A DNA stretch of 64,000 bases from Leptolyngbya sp. 'hensonii' (lineage in GTDB: Bacteria > Cyanobacteriota > Cyanobacteriia > GCF-001939115): the NCBI RefSeq assembly GCF_001939115.1, contig NZ_MQTZ01000001.1, positions 1 through 64,000 on the forward strand, written 5' to 3'. The notes beneath the pieces were generated by a model. It was not told where the DNA came from, made no database searches, and saw nothing but the letters and a program-made list of their open reading frames with translations. This document shows positions 1 through 64,000 of the stretch, piece by piece (position 1 is the stretch's first letter; each line of letters begins with the position of its first letter). The position numbers were made by a program, and so were the translations under genes.

Positions 1-2852
1 GCTCGGCCTGGGCCAGAGAGCTGCCATTGTCAGTGGTGTGCTCAACGCCTTGCGGCATCAAAGGTTTACGCGGGGCTTGGGTTTTCCTTTTTGTGCCCCT
101 TCAGTTTTGTGCTCAACGCCTTGCGGCATCAAAGGTTTACGCGGGACTACCATGGTGGTTTCTCCCCAAAAATCTGAGGTTGTGCTCAACGCCTTGCGGC
201 ATCAAAGGTTTACGCGGGCATCGGCCATGGCGTCTGCGAGTTTTTTGTTTTTGTGCTCAACGCCTTGCGGCATCAAAGGTTTACGCGGGCTACAAAGGAT
301 GGCGTTGTATAAAGCAGGAAGATGTGCTCAACGCCTTGCGGCATCAAAGGTTTACGCGGTTTATAAAATCACTAACACCATGACAGGCGAGTTCTAGTGC
401 TCAACGCCTTGCGGCATCAAAGGTTTACGCGGTGGAGAACGCACTGAACAGTCGCCTGACTCACGATTTGTGCTCAACGCCTTGCGGCATCAAAGGTTTA
501 CGCGGCGAAAAAGCCCTCAGGTGAGGGCTAGGCCAGGTATGTGCTCAACGCCTTGCGGCATCAAAGGTTTACGCGGGTAAACGCTTGCCCACTCTTCGCA
601 CCGCTTGATTGGTGCTCAACGCCTTGCGGCATCAAAGGTTTACGCGGAAAGGTATCGTGGGCACCATAATCTTCAAGCCATTGTGCTCAACGCCTTGCGG
701 CATCAAAGGTTTACGCGGCCCGCCTGGATGAATTTTTTGGCCAGTGGTACAAGTGCTCAACGCCTTGCGGCATCAAAGGTTTACGCGGCATTAACTCTCT
801 TCCTGGGATACGTGGTCAGTGCCGTGCTCAACGCCTTGCGGCATCAAAGGTTTACGCGGTCGACTCCACCCCGTCATCGTATCGACGGTTAAGGTGCTCA
901 ACGCCTTGCGGCATCAAAGGTTTACGCGGTCACCTCAATTATCTAAGGCTTTCAGTCGCAATTCAGTGCTCAACGCCTTGCGGCATCAAAGGTTTACGCG
1001 GCTGACAGTAATGCGACCCTAAGATTGGTCGCCAATGAGTGCTCAACGCCTTGCGGCATCAAAGGTTTACGCGGGTGGCAGAAGCAGGAAGATTGTCAAA
1101 CAGCAGCGGTTGTGCTCAACGCCTTGCGGCATCAAAGGTTTACGCGGGACTTGCTGACCTTAGCCCACTCAGCAGCTTTCTCGTGCTCAACGCCTTGCGG
1201 CATCAAAGGTTTACGCGGCTTGGGGCAATCCCGAAACAGTCCGCCTTGAGTTTAAGGTGCTCAACGCCTTGCGGCATCAAAGGTTTACGCGGGAGCGACC
1301 GCCACAGACAGATGAGCATGAGGCCAAGTGCTCAACGCCTTGCGGCATCAAAGGTTTACGCGGAAATTGTTCCCAGCGTTAGCGTCAAGTCTCCTTCAGC
1401 GTGCTCAACGCCTTGCGGCATCAAAGGTTTACGCGGAGTCAGAACCCCCTCAGCAACAGGTGTGATTCACCTAGTGCTCAACGCCTTGCGGCATCAAAGG
1501 TTTACGCGGCCTTGGCGACCGTGCGTGAGGAGATGACGCCATTGTGCTCAACGCCTTGCGGCATCAAAGGTTTACGCGGGGTGGAAGGATGTTTATCCTC
1601 AACTCCTGAACACCTAGTGCTCAACGCCTTGCGGCATCAAAGGTTTACGCGGTTATGAGCCAGAGTGAAATAGTCATTCTTCCTCCTGTGCTCAACGCCT
1701 TGCGGCATCAAAGGTTTACGCGGTCGTGTCAGCGGTGTTGCAGGCAACGAAGATCAAGAGTGCTCAACGCCTTGCGGCATCAAAGGTTTACGCGGCAGGC
1801 ACAGGACGCATTAACCGCCCATCATGGCCGTGCTCAACGCCTTGCGGCATCAAAGGTTTACGCGGACAAAAAAAATTGCTGAGACGCAAAATGTATAGAG
1901 TGCTCAACGCCTTGCGGCATCAAAGGTTTACGCGGAACCTGACAGCTTTGTGGGGTGGCAATTTGCGACGGTGCTCAACGCCTTGCGGCATCAAAGGTTT
2001 ACGCGGTTCGGGTGGATATAACTCAACCGCCCAGCGATCGGGTGCTCAACGCCTTGCGGCATCAAAGGTTTACGCGGCAAGATGGCCTGAATTGTGGTGG
2101 TACTAGGGCTTGTGTGCTCAACGCCTTGCGGCATCAAAGGTTTACGCGGCAGTCTGAATCCCAATTAAAGGCAGTTGAACGAGGTGCTCAACGCCTTGCG
2201 GCATCAAAGGTTTACGCGGTCCGACTGAATCGATACTCTGGCAGCCAACCACCGTGCTCAACGCCTTGCGGCATCAAAGGTTTACGCGGAATTGAACTGG
2301 AATTCCTCAAAGCTGACTACTCCGTGCTCAACGCCTTGCGGCATCAAAGGTTTACGCGGAGGTCAGTTCTGCCTTCCCACCCGTTGTCTCAACCGTGCTC
2401 AACGCCTTGCGGCATCAAAGGTTTACGCGGGAAAGTAGCCGCCATGCGTGGCGGATTAGAGGAAGTGCTCAACGCCTTGCGGCATCAAAGGTTTACGCGG
2501 ATATCATGTATGACATGATTGTGCTACCATGTATGAGTGCTCAACGCCTTGCGGCATCAAAGGTTTACGCGGCAGCATGTTGGGCCGTATCCGGGTCCGC
2601 ATAAATGTGCTCAACGCCTTGCGGCATCAAAGGTTTACGCGGTCGAAATCTACCCCCAAGTCAACGCCTAATGCCCGTGCTCAACGCCTTGCGGCATCAA
2701 AGGTTTACGCGGGTATTGCCAGTGAACGTAACTGAGCCTGACGGAAGTGCTCAACGCCTTGCGGCATCAAAGGTTTACGCGGGGTCCTTGCTCCTGGCAA
2801 CCACCAAAGTCCTCTAGTGCTCAACGCCTTGCGGCATCAAAGGTTTACGCGG
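1..2852 (-). CRISPR. CRISPR array, at least 40 repeats
   Basis: Forty copies of one 36-bp repeat start at 38, 109, 182, 253 and so on to 2817-2852; all copies read identical, and the 39 complete spacers are 34-38 bp. Bases 1-37 are the length of one more spacer, so the array continues beyond the window. On the minus strand the repeat holds ATGCC-GCAA-GGCGT, a 5-bp hairpin with a GNRA-type tetraloop, followed by the last eight bases TTGAGCAC, which fits a type I Cas6 site with an 8-nt handle. That sets transcription on the minus strand, in line with all cas genes, with the leader and newest spacers at the right end. The apparent ORFs across the array are read-through of the repeat. Confidence 0.99.
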
Positions 2853-3111
2853 AGCGATCGCTAGATTTCCCACCAGCACTAGGCTGGCAGACAACTCTGC
2901 AAGCACCACATCAACCGTGAGGTTATTTTCACACACTTTCAGCCAAACCTCCATGAAGACTGAGTCTATCTAGCCTGGAATCCAGGCTCCGATATCGATT
3001 CCAACTGATGCAGGGATCTCAAGGGGAGATGAAAACGCTAAATCCTACGATTAGCAAGGGTTTCTGAGATTTTATCGGCATCCTTATCTATTACAAGCAG
3101 CCATGCTTGCC
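2853..3111 (-). promoter_or_regulatory. CRISPR leader with candidate promoter
   Basis: This 259-bp gene-free stretch between cas2 and the first repeat is the expected place of the leader. On the minus strand it contains TTGTAA, 16 bp, TAAAAT (3096 to 3069), a plausible sigma-70 promoter for the pre-crRNA. Closer to the array is a 17-bp near-perfect palindrome at 2972-2988, AGCCTGGA-A-TCCAGGCT, which could be a protein site for integration or regulation. The leader assignment rests on position and repeat orientation; the promoter is by eye only. Confidence 0.6.
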
Positions 3112-3405
3112 TCACAAGATCCGATGCCCTTCCTCATCCGTTGGCCAGGATTCTGGCCGATTACAGTGTTGCATCCGCTCCACGCAGCGGTTACATAAGC
3201 CAGTCAAGAGTAATCGATCGTCCTCTGTCAGAATTTTCTCCAGTTCCCAGCGCAATTTCTCCCGATCGCGCTGACTGAGCCAACAGCGAAAAATCGAGTA
3301 CTGCAGACTCTCCCCATAGCCTTGCAGTAGCTTGTAGGCTCTTCGCCAACGCTTGGGGCAGCGAATATCATACGCAATGATGTACCAGTGTTTTGCCTCA
3401 GCCAT
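3112..3405 (-). CDS. cas2: CRISPR-associated endoribonuclease Cas2
   Basis: A 97-residue Cas2, the small dimeric partner of Cas1 in the spacer-integration complex. It has the ferredoxin-like first strand with the conserved acidic residue (YIIAYD, Asp13) followed by a basic helix (RCPKRWRRAYK) and the second strand region QYSIFRCWL, at normal Cas2 length. It lies 84 bp downstream of the cas4-cas1 fusion and directly upstream of the leader, the usual adaptation-module order. Start ATG is at 3405. The gap to cas4-cas1 shows no other gene. Confidence 0.96.
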   Translation of the reverse strand: MAEAKHWYIIAYDIRCPKRWRRAYKLLQGYGESLQYSIFRCWLSQRDREKLRWELEKILTEDDRLLLTGLCNRCVERMQHCNRPESWPTDEEGHRIL

Positions 3406-3489
3406 GTGTATAATCCTGCCTGATATCAGGGATAAACCTGCGATCGCAATTCACATCCGGTGAACCCCAAGACTCACCGGACAGCAGAC

Positions 3490-5154
3490 CTAACGGATCA
3501 CCAATTGCCCAAACAGGCCCCCCTCTCCCGACCACTCCTTCTCTAACAACCGCACCTCCAACTCCAACAACCGCCGGTAGGTGAGGGAATAACCCGTCAC
3601 CGGATGTTTCCAACTCTCTGCCTTGCGCCGCTCATACAGATCCACAAACTTGCGTCGCCCCGTATCACTGAGCCAGACCTGCACCCCGCGCACTTCAAAA
3701 TCTGCCTGCACCTCCCATTGCCCCCGATTGATCGAGGCCATCGCTGTCATATCCACCAGGGGCACCCGAAAGATCTCCATCAAATCCAGGGCCAGGGGCG
3801 GAGCCTGGGTTCGGGGCTGATGGTAGAATCCCAGGGCTGGTTCCAGGCCAACGGTCAGAATGCTGTTCATGACATCTTTCAACAGCAGGGCATAACCAAA
3901 ACTCAGGAGCGCATTGAACCGATCGCGGGGAGGACGGCGGTTGCGACCATCGAACTGCAGCAGCGGATCCACCTGATCGCCGATCAGATGGGGCAAGGCT
4001 CCGAAATAAAGCGCAGCCAGATTTCCTTCCAGACCCAGCAGCGTTTCCAGAGCGGGGGCTTTGTTCACCTGCTTCAGGGTGGCTTTCATCTGGTGGATGG
4101 CTTGCTGCAAGGCTTCTGGTACTGGGTCTTTCCCTCGCTGCCCCCGCATCAGAAACTTGCGCTGGCCCTGCCCCCGGCAGATGACCAGTTGGCGGGCCAG
4201 TTCCAGGCAGGTTTCTGGTTGGCTCAGGGCTCCGTACTGACGAATCCGTCGCTGGATACTCCCGTGGCGGTTGTCAAAACTCCCCAGGTAGCGGCCTCCA
4301 CCAGAGATGAAGTGAACGCCGATGCCCTGTTCTGAACAAAAATGCAACGCCTGGGTGGAAATCTGGGAGAAACTGTGCAGCACTACCTGCCCGATCTGAC
4401 GAATGGGAATCTTTTCGATCGGTTGATTGCGTCGAGTAATCTTCAGTTGGTCCCCGGTGCGGCCCACAGATGACCCTGGCTCCAGCACATGGATGATCTG
4501 CCGATCGTCATCCTGGGGAAACAGGCGCACGGGCTGCCATTCCCGATCGTGGGCCAGACGCGCCTCTTCCGGCAAACAGACGGAGGACAGGGAACAACGG
4601 GCGCAGAGCCGTTCGTTCTCAGTGACAGGAGGCCGATAAAGGGAAGCCCGCAGCGATCGGGCCTGGGCGATCGCAGTTTGCACGGTCTGTCTGCCCGCCT
4701 CATTCAAAGGCACATGCACCAGCACATTGTCCGCATGGTAGCGAATTCGTCCCTCCGCTACTGGCACCTGAAGTACAGTTTCGATCAGGCAGGCATAGGC
4801 CAAAATCTGGAGCCGATCGCTCTCCCATGCCTGAGGCTGGTTATGCTCGTCTCGATGGGAACGACCTCGTTTATGTTCATAGGGAATAGTGTTGCCATCA
4901 CGGGTACGGAGGGCATCCACCCGTCCCCGCAGGCCCAGTTCTTCGCTTTCGAGGAAGAGTTCCTCCCAGGCTTCGTCTTCCTGTTTCTCCAGTTCAACGT
5001 GCAGCCTGCGTCCGGCGAAGACGGCAGCATCCTGGGTATAGAGTTCTTCGACTTCTTCCAGGTAAAACAGCCGAGGACAGTAAGCAAAGGCATGGAGGGC
5101 AGATACCCGCAGGGTAGCTTGTTGCGCGATCGAATCGTTCGTGATAACCATCAT
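3490..5154 (-). CDS. cas4-cas1: Cas4-Cas1 fusion protein
   Basis: A 554-residue fusion that joins the Cas4 nuclease, which trims prespacers and checks the PAM, to the Cas1 integrase. The Cas4 part (about 1-200) shows Cys26 and the C-terminal cluster Cys184, Cys187, Cys193 for a 4Fe-4S centre, with the nuclease residues Asp80 (GRVDAL), Glu93 and Lys95 (YEHKRG). The Cas1 part (about 220-554) has metal-binding Glu376 (LGLEGNL), His445 (GFYHQP) and Asp457/Glu460 (LDLMEIF). All key residues are present, so both parts look active. AAGGAG precedes ATG 5154; a second ATG follows at once. Such fusions are known from Myxan-type and I-G systems. A repeat-like hairpin lies in the region just upstream of the ribosome site. 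Confidence 0.96.
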   Translation of the reverse strand: MMVITNDSIAQQATLRVSALHAFAYCPRLFYLEEVEELYTQDAAVFAGRRLHVELEKQEDEAWEELFLESEELGLRGRVDALRTRDGNTIPYEHKRGRSHRDEHNQPQAWESDRLQILAYACLIETVLQVPVAEGRIRYHADNVLVHVPLNEAGRQTVQTAIAQARSLRASLYRPPVTENERLCARCSLSSVCLPEEARLAHDREWQPVRLFPQDDDRQIIHVLEPGSSVGRTGDQLKITRRNQPIEKIPIRQIGQVVLHSFSQISTQALHFCSEQGIGVHFISGGGRYLGSFDNRHGSIQRRIRQYGALSQPETCLELARQLVICRGQGQRKFLMRGQRGKDPVPEALQQAIHQMKATLKQVNKAPALETLLGLEGNLAALYFGALPHLIGDQVDPLLQFDGRNRRPPRDRFNALLSFGYALLLKDVMNSILTVGLEPALGFYHQPRTQAPPLALDLMEIFRVPLVDMTAMASINRGQWEVQADFEVRGVQVWLSDTGRRKFVDLYERRKAESWKHPVTGYSLTYRRLLELEVRLLEKEWSGEGGLFGQLVIR

Positions 5155-5173
5155 TTACTCCTTAAGGTTCAAG

Positions 5174-5209
5174 ATTGGGAGCGCCTGACGGCATCAGTGG
5201 TGGGGTCTG
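5174..5209 (-). repeat. Orphan CRISPR-repeat-like sequence before cas4-cas1
   Basis: Aligned without gaps to the array repeat, about 20 of 36 positions match, with the matches in the hairpin core. Read on the minus strand it contains TGCC-GTCA-GGCG, keeping the stem of the array repeat with a changed loop; the 3' handle is not conserved. The same core, 14 identical bases (5182-5195), recurs at 8259-8272. It ends about 20 bp before the cas4-cas1 start codon, inside the likely 5' untranslated region. It could be a relic repeat, a Cas6-recognised leader hairpin, or chance. Confidence 0.4.
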
Positions 5210-5210
5210 C

Positions 5211-5241
5211 CATCGCACCCAAAGTCTGCCTGGGTGCGATG
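5211..5241. other. Perfect 11-bp inverted repeat
   Basis: CATCGCACCCA (5211-5221) pairs perfectly with TGGGTGCGATG (5231-5241) across a 9-nt loop. It lies between the stop of the 124-residue gene (5277) and the start of cas4-cas1 (5154), both on the minus strand. It could act as a transcription terminator or attenuator, but no T-run follows on the minus strand, so a classical intrinsic terminator is unlikely. Confidence 0.6.
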
Positions 5242-5276
5242 GGGCGACTCACTCCCCGTTTGGGGGCGTCTTTGCC

Positions 5277-5651
5277 CTAACTGGCAGCGGGCAGGTTGCG
5301 GGAACGGGTGGGGCGTCTGCGATCGGATTTCTTCTTCAGCCCAATGGACTGGGCTTCATTACTATCCGACCCATATTGCCCTTTGACCACTTCTTTCATC
5401 GCTAGCACCGCATTATGGAATTCCCACTCAGCTAACCGGGCCAGGTCAGAGGCGGCTCTGTACATTGCCTGCCGTTCTGTTTCAGTTTGTCGTTGGGCAA
5501 TCATATTTTGGTAAGCCGCCTGGAGTGCTTCCGATGTTGCCTCAGTCCGAGTTGTACTGTAGGTCACGATCGTACCCAGACCATTGAGAGCCTCAATATC
5601 CTGGTTGATGACGCTGGGAGTCAGACGGCGATTGGTATTTTGAATTGGCAT
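5277..5651 (-). CDS. Hypothetical protein, 124 aa
   Basis: Not recognised. The product is soluble-looking, rich in helix-forming residues over about 20-95 and ends in a strongly basic tail (KKKSDRRRPTRSRN). No cysteine or membrane segment is evident. A TTGACA box at 5690-5685 (minus strand) and a strong GGAGG at 5678-5674 lie upstream, but the GGAGG is about 22 nt from the ATG, unusually far, so the annotated start may be imperfect. The gene sits inside the island that separates the Cas effector genes from the adaptation genes; nothing shows that it works with CRISPR. Confidence 0.55.
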   Translation of the reverse strand: MPIQNTNRRLTPSVINQDIEALNGLGTIVTYSTTRTEATSEALQAAYQNMIAQRQTETERQAMYRAASDLARLAEWEFHNAVLAMKEVVKGQYGSDSNEAQSIGLKKKSDRRRPTRSRNLPAAS

Positions 5652-6007
5652 AAAAGAAGAAACGGTAAAGGAACCTCCTTACTATGTCAAGTTCAAGTAA
5701 AATTTTATACAGTGATATTGACGATTTACGTATGTCTGTGATCTCCCTGAGAATTAAAAGTTGATGGACAACATTGCCAATGCATACGGATCCATTCCCG
5801 ATGGATGACGTAGCATTCAGTAAGATCCGAAGTCACCATGCCAATGGTGAGGCTAACATTGTTCATTGCAGCCGATGCATTCACGATCGCAGGCGATACA
5901 ATCTCAATGCATGGGCTACCATTCCGTAACAACCGCAATCCCTTTGGGATTGTCAGGGCTGACATTGACAGGGGAGCGGGTGCAGGATGGGTTGTCGCAG
6001 CAACAGA
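5652..6007. other. Intergenic region, no gene supported
   Basis: Apart from the TTGACA/GGAGG elements near 5674-5690 for the downstream minus-strand gene, no recognisable gene is seen here. A minus-strand open frame of 79 codons (5726-5965) has no recognisable motif and no ribosome site and is not called. The segment has several GCGATCGC-type HIP1 sites. Confidence 0.5.
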
Positions 6008-6598
6008 TTAAGCCTGCGCTGGGTTGATCAGTCCAGCTTTCTGGAACAGTTGCTGGGCAGTCAGGTGCAATCCCTCCAGGAGCGGATCGATCAGAGGTGT
6101 TGCTCCGGTACAGGTCAAAGGCGGGCGATCGGGATAGAAAACCGTAATACTTTGAGCTTGAGTATCCACAACCCACACTCTCAGTACCCCAGATGCCAGA
6201 TAATCGGTGGCTTTCTCTACCATGACTCCGAAGGATTGACCGGGAGAGATTATTTCAATCGCCAATTCCGGCGGCACCGGGCAGGGGGCATCTTCAGCCC
6301 AGGTTGCCGGGAGACGATCGTAGGAGATGTAGGTCAGATCTGGAATCGGCACCCAGGATTGATCTTGTCGGACCAGGGACACCGCCCATTCAATCTGCGA
6401 TCGTCCCCGGTTTTCGCTCCATTGACTCAGCAAAACAAAAAGAACGCCAGTGAGAGAACTGTGAAAATATTTGGGAGACATGGCAAGTTCCTGGAACTTG
6501 GGAACGGCCCGACCATTGACTAGCTCATAGCGCTGATCACTTGCAGGTAGAGCCAGAAATTCTTCCAGGGTCAAGAGTTTATCGGGTGCCTGAACCAT
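6008..6598 (-). CDS. Uma2 family (DUF820) putative endonuclease
   Basis: A 196-residue member of the Uma2 family, PD-(D/E)XK-fold proteins greatly expanded in cyanobacteria and of mostly unknown role. The family pattern is clear: N-terminal LTLEEFLALP and YELVNGRAV, central VPIPDLTYI (acidic residue before the strand), ELAIEIISPGQS, then KATDYLASGVLRVWVVD. The ATG at 6598, giving an MVQAPDKLLTLEEFL start, was chosen because the upstream extension to 6700 has no family similarity. It stands among toxin-antitoxin debris inside the cas locus, on the same strand. Function is inferred from family only. Confidence 0.85.
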   Translation of the reverse strand: MVQAPDKLLTLEEFLALPASDQRYELVNGRAVPKFQELAMSPKYFHSSLTGVLFVLLSQWSENRGRSQIEWAVSLVRQDQSWVPIPDLTYISYDRLPATWAEDAPCPVPPELAIEIISPGQSFGVMVEKATDYLASGVLRVWVVDTQAQSITVFYPDRPPLTCTGATPLIDPLLEGLHLTAQQLFQKAGLINPAQA

Positions 6599-6695
6599 CG
6601 TGATTGCTCCTGAACGTGCAGGGTTGTCTGAATTATAGCGAGGGGGTAGGGGTGGTTTATTGGCGATCGATATGATTAACTGTGATGAAATTTGC

Positions 6696-6759
6696 GGCAT
6701 CCAGGCAAGCCTAACTATGGAGCAGCAATCAGATCATCCAGAACAACGACAAGGTTTTC
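6696..6759 (-). pseudogene. Relic of a PIN-toxin C-terminus
   Basis: The minus strand encodes ENLVVVLDDLIAAP then stop (6759-6715), and the flank to 6696 continues the match. It is a diverged duplicate of 7223 to about 7290, which encodes NLPVVILDDVMAVP then stop and is the tail of the PIN pseudogene. Only the tail survives here; a TAG stop lies immediately upstream in frame. Confidence 0.5.
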
Positions 6760-6825
6760 CATCACCTACGTCGGCAGGTTTTCTGCTTGTAGCTGCGACT
6801 GGGAAACTGGCTTTAAAACCATCCT

Positions 6826-7065
6826 TTAAGGGAAATAACGATAGATTTCTTTCTGGTGTAACACTCGAACAAAACTCACGGTGCTTTCATTTACAGTTAG
6901 TCCAACTCGGTAATCACCCACTCTAATCCGGTAGTAGTCTCCTTGTGCCTTTAATTTTTTGACGTTGCTCAAATCTGCCAAACTATCTAGATTCTCGACC
7001 TCTTCGATGATGACTTGAATCCTCTGTAGCAGTTCTGCATCTTTGATCTTGCGGGTACATGTCAC
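6826..7065 (-). pseudogene. RelE/ParE-like toxin, N-terminus lost
   Basis: About 75 residues match the RelE superfamily of mRNA-cleaving or gyrase-inhibiting toxins: KIKDAELLQRIQVII, then VKKLKAQGDYYRIRVGDYRVG and VRVLHQKEIYRYFP at the natural C-terminus. The first 15 or so residues expected before KIKD are missing; upstream the frame enters a dispersed palindromic repeat (7069-7219), which seems to have replaced the original 5' end. A GTG at 7065 with GAGG in front could still start an 80-residue product. No adjacent antitoxin for it is evident, so it is probably a relic. Confidence 0.65.
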
Positions 7066-7068
7066 CTT

Positions 7069-7219
7069 TGCCCTCACCCTAAATCCCTCTCCCAAATTGG
7101 GAGAGGGACTTTGAAATGATTCGGCTCCCCTTCGCCCTTTTTGGGAGAAGGGGCTAGGGGATGTAGACGCGCAGCGGCTTCCCCTTGGGTGGGCAACCTT
7201 GCAAAACTGGGATGCTCTC
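7069..7219. repeat. Dispersed palindromic repeat, copy A
   Basis: It starts with the palindromic arm CCCTCTCCCAAATTGGGAG and a second arm pair CTCCCCTTC...GAAGGGG, and ends with a 57-bp block (7163-7219). The same 57 bp occur at 7799-7855 and 31621-31677. It abuts and truncates the RelE-like gene. It is MITE-like in size; no transposase is linked to it. Confidence 0.85.
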
Positions 7220-7241
7220 TGTGGCATCCAGACAAGCCTGA

Positions 7242-7663
7242 CTATGGAACAGCCATAACATCATCCAGAATAACCACGGGTAAATTGGGAATATTTCAGA
7301 ATGCACGATCGTTTGTAAGGAAAAGTGTACAGTTCGTATTAATAGCTGTTGTGCTATGGATAGCATCAGGTGTTTTCAGGTTAGTTGCTGCTCTCAGAGT
7401 TGCAGCATCTCTGAGAATTTTCTGTGAAATAGGGATAAGTTGAATATCAGTACCCAAAAGTAGTTGCTCATAGGTTTGAGCTAAAGCTGTATTAGCTTGC
7501 TTAAGTGGCATCACCAAGCTTTCCAGTAGGACCAACTCACTACAAATCAGATCAATTTCACCTGCTTTCAACTTAAGCCACATGGGTTCTAAAATTGAAA
7601 AGTAATAAAGTAATTTGGAAATTTCTCAACACTGTAGATAATAATTTGGGTGTCTACATACAC
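7242..7663 (-). pseudogene. PIN-domain (VapC-like) toxin, frameshifted
   Basis: A PIN ribonuclease of VapC type broken by two lesions. The N-terminus (VYVDTQIIIYSVEKFPNYF, with the conserved Asp) is followed by a tandem duplication of 8 bp (7599-7606 and 7607-7614, AAAGTAAT on the plus strand). Removing one copy restores NYFSILEPMWLKLKAG in frame. The body (IDLICSELVLLES, then TPDAIHSTTAI and LFLTNDRAF) is normal, then a TGA replaces what is probably an Arg codon before NIPNLPVVILDDVMAVP. It follows a matching antitoxin gene (7859-8101), from which a dispersed repeat now separates it. A GTG at 7663 is the likely start. Confidence 0.8.
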
Positions 7664-7710
7664 GAGACTTGACTGAGGAAAATTTAGCGGAGTGCATCCC
7701 ACTTTTGTAG

Positions 7711-7855
7711 CCCTCTCCCTAAATCCCTCTCCCAGAACGGGAGAGGGACTTTGAATCTGGCTCCCCTTCTCCCTCTTTGGGAGAAGGGGCTGGGGGATGT
7801 AGACGCGCAGCGGCTTCCCCTTGGGTGGGCAACCTTGCAAAACTGGGATGCTCTC
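7711..7855. repeat. Dispersed palindromic repeat, copy B
   Basis: Same family and order as the copy at 7069-7219, including the identical 57-bp block, here 7799-7855. It begins 3 bp beyond the stop codon of the antitoxin gene and fills the gap to the PIN pseudogene, so it was inserted into a toxin-antitoxin operon. Confidence 0.85.
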
Positions 7856-7858
7856 GAT

Positions 7859-8101
7859 TTAGCGTTCCCATGATTCTCGTTCCGCATGGAGATATTGGTC
7901 AACTTCTTCTGATGTTTTGAAGAGTGGCTGACGATCTTGAGAATTATTAATAACATCTATTGCTGAGATGGTTGGAACAATAGGTTTTGTTCGCAGAACA
8001 ACAAATACTTCAACTTCTTCACCCGCTGATTCAATTGGTAATTGAAGTTCAAGTTTGCCATCTGGGAGAACTTTAGTCGTAATACGAATGGCTGATTGCA
8101 T
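7859..8101 (-). CDS. Antitoxin-like protein of a PIN toxin pair
   Basis: An 80-residue protein of the type found before PIN toxins in cyanobacteria: N-terminal beta-rich stretch (IRITTKVLPDGKLELQLP, then EEVEVFVVLR) and acidic C-terminus (TSEEVDQYLHAERESWER). It would bind and neutralise the PIN toxin and probably repress the operon. The ATG at 8101 is preceded by GGAAA; the upstream TTG at 8119 is less likely. Its toxin partner (7242-7663) is frameshifted, so the antitoxin is now an orphan. Role inferred from context and general resemblance. Confidence 0.65.
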   Translation of the reverse strand: MQSAIRITTKVLPDGKLELQLPIESAGEEVEVFVVLRTKPIVPTISAIDVINNSQDRQPLFKTSEEVDQYLHAERESWER

Positions 8102-8119
8102 GATGTTTTCCACTTTCAA

Positions 8120-8415
8120 TTGTAGAGATGAAGGACGTATCTAAACTGTTCCGTACCGTCGTCGTAGGCTAGTTAAGCTTCAAAGGTGAGTCGCTGGGGG
8201 ACGGTGCTAGCCATAACGCGAGAGCAGATGGGATAGGTCTATTGTAATTGAGGAAAAACGCCTGACGGCATCGGAGGTTGGCGATCGGGCTACGGGGGAT
8301 GTTCTGTATTCAGTTTTCAAGGTTCGGAACGGTGTTGTGGGCGCGTGAGTGTATGGGTTTTGACTACGCTCAATGCACCCTATAGAATCGAGGGGATACT
8401 GAGCTTCGCTCCAAC
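8120..8415. other. Intergenic region after cas5
   Basis: About 300 bp without a gene, between the cas5 stop and the antitoxin gene. It contains the repeat-like element at 8251-8286, a TACAAT box on the minus strand just downstream of it that could be a -10 for the antitoxin gene, and a segment (8361-8385, CGCTCAATGCACCCTAT) that resembles common cyanobacterial intergenic repeats. Confidence 0.5.
8251..8286 (-). repeat. Orphan CRISPR-repeat-like sequence after cas5
   Basis: Ungapped alignment to the array repeat gives about 22 of 36 matches, 19 of 23 in the core. On the minus strand it reads AACCTCCGATGCC-GTCA-GGCGT, keeping the whole 5-bp hairpin stem and much of the 5' part of the repeat, while the 3' handle is replaced by TTTTTCCT. 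Its 14-bp core (8259-8272) is identical to 5182-5195. With that copy it bounds the island between cas5 and cas4-cas1. The T-run after the hairpin means it might instead be a weak terminator for the effector operon. Confidence 0.45.
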
Positions 8416-9126
8416 CTATGCTGCTACTGACTCAGGCTCTCTGGGAGTCCATGTCCAGGCTGTCGAAGGAGGTTCGATCGTAGCCTCCTCAATCGGAGCA
8501 TAGAGAAAACTGGTTGTCTTACTGTTATCAGCCCGATCAATGCCCACAGTCAGCCGATATGACCCTTTCATTGGTGGATCATCCGGTTGCATCTGCACAT
8601 ACCAGAGTGTTGCAGGTGGTCTATCTACAATATCGATGCGATCGAACAGGAAGTTATTATCCCCTGCAAAGGGTAAGCCATAGCGGGGAATCGTAAGTTC
8701 TCCCCGAAGTCCCTGTTTGATTTGTTGAATTAACTGCAGATCTGCTTGCACACCTAACACCATATCCAAGCCCACCAAGAATTCTCGGCGGACAGGAACA
8801 ATCCAATACTTTGCCCCATGAGTTCGAGCCGCAAGTTCTTTACCGGAAGCCCCTACAGGGTAACTATGAAGCTGTTGATAAAGAGTACAGACCTTACTTT
8901 CAAGACCTGGAATAACACCAATTGCTAATTGCAAACAGGGAATATTCACTCGAATCAAAGTTGTAGGACGATCAAGCCCCTCTCTCATCTCAATACCTGC
9001 CAGGTTCAAGACCAAACCCAGTGCGCTAGAAGGAGGCATGACTGGAGCTGTTGCCCGATAAACCCCAGCCTGAAATCCACGAAAAGCTGCAAAGGGGGCA
9101 CGAATTCGTAACCAAAGATAATCCAT
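8416..9126 (-). CDS. cas5: Cas5 (Myxan-type, DevS-like)
   Basis: A 236-residue Cas5, the Cascade subunit that caps the 5' handle of the crRNA. It begins with the RAMP-type strand (YLWLRIRAPFAAFR, then VMPPSSALGLVLNLAG), and ends in a Pro/Ser-rich tail. Length and order after cas7 fit the Myxan-type Cas5 called DevS in Myxococcus. GGAG lies before ATG 9126, and the gap from cas7 is only 11 bp, so the two are co-translated. It is the last gene of the effector operon; an island of relic genes follows. Confidence 0.88.
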   Translation of the reverse strand: MDYLWLRIRAPFAAFRGFQAGVYRATAPVMPPSSALGLVLNLAGIEMREGLDRPTTLIRVNIPCLQLAIGVIPGLESKVCTLYQQLHSYPVGASGKELAARTHGAKYWIVPVRREFLVGLDMVLGVQADLQLIQQIKQGLRGELTIPRYGLPFAGDNNFLFDRIDIVDRPPATLWYVQMQPDDPPMKGSYRLTVGIDRADNSKTTSFLYAPIEEATIEPPSTAWTWTPREPESVAA

Positions 9127-9137
9127 TAATGGTACTC

Positions 9138-10016
9138 CTAGCTCAAAAATGCATCTGCAACATCAGCCAGTAATTTCTGAGGATTTTCATAGAGATGAAC
9201 CCCTTCGTTTTCAAGATAGTCTTGCTGCTCAGGTTTTATGTTCCGAACAATCTCACCGCCAATCCAAAACTCTCCCCCCGGTAAATCACTGGCTTTAATC
9301 CGCTCCAGTTCCGAAAAACCACCCTGTTCATCAAACCCATAGGTGTCATAGCCCGCAACTAAGTTCGGTGTAAGGCGAAGCACAATGCTCCTGGGAGCCA
9401 TTTCGTAATAACTACGCGCATGCCCGCCTGCCACATCTGAGAGTTGAGCGATCGCATTGAGCAGCGCTTTCGTCCAATCTGGTTTTGCTTTGCAATCAGA
9501 ATAGGCTAGGGCAAAAGGATACTGATAGGCTGTATGCGCTACTTCTCGATGCAACAGCGCTGAAGTCGATGAATTTTTCCAGGGACTTGCGCCTGCATTC
9601 AACGGTGACTGATGGAAAGTGGCATCAAAACGATAAGGCGTGAGGGCGACTGCTAAATTCATTCGCAGAATGCTATCTCTCTTTGACGGCAAGCCCTTGT
9701 TCTTCTTGATTGCATCATTATCAGCGACCATGAAGCCAAACAAAAAGTCATCAGCATACTTTTCAGCATTGGGGAATTCCTTGAACTCCACTGCAAGCTG
9801 ATCTTCATTATGTAAGCGAGTGCGATTGCAGGGCATCCCTGCTTTAATCAGCATTTCTCGCAGGGCGTTTCGCATGGACTCAGGACTAATGACCGTATAT
9901 TCCTGTTTACCCTTGGCAATCTTCTGGAGCACAGTACGGTTTTCTTCGCTTTCACCACGATAGTTAGAACTGGGAGCAGGATAAGTGAGAACAGTTGCAA
10001 ATAAGTTCTTGTTCAT
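9138..10016 (-). CDS. cas7: Cas7 (Cst2/DevR family) backbone subunit
   Basis: A 292-residue Cas7 of the DevR/Cst2 family, which polymerises along the crRNA spacer to form the Cascade backbone. Family marks are the N-terminal NLFATVLTYPAPSSNYRG strand and loop, the central RDSILRMNLAVAL and TFHQSPLNAG stretch, and GGHARSYYEMAPRSIVLRLTP. It is 29 bp after cas8 and 11 bp before cas5. In Myxococcus the homologue DevR also affects its own operon's expression; whether that holds here is not visible in the sequence. Confidence 0.92.
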   Translation of the reverse strand: MNKNLFATVLTYPAPSSNYRGESEENRTVLQKIAKGKQEYTVISPESMRNALREMLIKAGMPCNRTRLHNEDQLAVEFKEFPNAEKYADDFLFGFMVADNDAIKKNKGLPSKRDSILRMNLAVALTPYRFDATFHQSPLNAGASPWKNSSTSALLHREVAHTAYQYPFALAYSDCKAKPDWTKALLNAIAQLSDVAGGHARSYYEMAPRSIVLRLTPNLVAGYDTYGFDEQGGFSELERIKASDLPGGEFWIGGEIVRNIKPEQQDYLENEGVHLYENPQKLLADVADAFLS

Positions 10017-10045
10017 GATGTGATTATCTCTTGAGTTGGTGTGAA

Positions 10046-11716
10046 TTAGCTATTGGCAGACAGAGCGAGTAACGTCAGAGTTCGGATCTTATCTGTCTCC
10101 TGGTATAAAGCTTTGGTCAGGTCCACATAATCATCAGATTTCATGTGCTGGGGAACAGAACATAGGCTAGAGACAAAGTAATTAACAAAATCCATTTGCT
10201 CTGTACGGCTACGAATATCTAGAAATGCAGACTTAGCAACCTTAGCTTTCATCTCGGCATACTTCTTGTAGTCAGGGCGTTGATTTAATTCATCATTCTT
10301 TAGCCCTTTCCATTCTGGCTTCCACTCCAAGTCATACTTGGCTTTCAGTTTGCGATTGACATAGTTACTGACCAATCGAAAAACCAGTGGTTCAATCGTA
10401 GTTGAACCATTCAATGTTGCAGTCTCATCCATTTGTTTTGCCTCTTCGATTAAAACTTTTAGCTTCTCTCGCACATCCCGCCGAAAGTAATCATTCTCAA
10501 TACTTTGTTCATAGGGCAAGGTGCATAGTAAAGCGTCGAATCCGTTATGCCAGGGTTGCTGGTTGATCAGGTTTAATAAGCATTGTCTACGGAACAACGG
10601 ACTCCAATAATGGCCTCGAATTTGAGCATACTCATCTAACATTTCCTCTTCTGGATTAAGTCTCGTCACACTTAAAACACGCACATTATTGCCCTGCTTC
10701 TCAGTGTGGATAACATCAATTCCAAACACTGTTGAACTGATTGATTGTTCCCCAGTTGTTTGAGTCAGGCGATCGTGTAGCCGCTTCATTAAATCCAGAG
10801 CACTTTCCATCGCAAGATCCACAATACAGTCACGAGGACGATAGCCAGACAGCTCAGGGGAACGATCGCCTAAAATGCCTACGATTTCCTCGCAAAACCA
10901 TTGCAAATACGCAACATCTGGAATCGCCAATGCATAGCCTACAAAGTTACGTTTACCTTCGTTATCAACTACAGCAGGCACATAGATCTGTGTGGCAAAC
11001 AGCCAGAAATGCAACAAAAACTGAAATCGTGCCCGGTCTTTAAATGGTACATTTTCAGCATTGTTTGCCTGCGCTCCCAAGAAATAGGTGCTAGGCAAAT
11101 CGACGGTAAATTCAGCAGGCTGAACCAACTGCTTCCAAACATTTGCGGCATCTTCACAGTATGCTCTATCTGATCTGGCCTCAAAGGGCTTACGAGTTGC
11201 AGGAACACCCCGCAGAATGCTCCACACCATATCTCGCCACAGTTTTATCCAATGCCCATTTTTTCCATCCGAGCTACGGTCATAGCTCGAATCAACCAGA
11301 AACGATCCTCTGGGAACCACGACTGGATAGATATAGACCTTTTTCGTTTTCTGCTTTCCCTTCGCATCCGTTTCCTGCCGCTCTTCTTCCCGTCGAGGTT
11401 GGATAATCTCTTTCTGCTTATTCTTCAGAGGTTGAGCCCGTTCCTGTTCTTCTACAGTGGCAGCATAGATCTCATCAAACAGGATTTCTACGCCAGCCGG
11501 GTTGAGTTCTAGCGTTGCACCTCGATCATCCAGTCGAGTCAGGCAACAGATAGCCCCATTCTTGACCTTATCCTGAAAAGTCGGTTGCCGTTCCAGCCAG
11601 CGGACAACCAGCACCAGTCCTGCCAGCCCTGCCCGATGCTGGGAGGAAGGTAACTCAGCAAGCTGATAGTTCAGTGTCAAAACCTCGACAGTTAGTTGTG
11701 CTTTTGTCTTAGCCAA
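10046..11716 (-). CDS. cas8: Cas8 large subunit, Myxan-type (Cmx8-like)
   Basis: A 556-residue protein in the place of the Cascade large subunit, which reads the PAM and recruits Cas3. Sequence similarity among Cas8 proteins is weak; the call rests on length, on the N-terminal AELPSSQHRAGLAGLVLVVRWLE typical of the Myxan group and on the position before cas7-cas5. The start is a TTG at 11716 preceded by AGGAGG at good spacing (TTG GCT AAG). The bases around it also spell a relic of the cas3 C-terminus in another frame, so cas8 once overlapped cas3. brnT starts 34 bp away in the opposite direction. Confidence 0.85.
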   Translation of the reverse strand: MAKTKAQLTVEVLTLNYQLAELPSSQHRAGLAGLVLVVRWLERQPTFQDKVKNGAICCLTRLDDRGATLELNPAGVEILFDEIYAATVEEQERAQPLKNKQKEIIQPRREEERQETDAKGKQKTKKVYIYPVVVPRGSFLVDSSYDRSSDGKNGHWIKLWRDMVWSILRGVPATRKPFEARSDRAYCEDAANVWKQLVQPAEFTVDLPSTYFLGAQANNAENVPFKDRARFQFLLHFWLFATQIYVPAVVDNEGKRNFVGYALAIPDVAYLQWFCEEIVGILGDRSPELSGYRPRDCIVDLAMESALDLMKRLHDRLTQTTGEQSISSTVFGIDVIHTEKQGNNVRVLSVTRLNPEEEMLDEYAQIRGHYWSPLFRRQCLLNLINQQPWHNGFDALLCTLPYEQSIENDYFRRDVREKLKVLIEEAKQMDETATLNGSTTIEPLVFRLVSNYVNRKLKAKYDLEWKPEWKGLKNDELNQRPDYKKYAEMKAKVAKSAFLDIRSRTEQMDFVNYFVSSLCSVPQHMKSDDYVDLTKALYQETDKIRTLTLLALSANS

Positions 11717-11732
11717 GTCCTACCTCCTTTAA

Positions 11733-12219
<487 letters not shown>

Positions 12220-12229
12220 TAATGATTGA

Positions 12230-12336
12230 CTAGCCAAGTTCCACCTCAAAAATAGTCAACACATCAACCCCACGACGACGGAAGTGATCAGTAATGTCAT
12301 GGGGATGTGAACATCCATGTATAGTGCAATAGGCAT
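12230..12336 (-). pseudogene. DUF5615 (PIN-like) toxin remnant
   Basis: The ATG at 12336 directly follows the DUF433 stop codon. It encodes MPIALYMDVHI, the usual DUF5615 N-terminus, and then the frame is lost. Adding one C to the CCCC run restores P-HDITDHFRRRGVDVLTIFEV, the expected continuation. The match ends there and the frame closes with EVELG-stop, a copy of the cas3 C-terminus. Some two thirds of the toxin are missing, so it cannot be active. Confidence 0.7.
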
Positions 12337-12654
12337 CTAAAAAACCCCTTGTGCTTTCATACGCAAGTAAAAGGGAGATCGCTTTGCTGCAGCCTGGTCA
12401 CTCTGAACCTGCTGCCACTCTGCTCGGATCTCCTGATCGATCTCCGCCTGATGATCGAAGTAGTAACCCATCGCAGCATGAGTTTCAGCAGGCGTAAGGT
12501 ACGAATGCTGACGACACATCTCTTCCACAGACCAGCCATAGGACAGGTAGTCCATCACAATCTGGGCAACTCGAATGCGTGGATGGCTAGTTAATCGAGC
12601 AGGTTCACCACTTTGTTTTTGAATATGGGGATAAGTTAGTTCGTAAGCAGTCAT
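12337..12654 (-). CDS. DUF433 domain protein (antitoxin-like)
   Basis: A 105-residue DUF433 protein. HPRIRVAQIVMDYLSYGWSVEEMCRQHSYLTPAETHAAMGYYFDHQAEID is the characteristic helix-turn-helix-like core. DUF433 proteins commonly pair, as antitoxins, with DUF5615 PIN-like toxins, and the remains of such a toxin follow without a gap. It lies 82 bp downstream of cas3 on the same strand. The gene appears intact although its toxin is destroyed, like the orphan antitoxin at 7859-8101. Confidence 0.82.
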   Translation of the reverse strand: MTAYELTYPHIQKQSGEPARLTSHPRIRVAQIVMDYLSYGWSVEEMCRQHSYLTPAETHAAMGYYFDHQAEIDQEIRAEWQQVQSDQAAAKRSPFYLRMKAQGVF

Positions 12655-12736
12655 CTATGTAAGCTCCTGTTAATAGTCATTTCTAAGGTTACTGAATCAT
12701 TTTTGATGCAAAGAGAAGTGCAAGACTTTTCTGCTT

Positions 12737-15211
12737 TTAACCAAGCTCCACTTCTTCCAAAGGCTTGGTAATAAATCCTCGGTGCTCATCATAGTGACCC
12801 TCCCATGTGGCGACACCAAGATATTTAGGCAACCAATTATGCTCCTCTGTGCGCGCATTAGCCCATTTCTTAGGAATGCTAATGATGTATGGCTCTTTTC
12901 GGTATTTTTCAGATGAATCGAGAATAGTTTTAACATCGGGCAAATCCCTATCCAAAACGCAGGGTATGGCAAAGTCATCCGTATCACGAAAACTACCAGG
13001 AGTTGCGTAGTAACCACTGTCTAGAAAACGAGCACTGCCGTCAGGTTCTCGTTCAGGTGGAGCATACCGCTCCAGTGCTTCGGCAAATTGGTGTTGACTG
13101 ATATCACAGTCCTTAAACTCTTGCAAGAAAGCTGCTGCCACCTTCAACTCATCTTTTTGATAGGGCAAATGACTAGGAGGAAAATAGGTGTGTAATCTAG
13201 CTCGAAATTCTTGCCCCCTGGCCAGATGACGATTAGCCCTTCCAAACCGCTGCACCAACGAGGGAATTGGCGCAACTTCCGTGATCAATACGTCTGCGTC
13301 CAAATCTAAGCTCATTTCACAAACCTGAGTCGTGACGGCGATCGCCGCCTTTCGTTCTTCTGAACCCTTCTGAATTGCAAACGCAGCAACTGTCTTAGCA
13401 TGGACAGCTTGACGATCGCACAACCGAAAACGACTGTGATAGGTCAGTACTTCGGCATCGAGATCTCGTAGCGCAGTAGTGAGCTTTTGGGCGATCGTCA
13501 GACACCGGTCCACCGTGTTGACCACCCAGAGAACTCGCTCACCTTGCTGATAAGCACTCACTGCTTGATTAAAGGCTGCCTCAAAATTAGCAACAGGTTC
13601 AAGATAATAGCGGGGATGCTTTTCCTTCTCCTCTAAATCAGGCAAAATCTCTCGGTCTGCTTCAGTGGGATAAGCTTTTAGCCCCACTTTCTCCAGGCGT
13701 TTGCGCCGCGACGGTGGCAGCGTTGCCGTCATACACAGCACTGGAAGGTCAAAATTCTCCAAAAAGCTGACCAGAGAATCAAACATTCGCTGATCAAAGC
13801 TATGAACTTCATCAATAATAACTGCACTATCTGCCAGAACAGGCAATAAACAGAGACTTTGGTAACTGTGTTCCACAAAGCCAAGAAATTGATCAACTGT
13901 GGCACTAAAAAAGCGACGTGACCAGAAGCCTAATGCATAGAGTCGTTCATCTGCCTGAAAATCCTTACCCTGAATGGCATCACTTGGATTCTCTTGCATT
14001 GCTTCCAGTTCATAACGGGCAGTTCCCGTAATCAAAGCTGCATCTGCTTCTGGTGCCCAACCCACATAATCCCGGAAGCCTTCCGTAGCTGTACCTCTGG
14101 TGGGATACAGAAAAATCACTTTCCCGATGTTGTACTCCCGCGATTGCTGCTCTGCCCACTTCCAGGCTCCCAGTGTTTTTCCAGCTCCACAAGCAGCCAG
14201 TAGCAACGCTTTAGAACCCTGTTTGGCTATCTGCTTTTGAAATTCCTGTAGTGTTTGGTCTTGGAGAACTTCAAGTTGAGCAGGGGTATGTTTCGTCAGA
14301 AATGCTTTTTGGTCAAAGGCTTGCCCTGCCTGACGTGCCCTGATTTGTCCAATCCGAGGATTAATAATGGCGGTAGCAATTTGGTCTTGACCAATGGCAT
14401 CAGCATGGACAACGGCTTCGATCCAATCGGTAATATCTTTATTTTCTCGCACCAATCCTGAAGCAGCAGCATCCGCCACGATCAACCCGGCCTTGATCGC
14501 AACCAGGAGCGATCTCCGTGGGTTGTCTGCCCCAACATTTCGCTTAAAGTGGCGACCTGCATCTTTTCCTTTTTTATAAGCCTGGTCCCAGATTGAGCCT
14601 GCCTTCCAACTGGCTTGGGGTAGGACTGGAATATCTGTTAGGGTAGCGATCGCAGCAATACGCTCTAAAATTCGATTGACTTCATCATGGTTGAGATACA
14701 ACGTGACCGACGTTTTGAGGGTTTGAGGCTGACACCAGCGATAATTCTTGAGTTTTTCACTGGTTTCTTTGTCGTCTTTCACCGTAATCTGACTTTCAGA
14801 AGCCTTCAAGTGATGCGATAAAACAGCAGCAGTGATGACATCAATATCCAGGTTTGAATTTTGTGCTAACCAATTACGAACTTCCGACAAACATAGCACT
14901 AATGCACTCAAATGCTCATGACGCAGGGTTTGAGCTTTGAATCCTGGAGTTGAGACGGCTGCGTAAAAATCCTCATTTGCTTTGCCAATGTCGTGAAACA
15001 AAGCTGCTATTCGCAAATTGAGCAGGAATTTTTCCTGAATCTCCCGACCTTGAATCTTGAAAAGGCGACACCAATTCTGTCCCCACCGACCATCCAACCG
15101 AAAGATTTGACTAGCACAGGTTTCTGTATCGCGCAAATGAGCTTCCAGCGTAATCACCCGATCTCCACGCTTGCTCTTTGCCAATAACTGCTCAGGAAGA
15201 TTAGGCATCAT
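12737..15211 (-). CDS. cas3: Cas3 nuclease-helicase
   Basis: An 824-residue Cas3, which is recruited by target-bound Cascade and shreds the DNA. The N-terminal HD nuclease has AALFHDIGKANEDF and AVLSHHLKAS. The SF2 helicase has motif I AACGAGKTLGA, a DEVH box (IIDEVHSFD), motif III MTATLPPS and motif VI QRFGRANRH. The ATG at 15211 was chosen since GGAGG precedes it and it overlaps the cas6 end by 11 bp; the longer frame to 15271 would run deep into cas6. The C-terminal EEVELG-stop sequence is duplicated twice downstream. Its place inside the effector operon is normal for this subtype. Confidence 0.96.
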   Translation of the reverse strand: MMPNLPEQLLAKSKRGDRVITLEAHLRDTETCASQIFRLDGRWGQNWCRLFKIQGREIQEKFLLNLRIAALFHDIGKANEDFYAAVSTPGFKAQTLRHEHLSALVLCLSEVRNWLAQNSNLDIDVITAAVLSHHLKASESQITVKDDKETSEKLKNYRWCQPQTLKTSVTLYLNHDEVNRILERIAAIATLTDIPVLPQASWKAGSIWDQAYKKGKDAGRHFKRNVGADNPRRSLLVAIKAGLIVADAAASGLVRENKDITDWIEAVVHADAIGQDQIATAIINPRIGQIRARQAGQAFDQKAFLTKHTPAQLEVLQDQTLQEFQKQIAKQGSKALLLAACGAGKTLGAWKWAEQQSREYNIGKVIFLYPTRGTATEGFRDYVGWAPEADAALITGTARYELEAMQENPSDAIQGKDFQADERLYALGFWSRRFFSATVDQFLGFVEHSYQSLCLLPVLADSAVIIDEVHSFDQRMFDSLVSFLENFDLPVLCMTATLPPSRRKRLEKVGLKAYPTEADREILPDLEEKEKHPRYYLEPVANFEAAFNQAVSAYQQGERVLWVVNTVDRCLTIAQKLTTALRDLDAEVLTYHSRFRLCDRQAVHAKTVAAFAIQKGSEERKAAIAVTTQVCEMSLDLDADVLITEVAPIPSLVQRFGRANRHLARGQEFRARLHTYFPPSHLPYQKDELKVAAAFLQEFKDCDISQHQFAEALERYAPPEREPDGSARFLDSGYYATPGSFRDTDDFAIPCVLDRDLPDVKTILDSSEKYRKEPYIISIPKKWANARTEEHNWLPKYLGVATWEGHYDEHRGFITKPLEEVELG

Positions 15212-15875
15212 AAAACCTCCAGGCACGCGGGAAACTGGTGAAGACGCCACATCCCATACGATGCTTACCACCTAATCCAAATTGCTGAAGTTTGATAGAA
15301 TCTTCATCGCTCAGATCGGTAATGACCAGGCTAAATCCAACGACTGAATAGGTTTTGATTTTAATCGCTTTACGGGCTGGCTCCCCATCTTCATTCAGAG
15401 GGAGAATCAGATTCCCTTGAATTCCCAAAGCATCTAGTTGGCGCTGAGCAGCTTCTTTAAAGGGTTCTGGCTCCTGGAATTTCTTAATCGTGACAATCCG
15501 AGAGCGCAACTTATCAACCGGATACAACGGAAAAATCTGAGGAATGCTCAACTGAATGCGATGATTGCCGATCGTTAGTTGCTGTCCAGCCAGCGGCAGT
15601 ACTAACGCAATTTGTGCGGGCTCATAAGGCAAACGGATTCTCAGTTTCGACTGCCGGGAAAGCTCAATCTTGCCCTGGCCATCCGGCTTGCCTGAAATTG
15701 TTTGAATACTTAGCTCTTCCTGCTCATGAATTTGCGGGCAAAGATGGGCGATCGCACTATACAGCCCATACCCATGATCCGCAGGCAGCGTCTGCCCGAT
15801 GACACCAAAGCTCAACTCCACATAAGGTAGACTCAAGCCCTCCCTTACCATTGATGATTGATCCGTTGCTAGCAC
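15201..15875 (-). CDS. cas6: Cas6 (Cmx6-like) crRNA endonuclease
   Basis: A 224-residue Cas6 of the Myxan type, which would cut the ATGCC/GGCGT hairpin of the repeat transcript. The C-terminal glycine-rich loop typical of Cas6 is clear (QQFGLGGKHRMGCGVF), preceded by IKIKTYSVVGFSLVITDLS. The start is a GTG at 15875 with GGAAGG in front. It heads the cas6-cas3-cas8-cas7-cas5 operon and overlaps cas3 by 11 bp. The catalytic His cannot be assigned by eye. Confidence 0.88.
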   Translation of the reverse strand: MLATDQSSMVREGLSLPYVELSFGVIGQTLPADHGYGLYSAIAHLCPQIHEQEELSIQTISGKPDGQGKIELSRQSKLRIRLPYEPAQIALVLPLAGQQLTIGNHRIQLSIPQIFPLYPVDKLRSRIVTIKKFQEPEPFKEAAQRQLDALGIQGNLILPLNEDGEPARKAIKIKTYSVVGFSLVITDLSDEDSIKLQQFGLGGKHRMGCGVFTSFPRAWRFYDA

Positions 15876-15968
15876 CTTTTACCTTCCTTAGAAAGAATTT
15901 GTTCATTTGTACTGCACCCCCAGTAGAAAAACAGTAAATCCAGGGAATTTTTTTACGATCGCCCCCGA

Positions 15969-16580
15969 CTACCCCACAACCACCAGCACCTCTGCCGCCA
16001 GCAGCTCCAACTTCGGAAACATCCCTGAGACGATCGGCTCATTGGCCCGTACCATCTGCCCCCGATACTCCCCATCCACCAGCGAGTAGACCGTCACCGT
16101 CGGTTGCTTCGGCCTTCCAATGTGACGCCACCCCCCCAGTGCCCGATAATCCACAATCCAATACTCCCCAATCCCCAGCGCCTCATAATCCTCCAGCTTC
16201 TTGGCATAGTCATCCTGCCAGTTCGTGCTCACCACCTCCACCACCAACCGGGCCGAAGCTCCCCGCACGATCGTCGAAGCCGTCTTCCACAGAGGTTCTA
16301 CCTCCAATTGGGTGCGATCGAGCACAATCACATCCGGGACATACCCATCCAGATCACTCGCTGGTTTCACACAGCAGGTATTGGGAATAAACCAGGGCAG
16401 ATTCAGCCGCTCAATTTCCCGATCCAGCTTGCGGGTGATCAGACTGGCAATTTCCTCATGGTCTCCCCTGGGTCGCACCTCTCGTACCTCCCCATCTATC
16501 AGTTCATAGCGTTTACCATCCTCTGGATACTCAGCCAGAAACTCTGTGAAAGTCTTTAGCTGTCGCAGGACTTGAATCAT
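15969..16580 (-). CDS. Uma2 family (DUF820) putative endonuclease
   Basis: A 203-residue Uma2 protein with the family marks KRYELIDGEVREV, YVPDVIVLDR, ARLVVEVVSTNWQDDYAKKLEDYEALGIGEYWIVD. The acidic residues of the presumed PD-(D/E)XK site are present. It overlaps the WYL regulator by 4 bp (ATGA), so the two form one transcription unit, and it ends 93 bp before cas6. The link to CRISPR is positional only. Confidence 0.88.
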   Translation of the reverse strand: MIQVLRQLKTFTEFLAEYPEDGKRYELIDGEVREVRPRGDHEEIASLITRKLDREIERLNLPWFIPNTCCVKPASDLDGYVPDVIVLDRTQLEVEPLWKTASTIVRGASARLVVEVVSTNWQDDYAKKLEDYEALGIGEYWIVDYRALGGWRHIGRPKQPTVTVYSLVDGEYRGQMVRANEPIVSGMFPKLELLAAEVLVVVG

Positions 16581-17554
16581 GGTTGACCTCCCTTGTAGGA
16601 ATTCTGCATCTGGGATACCTCCGTTTTAACCAATTGCACCAGCTCCGGCGGCTCCCGCACGATCGCCCCCTGGCCATACCCCAACACCCATCGCTTCAGA
16701 TCATTCATCCCCCGCACCATCAGGTGTAACGTCAGCGACCCATCCGGATGTTCGTGAATTTCCTGGGTCGGATGCCAGCGCCGCTCCCGGATATAGGGAG
16801 CCGTCGGCGCATCAAACCAGATCACAACCGGGAGCGGCACCCCACCTGCCTCATGCTGAAAAATCATCTCCAGATGATCTCTGGCATCAAACGTAGGGTC
16901 AGGGACAAAAGTTTCTGCCAGCACTTGCAAGCGCTTAATCCGATCGACCCGAAACCAGCGCATCTCTTGCCGATTGTGGCAGTAGCCAATCACATAGGGA
17001 TTGGTGCCTCGATAGATATGCAGCACATAGGGGTCCAAATTACGATCAGACGTTGCATTGCGACCTGCTGTGTAATACGTCATGTGAACCGTTTTGTGAT
17101 TTCGACAGGCATCCTCCAACTGATGCCAAACCTCCGGGTCCAGATTGATTTCTGCCCCGGAGCGGAACAAAATCCGTTCTTCAGCCACCTGCTGCAGGTC
17201 TACCCAGGTTTGCTCAGGGAGCCGTTCTGCTAATCGAGCAATGGCCGATCGAAGCTCCAGACTGTAAGCAGACCCGGCATAGGCTTCTAGCATCCTGGCC
17301 CCCAATGTCAGGGCAAAGAGTTCACCCCTGGTCAGGGGAATGGTCGGCAACCGCCAGTCTGGATCGGTGTAGTAATAGCCCCTGGCCTTGCTCCACTCGA
17401 TCGGAGCCTGGTAGCGATCGCGCAGAAACGTGAGGTCATTACGAATGGTGCGCTCACTGACCTCCACTGCCTCCGCCAGACTGGTGGACGTTTGCCGTCT
17501 CCCCTGTCGCAATAATCCGTCGATTTCCAGTAGCCGTTCCAGATGCCTTGACAT
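16577..17554 (-). CDS. WYL-domain transcriptional regulator
   Basis: A 325-residue regulator with an N-terminal winged helix-turn-helix of the DeoR/YafY type (LLEIDGLLRQGRRQTSTSLAEAVEVSERTIRNDLTFLRD) and a WYL ligand-sensing domain around 150-240 (VHMTYYTAGRNATSDRNLDPYVLHIYRGTNPYVIGYC, then RWFRVDRIKRL), plus a C-terminal WCX-like part. WYL proteins are common regulators of phage-defence and CRISPR loci and can sense nucleic-acid ligands. Standing first in the direction of the cas operon, it is a good candidate to control it; direct evidence such as an operator is not visible. Confidence 0.9.
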   Translation of the reverse strand: MSRHLERLLEIDGLLRQGRRQTSTSLAEAVEVSERTIRNDLTFLRDRYQAPIEWSKARGYYYTDPDWRLPTIPLTRGELFALTLGARMLEAYAGSAYSLELRSAIARLAERLPEQTWVDLQQVAEERILFRSGAEINLDPEVWHQLEDACRNHKTVHMTYYTAGRNATSDRNLDPYVLHIYRGTNPYVIGYCHNRQEMRWFRVDRIKRLQVLAETFVPDPTFDARDHLEMIFQHEAGGVPLPVVIWFDAPTAPYIRERRWHPTQEIHEHPDGSLTLHLMVRGMNDLKRWVLGYGQGAIVREPPELVQLVKTEVSQMQNSYKGGQP

Positions 17555-17784
17555 ACCCGTATCCGATGAATTGGGTCTATCTTAAACAGGCAACCCGGCA
17601 AAATTCTTTCCGAGTTCACAGAACTGAGAATGTTTACAGAGGAGTGGGCAGGTCAGAATAGTCCTACTCCAGCACTGAAACTACTCTCAGACACCCAGAA
17701 TCCCGCAGATATACTATTTGCACTACTCTATTTGCTTAATGCTGAGGGCAAACAGGCTGATCTTGCAGGCATCACCAGTCTAAG

Positions 17785-17883
17785 TAAGTAGGTGGTTACA
17801 TTTAATTGTAAGAAGGGGGGCTGGGGGCTTTGCCCCCTTCACCCCCACTAGCTATGTTCAGTTTAATTACGCCCATCTACTTA
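17785..17883. mobile_element. 99-bp MITE with central hairpin
   Basis: The ends TAAGTAGGTGG (17785-17795) and CCATCTACTTA (17873-17883) are inverted repeats with one mismatch, and both inner flanks carry TTTAATT or TTAATTA. The middle holds GGGGGC-TTT-GCCCCC. Length and structure are those of a non-autonomous element; the IS630 fragment that follows suggests an IS630/Tc1-type source, but this is inference. The rest of 17555-17958 shows no gene. Confidence 0.7.
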
Positions 17884-17958
17884 CCATGTAAATTAAGTTT
17901 TTGGTTTCAAGTGAGCGAGTAGTAACCTGTTCTCAGTCCTATTGTTACCCGAGTAGAC

Positions 17959-18213
17959 ATGAAGAACTGTCAGGTCGAACTGCGTCCAACCGACCGCGAT
18001 TATCTCGAGAATCTGTTGCGTAAAGGTCAACTGGGAGTCGGGCAATTTAAGCGGGCGACGGGTCTTCTAGAACTTGATCGAGGCAAAGCGATCAGTGCTG
18101 TTGCAACGACCTTAGGAGTTTCAGAGACGACGGTGCGGGTGTGGCGCAACCGCTATGAGCAGGAAGAGTTGCAGATGCTGCATGGCAAGCCGCGCCTTTC
18201 ATCTCGACGCTGA
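17959..18213 (+). pseudogene. IS630-type transposase N-terminal fragment
   Basis: Eighty-four residues with the helix-turn-helix region of IS630-like transposases (RATGLLELDRGKAISAVATTLGVSETTVRVWRNRYEQEEL). The frame stops before the catalytic DDE part, and the downstream 70 bp encode none of it, so this is a remnant or a helix-turn-helix-only leftover. It lies close to the MITE at 17785-17883. Confidence 0.75.
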
Positions 18214-18307
18214 CCCTATCGCCTACAGGGCGAGCCTTCCCGTCTAAGAGGTAAGATGTTGATCAGGGGCAAAACGGCCTTTGATTGAAGGGATAGCCAC
18301 AAGAGAG

Positions 18308-21022
18308 ATGATGGATCCTGGAGTAATTTTGGCCAATGGTCTACAGCCTGAGTCAGTTCTGTCTACTCCAGAGCAATTATTGCCTCTGGGAACAAACAGC
18401 ACAAGCCTTGCCTCTTCCAGTGAGCAGGTGATTCTGGAATGTAGCCATTGGTTAAGTTTTCATCGGGTTTGGGGGCAGTTTCCAACCCCAGTATTAACCG
18501 CGATCGCCCAGTCATTGAAATGCTTCCGTGTAGAACCCCAAACGTTGATCTACCAGGAAGGACAAAAAAACATTGGGCTATACCTGCTCAAGTGGGGCAC
18601 AGTCGAGATCTACCGGCTTTCCCCGATTGGGAAATCTCTGATTCGCTATCGCAGTGCTGGAGAGCTATTCGGTTATGCATCCCTGATGGCAATCCCAGAA
18701 AACGGCAGGCACCAGACGCAAGCGATCACCCTCACGGCTAGTGAAATCTGGTTTTTGCCCGAGGCTGAGTTTCGTCAGTTGATGCAACAGTATGCCGAAT
18801 TTGAACGGATGTTCAATACGCTGTTAGCGCAAGATTTAAATGCCTTCAGTGCCCGCATTGCTCAAGAGCAACGCCGGATTCAAGGGTTACAGTCTTATAT
18901 TCAAGCGGTTCCAACTGGAGCAAAAATCCTGGGCCACAGCAAAGCCAGTCAAAAGTTGGCAGAACAACTGGATCAAGCTGCTGACAGTCTAAAACCTGTC
19001 TTGTTTCAAGCCCAACCAGGAACTGGAAAAACCTTTCTGGCCGGACTGATCCATTCCCGTTCTGGAATCGCAGCCCAACCTTTTGCTGAATTAGATTGTA
19101 CCAAGTTACCCCGATCAGAAGATGGTAGGCTCAATACCGATTGCTTATTTGGCAGAGTCGCTGGACAGACCGGCGTCCTCGAACTGCTGGAGCGGGGAAC
19201 CCTACTGCTGAATAATGTCCAAGTTTTGAGTGAGGGCGATCGGGCACGCCTCACCCATTACTGCAAAACGGGTAGCATCCTACCGAATCATGGTCTCAGT
19301 GGTTCTAATACTCTGACAACCGAGCCTCCCAAGCCGATTCAGTCTTGGGTACGCTTAATCCTCGCCGCACCGGACAAACTAGAGTTGCCAGAGGTAGACG
19401 CAATTCCGATCAAGCTGTTCAGCTTACCCCAGCGTAAAGCAGATATTCCAGATTTTGCCCGTTATTTCCTGGCCCAGTTTTGTCAGGCCCACAATCGTCC
19501 GCTGCTGGCTCTGGATCAGTCTGATCTGCGTCGCTTGATTAGCTATGACTACCCTGGCAACCTCACAGAACTGGCAGAAATCCTGCATCGCGCAGTGATC
19601 ATGACGCCACCAGGGCAAGTTGTGATTTCAGAACAAGCCCTCTGGTCGGTGCAGTCTGCGAAGAACGCCTTCCGAGTGGATTTGCTCACCCATGTGCCCT
19701 GGCTGCGGCAACTATTGCTGAGTCGCTGGTACCCAGAGGGTATCTGGATGGTGATGATGGCATTTTTTGTGCCCGTCACGATCGCCGGGTTGATTGGGCC
19801 TCAGACCCGCGAGAGTAGCGTGACCCTCAATCTCTTTTGGGCCTGGTGGTGGCCGGGTTATCTGTTTCTATTTGTCTTTGTCGGTCGGCTCTGGTGCGCC
19901 GTTTGCCCCTTTATGATCACAGCAGAATGGCTCCGCCGTTTTTCCCTCTGGCTGTTTCCGCGTCAGCAACTGACCTGGAATACCCAATGGCTGAATCGAT
20001 GGGGAGCCTGGATCCTGTTTGGTGGCTTTGTGGCAATTTATTTGTGGGAAAAGCTGTGGGATTTGCCCCATCATGCGCTGCTTTCTGCTTGGTTGCTCCT
20101 GGCGATTACAACTGGAGCAGTCATTTTTAGCCTGATTTATGAGCGGCGGCTCTGGTGTCGCTATTTGTGCCCGATCGGTGGCATGAACGGGATGTTCGCC
20201 AAGCTGGCAATGGTGGAGTTGCGATCGACCCAACAGGTCTGCGGTAGCCAATGCAGCACCTTTGGCTGCTATAAAGGCAGTGATGCAACTCCTGTTAACT
20301 TTACAGATGCGTTGCCTACGGAAGGTCAGGCCACGGGGGGCTGTCCGCTTTACACCCATCCGGCCCAATTGCAAGACAACCGAGACTGCGTGCTCTGTAT
20401 GACCTGTCTCAAAGCCTGCTCCCATCGATCGGTGCAGCTCAACTTGCGGTTTCCCACAGCAGACCTCTTAGACCACCCTCAGGGTTTTGGAGCGGAAGTC
20501 GCACTGCTGCTGCTGCTGTTTGGTGGCGTATTGATGCACCATACTGAGCGAATTTTAGGATGGTTGGGCTTCCACAATATTCCCATTGACGCGAATCATT
20601 TACTGACCAGTACGCCGATCGTCCTTGCCCTGCTCAGCATTCCCGCTGCGTTGACCTATCTGACTCACACGATCGCCCGCTTCCTTGACCCCAAACAACC
20701 TGTCTATCTCACGGTCATCTACGCTTATTTACCCTTTACCCTGGCCGCAAACTTAACCCATTATGTCCCAGCGGGCGTGATGGAGGCGGGTCAAATTTTG
20801 CCTGTCCTGGCGCGAACCCTGGGCTTTAGCGGCGCAGGTTTGCCAGCCCTCACCTGGAGTGCAGATGTGGCAGCATTTCTTCAAGGCGTCACACTCCTCT
20901 CCGCTCTGGTTTTCAGTATCTATCCGCTGTTACGCATTACCAAACGCCCCTTGCTCAGCAATCTGCCCCATTTGATCCTTATGCTTGGGTTTACAATTTT
21001 CTTTTTCAAGCTGATGATATGA
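18308..21022 (+). CDS. cNMP-binding/AAA+-like/polyferredoxin fusion protein
   Basis: About 904 residues with three parts. First, a Crp-type cyclic-nucleotide-binding domain (IYQEGQKNIGLYLLKWGTVEIYR, then SAGELFGYASLMA). Second, a sigma-54-activator-like AAA+ domain with a good Walker A (QPGTGKT) but a Walker B of LLLNN instead of LDE, and no GAFTGA loop, so it probably neither hydrolyses ATP nor contacts sigma-54. Third, a NapH/NosR-like membrane part with several helices and Cys motifs CAVCP, CRYLCPIGG, CGSQC and CVLCMTCLKAC for 4Fe-4S centres, then more helices. It may couple membrane electron flow to signal sensing. ATG at 18308 or 18311 is likelier than the TTG at 18281. Confidence 0.8.
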   Translation: MMDPGVILANGLQPESVLSTPEQLLPLGTNSTSLASSSEQVILECSHWLSFHRVWGQFPTPVLTAIAQSLKCFRVEPQTLIYQEGQKNIGLYLLKWGTVEIYRLSPIGKSLIRYRSAGELFGYASLMAIPENGRHQTQAITLTASEIWFLPEAEFRQLMQQYAEFERMFNTLLAQDLNAFSARIAQEQRRIQGLQSYIQAVPTGAKILGHSKASQKLAEQLDQAADSLKPVLFQAQPGTGKTFLAGLIHSRSGIAAQPFAELDCTKLPRSEDGRLNTDCLFGRVAGQTGVLELLERGTLLLNNVQVLSEGDRARLTHYCKTGSILPNHGLSGSNTLTTEPPKPIQSWVRLILAAPDKLELPEVDAIPIKLFSLPQRKADIPDFARYFLAQFCQAHNRPLLALDQSDLRRLISYDYPGNLTELAEILHRAVIMTPPGQVVISEQALWSVQSAKNAFRVDLLTHVPWLRQLLLSRWYPEGIWMVMMAFFVPVTIAGLIGPQTRESSVTLNLFWAWWWPGYLFLFVFVGRLWCAVCPFMITAEWLRRFSLWLFPRQQLTWNTQWLNRWGAWILFGGFVAIYLWEKLWDLPHHALLSAWLLLAITTGAVIFSLIYERRLWCRYLCPIGGMNGMFAKLAMVELRSTQQVCGSQCSTFGCYKGSDATPVNFTDALPTEGQATGGCPLYTHPAQLQDNRDCVLCMTCLKACSHRSVQLNLRFPTADLLDHPQGFGAEVALLLLLFGGVLMHHTERILGWLGFHNIPIDANHLLTSTPIVLALLSIPAALTYLTHTIARFLDPKQPVYLTVIYAYLPFTLAANLTHYVPAGVMEAGQILPVLARTLGFSGAGLPALTWSADVAAFLQGVTLLSALVFSIYPLLRITKRPLLSNLPHLILMLGFTIFFFKLMI

Positions 21023-21044
21023 CGTTCAATTCAGGTGTCAAGCT

Positions 21045-21281
21045 ATGCCAAAAAAGTCATTTGAAGACAAGTATCCCAACATTGCTCAATGGGTTTATGA
21101 GCATCAGGGCATTATTGAAATTGGTAACGACCCCGATGGCCCACTAACGTCGTTTGTGCGGGCGATCGACATGGGCGGGATGCCCTGGGAAGGCGAGGAT
21201 GAATACGAATCGCTGGATGATGCACTACTGGATCTGGAGGCAGGAGTGCAGGAATATCTGAGGAAGATCTACGGGGAGTGA
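21045..21281 (+). CDS. Small acidic hypothetical protein, 78 aa
   Basis: Not assigned to a named family. It is acidic (YESLDDALLDLEAGVQEYLRKIYGE) with an N-terminal KYPNIAQWVYEHQGIIEIG and no membrane segment, and looks like one of the small conserved cyanobacterial proteins of unknown role. It starts 22 bp after the fusion protein gene and probably shares its transcript. Confidence 0.6.
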   Translation: MPKKSFEDKYPNIAQWVYEHQGIIEIGNDPDGPLTSFVRAIDMGGMPWEGEDEYESLDDALLDLEAGVQEYLRKIYGE

Positions 21282-21338
21282 AGGTAGGCAAGCAATTAGC
21301 AGAGGGCAGGGAAGCGAGGGCTATGGCAGAATAGGAGC

Positions 21339-21974
21339 ATGGCACAAACCATTGCAGTCACAGAGATGGTTAAAAGTCTTGCCGAAGCAGAGGCAAAGTT
21401 TGGGCTGCAACGAAATTCTGACCCACAGTTTTTCCGAGAATGGGTTGATGCCTTACCATCCCTGACAGACCCAGAACTCGCTGACTTGGGGGTGATGTAT
21501 CGGCGGTTAACCTATCACCGCTCCACCAATGAACTGTTGGAGGGTTCTGTTACCCTCCTGGCAGCATCTCCCTTACTGGAACTCGCTGGCTTTTACGATC
21601 CACCTTTCAGAATGCGGTCTGAAACCGCGATCGAATGGGTGCTGAATGATGGGGAAGAAATCCTGCGAGGGCGTATTGATCTGCTGATTATGCAGAACCA
21701 ATTTTGGGTGTTGGTGGTGGAATCCAAAAAGACCAGCATTTCTGTGCGATCGGCATTGCCTCAAGCTCTAGCCTACATAATGGCAAACACGAATCCTGAC
21801 CAATTGCTCTTTGGCATGATCACGAATGGGGATGATGTGCTGTTTATTAAGTTGCTGCAACAACCCACGCCCCAATATGGCTTGTCACGAGCCTTTTCAC
21901 TCTATACGTTGCCTAGTGAAGCCCAACAGGTCTTGCAAATCTTGAAACGGATGGGTGAACTAATCACTCAATAG
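21339..21974 (+). CDS. Type I restriction HsdR-N-like nuclease-fold protein
   Basis: A 211-residue protein resembling the N-terminal nuclease region of type I restriction subunit R: IDLLIMQNQFWVLVVESKKTSISVRSALPQALAYIM carries the D...E-x-K pattern of PD-(D/E)XK enzymes. No helicase part is present, so it is not a full restriction subunit. It is a paralogue of 25701-26318, with the same layout (SLTD or PLTD early, ASPLLELAGF or LSPLLETLGF in the middle, QILKR at the end). Many cyanobacteria carry such solo proteins; function unknown. Confidence 0.7.
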   Translation: MAQTIAVTEMVKSLAEAEAKFGLQRNSDPQFFREWVDALPSLTDPELADLGVMYRRLTYHRSTNELLEGSVTLLAASPLLELAGFYDPPFRMRSETAIEWVLNDGEEILRGRIDLLIMQNQFWVLVVESKKTSISVRSALPQALAYIMANTNPDQLLFGMITNGDDVLFIKLLQQPTPQYGLSRAFSLYTLPSEAQQVLQILKRMGELITQ

Positions 21975-22146
21975 TGATCGCACCGGATTGAACCAAATCG
22001 ATAAATACGAAAATATTGAGCTTGTGAATCTCTGATTCAGCGCCTCTTGAAACCAAGTGCGATCGCCCGTGGAGTAAAATAAACAGTATTGGCAAAATCA
22101 AAGTTATTCATCTTCAAGCCATTGACGAAACAACAGGCTGAACTTT

Positions 22147-23103
22147 ATGCCAATCTACAGTGACATTACCGAAGTTATTGGTTGTACTCCTCTTGTCCGG
22201 CTGCAACGCTTACCCCAGCAGTTTGGCTGTGTTGCTGAAATGGTGCTGAAACTAGAAGGCATGAATCCAGCCAAGTCCGTGAAAGATCGGATCGCTGTCA
22301 GCATGATGCTCGAAGCAGAACGAGCGGGGCTGATTCAACCCGGAATTTCGACGATCGTGGAGGCCACCTCCGGGAATACCGGGATCGGGTTAGCGATGGT
22401 CTGTGCCGCCAAGGGCTATCGCCTGATTCTGACCATGCCAGACGGCATGAGCCAGGAACGACGGCAAATTGTTCAGGCGTATGGTGCAGAGGTGATTTTG
22501 ACTCCGGCTGAAGCTGATATGCAGGGGGCGATCTCCCATGCCAATCAACTGGTGGCAACAATTCCCCAAGCTTTTTCACCGCATCAATTCAGCAATCCTG
22601 CCAACCCTAAAATCCACTACGACACCACTGGGCCTGAAATTTGGCAGGACACCGATGGTGATATTGCCGCGTTAGTCGTCGGTGTGGGGACAGGCGGCAC
22701 GTTGACTGGTGCTGGACGCTATCTCAAACAACAAAATCCCAAGCTCCAAATTGTTGCCATCGAACCCGTAAACAGTAAGGTGCTGAGTGGCCAGCCTGCA
22801 GGCGAACATAATTTACAAGGCATTGGCGCAGGGTTTATCCCAGATGTCCTGCGAGTCGATTTAATCGATGAAATTGTCACCGTCACCGAAGCAGAGGCTT
22901 ACGAGATTGGACGACAATTGGCGCGCGTAGAAGGCATCATCAGTGGTATCTCAACAGGCGCAGCGGTCTATGCAGGATTACAAATCGGGCAGCGATCGCA
23001 CTACCAAGATCAACGGATTGTGATCATTCAGCCTAGTGCAGGAGAACGCTATCTCAGCACGGCAATGTGGGATGAGAATAGCACAGAAACTACTTCACAT
23101 TAG
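22147..23103 (+). CDS. cysK: Cysteine synthase (O-acetylserine sulfhydrylase)
   Basis: A 318-residue PLP enzyme that makes cysteine from O-acetylserine and sulfide. It has the PLP lysine in NPAKSVKDRIAVSM, the substrate loop EATSGNTGIGLA, the phosphate-binding VGVGTGGTLTGAGRYLK and the C-terminal GISTGAAVYAG. Length is normal for CysK/CysM. The next genes include an SQR-like flavoprotein, so both sulfide-using and sulfide-oxidising functions are close together. The 170 bp upstream contain no gene. Confidence 0.95.
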   Translation: MPIYSDITEVIGCTPLVRLQRLPQQFGCVAEMVLKLEGMNPAKSVKDRIAVSMMLEAERAGLIQPGISTIVEATSGNTGIGLAMVCAAKGYRLILTMPDGMSQERRQIVQAYGAEVILTPAEADMQGAISHANQLVATIPQAFSPHQFSNPANPKIHYDTTGPEIWQDTDGDIAALVVGVGTGGTLTGAGRYLKQQNPKLQIVAIEPVNSKVLSGQPAGEHNLQGIGAGFIPDVLRVDLIDEIVTVTEAEAYEIGRQLARVEGIISGISTGAAVYAGLQIGQRSHYQDQRIVIIQPSAGERYLSTAMWDENSTETTSH

Positions 23104-23177
23104 ATTTTCCTGGTAGTCGAGTACCAGAAACGGGCGTTGCTGAATAGAAGTATGATTTTCGTGCTTGAGCCTTATGC

Positions 23178-23262
23178 AGCCCTCACCCTAGCCCTCTCCC
23201 AAAGGAGAGGGAACAAGAGTTTTAGCTCCCTTCTCCTGCGGGAGAAGGGTTGGGGATGAGGG
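23178..23262. repeat. Dispersed palindromic repeat, short variant
   Basis: CCCTCACCCTAGCCCTCTCCC with its complement later, then TCCCTTCTCC...GGAGAAGGG and GATGAGGG. It is related in arms to the copies at 7069 and 7711 but lacks the 57-bp block. It lies in the gap after cysK; the rest of 23104-23391 shows no gene. Confidence 0.7.
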
Positions 23263-23391
23263 TAATTCATATTTGCATTCAGCAAAGCCTTTTCTGGGAA
23301 TCGGCGATACTTCAACTCAAGATATCTGAAGGAACAATAGACATTTAAACAGCTTAGATACTTTTTTAATAGTAGCATTAATCATCATATG

Positions 23392-23408
23392 GTTATATAG
23401 TATATAAC
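23392..23408. promoter_or_regulatory. 17-bp palindrome, possible operator
   Basis: GTTATAT-AGT-ATATAAC is a perfect inverted repeat ending 7 bp before the small membrane ORF and upstream of the SQR-like operon. Such AT-rich palindromes are typical for ArsR- or MarR-type repressors. Its half-sites GTTATA/TATAAC also occur, in the everted order, at 27508-27525. Confidence 0.4.
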
Positions 23409-23415
23409 AGAAGTG

Positions 23416-23660
23416 ATGAGCTCTCTGAAAGTGGCGCTTTCTTTTTTAATTCCCTTTGCGATCGCTCTGATTACGGCCTGGATTACCTATGAAAGCCAGG
23501 AAGACATCGTGAAAACCTTCCTTGTCATGACAATCAGTCTGCTGGTGAGTTTCGCTGGGCACCCTGGCTGGTACAAATTCTGGTTTTGATCGTGAGTTTA
23601 GGGGCAATGCGCTATTTTTGCGATCGCCATTCCTGCCACAATGCTGCAAAACAGCATTGA
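23416..23660 (+). pseudogene. Small membrane protein, probably frameshifted
   Basis: The ATG frame gives MSSLKVALSFLIPFAIALITAWITY and, after a soluble bit, a second helix start (FLVMTISLLVSFA), then stops at 23589. The neighbouring frame continues with APWLVQILVLIVSLGAMRYFCDRH and a natural end at 23660. Joined near 23550-23555 the two give a smooth protein of about 80 residues, so a small indel is likely; otherwise the gene is a 57-residue product. It precedes the SQR-like gene by 76 bp. Family not recognised. Confidence 0.5.
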
Positions 23661-23736
23661 GTAATTGCTGTAATCATTCAGTTAACTGACCTGATGAGAA
23701 GCAATCGATTTTTAACTCTATTTAGGAATTGATGCC

Positions 23737-24900
23737 ATGAAAAGAATTCTGGTTTTAGGTGGTGGAATGGGGGGTGTGGAAGCTGCGATCGCCCTGACCC
23801 AAAAACTCAAGGGCGATTATCAAATTGACCTGATCTCCAACCGTGACTTCCTGTATATCTATCCCGCGTCCATCTGGCTGACGGTGGGTAAGCGCACCCT
23901 GGAAGACCTCTCAGTGCCCTTGACACAACTCGCCGAAATTCATGGCTTTAATTTCCTGCAAGAAGAGGTGAAAGAGGTCAGAGCTAAAGAACGATTGGTT
24001 CTCACGACATCACAAGAGTATTCCTATGATTATCTCATTATCGCTTTGGGTGGTTCTAAGCTAAAGCCCAAAGGTGTTGAGAATACCCTATCTATTTGCG
24101 GCTCACCATTGGATGGAATGCAAATTCAAGAGCGGTTCCTGGAGCTAGTCGAGCGGGGAGAAGGCAAGATTGCCTGCGGGTTTAGCGGTAATCCCCAGGA
24201 TGCAACGGCAGTCCGAGGTGGACCCGTGTTTGAGGTCTTGTTTAATTTCGATACCTATTTGCGGGAAAAGGGCTTGCGCGATCGCTTTGAACTCACTTTC
24301 TTTAGCCCCTCTGATGCCCCTGGAAAGCGGCTGGGGGCAGGGGGGCTGGCCCAATTACAACAATTGTTCCAGGAACGCGGTATTACTATCGTGTCTGGCA
24401 AAAAGATCAAGGAATTTACCAGCAGTGGCGTGACCTTTGAGGATGATACTCACGTCGTAACCGATCTCACTGTTTTTACACCGGGAATGACTGGCACACC
24501 TATCCTCAAGCAATCTGACCTACCCCTGACCGCAGCAGGGTTTGTCCCCGTCAGCGATACTGCACAGGTAAACGGATTTGAAAATTGCTATGCGATCGGT
24601 GACAGTTCCTATTTTGAGGGACCCGACTGGCGGGCACGACAGGGGCATTTAGCCGAAGTGATGGCACGCACGGCGGCGGAAAATGTTGCCCGACAAGAGC
24701 GTGGAGAAGCAGCAACAGCCAGCTTCCGGGAAGAGATTAACCTGCTGTGCATTATGGATACAGGCACAGAAGGTGTCTTTGTCTACCGGGATGAGAACCG
24801 AGAAATGGCACCCCGAGGAGCCTGGGCACGCTGGGCAAAACTGGCATGGGAAAAATATTACAAGTTGAATAAATTAGGAAAAGTTCCACGTCTACTATGA
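23737..24900 (+). CDS. SQR-like FAD-dependent oxidoreductase
   Basis: A 387-residue flavoprotein of the sulfide:quinone reductase/flavocytochrome c family. The FAD-binding GGGMGGVEAAIAL begins it; DYLIIALGGSK and the second FAD motif NCYAIGDSSY follow. Cysteines at about 128 (SICGSP), 147 (KIACGF) and 343 (LLCIMD) are candidates for the redox pair, but the positions differ from those of well-known type I SQR, so substrate is open: sulfide or another thiol. No transmembrane helix; the C-terminal end is basic and aromatic, suited for membrane contact. It overlaps the next gene by 4 bp. Confidence 0.75.
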   Translation: MKRILVLGGGMGGVEAAIALTQKLKGDYQIDLISNRDFLYIYPASIWLTVGKRTLEDLSVPLTQLAEIHGFNFLQEEVKEVRAKERLVLTTSQEYSYDYLIIALGGSKLKPKGVENTLSICGSPLDGMQIQERFLELVERGEGKIACGFSGNPQDATAVRGGPVFEVLFNFDTYLREKGLRDRFELTFFSPSDAPGKRLGAGGLAQLQQLFQERGITIVSGKKIKEFTSSGVTFEDDTHVVTDLTVFTPGMTGTPILKQSDLPLTAAGFVPVSDTAQVNGFENCYAIGDSSYFEGPDWRARQGHLAEVMARTAAENVARQERGEAATASFREEINLLCIMDTGTEGVFVYRDENREMAPRGAWARWAKLAWEKYYKLNKLGKVPRLL

Positions 24901-25409
24901 ACCAACTTAAAGAATGGGGATTCTCAGGCCATTGGTGGCGCGGTCAGAAAGGCGAATACTGGGTAATCGGTCAAATAATCCTCTCCATTAGTTTTGCCCT
25001 GTTGCCAGTCTACCCAATTGTCGCTGTAGAGACGTTGTCTCCTGTTTGGAAATACATAGGTTGGGGAATCACTGGTCTTTTTAGCCTAATTTCCGCATTG
25101 TTATTACTTTCGGGAGGATTAGAGTTAGGTGCAAATCTTACTCTCTTACCCCACCCTAAAGATAACGGGGAATTGGTAACCAGTGGAGTTTACGGAGTAG
25201 TAAGGCATCCTATTTATAGTGGCGTAGTTTTTTTAGCGATCGCCTACAGTTGCTGGCAATGGAGTTTATTCCATGCGATCGGTGCCATGCTATTACTACT
25301 ATTTTTTGACATCAAAGCCAGAAAAGAAGAAGTATGGTTGAAGCACAAATTTTCTGATTATGAAGTTTATCGATCGCAAGTCAAAAAACTAATTCCCTGG
25401 ATCTATTAA
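24897..25409 (+). CDS. ICMT-like membrane methyltransferase
   Basis: A 170-residue protein with four or five hydrophobic helices and the C-terminal motif of the isoprenylcysteine carboxyl methyltransferase family (GELVTSGVYGVVRHPIYSG, then ARKEEVWLKHKFSDYEVYRSQVKKLIPWIY). Bacterial members methylate small, often unknown substrates at the membrane. Its ATG overlaps the stop of the SQR-like gene (ATGA), so the two are translationally coupled and probably act together. Confidence 0.85.
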   Translation: MNQLKEWGFSGHWWRGQKGEYWVIGQIILSISFALLPVYPIVAVETLSPVWKYIGWGITGLFSLISALLLLSGGLELGANLTLLPHPKDNGELVTSGVYGVVRHPIYSGVVFLAIAYSCWQWSLFHAIGAMLLLLFFDIKARKEEVWLKHKFSDYEVYRSQVKKLIPWIY

Positions 25410-25415
25410 GGGAGC

Positions 25416-25619
25416 CATGAAACCGATGGCTATGAAGCGATTTGCGACTAGTTGGAGCGTCAGTTGGGGATTGAGGCAAAGTATAAAATGGTGCATAAAC
25501 TAGTGCATTATCGCTTGGAGTCCTCCCCCAAAGTGCCACGACCTGTGAGTGTGGAGCAGTCAAGCCAGTTACGAGAGGCATATAAAATGGTATTAGTTGC
25601 CTCCTGCATCAATGCATGA
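25416..25619 (+). pseudogene. IS630-type transposase remnant
   Basis: The frame HETDGYEAICD-stop-LERQLGIEAKYKMVHKLVHYRLESSPKVPRPVSVEQS matches the second winged-helix part of IS630 transposases. It has an internal TAG and no catalytic part. Directly behind, 25617-25700 can encode MIAAARKFLRPIPVVVDVKVSASWGE-stop, perhaps the tail of another lost gene (it resembles the C-terminus of family A DNA polymerases, uncertain). Confidence 0.55.
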
Positions 25620-25700
25620 TTGCCGCAGCTCGGAAGTTTCTGCGTCCGATCCCGGTAGTTGTGGATGTCAAGGTTTCTGCCAGTTGGGGTGAATAACCTG

Positions 25701-26318
25701 CTATACAATAACCAGACGTTTCAGGATTTGCGCGACGGCATACAGTTCATTGCCTTCAGCGGTGCTGAGGGTAAATTTGTCTGACAGGGCATAGTGGGAG
25801 GAGTCGCGATCGCATTTAACGAACAGGCAATCTTCTCCGGTAGTAATCAGAGCGAACACGGGAGAAATTGGTGCACCAACAATATAGGCTAAGGTTTGGG
25901 CGATCGCTTGTCGCACACTAAACCCATAGGGTTTACTTTCAATCACAATTAACCAGAGGCGATCGTGAATCACCAAGGCATCGATCAACCCATCCAGTTG
26001 GGTATCACCGTCTTCAATTTCAAACCGGATATATTTTTCACTCCGGACTTGGTAAGGCGGGTCGATGAAGCCCAGGGTTTCCAGCAGGGGTGACAGCAGA
26101 ATTAAGTTGACGGTACCTTCAGTGATGGCTCCGCTATCGGCGTAGTAGAGATAACGCTGTTTGAGATGATCGAGCCTTGCCTTCTCGGTATCGGTCAATG
26201 GAGGCAATAGCGCTTTCCATTCGGTGAAAAAGGTGGCATCGGTGCTGGGCACAATGCCTAGCCTCGCGTGGGCTTCGGTGAGATTGGTAATCGCTTTGGT
26301 GATACCGAGGCTAACCAT
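25701..26318 (-). CDS. HsdR-N-like nuclease-fold protein, paralogue
   Basis: A 205-residue paralogue of 21339-21974. The putative catalytic part is DGLIDALVIHDRLWLIVIESKPYGFSVRQAIAQTLAYI, with D, E and K as in PD-(D/E)XK nucleases. There is no helicase or methylase gene nearby. Transcribed opposite to its paralogue and to the SQR-like operon. Role unknown. Confidence 0.7.
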   Translation of the reverse strand: MVSLGITKAITNLTEAHARLGIVPSTDATFFTEWKALLPPLTDTEKARLDHLKQRYLYYADSGAITEGTVNLILLSPLLETLGFIDPPYQVRSEKYIRFEIEDGDTQLDGLIDALVIHDRLWLIVIESKPYGFSVRQAIAQTLAYIVGAPISPVFALITTGEDCLFVKCDRDSSHYALSDKFTLSTAEGNELYAVAQILKRLVIV

Positions 26319-26350
26319 CGGAGTTTTAGCAGTGGGGAATGGGTTCTACG

Positions 26351-26420
26351 CTAGCATTCTTCAGCAATATAGTCCCAAATTTCATCCAGGCCAGCTTCTG
26401 CAAGCGGACGTTTAAGGCTA
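26351..26420 (-). pseudogene. ParE-like toxin N-terminal remnant
   Basis: LKRPLAEAGLDEIWDYIAEEC followed by a stop is the usual start of ParE/RelE toxins (the LDEIWDYIAE helix). The remaining toxin is absent. Only about 20 residues support this. Confidence 0.35.
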
Positions 26421-26555
26421 CAAAACAGTGTTACGACAGATCTAACCCTATTTCTAGGGTCAATAATTCTAGTTGGCCTATGACCATGTGCAAGGTTTCC
26501 CACCCAGTTTTGCAGGGTGGAAAACAGCGGGAGAGGAAATCGTCCAGTAATCATC

Positions 26556-27392
26556 TCAGCCTGCTTGGCGACCAATCACTAATTGAGTACCTGTTCGGCA
26601 GTGGAGACAACGGTCGCCCAATTCATGCCACAACATACTGATGGCTTTCATTCCAGTGCAATGGTTGGCACCGATCAATTGAACCTCATACCGTTTCAAG
26701 CGTTCAAGGGTGGCACCGATACGATCGCTACTGGCGTGTAACAGGTGCATGCCACCTAAAACAGCATAAAACTTACGTTCACCTGTAATTTCAGCAATGT
26801 AATCTAGCGTATTGATCACCCCAGCATGAGCACAACCGAGGATTACAACGAAACCATTCGGTGTTTCCATAAACAGTGCCTGGTCATCTGGGAGGAGATC
26901 CCTATCTGTTCGTTCAGGGTTGCACCAGAACCATCCCTCCGTATTCTCAAGCGGATGATGACGTGGGATTGATCCAGTGACCCAAACGCCTGGGATGACT
27001 TCTGTTGGTCTTTCCGTCCAGACCAAACGATGCACCTGATTACTTAATGCCTGTGCATCCTGTATTGGAGATCCAATGTCTCCTCTAGAGCTGTACTTTG
27101 GGGCGATCGCCTCTGGATGCAAGAACAAATCTGTTTTACTACTGTGCTTTAACAAGGCGGGCAAACCACCCGTGTGGTCGTAGTGGCCGTGGCTGATCAC
27201 AATGGCATCCAGATCCACTAAGGAAATGTTTAAACGTTGAGCATTGTGATGCAAAGCAAACCCCTGTCCCGTGTCGAAAAGAACGGGATGATCGTCTGTT
27301 TCGATCAGAAAGGAAAGTCCATGCTCACTCAGGAGCCCTCGGTCTCCAGCCGTGTTATCCACCAGAACTGTAACAACGATGCGTTCAGGCAT
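26556..27392 (-). CDS. MBL-fold metallo-hydrolase
   Basis: A 278-residue metallo-beta-lactamase-fold protein. The metal-binding SHGHYDHTGG is intact; further ligands are likely in GCAHAG and ANHCTG. It resembles the group annotated as ribofuranosylaminobenzene-phosphate synthase-like or MBL hydrolases of unknown substrate (VLFDTGQGF, VILGCAHAGVINTLDYI, AVLGGMHLLHAS). The ATG at 27392 with GAGGGAG in front is preferred over the TTG at 27407. It diverges from the DUF2892-DUF302-Rieske genes and shares their promoter region. Some MBL proteins act in persulfide chemistry; that is only a possibility here. Confidence 0.8.
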   Translation of the reverse strand: MPERIVVTVLVDNTAGDRGLLSEHGLSFLIETDDHPVLFDTGQGFALHHNAQRLNISLVDLDAIVISHGHYDHTGGLPALLKHSSKTDLFLHPEAIAPKYSSRGDIGSPIQDAQALSNQVHRLVWTERPTEVIPGVWVTGSIPRHHPLENTEGWFWCNPERTDRDLLPDDQALFMETPNGFVVILGCAHAGVINTLDYIAEITGERKFYAVLGGMHLLHASSDRIGATLERLKRYEVQLIGANHCTGMKAISMLWHELGDRCLHCRTGTQLVIGRQAG

Positions 27393-27507
27393 TGACGACT
27401 CCCTCAAACCCCCATCGGGGGATGCAATTTAGTCCCTGGGATACCGCCGATCGTCCCTATAACCATTAGCTCCGAAATACGCACCCATTAAAATTACTTT
27501 ACTATTC

Positions 27508-27525
27508 TATAACCAATCAGTTATA
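27508..27525. promoter_or_regulatory. Inverted repeat in divergent promoter region
   Basis: TATAAC-CAATCA-GTTATA lies between the MBL gene (minus strand) and the DUF2892 gene (plus strand). It may be an operator acting on both. The half-sites are the same as in 23392-23408 but in reverse order, so a common regulator is uncertain. Confidence 0.35.
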
Positions 27526-27623
27526 TTAAAGAAGGTTACAAAATGTATTGTTCTCCCCTCAAAATTGCTTCTTGCTGGATTGCAAAAACCTTTTGCAATC
27601 CACTCAACCCTGGAGATGATCTT

Positions 27624-27836
27624 ATGGAAACAAATGTGGGTTTGCTCGATCGCGTGATCCGTGTCCTGTTAGCTTCGGTGCTGTTGTACCTGGGGCTGTT
27701 CCTCTACAGGAGTTCTGCCCTAGGCATTGGGCTGGTTGCCGCAGGTGGCATACTGCTGATAACGGCGCTGGTTGGTTTTTGCGGTCTTTATCGCCTCCTG
27801 GGCATCTACACCAACCAAACTAATAAGCAACTGTAG
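27624..27836 (+). CDS. DUF2892 membrane protein
   Basis: A 70-residue protein with METNVGLLDRVIRVLLASVLLYLGL and a second hydrophobic segment GIGLVAAGGILLITALVGFCGLYRLLGI, the two-helix DUF2892 (YgaP membrane part) pattern with its typical GxCPxY-like end as GFCGLYRLLGI. Such proteins often accompany rhodanese, SQR and other sulfur genes. ATG 27624 was chosen because GGAG lies before it; the open frame starting at 27543 adds an unrelated N-terminus. Confidence 0.85.
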   Translation: METNVGLLDRVIRVLLASVLLYLGLFLYRSSALGIGLVAAGGILLITALVGFCGLYRLLGIYTNQTNKQL

Positions 27837-27871
27837 AAGCATTGACTCATTGATTCTTTGAGGAAACCACT

Positions 27872-28300
27872 ATGACTTACCACTTCAGCAAGGTTGTTGA
27901 TGCCTCCTTTCAAGAAGCGATCACCCAAGTCACCGAATCTCTCAAACAGGAAGGCATGGGCATATTGACCGAAATTGATGTGCAAGCTGCCTTCAAGAAG
28001 AAACTGGACATCGAGTTTCACCAATACAAAATTCTGGGAGCCTGTCATCCTCAAATTGCCTATCAAATGATCCAAACCGATGACAAAGCGGGTGTATTGT
28101 ATCCCTGCAATGTCGTGGTGCAAGAACACGAGGATGGCAGAGTAGAAGTCTCAGCGGTTGATCCGTTGATGATGTTCCTGTCCCTGCACAGTCCGAGAGC
28201 AAAAGAAATTGCGATCGAGGCCAGTCAAAAAATGCAACGGGTGATCGATCGCCTGCCTCAAGCAACCTTGAGTGCTTCGCAAGCTGCATACACTATTTAA
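27872..28300 (+). CDS. DUF302 domain protein
   Basis: A 142-residue DUF302 protein: YHFSKVVDASFQEAITQVTESLKQEGMGILTEIDVQ, then YKILGACHPQIAYQMI and VLYPCNVVVQEHEDGRVEVSAVDP. The pattern is complete and the length normal. DUF302 proteins are widespread in bacteria with sulfide or metal-rich habitats; the biochemical role is not known. It begins 35 bp after DUF2892 and lies 17 bp before the Rieske gene. Confidence 0.88.
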   Translation: MTYHFSKVVDASFQEAITQVTESLKQEGMGILTEIDVQAAFKKKLDIEFHQYKILGACHPQIAYQMIQTDDKAGVLYPCNVVVQEHEDGRVEVSAVDPLMMFLSLHSPRAKEIAIEASQKMQRVIDRLPQATLSASQAAYTI

Positions 28301-28317
28301 AGTCAAGGAGATTCATC

Positions 28318-28854
28318 ATGGACGACAGTATGTCGCTCGAAAACCCATCCCTATCCCGGCGACAACTCCTCAATTTTCTAACCGGAGCGACTGTTGCTGC
28401 TACTGCTGGTTCCGCTCTCTACGCAGTTGGCAAATTCTTCATTCCTCCCGCAGAGTCAACCGGAGCAGGGGGGGCCATTCTCGCTAAAGATATTCTCGGA
28501 AATCCAATCCCAGCAAGGCAAATCTTGGCAGAGGCATCCGGAACTCGTGCCCTAGTTGCAGGTCTGGCAGGAGAACCCACTTACCTGGTCGTCCAAGAAG
28601 ATAACACGCTGGATGCTATGGGAATTGTGGATAACTGCACCCACCTGGGCTGCACCTTCCCCTGGAATCCGATGGATCAGCAGTTTCAATGTCCCTGTCA
28701 TGGCTCTCTCTATGCCCCTGATGGCACAGTAGTTCGTGGCCCAGCTCCCCTTCCCCTCAAAATTGTTCACGTTGCTGTCATCGATAACAACATTTTGATC
28801 TCACCCTGGACAGAACCCGATCCTCGCACTGGAGAAACCCCCTGGTGGGTTTGA
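28318..28854 (+). CDS. Rieske [2Fe-2S] protein (PetC-like)
   Basis: A 178-residue Rieske protein. Two cluster-binding boxes, CTHLGC and CPCHGS, are intact. The N-terminus has SRRQLLNFLTGATVAATAGSALYAVG, a twin-arginine-like signal that would stay as membrane anchor, as in cytochrome b6f PetC. It is likely an additional Rieske isoform rather than the main b6f subunit, because no petA or petB is next to it and it is grouped with DUF302/DUF2892. A perfect AAGGAG precedes the ATG. Confidence 0.9.
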   Translation: MDDSMSLENPSLSRRQLLNFLTGATVAATAGSALYAVGKFFIPPAESTGAGGAILAKDILGNPIPARQILAEASGTRALVAGLAGEPTYLVVQEDNTLDAMGIVDNCTHLGCTFPWNPMDQQFQCPCHGSLYAPDGTVVRGPAPLPLKIVHVAVIDNNILISPWTEPDPRTGETPWWV

Positions 28855-28908
28855 TTCGGGTTGCCCATATCCAAGAACTTTTCTCTCTTTTGAATCACCA
28901 AGAACTTT

Positions 28909-29322
28909 ATGAAAATTGCCGTATCCAGTCAAAACCAGACCAGCGTAACTGCCCATCTTGGACATTGTCAAAAATTCTGGATTTATGACGTAGACAACGC
29001 CACCATTCAAACCAAAGAACTGCTCAAGCTTACCAAAGACCAGAGCTTTCATGAAAGTTCCTCCAAAGACCCTCACCCACTGGATGGGATCCAGGTTCTG
29101 ATTAGCGGCAGTATGGGACGTGGCCTAGCCCGCCGTCTGGAATCCAAAGGCATTCAACCGATTATCACGCCTGAAACTGACCCGGATACAGCCATCACTG
29201 CCTATCTTGCGGGTTCTCTTGTAGTCATGACTCCAGAGGAGGTTGAGCATCACCATGACGTAGACCCACTTGTTGTCCCTCAGGTCGATCGAGACACTGG
29301 GAGTAGTAGCTGCCACGAGTAA
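28909..29322 (+). CDS. NifX/NifB-C-like iron-cluster-binding protein
   Basis: A 137-residue protein of the dinitrogenase FeMo-cofactor biosynthesis (NifX/NafY) fold: KIAVSSQNQTSVTAHLGHCQKFWIYDVD at the start and GIQVLISGSMGRGLARRLESKGIQPIIT later. The end is His/Cys rich (EEVEHHHDVDP, SSSCHE), which may bind metal. No other nif gene is present, so it is probably one of the stand-alone members of unknown role. It follows the Rieske gene by 54 bp on the same strand. Confidence 0.85.
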   Translation: MKIAVSSQNQTSVTAHLGHCQKFWIYDVDNATIQTKELLKLTKDQSFHESSSKDPHPLDGIQVLISGSMGRGLARRLESKGIQPIITPETDPDTAITAYLAGSLVVMTPEEVEHHHDVDPLVVPQVDRDTGSSSCHE

Positions 29323-29822
29323 CGGTAACAACAACATTTTGGCGTTGCTGCATCGCACTATGATTTCGCTGGATTCCAGATGGAGTGCCAAGGCTTCCAG
29401 AAATCGTCTCATAGACAAGTTCAGCAACGCCCAACTTTTTTCATTAGGAAATTTATAATCTTCACCGCAGCTCATCCAAAGCTGTTTGTAAATTTCTGTA
29501 CATTTTTATACAGAATTCATGGCATGAAAGTTGTGAAATTCATACTTAATCAATATTCAATTCAAGTGATGAAATTTGGCTCAGGGCTGCCTGATTAGTG
29601 CAGAAATAGGGTAGGTTCTCCCTTCAAGGAGACTGTTACATTGATCTGAACTTCCCACTTACAATGCTACTTGTACCCCCCCACACCTGGGGATGGAAAT
29701 ATGGGACGGTAATCAGGTAGTCAGGTAGTTGATCTATCCTGCAGGGCAAACTTGCAGTTTATGATGCAACTTTTTTGCTGTTTTTCAACCCCTGGACTGT
29801 TTTCGTTTGAGGTATTTCCAAA
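29323..29822. other. 500-bp intergenic region before the ammonium transporter
   Basis: No gene is supported. Short open frames on both strands lack ribosome sites and similarity. The region contains the NtcA-type site at 29498-29511. Confidence 0.5.
29498..29511 (+). promoter_or_regulatory. NtcA-type site (GTA-N8-TAC)
   Basis: GTACATTTTTATAC fits exactly the GTA-N8-TAC consensus of the cyanobacterial nitrogen regulator NtcA. It lies about 310 bp upstream of the ammonium transporter gene; TGAAAT occurs 22 bp further, at the spacing expected for the -10 box of an NtcA-activated promoter. Ammonium transporter genes are classical NtcA targets. Confidence 0.6.
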
Positions 29823-31448
29823 ATGATGCTAAAGCTACCTGGAAAACGATCGAGGCGTAAGCGCTATGCTTTGCCCAAAATGGACAGATGGCTGTCTGCG
29901 CTTTCCGAATATGGTCAAGAAATTCAGAGACTTGCGCCGACTTGGCAGGCTTGCATTCCCCTGGCCTGTTTAATTGTTCTGTTCTGGGGAATGGCTGCTG
30001 TTGCCCAAGATCCTCCCAAAGTTGAGGATGTTGCGAAGACAGTTGAGACCTTGAAAGTCGGGCTAGATACCCTGTGGGTTATGGTTGCCGGAATGCTGGT
30101 CTTCTTCATGAATGCCGGATTCGGCATGCTGGAAACTGGTTTCTGCCGACAGAAAAACGCAGTGAATGTTCTAGCAAAGAACCTGATTGTTTTTGCCCTG
30201 TCCACCATCGCTTTCTGGGTGATTGGATTTGGCCTGATGTTTGGTAACACCAGTGGCGGCTTCTTTGGTTCTGAAGGGCTGTTCTTTCTGAGTGGTGCTG
30301 ATAATAGTCCTGCTGTAGCGGATTACGCGGGGGCTTACAAGTCTATCAGTTGGGCAGGTGTGCCCTTGATGGCCAAGTTTTTCTTCCAACTGGTATTCGC
30401 TGGTACTGCAGCCACGATCGTCTCAGGAGCGGTGGCTGAACGAATTAAGTTCGTGGATTTCCTGATTTTCAGTCTTTTCCTGGTGGGCATCGCCTATCCC
30501 CTCACTGGCCATTGGATCTGGGGTGGAGGCTGGATTGCCAATATGTTTAAAGATGCCAGTGGGACAACGACTCTAGGCTTTTGGGACTTCGCTGGCTCCA
30601 CAGTCGTTCACTCGGTGGGAGGCTGGGCTGCATTGATGGGTGCCGCGTTTCTGGGTCCCCGGATTGGTAAGTTCAATAGCGATGGTTCGCCGAGTGCGCT
30701 TCCTGGGCACAACATGGCGATCGCCACCCTGGGTTGTCTGATCCTCTGGCTGGGCTGGTTTGGGTTCAACCCCGGTTCTACGATGGCCGTTGGAGATGGC
30801 TCTTTGCTGGCTCACATTGCAATTACCACAAACACGGCTGCGGCCTTTGGCGGCGTTGCTGCCACGATGACAGCCTGGTTCCTGCTGGGTAAGCCTGACC
30901 TGTCGATGATCATCAACGGAATTCTGGCGGGTTTGGTGGGTATCACCGCTCCCTGTGCCTGGGTCACGGTTCCCTCCGCAGCCGTCATTGGTATCGTGGC
31001 TGGTGTGCTAGTTGTGTTTGCGGTCGGTTTCTTCGATCGTCTGAAGATTGATGACCCTGTGGGTGCTATTTCCGTTCACCTGGTTTGTGGTGTTTGGGGT
31101 ACCCTGGCCGTTGGTTTGTTTGCAGTTGGGCCTGGGAAAGGAACTGGTGCGCTGGCTTATACAGCAGGTCCAGCTGCTGGGTTATTCGCCAACGGTGGCT
31201 TCAGTCAATTGGGGGTCCAACTGATTGGGGCACTTTCCGTGGGAGGTACGATCGTGTTGTTATCTAGCATTGTCTGGTTTGGCCTCAAACTACTGTTAGG
31301 TATTCGGGTTTCTGCCGAAGAGGAACTGCATGGCCTCGATATTGGCGAACATGGTATGGAAGCTTACAGCGGGTTTATGAAGGAGTCCACAGTGGTGTCT
31401 TCTCCGATTTCTGCTTCTGATAAGGGTATTACCAGTACCTCCTACTAA
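29823..31448 (+). CDS. amt: Ammonium transporter (Amt family)
   Basis: A 541-residue Amt/MEP transporter. After a basic leader and a signal-like helix ([20 protein letters not shown]) it has the 11-helix Amt body: [75 protein letters not shown] and [23 protein letters not shown] with the conserved pore histidine. The C-terminal [14 protein letters not shown] is the region that contacts PII/GlnK. The extra N-terminal segment agrees with the longer cyanobacterial members. Confidence 0.96.
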
Positions 31449-31850
31449 TTGATTTAAGCTAGGCCTATTGCCTGATCACTATATAAACTATCACTTGCAT
31501 GAGTTTTATCAGGGGTGCGGGGGCTGAGTCCCTCCACCCTTTATTTTTGGCATTAATATACTGGCCCATCTCCCGTTCTGGGTACACAGTAGCCCTTTGG
31601 GGGAGAAGGGGCTGGGGGCTGTAGACGCGCAGCGGCTTCCCCTTGGGTGGGCAACCTTGCAAAACTGGGATGCTCTCTCTCTGTTACCGTGCATGCATAG
31701 TTCCCCCTTGGGAAGGCGCAAGGCTGGGGTGGGTTGAGAAGACAACTCATCTAGCCAGGTATAACCTGCTTTCCTCCCTTCAACAGATGGGCAAAGACCC
31801 TATTCCCCTCTACTGTGGGATAGAATCTTTGGGAAGAATTGCTAGCAACC
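31449..31850. other. Intergenic region with dispersed repeats
   Basis: About 400 bp without a gene. Around 31586-31677 lies copy C of the dispersed repeat, with the same 57-bp block (31621-31677) as at 7163 and 7799. Behind it a further small palindromic element follows (31702-31738, TTCCCCCTTGGGAAGG type). No promoter for the next gene is clear. Confidence 0.7.
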
Positions 31851-34800
31851 ATGCCACTGTCCACAATCACCCCCGATCCCCTGTGGTTCAAGACTGCTAT
31901 CATCTACGAGGTGCCCGTGCGGGCCTTTGCTGACAGCAATGGAGACGGCATTGGTGACTTTCGAGGTTTGACCGAGAAGCTCGACTATTTGCAAGATCTC
32001 GGAGTAACAGCCCTTTGGGTATTGCCCTTCTTTCCCTCTCCGCTGCGAGATGATGGGTATGACATTGCTGATTACACCAGTGTGAACCCTATTTATGGCA
32101 CCCTGGACGATTTTCGTACCTTTCTGACCGCTGCCCATCAGCGAGAGATTCGAGTCATTATTGAGCTGATCATCAACCATACCTCCGATCAGCATCCCTG
32201 GTTTCAACGGGCCAGACGAGCCCCTGCAGATAGCCCTGAACGAGATTTCTACGTCTGGAGTGACACAGCAGAAAGATATCAAGAGGCACGGATTATTTTC
32301 CAGGATTTTGAAACATCCAACTGGACCTGGGATCCGATCCCCAAAGCCTACTACTGGCACCGCTTTTATTCCCACCAACCCGATCTGAACTACGACAATC
32401 CAGCCGTTCAACAGGCTGTGTTTCAGGTGCTGGATTTCTGGCTGGCCATGGGGGTGGATGGTCTGCGGATGGATGCAGTGCCCTACCTGTACGAACGGGA
32501 GGGCACCAACTGTGAAAACCTGCCGGAAACCCATGCTTTCCTGAAACAGTTGCGTCAATACGTGGATCAAAATTATCCCAACCGAATGCTGCTAGCTGAG
32601 GCCAACCAGTGGCCCGAAGATGCTGCCGCCTACTATGGGGCCGGGGATGAATGCCACATGAACTTCCACTTTCCCCTCATGCCCCGCCTGTTCATGTCCC
32701 TGCGGATGGAAGACAGTTTCCCGATCACCGATATCCTGCAACAGACTCCCCCCATTCCCGATAACTGTCAGTGGGGCCTGTTTCTGCGGAACCATGATGA
32801 ACTGACCCTGGAAATGGTGACGGACGAGGACCGGGACTACATGTACCGGGTTTACGCCCAGGATCTGGAGATGCGAGTCAACCTGGGCATTCGGCGACGG
32901 TTGGCCCCCCTACTGGGCAACGATCGTCGCCAGATCGAACTCCTCAACAGCCTCCTCCTCTCCCTGCCAGGAACGCCCGTTCTCTACTACGGGGATGAGA
33001 TTGGCATGGGGGATAACGTCTATATTGGCGATCGCAATGGGGTGCGGACGCCGATGCAATGGAGTGCCGATCGCAATGCAGGTTTCAGTCGGGCCAATCC
33101 CCACCGGCTCTACCTGCCCTTACTGGTTGAGTCGGAATACCACTATGAAGCCGTTAACGTAGAGGCCCAGCGAGCCAATCCCAACTCCCTCTGGCATGCC
33201 ATGCGACGGCTGATTGCAACCCGAAAACGCTTTCAGGCATTGGGGAAAGGGAGTTTTGAGTTCCTCCATCCCGATAACCGCAAAGTGCTGGCTTTTACCC
33301 GGACCTACGGGGAAGAACATATTCTGGTTGTGGCCAATCTCTCCCGTTTTGTCCAAATGGTGGACCTGGATCTGACGGCTTTCAAGGGCATGGTGCCGGT
33401 GGAAATCTTTGGCCGCACAGAATTTCCCGTGATCTCAGAGGCCCCCTACTTCCTCAGTATCGCTCCCTATGCCTTCTACTGGTTCACCCTGAAGTTACAA
33501 CCGGCTCAAATTCAACCACGCCCCCTGTCTCAATTGCCAACCCTAAAGGTACGGGGCCAGTGGCAGACTGTGTTTTCCCAGCGCAATGTGAAACAGGATC
33601 TGGAACTGCTACTGCCAGATTATTTGATGACCTATTCCTGGTATGGCGGCAGAATACGCCCGGTGCAGTCGGTTCACATCACAGAGGCGATCGAAATCCC
33701 AGGGATGGCCGGTCACAATCTGCCAGGAGCGGAGGCCATGTTGGTCTGGCTGCAGGTGGATTATATCCAGGGCAACCCTGAAACCTATCTGCTCTGCCTG
33801 ACCTGGGCCGAGGGCGAAGCAGCCCTGCATCTACAGGCGGAAATGCCCCAGACGATCGTGGCCCGGTTACAGGTCGAGGGTCAGCCAGAACCGGGGATTC
33901 TGTGTGCGGCCACGACGGAGAAAACCACCTGGATGGCTCTGCTGGAGACGATCGCCCACGATCAAACCTTGAATGGTCGTGGGGGGAAACTTCTGGCCAA
34001 GGCAACGGAACGGTTTGTCGATCTCAAGGGGGAGGCGGATCACCTGGACCCGCAACTACTTCGGGGAGAGCATGGCAATACCCTGATGCTGTACTGGGAT
34101 TCGTCCCACCCCGGCACCATCTCTAACCCGGTGCTGCTGCTGAAACTCTTGAATCGGGTCGAGGCTGGGGTCAATCCGGACCTGGAAATTCGCCGCTTTC
34201 TGGATCAGAACCAGCGGTTTCCCCAAATTTCCTCAATCGCAGGTTGGCTGGAGTATCGTCCCGATCGGGCTGAACCCATGACGATCGGGATTCTGCAGGA
34301 ATATATCCCAGATGCCCGTAGCAGTTGGGACTATACCCTCGATCGGCTGCGGGACTACTTCGAACTGGTGACGACCCACAAAGCCGGTCTGACAGAAATC
34401 CCTGTTCCGGAGGGGTCTCTCCTCGATCTGCAGGCGGTGTTCTCAGAACCAGAAATAGTCCCCGAACGGGACTCCTGGGAGCCTGGGAGCCTGGAAGGGG
34501 GCATCAATCTGTCCCATGCCTCTCCCTACAGTAGTTCCAGAACCCTGGCTCAGGAAACCCTGGGCTCTTTACTGGCGAACGCACAACTGTTGGGCCAGCG
34601 CACGGCGGAACTCCATTGTGCCCTGGCCTCCGACGAAGAAAATCTCCAGTTTATCCCAGAGCCGTTTACCTCGTTTTATCAGCGATCGGTCTACCAATAT
34701 GCTCGCAACCTGACCGGCAAGACGCTGCTGCTGCTGAAACAGCGGCTCAGAGCCCTGCCACCAGAGTCTCAGGTGCTGGCCCAGCAGGTTTTGGGACATC

Positions 34801-35339
34801 AAGAAAAGCTGATGGCCTGCTTCCAGCCCCTCCTGAACGGGAAAATTACGGCTTTGCGGACAAGGTATCATGGCAATTACCATTTGGGACAGGTCCTTTA
34901 CACTGGTAAAGACTTCATTGTGACGGATTTTGGTGGCAGTCCCAGACGCACCCTGAACGAACGGCGCATGAAGCGATCGCCGCTGCGAGATGTGGCTGGC
35001 CTGTTGCAATCTTTCTCACTGGCTATTGCTGTGGCGTTGCACCGGGAAGTGGAAAGTGGTCTGATCCGCCCAGAGCAATTGCCTGTTGTAGAGCAGTGGA
35101 AGCACTTCCTCTATCAATGGACCAGTGCAGCCCTTTTGCAAGGCTACCTGACGATCGCAAGCCAGGACAAATTTCTGCCCCAAACTCACCAGGAATTACA
35201 AATTTTGTTGGATGTGTACCTGCTGGAAAAAGCGATGGCCAACCTGAGTGATGTGCTTCATGACTTACCATCCAGCCTGCTGTATCAGCATCCGGAGCGC
35301 CTGCCGATCGCCCTGGATCAGATCCTGCAACTGAAATAG
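31851..35339 (+). CDS. treS: Trehalose synthase/maltokinase fusion (TreS-Mak)
   Basis: About 1162 residues. The N-terminal 550 are a GH13 trehalose synthase that interconverts maltose and trehalose: YEVPVRAFADSNGDGIGDFRGL, catalytic GLRMDAVPYLYEREG, the acid LLAEANQWPED and FLRNHDEL. The rest is a maltokinase-like part, which makes maltose 1-phosphate for GlgE-type glucan synthesis; GNYHLGQVLYTGKDFIVTDFGGSP has the conserved kinase-like His and Asp. The fusion is known in several bacteria. ATG 31851 is preferred over the TTG at 31839. Neither glgE nor other partners are in the window. Confidence 0.93.
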   Translation: MPLSTITPDPLWFKTAIIYEVPVRAFADSNGDGIGDFRGLTEKLDYLQDLGVTALWVLPFFPSPLRDDGYDIADYTSVNPIYGTLDDFRTFLTAAHQREIRVIIELIINHTSDQHPWFQRARRAPADSPERDFYVWSDTAERYQEARIIFQDFETSNWTWDPIPKAYYWHRFYSHQPDLNYDNPAVQQAVFQVLDFWLAMGVDGLRMDAVPYLYEREGTNCENLPETHAFLKQLRQYVDQNYPNRMLLAEANQWPEDAAAYYGAGDECHMNFHFPLMPRLFMSLRMEDSFPITDILQQTPPIPDNCQWGLFLRNHDELTLEMVTDEDRDYMYRVYAQDLEMRVNLGIRRRLAPLLGNDRRQIELLNSLLLSLPGTPVLYYGDEIGMGDNVYIGDRNGVRTPMQWSADRNAGFSRANPHRLYLPLLVESEYHYEAVNVEAQRANPNSLWHAMRRLIATRKRFQALGKGSFEFLHPDNRKVLAFTRTYGEEHILVVANLSRFVQMVDLDLTAFKGMVPVEIFGRTEFPVISEAPYFLSIAPYAFYWFTLKLQPAQIQPRPLSQLPTLKVRGQWQTVFSQRNVKQDLELLLPDYLMTYSWYGGRIRPVQSVHITEAIEIPGMAGHNLPGAEAMLVWLQVDYIQGNPETYLLCLTWAEGEAALHLQAEMPQTIVARLQVEGQPEPGILCAATTEKTTWMALLETIAHDQTLNGRGGKLLAKATERFVDLKGEADHLDPQLLRGEHGNTLMLYWDSSHPGTISNPVLLLKLLNRVEAGVNPDLEIRRFLDQNQRFPQISSIAGWLEYRPDRAEPMTIGILQEYIPDARSSWDYTLDRLRDYFELVTTHKAGLTEIPVPEGSLLDLQAVFSEPEIVPERDSWEPGSLEGGINLSHASPYSSSRTLAQETLGSLLANAQLLGQRTAELHCALASDEENLQFIPEPFTSFYQRSVYQYARNLTGKTLLLLKQRLRALPPESQVLAQQVLGHQEKLMACFQPLLNGKITALRTRYHGNYHLGQVLYTGKDFIVTDFGGSPRRTLNERRMKRSPLRDVAGLLQSFSLAIAVALHREVESGLIRPEQLPVVEQWKHFLYQWTSAALLQGYLTIASQDKFLPQTHQELQILLDVYLLEKAMANLSDVLHDLPSSLLYQHPERLPIALDQILQLK

Positions 35340-35445
35340 CTGAGGCATCCGGTTGCAGACCCAGTCTGTCCCTCGAACCAATCGCTCCCTGAGCCAAGCC
35401 GTTCACAAAGTGTCCCCGTAGGGGATAGGGAGTATTCCAAGATGA

Positions 35446-35552
35446 TTAAGAAATGAGAATTAAATAACGTAGGGGTTTGGGGGCGAAGCCCCCAAACAGT
35501 GGCAACGCCCCTGCACCCCAATTGTTCATCTTATTTAATTCGTGATCCTAAG
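35446..35552. mobile_element. 107-bp MITE, TIR family GAATTAAATAA
   Basis: The left end TTAAGAAATGAGAATTAAATAA (35446-35467) is written here in part only: its inner half GAATTAAATAA pairs with TTATTTAATTC of the right end (35531-35551). Between them is a perfect 10-bp hairpin (35475-35497, GTTTGGGGGC-GAA-GCCCCCAAAC). The same ends occur at 60067-60210. The rest of 35340-35587 shows no gene. Confidence 0.75.
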
Positions 35553-35587
35553 TTGGTTTTTGGAGGGGTGAGGATGATTGATTCCAA

Positions 35588-38449
35588 TCAATCACGCTGC
35601 ATCACCTCTGAGATCGCCCGTACCAATTCATCCGGATTGATAGGTTTAGCCAGGTGGAGCTGGAATCCTGCAGCGAGGGCCTTCTTGCGGTTGGCTTCTC
35701 CTGCATAGGCTGTCAGGGCAATCGCTGGAATCTGCCCACCAGACTCTGTCGGCCAGCTCCGCACCCGCTGCAGCAACATATAGCCATCCATTTTCGGCAT
35801 GCCAATATCGCACAAGAGAATATCAGGACGCTGTTTTTGCAAGATCTCCAGGGCAACTTCTGCTGCTTTTGCTTCATAAACGATCGCCCCTTCCTGCCGG
35901 AGCAGCATTGCCGTCATCTCCAGCATGTCAGCTTCATCATCGACCACCAAAATCTTGAGGTCAGTCAGAGGTGGAAACTGAACCCCTGATCCCAAAGGTT
36001 GTTTTTTGTTCTGAAGCATGGCCACCTCATCTTGGGCTAACAACGGGAGCAAGACTGTAAAGGTAGCACCCAACCCCTCCCCTGGACTCTCCACAGCAAC
36101 GGTGCCCCCGTGTAACTCTACCAGATGACGCACGATCGCCAGCCCCAGTCCTAAGCCACCAAATTTTCGGGTTGTGGTGCTATCTTCCTGGCGGAAATAG
36201 TCAAACACATAGGGCAGAAAATCGGAACTGATGCCCTTGCCATTATCCGTGACGGTGATCTGGGCATATTTATTATTGGTCATTTGTCCTTGGTCATCTG
36301 TCATTTGTCGTTTGTGATCCGTAACTTGAGCTGGATGTGTTGCAGAACTAAGGACTGATGACAATGGACCAAGGACTAAGGACAACTTAACAACGACCTG
36401 CCCCCCTGGGGCTGTAAATTTGACTGCATTGGATAGCAGATTCCAGATAATTTGCTGCAGTCGGGTCGAATCCCCTGCAACCAGGCTGGCGTCTGGATTA
36501 AACTGGGTCTGGATCTGAATGGATTTGGCTTTAGCAGAAAGATAAACCGTCTCAATGGCGGCCTCAATTTTCTTCACCAGATTAACGATCTGGAAATCCA
36601 GGGAAAGCTTGCCTCGAAGAATGCGAGAGACATCTAATAAGTCTTCAATCAATTGGGCCTGCAGTTTGGCATTTCGCTCGATCGTCTGCAGCGCCTGCTC
36701 TGTCATCTGTTGATTGAACTTACGGGTCCGCAGGAGTTGGGCCCAACCGAGAATGGGATTCAAGGGCGATCGTAATTCATGGGATAGGACGGCTAAAAAT
36801 TCATCTTTCACCCGATTGGCCGCCTCTGCATTGCTCCGGTTCCGTTGGGCTGCGGCATACAACTCGGCATTATCAATCGCCAGGGCTGCCCGTCGTCCCA
36901 GTTCTTCGGCCAGGTTTAAATCAGCCTGACTGTAGTGCCGCCCCGATGCTGTCGTCACGAAGGAAATGGCTCCCAGGGTGCGATCGCGGACTTGCATCGG
37001 CACCGCCATAGCCGAGGTAAAGCCTGCACTCCGTAGAATAGCCAGATGCTCCTCATCCTGGGCCACCTCGACTAGCAAAGCGTCGGAGATTTCCGGATAA
37101 AGTTCCGCCTGTCCGGTTCGAATGACTTGGGCAACGCCGCGCGTCGCCTGCGGATTGTAAGGATAACGTTGCTGCAGCTCATTCACCCAGGCAATCTTTT
37201 CCGGATCGGCATGGGTAACTGCCAATTGCCGCGTTCCCCCAGCCGTATCCACAATGTGGACTGTACACCAGTCAGCCAATTTGGGCACCACCAGTTGGGC
37301 AATACTGGCCAACGTGGTCTGATAGTCCAGAGAAGAGAAAAGCACCTGGCTGGCTTCGGCCAGAAATTGCTGGGCCGCCTCCGATCGCTTCAGATCAGTC
37401 ACATCCATGGAGGAAACCCCAACCCCCCGCTGCCCATCGGGGAGGTAAACCGGATAATAGTTGACCAGGCAATGGCGGATCACCCCTGGAGGATGGGTTT
37501 CCCCCTGAAATTCCTGATTTAAGAGAGGTTCACCGGTCTGAATCACCTGTTTCACCATCTGGGCAACAAGATCAGCCCATGCGGGTAAAAGATCCCAGAC
37601 TGTTTTGTTGAAATGGTCGGCTAGAGGCAAGCCGTTGATGGTGGCTAGGGCTTCATTGGCATGGAGATAGCGCAAATCCTGATCCAAAAACGCAATGCCA
37701 ACCGGAGAACTCGACAGCAAAGAATTCAAAAGGGTTTGGCTGGTTTGCAGTTCCATGTCCGCCCTCTTTTTCTCAGTCACGTCATGAAAATACACAGCCA
37801 GACCATTGACAATAGGATAAGCCCGAGCCGAGAACCAGCGACCAGACCCATCGGGCGCTGGGGCCTCCACAGTGGCAGTGACTCGCTCTGCCATCACCCG
37901 ACCATACTGTTCACCAAAGGCTGATCCAACCGCCTCCGGAAACACCTCCCAGAAGAGACACCCCAACATCTCTTTTCGCGATCGACCGGTTACTTCTTCC
38001 AAACGGCAGTTGACATAGGTCAGATGCCAATCCGCATCGACAGTAAAGAAAGCATCCGAAATACTTTCCAGGGTATCCGTCAATTGCCGGGTGCTCTTTT
38101 CGGAGTTTAATCTTGCTACCCGCAAGGCCTCACACAATCCGCTCACCAGGAGCCCCTGCAGGATAAACAGACCCAGGCGAGCAGAGCCAGGTAAATCCAG
38201 GGTAAAAGAAAGAAAAGGTGGGGTCAAAAAGTAGGTGCTGGCAAGGGCAGCCAGGATCGTTGCGGTAATTCCGGCTTGCAATCCTCCGGCCCAGGCACTC
38301 AGCATAACAGCGCTGAAAAATAGCAGAAAGGGGGATTTGCTGACCTCAAACCAGGGTTCCAGAAGCAACATCAGCAGGAGTGACGTAGAAACCATGAGCA
38401 CAGCAATGCCATATTGACGGGCAAGCCAGCTGAAACTGGATGAAAGCAA
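35588..38449 (-). CDS. Hybrid sensor histidine kinase
   Basis: A 953-residue membrane kinase. Order: KdpD-like four-helix segment (about 10-110), PAS (120-230), second PAS (240-355), GAF (370-530), HisKA with phospho-acceptor His557 (VLSHELRSPLNPILGWAQ), HATPase (N box IIWNLLSNAVKF, G boxes DNGKGIS and GGLGLGLAI), and a C-terminal receiver with Asp881 (LLCDIGMPKMDGY). Between the two halves of the ATPase domain stands an insertion of about 36 residues made from a DNA short-repeat (36271-36379). All catalytic boxes are kept. No partner regulator is adjacent, so its target is unknown. Confidence 0.93.
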   Translation of the reverse strand: MLSSSFSWLARQYGIAVLMVSTSLLLMLLLEPWFEVSKSPFLLFFSAVMLSAWAGGLQAGITATILAALASTYFLTPPFLSFTLDLPGSARLGLFILQGLLVSGLCEALRVARLNSEKSTRQLTDTLESISDAFFTVDADWHLTYVNCRLEEVTGRSRKEMLGCLFWEVFPEAVGSAFGEQYGRVMAERVTATVEAPAPDGSGRWFSARAYPIVNGLAVYFHDVTEKKRADMELQTSQTLLNSLLSSSPVGIAFLDQDLRYLHANEALATINGLPLADHFNKTVWDLLPAWADLVAQMVKQVIQTGEPLLNQEFQGETHPPGVIRHCLVNYYPVYLPDGQRGVGVSSMDVTDLKRSEAAQQFLAEASQVLFSSLDYQTTLASIAQLVVPKLADWCTVHIVDTAGGTRQLAVTHADPEKIAWVNELQQRYPYNPQATRGVAQVIRTGQAELYPEISDALLVEVAQDEEHLAILRSAGFTSAMAVPMQVRDRTLGAISFVTTASGRHYSQADLNLAEELGRRAALAIDNAELYAAAQRNRSNAEAANRVKDEFLAVLSHELRSPLNPILGWAQLLRTRKFNQQMTEQALQTIERNAKLQAQLIEDLLDVSRILRGKLSLDFQIVNLVKKIEAAIETVYLSAKAKSIQIQTQFNPDASLVAGDSTRLQQIIWNLLSNAVKFTAPGGQVVVKLSLVLGPLSSVLSSATHPAQVTDHKRQMTDDQGQMTNNKYAQITVTDNGKGISSDFLPYVFDYFRQEDSTTTRKFGGLGLGLAIVRHLVELHGGTVAVESPGEGLGATFTVLLPLLAQDEVAMLQNKKQPLGSGVQFPPLTDLKILVVDDEADMLEMTAMLLRQEGAIVYEAKAAEVALEILQKQRPDILLCDIGMPKMDGYMLLQRVRSWPTESGGQIPAIALTAYAGEANRKKALAAGFQLHLAKPINPDELVRAISEVMQRD
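36271..36379. repeat. Short-repeat insertion inside the kinase gene
   Basis: The segment is built from variants of 7-bp units such as GGACAA, TGACCAA and GGACTAA (minus-strand reading: CCAAGGACTAAGGAC-like and their complements, for example TTGTCCTTGGTC and CATTTGTC on the plus strand). It resembles the short tandemly repeated sequences of filamentous cyanobacteria. In the protein it encodes VTDHKRQMTDDQGQMTNNK in the HATPase domain, without breaking the frame. Confidence 0.65.
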
Positions 38450-38548
38450 GGACCAATCACCTCAAACTATCGGCAATGATTTACCTTAAGACAGATGCGT
38501 TTTTTTGCCCATTGATCCTAAGAGAGAATCGATCCTCTAAATAACCGA

Positions 38549-38923
38549 CTAGGTCAGCCAGGAGACATGGGCACTCACCACTCGCCAGCCTTCTGAGGTT
38601 CGAACCCAGGTCTGGCTCTGGCGTCCAACCTTGCCCGATTGGGTGCGTCGGAATTCTGTGTTAGTCGTGGCAAAGTCTCGCCCGTAGGTCGTAATGACCG
38701 TGTTCATGAGGGTTCGCTGCAGATCCAGGGGAGAACGGTTGCTGCGAAAGGCCGCGATCGCGCTGTAGCCATACAGGTTTTCAGTCGCCCCATAGCGAAT
38801 TGTCCGATCGCTCTGCCAGAACAGACTATCAAGCACTGGAATATCATTCTCAGTCAGTGCCTGCTCGTACTGCTCAAAGGCAGCCGTCACTTCTGCCAGC
38901 ACCTCTGGGAGATTAATGTCCAT
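38549..38923 (-). CDS. HpxZ/AtzH-like protein (DUF3225)
   Basis: A 124-residue protein of the SnoaL/NTF2-like fold, DUF3225 family: [50 protein letters not shown], then [20 protein letters not shown]. Relatives include HpxZ of oxalurate breakdown and AtzH of the atrazine pathway. No hydrolase partner is adjacent, so the role here is open. Normal length. Confidence 0.85.
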
Positions 38924-39017
38924 ATCGCGATCGCAACTCCATCGGGACTACACTAGTGAACAAGGTGGTTCTTCTGAAACCTAATGTAGATGATGTGACA
39001 ACGGGAGCCAATGGATC

Positions 39018-39809
39018 ATGAGCACCCTGGTGCGATCGGAGGAAGATCTCCTTTATCCGGAAAGTGATGGCAAACCCATGGCCGAGAATACGGAACAGTA
39101 CCAGTGGATTGTCATGATTAAGGAGAATCTGGAAATCCTCTTTGCGGAGGTGCCGGATGTCTTCATTGCAGCCGATCTCTTCTGGTATCCCGTGCAGGTG
39201 CAGGTGCCACCAGCCCCCCGGCAGGCTCCTGATGTGATGGTGGCCTTTGGCCGCCCAAAAGGCAGACGGGGGTCCTATCGCCAGTGGCAGGAAGATAATA
39301 TTCCTTTTCAGGTGGTCTTTGAAATCCTTTCTCCCAGCAACAAAACCCGCGATGGGCAGGAAGAAATGGACTTTAAGTTCATGTTCTATCAGCGCTATGG
39401 CGTGGAAGAGTATTACATCTACGATCCCGATCGGCAGAACCTGGAAGGCTGGATCAGACAGGGGGCGGCGTTGGTGCCCATCGCCCAACTCTCCGGTTGG
39501 GTCAGCCCGCACCTGCAGATTCGGTTGGAGTGGCAACCCGGAACGGCACTCCGCCTTTATGCCCCGAATGGACAGCCTTTTCTGACTTCGATCGAACTGG
39601 CCCAGCAGGTCGAACAGGCCCAACGACAGGCCCAACAGGCCCAACGACAGGCAGAACAGGCTCAACGACAAGCCGAACAGGAGCGGCAGGCGCGACTGGC
39701 CGCGATTCCGCGATTGCTGGCCCTGGGTCTGAGTGCCGAACAGGTGGCTGAGGCCCTGGGGCTGTCTGTGGCCGAGGTGGAATCATCCAGCAGGGATGGA
39801 TTTCCCTAA
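39018..39809 (+). CDS. Uma2 family protein with coiled-coil tail
   Basis: A 263-residue Uma2 protein. The nuclease-fold part (about 1-170) has APDVMVAFG, IPFQVVFEILSPSNKTRDGQEEMDFKFMFYQRYGVEEYYIYDPDR. It continues into a Gln/Ala/Arg-rich repeat (QAQRQAQQAQRQAEQ units, about 195-225) that will form a coiled coil, and a short helical end (LSAEQVAEALGLSVAEV). The tail is common in one cyanobacterial Uma2 subgroup. Its stop overlaps the end of the convergent RluA-type gene by 4 bp. Confidence 0.9.
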   Translation: MSTLVRSEEDLLYPESDGKPMAENTEQYQWIVMIKENLEILFAEVPDVFIAADLFWYPVQVQVPPAPRQAPDVMVAFGRPKGRRGSYRQWQEDNIPFQVVFEILSPSNKTRDGQEEMDFKFMFYQRYGVEEYYIYDPDRQNLEGWIRQGAALVPIAQLSGWVSPHLQIRLEWQPGTALRLYAPNGQPFLTSIELAQQVEQAQRQAQQAQRQAEQAQRQAEQERQARLAAIPRLLALGLSAEQVAEALGLSVAEVESSSRDGFP

Positions 39810-41380
39810 AAAGGGGGGGTGGCATGGAGATGGACCCATTCCCCAGAATGGGGATGGCGGCAACGCAGACCCCTGGCATGCAAGTAGAGGCGATCGGCCC
39901 CAGAACCTTCTCCATACAGGCGATCGCCCACGATGGGGATTCCCAATCCCTCTGGAGCAGCCGCATGGACCCGGAGTTGGTGGGTGCGGCCTGTGACAGG
40001 GGTCAGTTCCAGTCGGGTGGTAATCGCAGTTCTGGCGATGACACGAAAGTGGGTGAGACTGGGTTTGCCCCGCAGTCGATCGACTCTCTGATAAGGCCGA
40101 TCGGTTGGATCAGACCAGAGAGGCAGGTCGATCGTGCCCCGATCGGGAACAACCGTCCCATCCAGAATCGCTTCGTAGACCTTGTGGACTCGACGGTGCT
40201 GAAACTGCTGACTGAGTTGGCGATAAGTCTGCCCGTCGCGGGCCAGCAGGAGAATCCCGGAGGTGGCCTGGTCCAGCCGATGCACCGGCATCAGGTCCAG
40301 TCCCTCGGAGCGACCATAGCGCAGACGACTGAGGACACTGTCCTGGTGATCGAGCGATCGTCCCGGCACCGAGAGCAATCCAGCCGGTTTGTCTACCGCT
40401 AGCAGCCAGTCATCTTCATACAGAATCGTGAGGGAGGGGAGGGTTGGCGTCAGGCCCGACAGTAAAAAGCCCATGATAGGCTGGCAGCGTTCCACACAAG
40501 CTCCATAGAATCTCCCCTGCACTTTGTCTCCCAGGGGCGGTCCCCACCAGAATTCAGCCAGGGCCAGGGGTTTGAGGCCATGGGTGGCAGCATAATGCAA
40601 CAGCTTGGGGGCACAGCAGTCCCCCGTGCCGGTGGGAAGGCCACCGCCTGCGATCACCTCTGGCAACGAGCGGGACTCCCCAGCAAAATTCGTCAACCGG
40701 TAGGCCGCATGCATCTGGGTTTGCAACTGGCGGGAGAGGGCTTTCCGCTGCTGCTTGATCGCTTGGATGCGGGTATCTGCCGCCTCGATCGTCTGGCGCA
40801 GGGGCTGCAGGGCCTCATCCCGTTGCCGTTTCAGTTGTCGGCGCTCCATGCCATCCCGGCGACTCTGGTCATCCAGTTGGGCCAGGGCAAGTGACGGCTC
40901 CTCACCTACAGACAGGGCGATCGTCTGCTGACGCAGGTGCTGACGATCGTGGCGGCGTTGGGCATGCTCTTGGGCAAGCTGCCGCAGGCGCAGCTCAAAC
41001 TCCTGGGCCAGGGCCACATAGGTCTGCCGTTCCGGGATGCTCTGGAGCTGAATCAGCGCCTGCTTCAGAGCCTCCAACTGTTCCAGGGTTCGGGTCTCTT
41101 CCAGGATCACCTGTTCCCGTCCCGGAATCGGGGGCACCCAGCCCGCCACCAGACTTTCCCCATGCAGCAATCCGGAAAAGGCTTTCAAAACCTGTTGCGT
41201 TCCCGAAGGAGTTTCCACCAGCAGCACCCCATACATTTTGCCCTCACGGGAGTAAGCAGGGTCGGTGGCCAGGTGTTGCATCAGGTCGCAGGCGATCGCC
41301 TCAGCAGTTGTCGTGCGAGGCAACCTCAGCAGTTGGCCACTGCGGGGACAGCGGCCTTCGTACCAATCCCTCACATCCAT
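39806..41380 (-). CDS. RluA-family RNA pseudouridine synthase
   Basis: About 524 residues. The C-terminal half is an RluA-type synthase with catalytic Asp in MPVHRLDQATSGILLLA, plus YEDDWLLAVDKPAGLLSVPG and TGRTHQLRVH. The N-terminal half is a long Gln/Arg-rich coiled coil (about 130-240) after a small domain, the extended form seen in cyanobacteria. The ATG at 41380 (MDVRDWYEGRCP) is chosen since it starts just after the upstream gene's stop; the frame to 41440 would overlap that gene. It probably modifies tRNA or rRNA. Confidence 0.9.
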   Translation of the reverse strand: MDVRDWYEGRCPRSGQLLRLPRTTTAEAIACDLMQHLATDPAYSREGKMYGVLLVETPSGTQQVLKAFSGLLHGESLVAGWVPPIPGREQVILEETRTLEQLEALKQALIQLQSIPERQTYVALAQEFELRLRQLAQEHAQRRHDRQHLRQQTIALSVGEEPSLALAQLDDQSRRDGMERRQLKRQRDEALQPLRQTIEAADTRIQAIKQQRKALSRQLQTQMHAAYRLTNFAGESRSLPEVIAGGGLPTGTGDCCAPKLLHYAATHGLKPLALAEFWWGPPLGDKVQGRFYGACVERCQPIMGFLLSGLTPTLPSLTILYEDDWLLAVDKPAGLLSVPGRSLDHQDSVLSRLRYGRSEGLDLMPVHRLDQATSGILLLARDGQTYRQLSQQFQHRRVHKVYEAILDGTVVPDRGTIDLPLWSDPTDRPYQRVDRLRGKPSLTHFRVIARTAITTRLELTPVTGRTHQLRVHAAAPEGLGIPIVGDRLYGEGSGADRLYLHARGLRCRHPHSGEWVHLHATPPF

Positions 41381-41384
41381 CCGA

Positions 41385-42686
41385 TTATTGGAAAACACTT
41401 TCGCCGACGCTATTGAAGGCTGCCACCCTGTAAGTCGCATTGGGTGGGGCTTGCTGGTCCCGATATTCTAGAACGACCTGGGGTGGCTTGGGGGCATCTC
41501 CAAAATTATGCCCCTGACCTTGAAGAGTCTGGATCAGGGCCTGATTGCGATAGATCCGAAACGATGGCAACCCATTTTCCAGATCCGGCATGAAATGCCA
41601 TGTCACAACGGCTTCCGTGGCTCCAATTCTTGTAACCCGAACATCGGTGGGGGCAGCAGGTTTTTGAGTCGGAGAAATTTTTCCTTTCGTGACATACTGC
41701 TGCCATTTACGGGCTGTTTCCTGATTGGGCAGCCAGGCCGCTTCCAAAGGATTCCCTTGATACTGAGGGATCGGGGCGATCGCATGGTTTTTGGGATCCC
41801 CTAACCAACCCTGGGTAGCCTCAACAGGGCGAAGGGGAGTCCCCGGAGCTGCCAGCCTTGCCGTCAGCATGGCATCCAGGTAAGGAATGGCAAGGAAACG
41901 AGTATCGCCTGCCTCATGGGCTGTGTTGGCTGCCACTGCATAGGTCCACAGTGCCCCTGCCTGGCGGTAACGACCAAAAACTTGCTGAGATGGTTTCAGG
42001 CAAAAGTCATTGTAGGGGTCCTTCTCTCCTTCCGTCCATAGCAGGGGGATGCCCAGAATCTGGCGATCGAGGCCCGATGGGAAGGTATACCCACCACAGC
42101 GCACAGTCACAGCGGCGATCGTGCGCTCAGGATACTTTCTCACCATCTGGGTCACCCACTCAGCTCCGTTGGAGTGGCCCCAGAGTACCCAGGGAACCTG
42201 ATCCAGTTCAGGATGGCCACTTTTCTGAGCGAAGGACTGTAGCGCTTTCAGGAAGGCTCTGCCAGAACCCCGATCGATATAGCCCCAGTCATCACAGACC
42301 GGGTCACGGGTCGGGAATTTGGCAGCCATGAGCGCCAATTGATGCTTGACAGCCAGGGCCTGCCACTGCAGATCATTAGCATGATTCAGACCTGCTTCAG
42401 CAGCCTCATCCCCACAGCCATGCAGTTTGAACAGCAGGCCACGGAGAATCGGCACCCCGGCAGGAACCCAGAGGCGATACTCAGCAGATTTATACTGGTC
42501 CCCGCTGGCTGGGGGAATCGTCACTTCAGCGTAATCTCCAGGGAAGATGGGGAGGGTCGAATGGGTTGCGATGGCGGAGCGTTGAGGCAAGGGTTGAGGA
42601 ACCCTTAATAACCACTGTTCCCAACCAAGGTAGAGCACAGGCACAATTAGCAGGATCAGCAGAAATCTCAGTTTTGACTTAAACAT
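41385..42686 (-). CDS. Exported alpha/beta hydrolase with fibronectin-III domain
   Basis: A 433-residue protein starting with an uncleaved or cleavable signal helix (FLLILLIVPVLYLGW). The hydrolase part has LLFKLHGCGDEAAEAG (oxyanion region) and the nucleophile elbow WGHSNGAEW, as in polyester or feruloyl esterase-like enzymes. About residues 335-430 form a fibronectin type III domain (PTDVRVTRIGATEAVVTWHF, then TYRVAAFNSVGES). It follows the terminal NRPS gene by 47 bp on the same strand, so it may belong to the cluster, for example in processing the product outside the cell; this is inference. Confidence 0.75.
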   Translation of the reverse strand: MFKSKLRFLLILLIVPVLYLGWEQWLLRVPQPLPQRSAIATHSTLPIFPGDYAEVTIPPASGDQYKSAEYRLWVPAGVPILRGLLFKLHGCGDEAAEAGLNHANDLQWQALAVKHQLALMAAKFPTRDPVCDDWGYIDRGSGRAFLKALQSFAQKSGHPELDQVPWVLWGHSNGAEWVTQMVRKYPERTIAAVTVRCGGYTFPSGLDRQILGIPLLWTEGEKDPYNDFCLKPSQQVFGRYRQAGALWTYAVAANTAHEAGDTRFLAIPYLDAMLTARLAAPGTPLRPVEATQGWLGDPKNHAIAPIPQYQGNPLEAAWLPNQETARKWQQYVTKGKISPTQKPAAPTDVRVTRIGATEAVVTWHFMPDLENGLPSFRIYRNQALIQTLQGQGHNFGDAPKPPQVVLEYRDQQAPPNATYRVAAFNSVGESVFQ

Positions 42687-42733
42687 GAGGATGATGGAGA
42701 ACTGAATACCTGTCTGGATTGACTTCTCTGGAT

Positions 42734-45700
42734 TTACTTCGGGACTGTGGGCGCAGATGGCATGGTTTTGTCCATCTCAGCTCTGATAATTTGCGCCATC
42801 TCCCTGGACTCCATAATCGAGGTGTGATGGCCTGGAATGGTATGAATCTCCAGACCTCCCTGGGCAATATCACTCCAGCCCTGCAAAGGTTCTCGCCTGT
42901 AGCCAGGGGGAACTTCCTGCGATCGGAACAGGGTGATCTGACCTGAGTAGGGTTTCGGAGAATAGGCTTTATGAATTCGACTGTAGGACACTTCCAACTG
43001 CTTCAGGTTGCTGGAGACCGTATCCTCCATATCTCGCAGTTGAGCCGAGGGACTGTAAAAGGCCCAGGGAGAATGTTCTAGAATATACTGGCTGACACGG
43101 TTCATGCCCTGCTTCAGGGAGAACGATCGGGCCGCAGGTCGGGAAACTGGCTTTGCCTCCGGGGCAGATTCGGCTGTGGCCTGGGCAGGGGTCGGTCTGG
43201 ACCCGTTTGATCGTTGCATCTTCTGCCAGAGCGCACCAGGGTCGGAGAAGGGACGCTTCTCCAGCCAGCGGGGAAAGCTGTACCGGACGGCATAAACCAG
43301 AGAGGACAGGAGCCGGGGGAAGGCAGGCAGCAAATGAATCCCATTAGGACCATAGCTATCAAACAGGGCCAGAAGCGCAACCTGCTCTCCCTGGGCCTGG
43401 AGTTGCTGGGCCATCTCTAGGGCGATGTTGCCGCCATTGGACAGGCCAGACAGATAATAGGGGCCATGGGGTTGAATCGTGCGAATTTCCCGGACATAGT
43501 CGGCGGCGATTTCTTCCAGACGTTCCCGCAGGGGGGTGGGATCCCCTGCCAGTCCTCTGGCCTGTAAGCCGTAGACTGGCTGATCAGGGTCTAAATTGAG
43601 GGCCAGCTTGCGATAAATTAAGACGTTGAAGCCACCCCCATGCATACAGAACAGGGGAGGTCTGTTCTCGCTCCCGGCCTGGATCTGGACCAGAGGAGAC
43701 CAGACACTGGCCTGGCTGTCTTGACGAAGTAAATGGGCCAGTTGCTCGATCGTGGGCGCATTCAGCAGAACCGACAACGGCAGCTTCTTCCCGCAGGTGG
43801 CTTCAATCTGGGCAAACAGGCGCACGGCCAGCAGAGAATCCCCTCCCAGATCAAAGAAATTATCCGTAACACTGATGGGCTGCATCCCAAAGAGCTGTTC
43901 CCAAATTTGAGTCAACTGTTGCTCCAGTTCATCCCGGGATGGGGTGATGGTCTTCGCAGGTTGGATTTCCACCGCCTGACTGGCGTCAGGTAAACAGGTC
44001 CGATCGACCCTGCCCTCTGAGGTCAGAGGCAGGGCATCCAGGAAGACCACCCTAGAGGGCACCATCAAAAGGGGCAGTTTCTGCTTCAGGTAGCCCCGCA
44101 CCTCTGAGATCGTGGCGGTGGACCCTGGATTCAACACCACATAGGCCACCAGGCTATCCTCCTGGGGTAGGCGGCCATCGGCCAGGACCATCCCTTCCTG
44201 CACCTCAGGGTGCTGGCTGAGAATGGTTTCAATCCGGCCAAACTCAATGCGCCAATCTCGAATGATGACCTGTTGATCCAGATCGCCAATTCGCTCCACA
44301 TTCCCGTCTCGCAAATAGCGGACGAGGGTGCCAGTCCTGTACAGACGATCTCCGGGGATAGAGCTAAACGGATGGGGAATAAATTGCGCAGCCGTGCGAT
44401 CGGGGCAATTGTGATAGCCCTGGGCCACCCCTTCTCCACTGACATACAATTCACCAGGCACCCCCAGGGGCACCAGTTGTTGCTGGCTGCTGAGAACGTA
44501 AATCTGGGTATTGGCCGCAGGCCGACCGATGGGGATGGCAGTACTGATATCCTCCAGGGCTGTAATTGGGTAGGAGCAGGTAAACCCGGCATTCCCGATC
44601 GTGGCGTAGGTGTGGATCAGCTTGCAGGCAGGCAGTTCTCGCAGCACCTTCTGCACCTGGGGCACGGAAAGGATGTCGCCACCAGTGAGGATGTGGCGCA
44701 AGGACTGCAACTGTCCCATCTGGGTATCCACCAGGCGGTGGAAAACGCGGGCAGGCAACCATACCGTCGTGGCCTGGTAATGCTGAATCCATTGCCCCAG
44801 ATGTGCGGCGGGGGTCTCCGGTGGGACGATCGCCAAAGTAGCTCCCCGGAGCAGCCCGGTCCAGATTTCAAACCCTGCCATCAAGGAGGTCAGGGAACTG
44901 TGGTGCAGGAGAGTATCCTCTGCCGTTAGGTGGAGGGATTGAATCCCCTGAGTCAGACGCACCAGATTCCGATGGGTAAAGATGACCCCCGGAGTGAAGT
45001 CAGCCGAGTCGGTGGGGTAAAGCAGACAGGCAGGCTGCTCAGGGCCTAGGGTCGGGAAGTCAATAGCCTGAATGGGGAGGCTGGGTGGGGTGGCATCCAG
45101 CCCAAGGACTTTAACCCCAGAGGTACTCAACCTGGTTTCCCAACCAGTTCGAGTCAGTACGATCGTGGCTCCGGCATGATCCAGAATCCGGCGTAACAGC
45201 TCTGGGGCACCGGACGAGGGGAGGGGTACATACACCCCCCCAGCCTGCAGGATGCCCAGTAGGGCAATCACTGCTTCAGGGGAAGGGTCCAGCCATACCC
45301 CCACCGTGCCGCCGGGTTGCAAACCCAGCTCCAGAAGCTCCCGGGTTAGTTGGTTAGCCCGCTGCTCCAGTTCCTGATAGGTGAATTGCCGGGTATCTGT
45401 CACCAGGGCGATGGCCTCAGGCGTGGCCTCCACCTGGGCCGCAATGTAGGCAGGCAAGGCCCGATCGACCGGCTCAGGGGATTGGGTCTGATTCCAGTCC
45501 ACCTGCTGTTGTTGTTGCTCGGCAGGGGTGAGGAGGGGCAGATCCAGGACTCGCTGATCAGGGTTGGCGACAATCCCTTCCAGCAAGCTCTGGAAATGGT
45601 CCATCATACGAGAGGCGGTGCTGGGAGCGAACAGGTCGGCATTGTAATCAAAGACAGCACCCAGACCCTGAACCTGCTCCCGCATGACCAGAATCAGATC

Positions 45701-47083
45701 AAACTTGGTTTTACCGTGGTAAATATAGCCAAATAACGAGTCGATCTGCAGGTCAGGAAGATGGATGGAAGACATGCCCCGGCCATTGGTCCAGGGTGGA
45801 TTCAGGGCGAATTTAATTTGAAACAGGGGCGATCGACTCTGGTTTTGCTCCGGGCGCAATTCCTCCACCAGTTTCTCAAAGGGTAAATCCTGATGGGCAT
45901 AAGCTTCCAGGGCTTCATCTTTAACGTGGCTGAGCAAGTCTCGGAAGGTGGGATTCCCAGCAAAGCTGGTCCGCAACAGCAAGGTGCCCGAAAAGAATCC
46001 GATCAGCTTCTCGGTTTCCATCTGGTTACGGCCAGCATTTGTAAAGCTGATCAGAATGTCTTCCTGGCCGGAGTAGCGATAGAGCAGGGTTTCAAAAGTG
46101 GCCAGCAGGGTCATGAACAGGGTGCTGCCCAGTTGCTGACTCAGGGCTAACAGCTTGCCATGCAAATCAAGGGAGAACATGCGGGGGCAACGATCGCCCC
46201 GATAGGTCTGGAGCGGAGGCCGGGGATAATCTGTGGGGAGCTGGATCGCAGCCAGATTCCCACTCAACTGCTTTTTCCAGTAGGCCAGTTGCGCTTCCAG
46301 CACCTCTCCCTGCAACCATTCCCGCTGCCATTGGGCAAAATCCCCATACTGGATGGGCAACTCTGGTAACGGAGAGGGTTCGCCCGCCAGAAAAGCGGCA
46401 TAAAGGCTGGTCAGCTCCTGGTAGAAGACATCCGAGGAGGCCCCATCTCCCGTAATACAGTGCAGACACCAGATGAACAGGGAGTCGGTATCCGTCAGCC
46501 GGAACAGCTTGACATGCAACATGGGCCCATTGTGCAGATCGAAGGGCTGTCGGGCCAGGGCTGTGGCCCGCCGATGGGCCTCCTGATCCCGCTCCTCTGC
46601 TGGCCACGATCGCAGGTCATCGATCGGCACCGTCACGGGCATGGGGGGCGCGATCGCCTGCAGGGGCTCCCCTTCGACCAGGGGGAAGGTGGTCCGGAGG
46701 ATCTCATGGCGACGCACCATCTCGCTGAGGCTGCGCTCCAGCACAGGCACATCCACCTGTCCTGTCAGCCGCAAAACGACGGGCATGTTATTCGCTGAAC
46801 TCTCGGGTTCGAACTGATGCAGCAGCCAGAACCGCTTCTGGGCAAAGGAGAGGGGAGCTGTGCCCTGGCGGGCTAAGGGAACCAAGGGGGGCCGCTGGGC
46901 CTGGGAGGCTGTATTGAGCTGTTGCAAAAAGTTCAGGATATCTGTCTTGCGAGCTTTTAACTCCGTCAGCAACTCTGGTGTCATCGTCCCTTCCGGAGCC
47001 CGATAGCGGAGCCGATCTCCCTCTAGCCAGAGCTTGATATCAAGCTGGCGCAGTTCAGATAGGAATTGATCCAGGGTTTTCAT
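42734..47083 (-). CDS. Terminal NRPS protein, C-A-T-TE, with degenerate C and A domains
   Basis: A 1449-residue protein: TubC-type N-terminal docking domain (1-55), C domain (about 75-500), A domain (530-1030), T domain with Ser1083 (FDLGGDSLL) and type I thioesterase (1135-1449) with Ser1215 (GLSNGG), Asp1242 and a His near 1420. The C motif HHxxxDG reads HCITGDG, with Cys209 at the catalytic His. The A domain lacks a P-loop (LLYPTDSADFTPG at the A3 place), the Asp that binds the amino group, the Asp of YKTGD (here YRTGT) and the catalytic Lys of A10 (Arg1025). It probably cannot activate an amino acid, and mainly carries and releases the chain. It overlaps the previous gene by 4 bp. Confidence 0.95.
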   Translation of the reverse strand: MKTLDQFLSELRQLDIKLWLEGDRLRYRAPEGTMTPELLTELKARKTDILNFLQQLNTASQAQRPPLVPLARQGTAPLSFAQKRFWLLHQFEPESSANNMPVVLRLTGQVDVPVLERSLSEMVRRHEILRTTFPLVEGEPLQAIAPPMPVTVPIDDLRSWPAEERDQEAHRRATALARQPFDLHNGPMLHVKLFRLTDTDSLFIWCLHCITGDGASSDVFYQELTSLYAAFLAGEPSPLPELPIQYGDFAQWQREWLQGEVLEAQLAYWKKQLSGNLAAIQLPTDYPRPPLQTYRGDRCPRMFSLDLHGKLLALSQQLGSTLFMTLLATFETLLYRYSGQEDILISFTNAGRNQMETEKLIGFFSGTLLLRTSFAGNPTFRDLLSHVKDEALEAYAHQDLPFEKLVEELRPEQNQSRSPLFQIKFALNPPWTNGRGMSSIHLPDLQIDSLFGYIYHGKTKFDLILVMREQVQGLGAVFDYNADLFAPSTASRMMDHFQSLLEGIVANPDQRVLDLPLLTPAEQQQQQVDWNQTQSPEPVDRALPAYIAAQVEATPEAIALVTDTRQFTYQELEQRANQLTRELLELGLQPGGTVGVWLDPSPEAVIALLGILQAGGVYVPLPSSGAPELLRRILDHAGATIVLTRTGWETRLSTSGVKVLGLDATPPSLPIQAIDFPTLGPEQPACLLYPTDSADFTPGVIFTHRNLVRLTQGIQSLHLTAEDTLLHHSSLTSLMAGFEIWTGLLRGATLAIVPPETPAAHLGQWIQHYQATTVWLPARVFHRLVDTQMGQLQSLRHILTGGDILSVPQVQKVLRELPACKLIHTYATIGNAGFTCSYPITALEDISTAIPIGRPAANTQIYVLSSQQQLVPLGVPGELYVSGEGVAQGYHNCPDRTAAQFIPHPFSSIPGDRLYRTGTLVRYLRDGNVERIGDLDQQVIIRDWRIEFGRIETILSQHPEVQEGMVLADGRLPQEDSLVAYVVLNPGSTATISEVRGYLKQKLPLLMVPSRVVFLDALPLTSEGRVDRTCLPDASQAVEIQPAKTITPSRDELEQQLTQIWEQLFGMQPISVTDNFFDLGGDSLLAVRLFAQIEATCGKKLPLSVLLNAPTIEQLAHLLRQDSQASVWSPLVQIQAGSENRPPLFCMHGGGFNVLIYRKLALNLDPDQPVYGLQARGLAGDPTPLRERLEEIAADYVREIRTIQPHGPYYLSGLSNGGNIALEMAQQLQAQGEQVALLALFDSYGPNGIHLLPAFPRLLSSLVYAVRYSFPRWLEKRPFSDPGALWQKMQRSNGSRPTPAQATAESAPEAKPVSRPAARSFSLKQGMNRVSQYILEHSPWAFYSPSAQLRDMEDTVSSNLKQLEVSYSRIHKAYSPKPYSGQITLFRSQEVPPGYRREPLQGWSDIAQGGLEIHTIPGHHTSIMESREMAQIIRAEMDKTMPSAPTVPK

Positions 47084-50000
47084 AACTCTCCCTCATCATA
47101 GTTACTGGCGGCGCTATCGGAGGGCGGTGGGGCGCTTTGAGTCACCCAGCGCAGGGTTTCCACCCGATCGGCCAATTCAGCCACGGTGGGAGCCTCAAAC
47201 AGCGCTCGCAGGGGTAGATCCACAGAGAAGAGCTGACGCAACCGGGCCAGCACCTGGGTTCCCAGCAGGGAATATCCACCCAACTCAAAGAAATTATCAT
47301 GAATCCCGACCCGTTCCAGTTTAAGGATCTGAGCCCAAACTGTTGCCGTTTGCTCCTCGACCGGATTGCGGGGAGCCACATAACTGGCTGCCAGATCAGC
47401 CCGCAGGGTATCGGGGGCGGGGAGCGATCGTCGATCCACCTTGCCGCTGGGGGTCAGGGGCATCTTTTCCAGCAGCACGAATGCCGTAGGCAGCATATAT
47501 TCCGGTAGCTTCTGCTTCAGGAAACTGCGCAGTTCACTGCTGGGAACCTCCTGGGTCGGATTCAAAACCGCATAAGCGACCAGACGCTTATCCCCTGGCA
47601 CATCTTCCCGGATAGCAGCCACCGCATCCCGCACAGCAGGATGTTGACTCAGGGCAGCTTCCAGCTCCCCTAATTCAATCCGGAACCCCCGCACCTTAAC
47701 CTGGTTGTCAATCCGGCCCAGGAACTCAATGTTGCCATCGGGTAGATAGCGGGCCAAGTCTCCCGTCTTGTAGAGGCGGGCACCGGGCTGCTGGCTGAAG
47801 GGATGGGGAATGAACTTTTCAGCCGTAAGTTCGGGCCGATGAATATAGCCTCGGATGGCATCATCCACGGCCACGCACAGTTCCCCCGCCACCCCAATGG
47901 GCACGAGCTGCAGTTGGGGATTCAGCAGGTAAACCTGGGTGTTGGCGATCGGGCGTCCGATCGGGGGCAGGGGCATCCAGGTCTTGGGATGACTCGGCAG
48001 GGTAAAGGAGGTGACCACATGGGTCTCAGAGGGACCATAGTGGTTGTATAGGGTGCAGTCCGGCAATTGACTGAACCAGTTGGCGATCGAGCGGGTGATC
48101 TGCAATTGCTCCCCTGCCGTGATCACTTCCCGCAGGCTGGCGGGGGCAATCCCCCGGCTATCTGCAACTTCGGCCAGGTGCTGCAACCCGATAAACGGCA
48201 GGAACAACCGTTCGATCTCCTGCTCATTCAGGAAGCGCAGCAACTCAACCGCATCCTTGCGGGTATCCTCTGAAATCAGCACCAAAGTCCCCCCAGCGGA
48301 CCAGGTGGAGAAGATTTCCTGGAAAGACACATCAAAACTGACGGGGGTAAATTGTACAGTCTTGGCCCCCACAGACAGGGCAGATTGTTGCAACTGCCAG
48401 TGCAGCAGATTGACCAGAAGCCGGTGATTCAGGGAAACCCCCTTCGGTTTGCCCGTTGACCCGGATGTGTAGATGACATAGGCCAGATGCTCTGGCTGGG
48501 TCTGGGAGGTGGGATTAGCCGGACTCTGCTGGGCGATCGTCTCCCACTGAGTATCCAGACAGAGCACCTGAGCCTGGGTAGGGGGGAGGGAGGTCAGCAG
48601 ACCTTGCTGGGTCAACAGGACCGGAGCCTGGGAGTCTTCCAGCATCAGGGCTAGCCGTTCCTGGGGATAGGTCGGGTCTAGGGGGACGTAGGCTCCCCCC
48701 GCCTTCAAAATCCCCAGCAGCCCCACAACCAGTTCGAGCGATCGCTCCAGACAAATCCCAACCAGCACATTGGGGCCAACCCCCAGACTGCGGAGGTGGT
48801 GAGCCAGATGGTTGGCCCGCTGGTTCAGCTCTTGGTAGGTAAGTTGCTGATGATCAAAGATCGCAGCGACAGCAGCAGGTGTTCGCTCTGCCTGGGCTTC
48901 AACGAGTTGATGAATACTGAGGTGATTGGGATAGGGGGTTTCCGTTTGCTGCCACTGGGCCAGGAGATCTTGTTCTGGAGCAGGCAGCAGGGGCAGACAG
49001 CCAATCTGCTGATCCGGGTGAGCCACAATACTGCGCAACAGGGTTTCAAATTCCTGGGCATGGCGATCGATGGTCGCCTCATCAAACAGATTGGTGTTGT
49101 ACTGCCACTCCAGCACCAGTTTATGTTTGAATTCTGTGACATTCACATACAATTCAAAGTTTTCATAGGCCCGTGGATTCGAGAAAACCTCAGCCTGGAG
49201 ACCGGCGAAGGGCAGGCGATCGCCCTCCAGCCCCTGATCCAGGTTGAAAATGACCGATACCAGGGGAATGCGGCTGGGATCACGGGGGAGGGTAAGTTTC
49301 TGCAGCAGACTGCCGAAGGTGAATTGCTGGTTATCGTAAGCGTCCAGAATATCTGGCTTGCGACGCTTCAGATAATCGCTGAAGGATTGATGGCCATCGA
49401 TCTGGCTGCGGATGGGGAGGAGGTTGACACAATGCCCCACCAGACTGTATTGACCGCTGCCAGCCTGTCCCGCTGCAGGGACACCCACCACACAATCCTC
49501 CTGACCCGTCAGGCGATGGAGAAAGACCTCGAAACTAGCCAGGATGGTTGACATGAAGCTACATCCCAGTTGGGTCCCTAATTGCTTCAGGCTGGTCATC
49601 AGGGTCCCATCCAGGGTATAGTCTCGCCGATCGGCAACAAAGGTCCGGAAAGAGGGGCGGGGCCGATCGGTAGGCAGATCCAACACGGGCACTGCGCCAG
49701 CAAACTGCCGCAGCCAGTAAGCTTCTGTGGCCAGGGCCTCCTCACTGCCAGCCTCTGCCTGTAACTGCAGGGCATACTCACTCAGCCGATCGGGATCCTC
49801 CAGGTCAGCGGCTTCCCCAGTGGTTAAGGCGCTGTAGAGGCGACCCAGATCGGGAATCAAAACCCCCCAGGACCAACCATCACAGATAATGTGGTGGGCT
49901 GTGAGGATCACCCAATAATCCTGAGCCTGTAACTGCAAAACCTGAGCTCGAAACAGGGGGCCATGCTCCAGATCAAAGGGTGTGGTAACCGCCTGCCGTA

Positions 50001-50373
50001 ACAGGCTCTTCATTTTGCTGTCCTGTTCTGCCGAGGACAGGGCCGACAGATCAGACTCAACCACCGGAATATCCAGGGTGTCATGGATACAGAGGTTATT
50101 CCCATCAGGACTGATCGTGGTCCGGAGTGCTTCATGGCGCAGGACGAGTTGCTGCACAGCCTGTTGCAGCAGCGTTACATCCAGTGGCCCCCGCAAACGG
50201 AGAGAGACAGACTCGTTGTATGCACAATTGGCATCCTCCCCTAAGCGCACCGATGCCCAAATTTCTTTCTGGGGCTCAGTAGCAGGAGCTGTCAGTAGAA
50301 TATCTCCTCCGGCAAAAGGGTCAAAATCAACAGCTGTAAAAGTAGCAGGTTGATCTAACGGCAAAGCACTCAT
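47080..50373 (-). CDS. NRPS module C-A(Pro)-T
   Basis: About 1097 residues: C domain with intact HHIICDG (catalytic His161), A domain with all core motifs (YTSGSTGKPKG, NHYGPSE, YKTGD, PLTPSGKVDRR) and T domain with Ser1035 (FELGGYSLL). The ten specificity residues read by alignment to GrsA are D-V-Q-F-I-A-H-V-V-K, which is in the proline group. The protein ends with an acidic tail (ASNYDEGEL) suited to the TubC docking domain of the next protein. The ATG at 50373, with AGAGG before it, is preferred to the TTG at 50394. Confidence 0.95.
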   Translation of the reverse strand: MSALPLDQPATFTAVDFDPFAGGDILLTAPATEPQKEIWASVRLGEDANCAYNESVSLRLRGPLDVTLLQQAVQQLVLRHEALRTTISPDGNNLCIHDTLDIPVVESDLSALSSAEQDSKMKSLLRQAVTTPFDLEHGPLFRAQVLQLQAQDYWVILTAHHIICDGWSWGVLIPDLGRLYSALTTGEAADLEDPDRLSEYALQLQAEAGSEEALATEAYWLRQFAGAVPVLDLPTDRPRPSFRTFVADRRDYTLDGTLMTSLKQLGTQLGCSFMSTILASFEVFLHRLTGQEDCVVGVPAAGQAGSGQYSLVGHCVNLLPIRSQIDGHQSFSDYLKRRKPDILDAYDNQQFTFGSLLQKLTLPRDPSRIPLVSVIFNLDQGLEGDRLPFAGLQAEVFSNPRAYENFELYVNVTEFKHKLVLEWQYNTNLFDEATIDRHAQEFETLLRSIVAHPDQQIGCLPLLPAPEQDLLAQWQQTETPYPNHLSIHQLVEAQAERTPAAVAAIFDHQQLTYQELNQRANHLAHHLRSLGVGPNVLVGICLERSLELVVGLLGILKAGGAYVPLDPTYPQERLALMLEDSQAPVLLTQQGLLTSLPPTQAQVLCLDTQWETIAQQSPANPTSQTQPEHLAYVIYTSGSTGKPKGVSLNHRLLVNLLHWQLQQSALSVGAKTVQFTPVSFDVSFQEIFSTWSAGGTLVLISEDTRKDAVELLRFLNEQEIERLFLPFIGLQHLAEVADSRGIAPASLREVITAGEQLQITRSIANWFSQLPDCTLYNHYGPSETHVVTSFTLPSHPKTWMPLPPIGRPIANTQVYLLNPQLQLVPIGVAGELCVAVDDAIRGYIHRPELTAEKFIPHPFSQQPGARLYKTGDLARYLPDGNIEFLGRIDNQVKVRGFRIELGELEAALSQHPAVRDAVAAIREDVPGDKRLVAYAVLNPTQEVPSSELRSFLKQKLPEYMLPTAFVLLEKMPLTPSGKVDRRSLPAPDTLRADLAASYVAPRNPVEEQTATVWAQILKLERVGIHDNFFELGGYSLLGTQVLARLRQLFSVDLPLRALFEAPTVAELADRVETLRWVTQSAPPPSDSAASNYDEGEL

Positions 50374-50529
50374 AATTGACCTCTGATTTGGCAATGTCCA
50401 CAGCAGTGAAGTGCAGTGGGGGTTTGAATCGCATGAGTTAAAGGAGCTTTTAGGGATTCAGGGGGGAATCGCTGCCCTGAACCGCAGAACCGGAAGGACA
50501 GGTTCTGCCGCTTTGGGGGCAATGTCAGA

Positions 50530-51435
50530 TCAGGCAGCGGCTGTCGCCAAAGTTGGTGCATCCATCTCTGGTCCAGCTTCCCGTAACCGCAGATAGAAGC
50601 CGTAGTAGGCTTCGACAAAGCGTTCTGGATGGAAGGGAATGCGGCAGGTTCGATCGATTTCCCAGCTATCCACCAGTTCGTAACCCAGGGCAGTCAGGGA
50701 AGCAATGAATTGCTCCTGGTTTTGGATCTTGTAAGGAACGTAAGACTCAAGCAGGCTCTGCAGAGTGATATATTCCGGACCGTCATAGAAGGGCACATGA
50801 TGAATAATCAGATGATGGGGTTTGGCGGTCAGTTGTCCCAGCAATTCGGCCAGGGAGGGTTCGATATATTGCAGTGCCCCACAGGTCAGGTAAATATCCG
50901 ACCCCTCTGCGTCGCTAGCCTGGGTCGTATAAGACAGCCCCGGACTGGTCACATGCTGCAGAACTTCATTCCCAGCCCGAACCGCTTCTGGCAGGTCACA
51001 GACCTTCCAGGTTAAATCGGTTGGGTAGGGAATATAGGTTCGGTAGGCATAGTAGCTGTAGCCAGTATTCCCCCCCAAGTCAAACAGGCTGGAACTCTTG
51101 GAGAAAGCTTCCCGCAACCAGACCAACACAGGATAGTCGATCGGCTGAAACTTATGAATTCGAGCTACTTCCTCAGCACTGATCGGGGTTTGCTGATGGT
51201 ACTCACCATAGAACTCAGGCAAGTTATAACTACTGGCCGTCCGCTGCGGAATTGCCCCCATCGCCTGACTGAAGGAGCGAAACACCCCCCGACAACTGGC
51301 ACAACTTCTGGGGAACACCCAGTAGTGCAGGTAAGCGTCTCCCACGATCGGAATATTAATGAATAGATCGCGCAAGCCCTTTTTCCAGTTTTTAGCTTTC
51401 TTCTTGCTCCGGGTTGTCGATCGTTGTGCTTGCAT
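50530..51435 (-). CDS. SAM-dependent methyltransferase, TIGR04325-like
   Basis: A 301-residue protein with a Rossmann-type SAM site (SSSLFDLGGNTGYSYYAYRTY), KVCDLPEAVRAG as the second acidic loop, and DIYLTCGALQYIEPSLAELL. This pattern is that of the TIGR04325 methyltransferase family. The N-terminus is basic with a short hydrophobic part. It lies between the hybrid protein gene and the proline module (51 and 156 bp gaps) on the same strand, so it likely methylates the growing or released product; the position of methylation cannot be read. Confidence 0.8.
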   Translation of the reverse strand: MQAQRSTTRSKKKAKNWKKGLRDLFINIPIVGDAYLHYWVFPRSCASCRGVFRSFSQAMGAIPQRTASSYNLPEFYGEYHQQTPISAEEVARIHKFQPIDYPVLVWLREAFSKSSSLFDLGGNTGYSYYAYRTYIPYPTDLTWKVCDLPEAVRAGNEVLQHVTSPGLSYTTQASDAEGSDIYLTCGALQYIEPSLAELLGQLTAKPHHLIIHHVPFYDGPEYITLQSLLESYVPYKIQNQEQFIASLTALGYELVDSWEIDRTCRIPFHPERFVEAYYGFYLRLREAGPEMDAPTLATAAA

Positions 51436-51486
51436 TTGAGAGTTTTCCTCCAGGGTATGAACTGATCAGATGATTGTGAACGCGCA

Positions 51487-54400
51487 TCAGGAGACAGTGC
51501 CGACTTTGAGATATTTGCCGGGGCGATCGGGATCGGGAATGTACCAGGCCGGATTCCCCTCCGGATCCTTACCCAAGCGCGCCCCCGGTTGGGGAGGGCG
51601 ATTGCGATCGAAGGTCGTCTGGCCGTTGCTAGCCCCGTTGGCTCCATCGGCCACCGTGGCTCCAGGCAGAAATCCGGCCATCTGCAATTCGGCCACGCTG
51701 TCTTTGAACGCCCGGATCACCCGCTCAATTTCTTCCTCTGTGTGGGAAAGGGTGAAGAAACAGGGACGGTGGTCCCAAACATGCACACCCTTTTCCCGCA
51801 ACAGATAGAACAGCAATTGGGCGTAGGGCAACTCATGGGGATAGGTGATGTAGAACAGGGAGCTGAAGTGGGCGATCTTGACCGGAGCAGCCACCCGCTC
51901 AAAATGCTGGTTCAGGTGGGTGGCGAATTTGTGAACTTTTTCAGCCAGGGATTTTTGGGCTTCTGGGCCAATCTCTTTCAGCTTGGTCAGCACTGCGCCC
52001 GCAGCCGCCAAGGCCATTGGATGTCGGACGAAGGTTCCCGCAAAGAAGGTCACCCCAACTTCCGGAATGGAATCATCCCCAAACTGCCAGAAGCCACCGT
52101 CCAGGGCATCCATGTATTCGGACTTACCCGCCAAGATGCCGATCGGTAAGCCCCCCCCAACGACCTTGCCGTAGGTGGCCATATCCGCCCGGATATTGAA
52201 ATATGCCTGGGCTCCGCCGGGGTGAACCCGGAAGCCTGTCACCACCTCATCGAAGATGAAGGCCGTTCCCGATCGCTCAGTCAATTGGCGCAGATCTTGG
52301 AGAAACTCCCGGGGCTGCAAATCCGGGTCCCGGCTGCGGACCGGCTCCACCAGAATGGCCGCTAGGTCATCGGCCTGATTCCGCAGGATTTCCAGGGCTT
52401 CCGGGGTGCCGTAATCCAGCACCAGCAGATTCTCAAACATGGAAGGCATAATCCCAGGAGCAGCGGGCAGGGTTCTCAGCTTGGGTCCCGGTCGATACAG
52501 CACCTCATCAAAGGTACCGTGGTAATCCCCAGAGAAGGTGGCTACCAGACTGCGTCCAGTCACAGTTCGGGCCAGACGTAACGTGGCCATCACCGCCTCC
52601 GAACCCGTGTTGCAGAAGGCCACCCGATCCATACCCGTAAATTCTGTAATCATCTTGGCCACCTGACCCGCCAGGGGGGTCTGGGGACCAATTTCAATCC
52701 CTTTTTCCATCTGGGCAATGACGGCTTGGGTGACAAAGTCCGGGTTCCAGCCAAAGAAGTTGAGACCAAACCCATTGGTCAAATCAATGTAATCATTGCC
52801 ATCCACATCCCAGAGGTGGGAGCCTGCCGATCGATCGGTGACGATCGGATAAACCATTTCCTTGAGCTGGGGCGTAAACCCGGACACGGTGCGGGGATCA
52901 GCCAGATAGCGCCGATGCTCCTGGGCTTGCCGCTTCGACTCCGCCGTGCGAGCCGTATAGCGGGCAATCATCCGATCCAGAGCCGCCTGTTGCTCTGCTG
53001 TCAGGACGGCTGCATTCGCCTTCTCAATCCGGGCCCCCGGACCCGATAGCTTTTTCGGTTTGGGTTCGGCGGGAGGCTCTGCCACCGGGGCACTGGCGGT
53101 GGCCACGGGAACAGCAGGACTCACCGCCGGAGCCGGAGCAGGCAGGGGAACGGAAGCAGGCAGAGCCGGAGCAGCACCGACCTGACGCAGCAATTCCAGT
53201 TGCTGCGTCATCAGGTGCAGTTGCTGGGCCACCACGGTTTCGATCGCTCCGACAGCAGCCGGATTCAGAACGGGGGCAGGGGCAGCAACCGGAGGAACGG
53301 GGCTGCTGCTAAGAGGGAGTTCAGGGGAGGCAGTCATCGCAGGAGTCACCGGGGCGGGGGAGGCTAGAGGAACAGGAGCAGCGGGTGGCAGGGCGGCAGG
53401 TGCTGGAGCGGGGAATGCATCAGCAGGTAAGGCCCGATCGATAAACTCGGCCAGGGTGTCCAGGGTGGGGCACTCTTCTAACAGATGGCGGAAGGTGATC
53501 GTGATCTTAAATTTTTTCTTCAAAGCCAGGGCCACCTGGGTGAGGGAGAGGGAATCCTGTCCTAATTCCAGGAAGGTGATGTCCCCATCTGCTGCTGCCA
53601 TTTCCAGGCCGGAGGTGGCTTCAAAAACTTCTTGCAGAATGGGGATCAGGCGCTGTTTACGAGGGTCTGTCATAACTTGGGGTTGAGCTTCAGGTTGAGG
53701 GTCTGCCGGTCTGGATGGAAAGAGCGGTTCAGGTTGAGCCGGGGCAGGAGGCGGCGCAGGCAGCTCTGGACTTGGGGGAGCCGGTTCAGCGATCGCGAGT
53801 TTTGGATCAACCCAGTACCGCTGCCGCTCGAAGGGATAGGTGGGCAGGGGGAGACGGTGACGATGTTCATCCGCGTAAAAACTCCGCCAGTCGATCGTCA
53901 CCCCCGCCAGCCAGAGCTGACCGATCGCCTGGAGCAGGGCCAGCCATTCCCCATCCTCCTCCGCCGTGCTGCCCAGGGAGGAGAGGGCGACCTGCCGCTT
54001 GACCTCTTTAGCTTGCTGGCGAGCCAGGGTGGCTGCCGTGGTCCGGGGACCCACCTCCAGCAAGACTCGCTCTGGCTGCTGCCAGAGAGTCTGGACTCCT
54101 TCTGCAAAGCGGACGGTAGCCCGGAGGTGATTGGCCCAGTAAAGGGGATCGGTGGCTTGGTCTGCGGTGATCCAGTCGGCGGTTACCGTGGACACGAAGG
54201 GAATCTGCGGTGGGGACAGGTGCACAGTCCTGACCAGGGCCGCAAAGGGCTCCACGATCGGGTCCATCATGGGGGAGTGAAACGCATGGGAAGTATGCAG
54301 GGGCTTACAAATAATCTCCTCTGCTTCCAGAGCCTGCTGCAGGGTGGCGATCGCCTCGGCGGGGCCGGAGACCACACAGAGGGACGGGCCGTTGATGGCG

Positions 54401-57400
54401 GCGATGGATAGGTCCGGGCTGAGTCTCTGGGCCACCGTAGCTGCCGGAAGCCGTACCGAGAGCATGGCCCCGGGCGGCAATTCCCACATCAAGCGGCCCC
54501 GGGCTGCCACCAGTTGCAGGGTGTCGGCCAGGGAGAACACCCCAGCCACACAGGCGGAGACGAATTCCCCAATACTGTGGCCGATCGTGGCTGCGGGCTT
54601 CAACCCCCAGCTCTGCCACAGTTGGGCCAGGGCGTATTCGATCGTGAACAGAGCGGGTTGGGTGTACACCGTCTGGCGTAACAGGGCGGCAGCGGCCTCA
54701 CTATTGCCTGCTGCTGGATAGAGTACCTGACGCAAATCCTGATCCAAATAGGGACGTAGCAACTCAGCGCACTCATCTACCGTCGCCCGGAAGACCGGCT
54801 CCCGATCGTACAGATTTCGCCCCATGTTGACGTACTGGGAGCCCTGACCGGGAAACATGAAGACCACCTCAGGCTGGCGCAGTTCCGTCTGGCGGGTGCC
54901 CGTGCGGGTGGGGTCCAGGCTATCCAGGAGTTGAACCCCCTCTTCTCGGTTGCGGCAGACGACGAAACGCCGGTGGTTAAAGGCTTTGCGCCCCACCTGC
55001 AAGGTATGGGCCACATCCGCTAGGTTCAGGGCAGGGTGCTGGTGCAGGGTCTGCTTCAGATTGGCTGTAGCCTGAGCCAGGGCCGTCTCGGATCGGGCTG
55101 ACAGCAGGAGCAGGTGAACAGGACGGGCTGGGCTGGAAGCCAGCGGCTGCGGAGCCTCCTCCAGGATCACATGGGCATTGGTGCCGCCTACCCCAAAAGA
55201 GCTGACCCCTGCCCGACGTGGGGTTTCACCCCGTTCCCAGGGGGTGAGGGCCGCATTCACATAGAAAGGGCTGTGGGCAAAGTCAATTTCCGGATTGGGG
55301 GCCTCGAAAAACAAGGTGGGCGGGATCTGGCCATGTTTCAAAGCCAAGGCCGTCTTGATCAGCCCAGCCACCCCGGCAGCAGCCACCAGATGGCCCATGT
55401 TGCTCTTAATCGAACCCACGGCACAGAACTGGGTGGCCATGGTTTGGGTTCGAAAGGCCTGGGTCAGTGCTTCGATTTCGATCGGATCCCCCAGAGGGGT
55501 GGCCGTACCATGGGTTTCAACATAGGTCACCGTTTCCGGATGCACCCCCGCACTGGCCTGGGCCATCAAAATTGCCTCGGCCTGACCCTGCACGCTGGGG
55601 GCGGTGAAGCTGACCTTATCAGCCCCATCATTGTTCATGCCGACCCCTTTGATCACAGCATAGATGGTGTCCCCATCAGCCAGGGCATCGGCCAGCCGCT
55701 TCAGGACGACTAGCCCAGCACCGTTGTTGAACGTGGTGCCCTGGGCCTTGGCATCAAAGGGACGACAATGGCCATCAGGAGAGAGCATACCGCCTTCCTG
55801 ATACAGGTAGCCTGTGTTCTGGGGGGTATTCACAGAAATGCCCCCCGCTAGGGCAAGATCACAATGGTGACTGAGCAGCCCCTGGAAAGCATGAATCACC
55901 GCCACCAGCGATGTCGAACAGGCGGTGTTAATACTGACGCTGGGACCCCGCAGGTTGAGCTTATAGGAGGTGCGGGTGGTGACAAAGTCCTTCTCGTTGG
56001 CCAGCATGGTCTGGAAGGCTCCCAGCCGGTTGACGATTTCCGGACGGCCACAGATGTGGCGCTCAAAGTAGGTATTCTGACCAGAACCGGCATAGAGCCC
56101 AATCAACCCGTCATACTGTTCCGGGGTATATCCAGCATCGTCCAGGGCCGTCTGAGCCAGTTCCAGAAATAGCCGGGCCTGGGGGTCCATCACTTCCGCC
56201 TCCCGGGGGCTAATGCCAAAAAATGCCGCATCGAAAGTCTCTGCCCCCTGGATAATCCCTTTGACCCGCACGTAGTCGGGATCCTGACGCAATTCTGGAT
56301 CAACGCTGGGATCAATTTCTGTGGGATCGAAGCGAGTGACGGTCTCCTTCCCGGCACAAAGGTTTTGCCACAGCTCCGCCACCGTATCGGCACCGGGGAA
56401 TCGCCCCACCATGCCAATGATGGCGACCCCATCCAGGGCGGTTTTTGCTTCAGGATCGGGGGTGCGATCGCCCCAGTTTCGGGATCGGGCACGGCGCTGC
56501 AGGGGCCGATCGGTCTGCTGCCCTTCCGCCTGCTGGACCAGATAGCGGGCCAGGGTGCGGATGGTGGGATACTCATACAGCTTCACGGTCCGGAGGGTAT
56601 AACCCAGCTGTTTCTGAATTCGGGTGACCGTTTGCAGAGCCAGGAGTGAGGTTCCCCCCAGGTCGAAAAAGTTGTCTTCCACCCCAACCCGGCCCAAGCC
56701 CAGCAGGCCACACCAGAGATCGGCCAGGGTCTGTTCCAGGGGAGTGCCGGGAGCCACATATCCAGCAGCAATGCTGTCCTGGACAGGGGAGGGTAGCGCC
56801 CGTCGATCGGCCTTGCCATTGGGGGTCAGGGGAATTTTCTCCAGCACCATCAGGGCACTGGGGACCATATACTCGGCCAAATGCTCATGCAGGTATGCTT
56901 TTAACTGGCTAGGGCTGGGGGATTGGCCCTCCTGGGCCGTAATGTAGGCCACCAGTTGCTTATTGCCGGGGGTGTCTTCCCGCAGGATCACCACCGCATC
57001 CCGCACAGACCCATGCCGACCCAGCACCGTTTCAATTTCACCCAGCTCGATCCGGTAGCCCCGCAGCTTAATCTGGTTGTCACGTCGGCCAATAAATTCG
57101 ATCGTGCCATCCGACAAGTAGCGGACCAGATCCCCCGTTTTATAGAGGCGATCGACAGGATTGGCACTGAAAGGATTGGGGATAAACCGCTCCTCGGTCA
57201 GATCCGGACGGTTGAGGTATTCCCGGGCCAGCCCCGCGCCACCGATATAGAGTTCACCGGGCACCCCGATCGGCACCGGCTCGAGGGTTGCATCCAGGAT
57301 ATAGACCTGGGTGTTGGAGATGGGTCTGCCGATCGGAATCGACGTGAGGGACGCCGGGAGAGGATACGGAATCCGGTGACAGCAGGTAAACGTGGTGCTT

Positions 57401-59124
57401 TCCGTAGGACCGTAGCCATTGATCAACTGAGTGCCCGGTAGTTTTTCCTGGGCCAGCCGGATGTGGGCCACGGACAGGGCTTCGCCCCCCGTCAACAATT
57501 CCTGCACGCCCTGCAGAGTTTCCGGTGCTTCCGTGATGATGGTGTTGAACAGGGCTGCGGTCAGCCACAGAGTGGTGACGCCATAGTTGCGAATGACGCT
57601 TCCCAGATCGGCGGGATCGGGCAGACCATTGCCCGGAAACAACACACAGCAACCCCCATGGAGCAAAGCCCCCCAAATTTCCAGGGTAGCAGCATCAAAG
57701 GAAATCGGAGCCAGTTGCAGCAGGGTCTGGTTACCGTCCAGACAGGTATAGTTGGCTCCAAACACGAGGCGGAGCACCCCTCGATGGGGGACGGCCACCC
57801 CTTTGGGCCGTCCCGTGGACCCGGAGGTGTAATTGATATAAGCCAGGGCATCGCTGCTGACCAGACAGGAGATTGGCTCAACCTGACCCTGGGCTGTGGT
57901 CCCCCAATCGGCATCCAGGCAAAGAACCTGAGCCTGATGGGGAGGCAGGTGGGGCAGCAACGAGGTCTGGGTCAGGAGCACTGAAGCCTGGGTATCCTCT
58001 AGCATCCAGGCCAGCCGATCCTGAGGATAGGCGGGATCCAGGGGCACATAAACGCCACCGGCCTTAAGAATACCGATCGTGGCTACGATCAGTTCGATCG
58101 CCCGTTCCATCGCCAGAGCGACGAAGGTACCCGAAGTCACCCCCAGATGCTGCAACTGAGCTGCCAGTAAATCAGCCCGCCGATTCAGTTCCTGATAGGT
58201 AATCGAGACGGCCTGCCCGGCCCCGATCGTCGGCAGGATAACGGCGATGGCCTCCGGGGTCCGGGCGACCTGTTGCTCGAAAATCCGATGGATTGACTGA
58301 TCGGCAGGATAGGGAACCTGGGTCTGATTCCATTCCTCCAGGAGTTGGTGCCGTTCGGCAGCCGTCAGGAGGGTAAGTTTCTCCAGGGGCTGATGCGGAT
58401 TGACCACCATGCTCTCCAGCAGAGTCTGCAGGTGACCCAGCAACCGGGCAATCGTAGCGGCTTCAAATCGTTGGCGATCGTAGCAAACTTGCAGTTCGGC
58501 GCTGGCCTCGGCCACCAGCAGGGCCAGGGGAATCCCATTCTGCTCTGCCAGGGTCTGCTCTGTCTGGAACAGGACGACAGTCTCAAACAGGGGACTGGCA
58601 GCCGCAATGCCGCTCCAGGCTTGTAGTTGAGTCGGAGAGGCAAGGCCATACTTCTGCAAGGACTGCCCCAGAGCCTGCAGGTCTTGCAGCCAGGGCAACA
58701 GGAGCGTGCCAGCAGGAACGGCAATTTTTAGGGGCAGCAGGGTGGCCAGTTCTCGATCGGTCGCAGCAGGGGGGGCCGCCACACCAAAACATACGGTCTC
58801 CTCACTACTGTAGCGATGGAGGAGTAAGGCCCAGGCCCCCAGGCATAGAACCTCCAGAGTCAGCCCCTGTGCCTGTGCCAGGGCTTTCAAGGGACCGATG
58901 AGCTCGGGAAAGGGATGCAAAACCTGGCTATCGTAGTCAACCGGAGAACCGTCCGTTCTGGGTTGGCGGCGGTCAACCACCAGAGGAGTCATGCTGGTTC
59001 CAGAGAGATAGGATGCCCAGAAATGATCTGGGGCAGGTGCCTCTGATCCAAGACGTGATAACACAATCTGGGGATGCCCCTCTGAGTAAGAACTGTTCAT
59101 GTCGGTATTGCCCCTGTCTCGCAT
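51487..59124 (-). CDS. Hybrid NRPS-PKS-aminotransferase
   Basis: A 2545-residue protein. Order: half C domain (about 30-265, only the C-terminal lobe, no HHxxxDG), A domain (270-780; specificity residues D-A-L-W-L-G-G-T-F-K, valine-like), T (Ser826), KS (Cys1069, His1205, His1245), AT (Ser1517 in GHSIGE, HAFH at 1613-1616, malonyl type), ACP (Ser1858), Pro/Ala-rich linker (1900-2025), and a glutamate-1-semialdehyde-type aminotransferase (about 2060-2490, PLP Lys2320 in YGKVVGGG). No KR, DH or ER. Expected output is an aminoacyl unit extended by malonate, whose beta-keto group becomes an amine. The tail WYIPDPDRPGKYLKVG is of the docking type. AGGAG precedes ATG 59124. Confidence 0.96.
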   Translation of the reverse strand: MRDRGNTDMNSSYSEGHPQIVLSRLGSEAPAPDHFWASYLSGTSMTPLVVDRRQPRTDGSPVDYDSQVLHPFPELIGPLKALAQAQGLTLEVLCLGAWALLLHRYSSEETVCFGVAAPPAATDRELATLLPLKIAVPAGTLLLPWLQDLQALGQSLQKYGLASPTQLQAWSGIAAASPLFETVVLFQTEQTLAEQNGIPLALLVAEASAELQVCYDRQRFEAATIARLLGHLQTLLESMVVNPHQPLEKLTLLTAAERHQLLEEWNQTQVPYPADQSIHRIFEQQVARTPEAIAVILPTIGAGQAVSITYQELNRRADLLAAQLQHLGVTSGTFVALAMERAIELIVATIGILKAGGVYVPLDPAYPQDRLAWMLEDTQASVLLTQTSLLPHLPPHQAQVLCLDADWGTTAQGQVEPISCLVSSDALAYINYTSGSTGRPKGVAVPHRGVLRLVFGANYTCLDGNQTLLQLAPISFDAATLEIWGALLHGGCCVLFPGNGLPDPADLGSVIRNYGVTTLWLTAALFNTIITEAPETLQGVQELLTGGEALSVAHIRLAQEKLPGTQLINGYGPTESTTFTCCHRIPYPLPASLTSIPIGRPISNTQVYILDATLEPVPIGVPGELYIGGAGLAREYLNRPDLTEERFIPNPFSANPVDRLYKTGDLVRYLSDGTIEFIGRRDNQIKLRGYRIELGEIETVLGRHGSVRDAVVILREDTPGNKQLVAYITAQEGQSPSPSQLKAYLHEHLAEYMVPSALMVLEKIPLTPNGKADRRALPSPVQDSIAAGYVAPGTPLEQTLADLWCGLLGLGRVGVEDNFFDLGGTSLLALQTVTRIQKQLGYTLRTVKLYEYPTIRTLARYLVQQAEGQQTDRPLQRRARSRNWGDRTPDPEAKTALDGVAIIGMVGRFPGADTVAELWQNLCAGKETVTRFDPTEIDPSVDPELRQDPDYVRVKGIIQGAETFDAAFFGISPREAEVMDPQARLFLELAQTALDDAGYTPEQYDGLIGLYAGSGQNTYFERHICGRPEIVNRLGAFQTMLANEKDFVTTRTSYKLNLRGPSVSINTACSTSLVAVIHAFQGLLSHHCDLALAGGISVNTPQNTGYLYQEGGMLSPDGHCRPFDAKAQGTTFNNGAGLVVLKRLADALADGDTIYAVIKGVGMNNDGADKVSFTAPSVQGQAEAILMAQASAGVHPETVTYVETHGTATPLGDPIEIEALTQAFRTQTMATQFCAVGSIKSNMGHLVAAAGVAGLIKTALALKHGQIPPTLFFEAPNPEIDFAHSPFYVNAALTPWERGETPRRAGVSSFGVGGTNAHVILEEAPQPLASSPARPVHLLLLSARSETALAQATANLKQTLHQHPALNLADVAHTLQVGRKAFNHRRFVVCRNREEGVQLLDSLDPTRTGTRQTELRQPEVVFMFPGQGSQYVNMGRNLYDREPVFRATVDECAELLRPYLDQDLRQVLYPAAGNSEAAAALLRQTVYTQPALFTIEYALAQLWQSWGLKPAATIGHSIGEFVSACVAGVFSLADTLQLVAARGRLMWELPPGAMLSVRLPAATVAQRLSPDLSIAAINGPSLCVVSGPAEAIATLQQALEAEEIICKPLHTSHAFHSPMMDPIVEPFAALVRTVHLSPPQIPFVSTVTADWITADQATDPLYWANHLRATVRFAEGVQTLWQQPERVLLEVGPRTTAATLARQQAKEVKRQVALSSLGSTAEEDGEWLALLQAIGQLWLAGVTIDWRSFYADEHRHRLPLPTYPFERQRYWVDPKLAIAEPAPPSPELPAPPPAPAQPEPLFPSRPADPQPEAQPQVMTDPRKQRLIPILQEVFEATSGLEMAAADGDITFLELGQDSLSLTQVALALKKKFKITITFRHLLEECPTLDTLAEFIDRALPADAFPAPAPAALPPAAPVPLASPAPVTPAMTASPELPLSSSPVPPVAAPAPVLNPAAVGAIETVVAQQLHLMTQQLELLRQVGAAPALPASVPLPAPAPAVSPAVPVATASAPVAEPPAEPKPKKLSGPGARIEKANAAVLTAEQQAALDRMIARYTARTAESKRQAQEHRRYLADPRTVSGFTPQLKEMVYPIVTDRSAGSHLWDVDGNDYIDLTNGFGLNFFGWNPDFVTQAVIAQMEKGIEIGPQTPLAGQVAKMITEFTGMDRVAFCNTGSEAVMATLRLARTVTGRSLVATFSGDYHGTFDEVLYRPGPKLRTLPAAPGIMPSMFENLLVLDYGTPEALEILRNQADDLAAILVEPVRSRDPDLQPREFLQDLRQLTERSGTAFIFDEVVTGFRVHPGGAQAYFNIRADMATYGKVVGGGLPIGILAGKSEYMDALDGGFWQFGDDSIPEVGVTFFAGTFVRHPMALAAAGAVLTKLKEIGPEAQKSLAEKVHKFATHLNQHFERVAAPVKIAHFSSLFYITYPHELPYAQLLFYLLREKGVHVWDHRPCFFTLSHTEEEIERVIRAFKDSVAELQMAGFLPGATVADGANGASNGQTTFDRNRPPQPGARLGKDPEGNPAWYIPDPDRPGKYLKVGTVS

Positions 59125-59251
59125 GCTACACTCCTGGTCTGGAATAGTATGCCCACCTGAACCGCAGAATAAAAAATTTCTGCGTTTTAACTGAGATAGT
59201 TCCTCTCCTTAAGGTAGTAGGGTCCGTAAATTCCCTACAATCTTTTTCGGA
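59125..59251. promoter_or_regulatory. Divergent promoter region of the biosynthetic cluster
   Basis: 127 bp between the hybrid synthase (minus) and the YdcF gene (plus). It must hold the promoter for the synthase genes, which run for 16 kb without a further obvious promoter. No operator palindrome is evident. Confidence 0.5.
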
Positions 59252-60049
59252 ATGAATTTAGGTCTTCTTCAAAAAGTTCCCGATCTTCCTGAAGATTACT
59301 TAAAGCCTGGGGAAAAGCGCAATCTTTACATTTCTATGGAAGCTCTGATTGGATTGGTCCTGCTCTGGATCGGATGGCTCCTCAGCCCCCGGAAATGGCG
59401 ACAGCGGCTGCAGGTTCCGTTTATCATTATTGCTCTGGTATGGGTTCTGGCGTCTCCGGTGGGCCTGACAATCACCCTCTGGGGGCTAACAGCGCCCCTG
59501 CCAGGAGACCCAGGAGAACCCGTAGACGCGATCGTCCTCCTGGGTCGGGGGGATCCAACCCGTGATTACCGTGCCGCTGCAGCCCAGAGCCTGTGGCAGG
59601 CCAGACGTGCATCCCGAATTTTCGCCAGTGGAATGCTTGATGCCCGGATGCTTGTTCAAACCCTTGAGGAAATTGGCATCCCCGGATCCAGTCTGGCGGG
59701 GGAAGAGTGTTCCCAATCGACCGAAGAGAATGCTGCTTTTACCAATGCTGTCCTGCGCCCCCAGGGTATCCAGAGGATTTTGCTGGTCACCGATGGCCCC
59801 CACATGCTGCGATCGTTCCACATTTTTCGCAGTTTTGGCTTTCAGGTCATCCCGCATCCCCTGGCTCTGCCTGCCCAACTGTCTTATCCAGCGCGCTGGG
59901 GTGTTGTCCTGCGGGAATCCCTGGCCTTAATCAAGTCCTTTTTCTCAGGACAGTTTAAACTGCAACCCTTGGAGCATTTGCAAACTTCGCCAGAAGTAAC
60001 CCAGAAGATTCAGGCTTGGGGTTGTCTGGTCAAGGGGAAAGGATCATAG
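59252..60049 (+). CDS. YdcF family (DUF218) membrane protein
   Basis: A 265-residue protein with two N-terminal helices (LIGLVLLWIGWLLS, FIIIALVWVLASPVGL) and the DUF218/YdcF domain: PVDAIVLLGRGDPTRDYRAAAAQSLWQARRASRIFASG, EECSQSTEENAAFTNAVL, RILLVTDGPHMLRSFHIFRSFGFQVIPHPL. Family members act at the envelope, with links to SAM binding or to polysaccharide. It is divergent from the synthase genes. Confidence 0.9.
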   Translation: MNLGLLQKVPDLPEDYLKPGEKRNLYISMEALIGLVLLWIGWLLSPRKWRQRLQVPFIIIALVWVLASPVGLTITLWGLTAPLPGDPGEPVDAIVLLGRGDPTRDYRAAAAQSLWQARRASRIFASGMLDARMLVQTLEEIGIPGSSLAGEECSQSTEENAAFTNAVLRPQGIQRILLVTDGPHMLRSFHIFRSFGFQVIPHPLALPAQLSYPARWGVVLRESLALIKSFFSGQFKLQPLEHLQTSPEVTQKIQAWGCLVKGKGS

Positions 60050-60066
60050 GGAGCTGGTTACTGGAT

Positions 60067-60210
60067 TTAGGATTGTGGATTAAATAACCTGGATTTCTTC
60101 AGTCCTCACCCCCAACCCCCAACCCCTCCCCCTCTCCCAAATTTGGGAGAGGGGGCAGGGGGGTGAGGGCAATCAGGAGTTTGGCACTTTATTTAATTCT
60201 CGTTCCTTAG
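60067..60210. mobile_element. 144-bp MITE, TIR family GAATTAAATAA
   Basis: The left end TTAGGATTGTGGATTAAATAA begins at 60067 and the right end closes near 60210 with TTATTTAATTCTCGTTCC. The ends match those of the element at 35446-35552, though the interior differs: here a perfect 28-bp palindrome at 60128-60155 (CCCCCTCTCCCAAA and complement). The right end supplies the stop codon of the glycosyltransferase gene. Confidence 0.75.
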
Positions 60211-61361
60211 GAGAGATGGGTATAGATGTCCATCAACTGTTGATAATTGCTCTCTGCCGAGTAGGTCGCTTCAAAAGCGATTCGAGCTTGCTGGCGGATG
60301 TGCTGGCTGAGAGCCGGATGCTCCAGGAGAAACTGAATCTGGGTCACCAAATCCGTTGCGTCCCTAGGCTGAAAGTGGAGACCGGTTTGATGGGGTTGAA
60401 TCAGGGTACTCATGGCTCCCAGGTTGGATGCGACAACAGGTGCTCCGGCAGCAAAAGCTTCAATCACAATGCGGGGCAGCCCTTCGTACCATTCCGATGG
60501 AAAGACCAGACAGGTAGCCCCCTGCAAAAGGGTATAGACTTCTGCCAGCGATCGGGGACCCAACCACTCGATCGCTGGATTTTGGGCTGCGGCTGCCATC
60601 ACCTGCGGGGCCAGGGGACCTTCCCCCACCACTTTCAACGGTAAGTGGTGGCCGAGTTGATTCCAGGCTGTTAGCAGCGTACCAATGCCCTTTTCAGGGG
60701 ACAGCCGACCGACGAAGAGGGCATAATGCCCTCCTCCCTGGCCCAGACCGGGATCGGGATAGACGAAGTTGGGTTTCACCACAATTTTGTCTGCAGGCAG
60801 GCCCGCCTGGATGAACTTACGCCGGGTAAATTCGGTCAGGGTGATGTAGCGATCGACCTGATGGGTCCAGGTTCCTAAAGCTCGGTGGGTTGCCAGCATG
60901 GTGGCCACAACCCCTGAAGCCATCCGACCCCGGTAACACCCATGAACAAGACTGGGCCAGGGGAACCATTTGCCCATACAGTCTTCACAAACCTGGCCTG
61001 CCCGAAAAAAATAGGCATTGGCACACATCAGGCGGTAGTTGTGCAGGGTCAACACCACGGGAACACCCACAGCCTGGGCAGCATAAAAAACGGCTGGAGA
61101 GATCAGGGGGAAAAAATTATGCACATGCACCACGTCAAAAGTTTGTTCGGTTAAACGTTGTTTTAAGACTTGATAGGAGTGCTTGGACCAGACCGTGTTT
61201 AGGGCTACATCCAATTGCCCCAGGGTTGTGATGCGATCGTTGTGGTCGTCGTAAGTTTCTACCTGATGCCCTTTTTCCCGCAGCAAGGTCGCCTCCGCTT
61301 CCCGACAGACATCTTCCCCACCGCCAATTTGATACCGGTTATGAACACTTAAGATCCGCAT
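60207..61361 (-). CDS. Glycosyltransferase family 4
   Basis: A 384-residue GT-B glycosyltransferase: MRILSVHNRYQIGGGEDVCREAEATLL, DVVHVHNFFPLISPAVFYAA, and the donor-binding GRLSPEKGIGTLLTAW and FPSEWYEGLPRIVIEAFAAGAPVVAS. It will transfer a sugar in envelope or exopolysaccharide synthesis. Its final codons run DIYTHLS, with the TAA lying in the inverted-repeat end of the MITE at 60067-60210, so the natural C-terminus may have been cut slightly. Confidence 0.93.
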   Translation of the reverse strand: MRILSVHNRYQIGGGEDVCREAEATLLREKGHQVETYDDHNDRITTLGQLDVALNTVWSKHSYQVLKQRLTEQTFDVVHVHNFFPLISPAVFYAAQAVGVPVVLTLHNYRLMCANAYFFRAGQVCEDCMGKWFPWPSLVHGCYRGRMASGVVATMLATHRALGTWTHQVDRYITLTEFTRRKFIQAGLPADKIVVKPNFVYPDPGLGQGGGHYALFVGRLSPEKGIGTLLTAWNQLGHHLPLKVVGEGPLAPQVMAAAAQNPAIEWLGPRSLAEVYTLLQGATCLVFPSEWYEGLPRIVIEAFAAGAPVVASNLGAMSTLIQPHQTGLHFQPRDATDLVTQIQFLLEHPALSQHIRQQARIAFEATYSAESNYQQLMDIYTHLS

Positions 61362-61724
61362 CTAAACTCCAAATTCACTCAGAGGGATGGACTGGCCAAG
61401 GGTCGTTTAAAGAAGTAGTGAAGTTATGAAAGGTTCATGGGAGGGGATTTACGGGTGCCTTAGAATATCGGCAGACTGGTCTAAATCTTAATGAAACCTG
61501 ATCCTTTGCCTCTGGTCTCCGAGGTGAGGGCCAATCAGCAACCGCTGAAACTGATGGAATTTCTGTTGCTGCTGTCTCATACAGTTTTACTGATACATTC
61601 CTGATACAGCGTATCGTATGGGTCCGAGTTGCAGGGGCAGACCCTGCTATTCTCACCAATATAGGTTCAATTTGCTTGAAGTCATGGACCATCCCTGGTC
61701 TACTTACTGGAAGTGTAGTCGTCG
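61362..61724. other. Intergenic region, no gene seen
   Basis: About 360 bp between divergent genes (glycosyltransferase on minus, ABC exporter on plus). A minus-strand open frame of 109 codons (61435-61764) overlaps the exporter start and has no recognisable motif. Promoters for both genes should be here. Confidence 0.45.
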
Positions 61725-63524
61725 ATGAAATTCTTCTCAAAATTTCTATACGTCTTCCCCTCAAAGGGGACCATTCTCATCCCCTGGTTTCTGGCTTTTG
61801 TGTTTTCTTCATTTCTGGAAGTTGTCGGGATTGGCATCATTGGCCCCTTTATTGGTTTGGCCAGCAATCCTGCCCTGATCCATCAACAATCCTGGTTGGA
61901 TCAAATTTATAAAACATTAGAGTTTCGCCAGGAAAGCCACTTTATTGCCTTTACGGGTTTGCTGGTGGTTGTCCTCTTCTGTGTCAAAGCATTCCTGTGC
62001 TGGTACGTTCAATCGCGCATCTTCCGGTTCAGTTACCAGCAAAAGGAGAAACTGGTCGAGCGCCTGATGCATGGCTATATGAATGCGCCCTATGTGGTCT
62101 ACATCGGCAAGAATAGCTCCCAGGTAATCCAGAATGTGATTGGGTTGACCCGAGCGTTTTCAGACTCGATGCTCAGCCCCATGCTGGTGGCCGCTTCGAA
62201 TGTGGTGACGATCGTGGCCGTTTCCTTATTGCTCTGTTTGGTCAGCCCTTTAGCGGTGCTCGCCCTTCTGTTTATTGCCATCCCACTAATCTTCCTGTTT
62301 AGTGCCTTCAAAGAAAGGGTCAGAACCTGGGGGATGCAGCTCTACGAAGCGGATCAGGGCATTATTCGCGGCATCAACCATGGGTTGGGTGGTTTTAAGG
62401 AGACGCGGGTGATTGGCTGTGGCTCTTTCTTTGCCCAGGAGACCATCAACCATGCCCATACATTTGCTGAGGCATCCCTCAAGTTCTATGCCTTTAAGCT
62501 GTCTCCCCGCTTTATGGTGGAGGCCCTGCTGGTGATTTTTGTGGTGGGCTTCACCTCCATCTCCCTCTTGTCTGCCCGGAACATGGAGCAACTCACCCCG
62601 GTCTTGAGTGTATTCGCCCTGGCCTCCATTCGCCTGATTCCGTCCTTTACCAACCTGACCAACGGCATCAGTACCATTCGCAATGCCAGTCCTTCCCTGA
62701 ACCAGCTCTACCTGGACCTGAAAGAGTTAGAAGAATCCACAGTTGCCTCCTCTTTACGGCAGTTGCCTTCATCCGGAACTCATATCCCTGAACTCAACTT
62801 TGAGCGGGAACTGGTCCTTGATGCAGTTACCTACCGTTACCCTGGAGCAGCCAGCAACTCTCTGGAAGGGGTGTCCCTGACCCTGCCCAAGGGGCAATCG
62901 ATCGCCTTGATTGGCCGATCGGGAGCCGGTAAAACCACCCTGGTAGATGTGATTTTGGGCCTGCTCGAACCCCAGTCAGGCGATATTCGGGTGGATGGTG
63001 TTTCGGTCTACAAGAACATTCGGGGCTGGCAAAACCTGATTGGGTATATCCCCCAAGCTATCTTTCTGATTGACGACTCCTTTGAACGGAACATTGCCTT
63101 TGGGGTGCCCGATCACTTGATTGACCCTGTGCGCCTGGACAAAGCCATTCAGGCTGCTCAGTTAACCGATGTGATCGCCAATCTGCCGGATGGGATCAAA
63201 ACCCGGGTCGGGGAGCGGGGCATTATGTTGTCTGGTGGGCAACGGCAACGGGTGGGCATTGCCCGGGCGCTCTATCACGAACGGGAAATTCTGGTGCTGG
63301 ACGAGGCCACCTCTGCCCTGGACAATGAGACGGAAGCCCTGGTGACAGAGGCGATCAAGTCCTTAAGCGGCACGAAAACGATGATTATTATTGCCCACCG
63401 TCTCACGACCGTTGAGCATTGCGATCGGATTTATGTGCTGGAGAAAGGCCAGGTGGTCAAATCAGGTCGCTTCCGGGATGTCGTCCTGGGGGATTATCTG
63501 GTTACTGATGCAGAGAATCATTAG
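61725..63524 (+). CDS. ABC exporter, fused permease and ATPase (PglK/MsbA-like)
   Basis: A 599-residue half-transporter. About 1-330 are the six-helix exporter domain; the ATPase has Walker A GRSGAGKTTL (near 400), Q-loop YIPQAIFL, signature LSGGQRQRVGIARAL and Walker B ILVLDEATSALD, H-loop IIIAHRLTT. It is close to lipid-oligosaccharide flippases such as PglK. With the glycosyltransferase and the acyltransferase beside it, export of a glycan or lipid-linked product is likely, though export of the peptide made by the adjacent synthases cannot be excluded. Confidence 0.92.
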   Translation: MKFFSKFLYVFPSKGTILIPWFLAFVFSSFLEVVGIGIIGPFIGLASNPALIHQQSWLDQIYKTLEFRQESHFIAFTGLLVVVLFCVKAFLCWYVQSRIFRFSYQQKEKLVERLMHGYMNAPYVVYIGKNSSQVIQNVIGLTRAFSDSMLSPMLVAASNVVTIVAVSLLLCLVSPLAVLALLFIAIPLIFLFSAFKERVRTWGMQLYEADQGIIRGINHGLGGFKETRVIGCGSFFAQETINHAHTFAEASLKFYAFKLSPRFMVEALLVIFVVGFTSISLLSARNMEQLTPVLSVFALASIRLIPSFTNLTNGISTIRNASPSLNQLYLDLKELEESTVASSLRQLPSSGTHIPELNFERELVLDAVTYRYPGAASNSLEGVSLTLPKGQSIALIGRSGAGKTTLVDVILGLLEPQSGDIRVDGVSVYKNIRGWQNLIGYIPQAIFLIDDSFERNIAFGVPDHLIDPVRLDKAIQAAQLTDVIANLPDGIKTRVGERGIMLSGGQRQRVGIARALYHEREILVLDEATSALDNETEALVTEAIKSLSGTKTMIIIAHRLTTVEHCDRIYVLEKGQVVKSGRFRDVVLGDYLVTDAENH

Positions 63525-63536
63525 GGCTTCTGTAGG

Positions 63537-64000
63537 ATGGCAACCAGGTCCACACACCTATCTTCTGGGGAAGGCCGATCGTCCAGGTTAGCCGGGCTCG
63601 ACCTCCTGCGAGGGGCCGCAGTCCTGGCGGTAGCCCTGCTCCATTCCGGCAATGGCAAGCCTGCCCCAGGGGGGGCTGGTTTTCTGGAACATTTCGCTGG
63701 CTTTGCCGTCCCCTTCTTCCTGGCGACCTCTTTCTACCTGGCGGTCAGTAAACTCTATACCAGCAAGACCCCCTATTCCCTTCCCACGCGCCTGTCTCGC
63801 CTGTTGATCCCCTATGGGGTCTGGACAGCCATCTACGTGTTGTTTGCCTGCGTCAAGTATGGGGTTTCTGGAAAACGGGGAGAATGGGGGGAAATCTTTC
63901 AAGATCCCGTCAGTATCCTTTTCTTCGGCAGTCCAGCCTATCACCTTTACTTCATCCCCTTATTGCTAATGGGAACAGTGCTGCTCAAAGGGGCTGAGAG
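63537..64000 (+). CDS. Acyltransferase family 3 protein, 3' end outside window
   Basis: The ATG at 63537 opens a frame running to the window edge: after a short polar leader come LAGLDLLRGAAVLAVALLHSGN, FLEHFAGFAVPFFLATSFYLAVSKLY and RLSRLLIPYGVWTAIYVLF. The RGAAVL/LLH and LSRLLIPY patterns are those of the acyltransferase-3 (OafA/YrhL-type) membrane family, which O-acylates sugars of the envelope. It begins 12 bp after the ABC exporter, so the two are co-transcribed. Only about 154 residues are visible. Confidence 0.85.
   Translation, partial: MATRSTHLSSGEGRSSRLAGLDLLRGAAVLAVALLHSGNGKPAPGGAGFLEHFAGFAVPFFLATSFYLAVSKLYTSKTPYSLPTRLSRLLIPYGVWTAIYVLFACVKYGVSGKRGEWGEIFQDPVSILFFGSPAYHLYFIPLLLMGTVLLKGAE

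Follow-up and report, generated by a model that had tools for sequence, protein, structure and literature searches.

The gene at positions 18308-21022 of the Leptolyngbya sp. 'hensonii' DNA analysed here (a stretch of 64,000 nucleotides, referred to as the window) raises the question of what use a AAA+ domain resembling that of sigma-54 activators may have in a protein that begins with a Crp-type cNMP-binding fold (CNBD) and ends in a nine-helix membrane part. The gene is a single uninterrupted reading frame of 904 codons on the forward strand, with its stop codon at 21020-21022 and with TTG 18281, ATG 18308 and ATG 18311 as candidate starts. Its features are as follows:

18308..21022, +, complete class 1 gene (904 aa), encoding CNBD, pseudo-AAA+ and membrane polyferredoxin, from the open frame and from homologues that share the fusion
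18527..18793, +, residues 74-162, cNMP-binding fold of the Crp type without the canonical Glu/Arg for phosphate binding (PF00027, 6.9e-16; column counts)
18926..19630, +, residues 207-441, AAA+ domain of the NtrC type with its lid, predicted to be unable to hydrolyse ATP (Pfam; AlphaFold; Foldseek)
19010..19033, +, Walker A, AQPGTGKT (aligned relatives)
19145..19198, +, site of the deleted GAFTGA loop 1, with LFG and GT only 17 residues apart (alignment)
19196..19222, +, degenerate Walker B, GTLLLNNVQ, Glu changed to Asn family-wide (aligned relatives)
19664..21019, +, membrane polyferredoxin part, residues 453-904, four helices, Fe-S loop and five helices (helix prediction; stand-alone relatives)
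19895..19906, +, invariant CxxCP motif, C530 and C533 (alignment)
20156..20170, +, invariant CxxxCP motif, C617 and C621 (alignment; Fer4_5)
20240..20419, +, two-cluster ferredoxin-like loop, C645, C649, C654, C679, C694, C697, C700 and C704 (alignment; Fer4/Fer4_10)

Pfam matches above the gathering score covered cNMP_binding (residues 74-162), Sigma54_activ_2/Sigma54_activat (207-319), AAA_lid_14 (375-441) and Fer4_5 (594-633). The same fusion, along with the same motif losses, was common to 98 aligned relatives, each 700 aa or longer and drawn from many cyanobacteria, some of them encoded on single-contig genomes and plasmids. Because the fusion is kept in these 98 relatives, the gene is not a frame-joining error, and the union of Crp-type sensor, AAA+ domain and membrane polyferredoxin that the earlier note had read from the letters alone is real. 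A merger of two genes through sequencing error, which that note had raised against itself, can be practically dismissed, even though the halves occupy separate frames in two relatives (G006 and G223). The latter frames (loci L008/L030 of G006 and L146 of G223) are split near residues 388-488, and could be either assembly errors or genuine splits.

The AAA+ assignment of the middle part was supported by profiles (PF00158, PF14532 and PF25601 all above cut-off) as well as by predicted structure. The AlphaFold model had a pLDDT of about 90 over this domain, and a Foldseek search against the PDB returned sigma-54 activators as all of its top matches, with TM-scores of about 0.75-0.82 for the isolated AAA+ domains of NtrC1, PspF and FlrC. 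The middle part is thus AAA+-like and of the sigma-54-activator kind, as had been proposed. With sigma-54 activators (NtrC1, PspF, FlrC, NifA) the family shares the AAA+ fold, the lid, Walker A and the order of secondary structure elements, but it differs in having GAFTGA deleted, the catalytic Glu lost and, in class 1, the sensor II Arg mostly lost. Moreover, the 18308-21022 protein has no DNA-binding HTH, is fused to a membrane protein and comes from a genome without sigma-54.

These motifs were counted in an alignment of 57 relatives (34 of class 1 and 23 of class 2, the two paralogous classes described below). The P-loop Lys was invariant throughout, and Walker A was intact in class 1 (GKT in 34/34, GK(T)F invariant) whereas class 2 carried a degenerate GEPGLxKD in which the Lys was kept. 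None of the 57 proteins had the Walker B Glu, which was replaced by Asn in nearly all of them, while the Walker B Asp was kept in 18/34 class 1 proteins and in no class 2 protein. The earlier claim that the Walker B acids were lost therefore stands for the 18308-21022 protein (which reads NN) and for class 2, but not for all of class 1. The loss of the GAFTGA loop was borne out by the spacing between LFG and GT, at 17 residues in 54/57 relatives versus 25 in CapR/DmpR (an 8-residue deletion). The sensor II Arg was gone in 33/34 class 1 and kept in 16/23 class 2 proteins. Since the P-loop Lys is invariant and the catalytic Glu is absent, we read the AAA+ domain as a non-hydrolysing nucleotide-binding module; replacement of the Glu with retention of the Asp in 18 class 1 proteins is the pattern of binding without hydrolysis, and the class 1 domain looks like a nucleotide binder that would be unable to hydrolyse.

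As the earlier note had assumed for cyanobacteria, no sigma-54 (PF04552) was found in the Leptolyngbya sp. 'hensonii' genome, in a search whose control matched E. coli, B. subtilis and others; the two best PF00158 matches of this genome were the 18308-21022 protein and its paralogue. With no GAFTGA, no catalytic Glu and no sigma-54 in the genome, the domain is shown, as far as its sequence goes, to be without what a sigma-54 remodelling motor would need, and a use apart from sigma-54 is supported. A role in nitrogen assimilation as an NtrC/NtrX regulator, as database annotation would have it, is very improbable. The AAA+ part does score against NifA and NtrX models, and a plasmid homologue is labelled 'nitrogen assimilation regulatory protein', but full-length model scores all fell far under their cut-offs, receiver and HTH domains as well as sigma-54 are missing, GAFTGA and the catalytic Glu are lost, and the neighbourhood (see below) is one of sulfur rather than nitrogen.

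In Crp/PKA-type domains, a canonical Glu and Arg contact the cyclic phosphate. In the family alignment, neither a Glu nor an Arg was conserved around columns 122-138 of the CNBD, so that of the cNMP-binding domain named in the earlier note the fold holds but the usual phosphate-binding residues do not. Because these contacts are missing, cAMP or cGMP is an unlikely effector, and both were disfavoured as ligands. The protein resembles Crp/Fnr-type regulators in the cNMP-binding fold and its N-terminal position, yet differs from them in the unconserved Glu/Arg and in the C-terminal HTH, as Pfam revealed no HTH or other DNA-binding domain in the 18308-21022 protein, including the region after the CNBD.

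In the membrane part, all 12 Cys listed above were invariant in 57/57 proteins of both classes, which is consistent with three predicted 4Fe-4S clusters, for which they would suffice, and Fer4/Fer4_10 matched 50-54 of the 57 family members; the Fe-S loop itself was modelled by AlphaFold at low confidence (pLDDT below 50). The NapH-like membrane section with at least three 4Fe-4S motifs was thereby corroborated. Helix counting would place all Cys motifs on the cytoplasmic side if the N-terminal half is cytoplasmic. In picocyanobacterial forms (L139-L143) the CNBD was lost and the central AAA+ was partly deleted in some, while the membrane Fe-S part was retained, which suggests that the functional core is the membrane part. 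In terms of sequence conservation, the membrane part with its 12 invariant Cys is shown to be the conserved core as well.

Membrane ferredoxins of the NapH/MauN type (TIGR02163), to which CcoG and NosR are similar in kind, share with this part four helices, the CxxCP and CxxxCP motifs and then a two-cluster ferredoxin loop. However, the 18308-21022 protein matched TIGR02163 at only 38.9 bits (6.8e-10; cut-off 213.05), has five extra C-terminal helices and a large nucleotide-binding N-terminal half, and Nap genes were not seen near class 1 loci. Neither sequence search nor fold search found a solved structure related to the membrane part. Stand-alone proteins annotated as '4Fe-4S binding protein' in Deinococcus ficus (27% identity, 3e-32, end to end) and on haloarchaeal plasmids correspond to the membrane part over its full length, C-terminal helices included, at 24-27% identity but have no CNBD or AAA+, the haloarchaeal copies also being without several of the 12 Cys. 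On the D. ficus plasmid (L160 6039-8320), a His-rich, membrane-anchored protein that is probably metal-binding precedes the stand-alone relative, with DUF3105 and DUF305 genes in the region. A separate membrane Fe-S protein of ~950 aa (G000:C17:219825, locus L003), which weakly resembles the NapH-like helices (28%), occurs in other cyanobacteria too.

The likeness of the membrane part to NapH might indicate a reductase of metals (e.g. Cu or Fe) or a maturation factor of the CcoG/NapH kind that builds or repairs Fe-S or copper enzymes, with the class 1 copy operating under sulfide, where metals precipitate. The CxxCP/CxxxCP layout with two more clusters does resemble that of NapH, a similar layout is found in CcoG, and the D. 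ficus relative adjoins the His-rich protein and DUF305/DUF3105 region. Nevertheless, we consider this role quite unlikely, given the NapH score far under its cut-off, the lack of a counterpart to the membrane part in the fold search of solved structures, and the neighbours of class 1, among which no copper genes recurred and RND and ArsP pumps appeared in a few loci only.

Leptolyngbya sp. 'hensonii' carries one gene of each class, the class 1 gene at 18308-21022 and a class 2 gene (C41, 42% identity). A tree of the membrane part split class 1 from class 2 plus the picocyanobacterial forms, with node supports of 0.65 for class 1, 0.99 for class 2 and 0.87 for class 2 with picocyanobacteria. 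Both classes together were present in 204/291 cyanobacterial genomes sampled, and class 1 (taking matches with 55% identity or more) in 37/291; class 2 is core-like and class 1 accessory. The class 1 gene of Synechococcus sp. SynAce01 nested within a Leptolyngbya/Nodosilinea clade, which suggests transfer. Within class 2, a genus-level variant (L021, 1121 aa; G403; G410) has a longer frame of about 1130 aa, and G024/L021 has an additional CNBD-AAA+ copy (32%) that precedes the usual one within a single frame.

A survey of gene neighbourhoods across genomes, as the earlier note had suggested, separated the two classes. Among loci with enough flank (48 of class 1 and 26 of class 2), cysK lay on the same strand within 1 kb downstream in 35/48 class 1 versus 0/26 class 2 loci, at a median gap of 35 bp and with some genes overlapping. 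The remaining 13 class 1 loci, several from heterocystous strains, had no cysK within 1 kb, and cysK is therefore not obligatory. The window itself contains the following island genes downstream of 18308-21022:

22147..23103, +, cysteine synthase A gene cysK, the third copy of this genome (TIGR01139, 424 bits, above cut-off)
23737..24900, +, SQR-like FAD flavoprotein (profile match, below the SQR cut-off)
27543-27836, +, YgaP-like TM/DUF2892, recurring near class 1 elsewhere
27872-28300, +, DUF302, recurring near class 1 elsewhere
28318-28854, +, PetC-like Rieske, recurring near class 1 elsewhere
28909-29322, +, NifX/NafY-like, recurring near class 1 elsewhere

This cysK is 57-58% identical to the other two copies in the genome, and it lies 1.1 kb from 18308-21022 because two small ORFs intervene.

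Other recurrent neighbours of class 1 were rhodanese, NUDIX, PetC-like Rieske, ArsR, SQR-like, TauE and CydAB, followed by NifX-like, DUF302, DUF3122, Tll0287-like, HO, HemN and PsbA. In loci of at least 12 kb, at least one of ten sulfide/low-oxygen markers (rhodanese, SQR, ArsR, TauE, DUF302, Rieske, NifX, PsbA, CydA, Tll0287) was present in 21/40 class 1 versus 0/21 class 2 loci. Individually, only cysK and rhodanese were enriched, and Rieske and NUDIX marginally so, with p-values that are optimistic because related loci were treated as independent. Two plasmid-borne class 1 copies, one of them on a plasmid typed as conjugative, repeated the pattern with cysK, PetC and PsbA nearby. The class 1 gene of the window belongs to a transferable sulfide/low-oxygen island, in which it is usually encoded just upstream of cysK, and the earlier note's hint at low oxygen or sulfide gains support from the cysK operon and from the rhodanese, ArsR, SQR-like, alternative PetC and variant D1 neighbours. 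No conserved neighbours of class 2 were found, and its wide occurrence without sulfur neighbours indicates a basic function broader than sulfide. Docking of the C-terminus into CysK was considered, as CysK partners end in Ile and Ile is the last residue of the 18308-21022 protein, and was rejected because conservation of this residue is lacking and its position is at the end of a helix.

The PsbA proteins of the islands were of more than one kind. In two Pseudanabaena islands (L045 16986-18056 and plasmid L159 18857-19930), D1 was missing several residues at what we take, by motif, to be the Mn4CaO5 ligand positions. The substitutions were D170E, E189K, H332R and E333S, and D342 was missing; judged from these residues, the variants would fit a switch away from water oxidation. 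The D1 proteins of L084, L046 and L158 kept D170, E189, H332 and E333 and look like a low-oxygen type. The list of D1 Mn-cluster ligands was taken from PMC8002359, which also reports only standard D1 in the sulfidic-lake strain Phormidium pseudopriestleyi FRX01. As the FRX01 genome nonetheless carries a class 1-cysK pair (L065), variant D1 is no constant companion of class 1. Class 1 islands share SQR-like, ArsR and variant psbA genes with the known cyanobacterial sulfide/anoxygenic sets (sqr, psbA variants) of Geitlerinema PCC 9228 and FRX01, in whose genome papers (PMC5061849, PMC8002359) a term search found no mention of cysteine synthase/cysK, cyclic nucleotide, 4Fe-4S, sigma-54 or Crp.

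That the cytoplasmic half contains two domains of a classic signalling kind, and that ArsR and MerR regulators are often encoded close to class 1, could point to a membrane-tethered redox sensor or regulator whose Fe-S part would sense sulfide, oxygen or the quinone pool. The CNBD/AAA+ half would then be the output and bind RNA polymerase, CysK or another regulator. In addition, one study (PMC5318462) took slr1529, a putative Synechocystis relative whose orthology to class 2 is a guess, to be a transcriptional regulator and found the metabolite changes of its mutant at 72 h to be among the largest. We nevertheless regard such a sensor as unlikely, since Pfam revealed no HTH or other DNA-binding domain, GAFTGA is gone and stand-alone membrane relatives exist. 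Moreover, the membrane part persists in picocyanobacteria although their proteins have shed the CNBD and some of the AAA+, which makes the supposed output dispensable. A search upstream of class 1 found no shared palindromic operator.

Our preferred explanation, held with slightly less than even confidence, is that the protein is a membrane Fe-S electron carrier gated by the nucleotide-binding pseudo-AAA+ domain, with class 1 serving life with sulfide or low oxygen. The pseudo-AAA+ would bind ATP or ADP via its invariant P-loop Lys, and the CNBD may act alongside it as an assembly or ligand domain. Together, they would act on the membrane part by altering its conformation or oligomeric state, so that energy or redox state might switch the passage of electrons between carriers in the cytoplasm and the quinone pool of the membrane. 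In the island, the role of class 1 is probably to sense sulfide and sulfane sulfur or to handle electrons for them; in this way, sulfide would probably be built into cysteine during a shutdown of photosystem II. The gating of electron transfer by nucleotide or effector that the earlier note had envisaged would be consistent with a P-loop Lys kept invariant without the catalytic Glu. More tentatively, and with appreciable doubt, we propose an evolutionary route in which a sigma-54-activator AAA+ domain, in a lineage without sigma-54, was turned into an ATP/ADP-sensing gate on a membrane Fe-S carrier. In this view, class 2 would belong to the core equipment of oxygenic phototrophs, and class 1 would be a plasmid-transferable version for sulfide or anoxia that works with its own cysteine synthase.

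A literature search found no paper describing the family, despite its occurrence in 204 of the genomes sampled, and the papers on slr1529 hold expression or mutant-list data only. Current names, such as nitrogen assimilation regulatory protein and sigma 54-interacting regulator, are misleading. If the preferred explanation is true, it would add a nucleotide-gated membrane redox protein to the inventory of cyanobacterial electron transport and provide an example of a transcription motor converted to a redox regulator, while the island of class 1 and cysK would offer a genetic handle on cyanobacterial sulfide survival.

Two further observations concern the surroundings of the gene in the window. 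Visibly similar small ORFs at 21339-21974 and 25701-26318, the first of which matches HSDR_N, lie on opposite strands and flank the cysK and SQR-like genes, and are possibly mobile cargo. Just upstream of 18308-21022, CRISPR-associated genes occupy 12737-17554 on the reverse strand, comprising Cas3 (HD and helicase, 844 aa), Cas6 (224 aa) and, at 16577-17554, a WYL-domain regulator.
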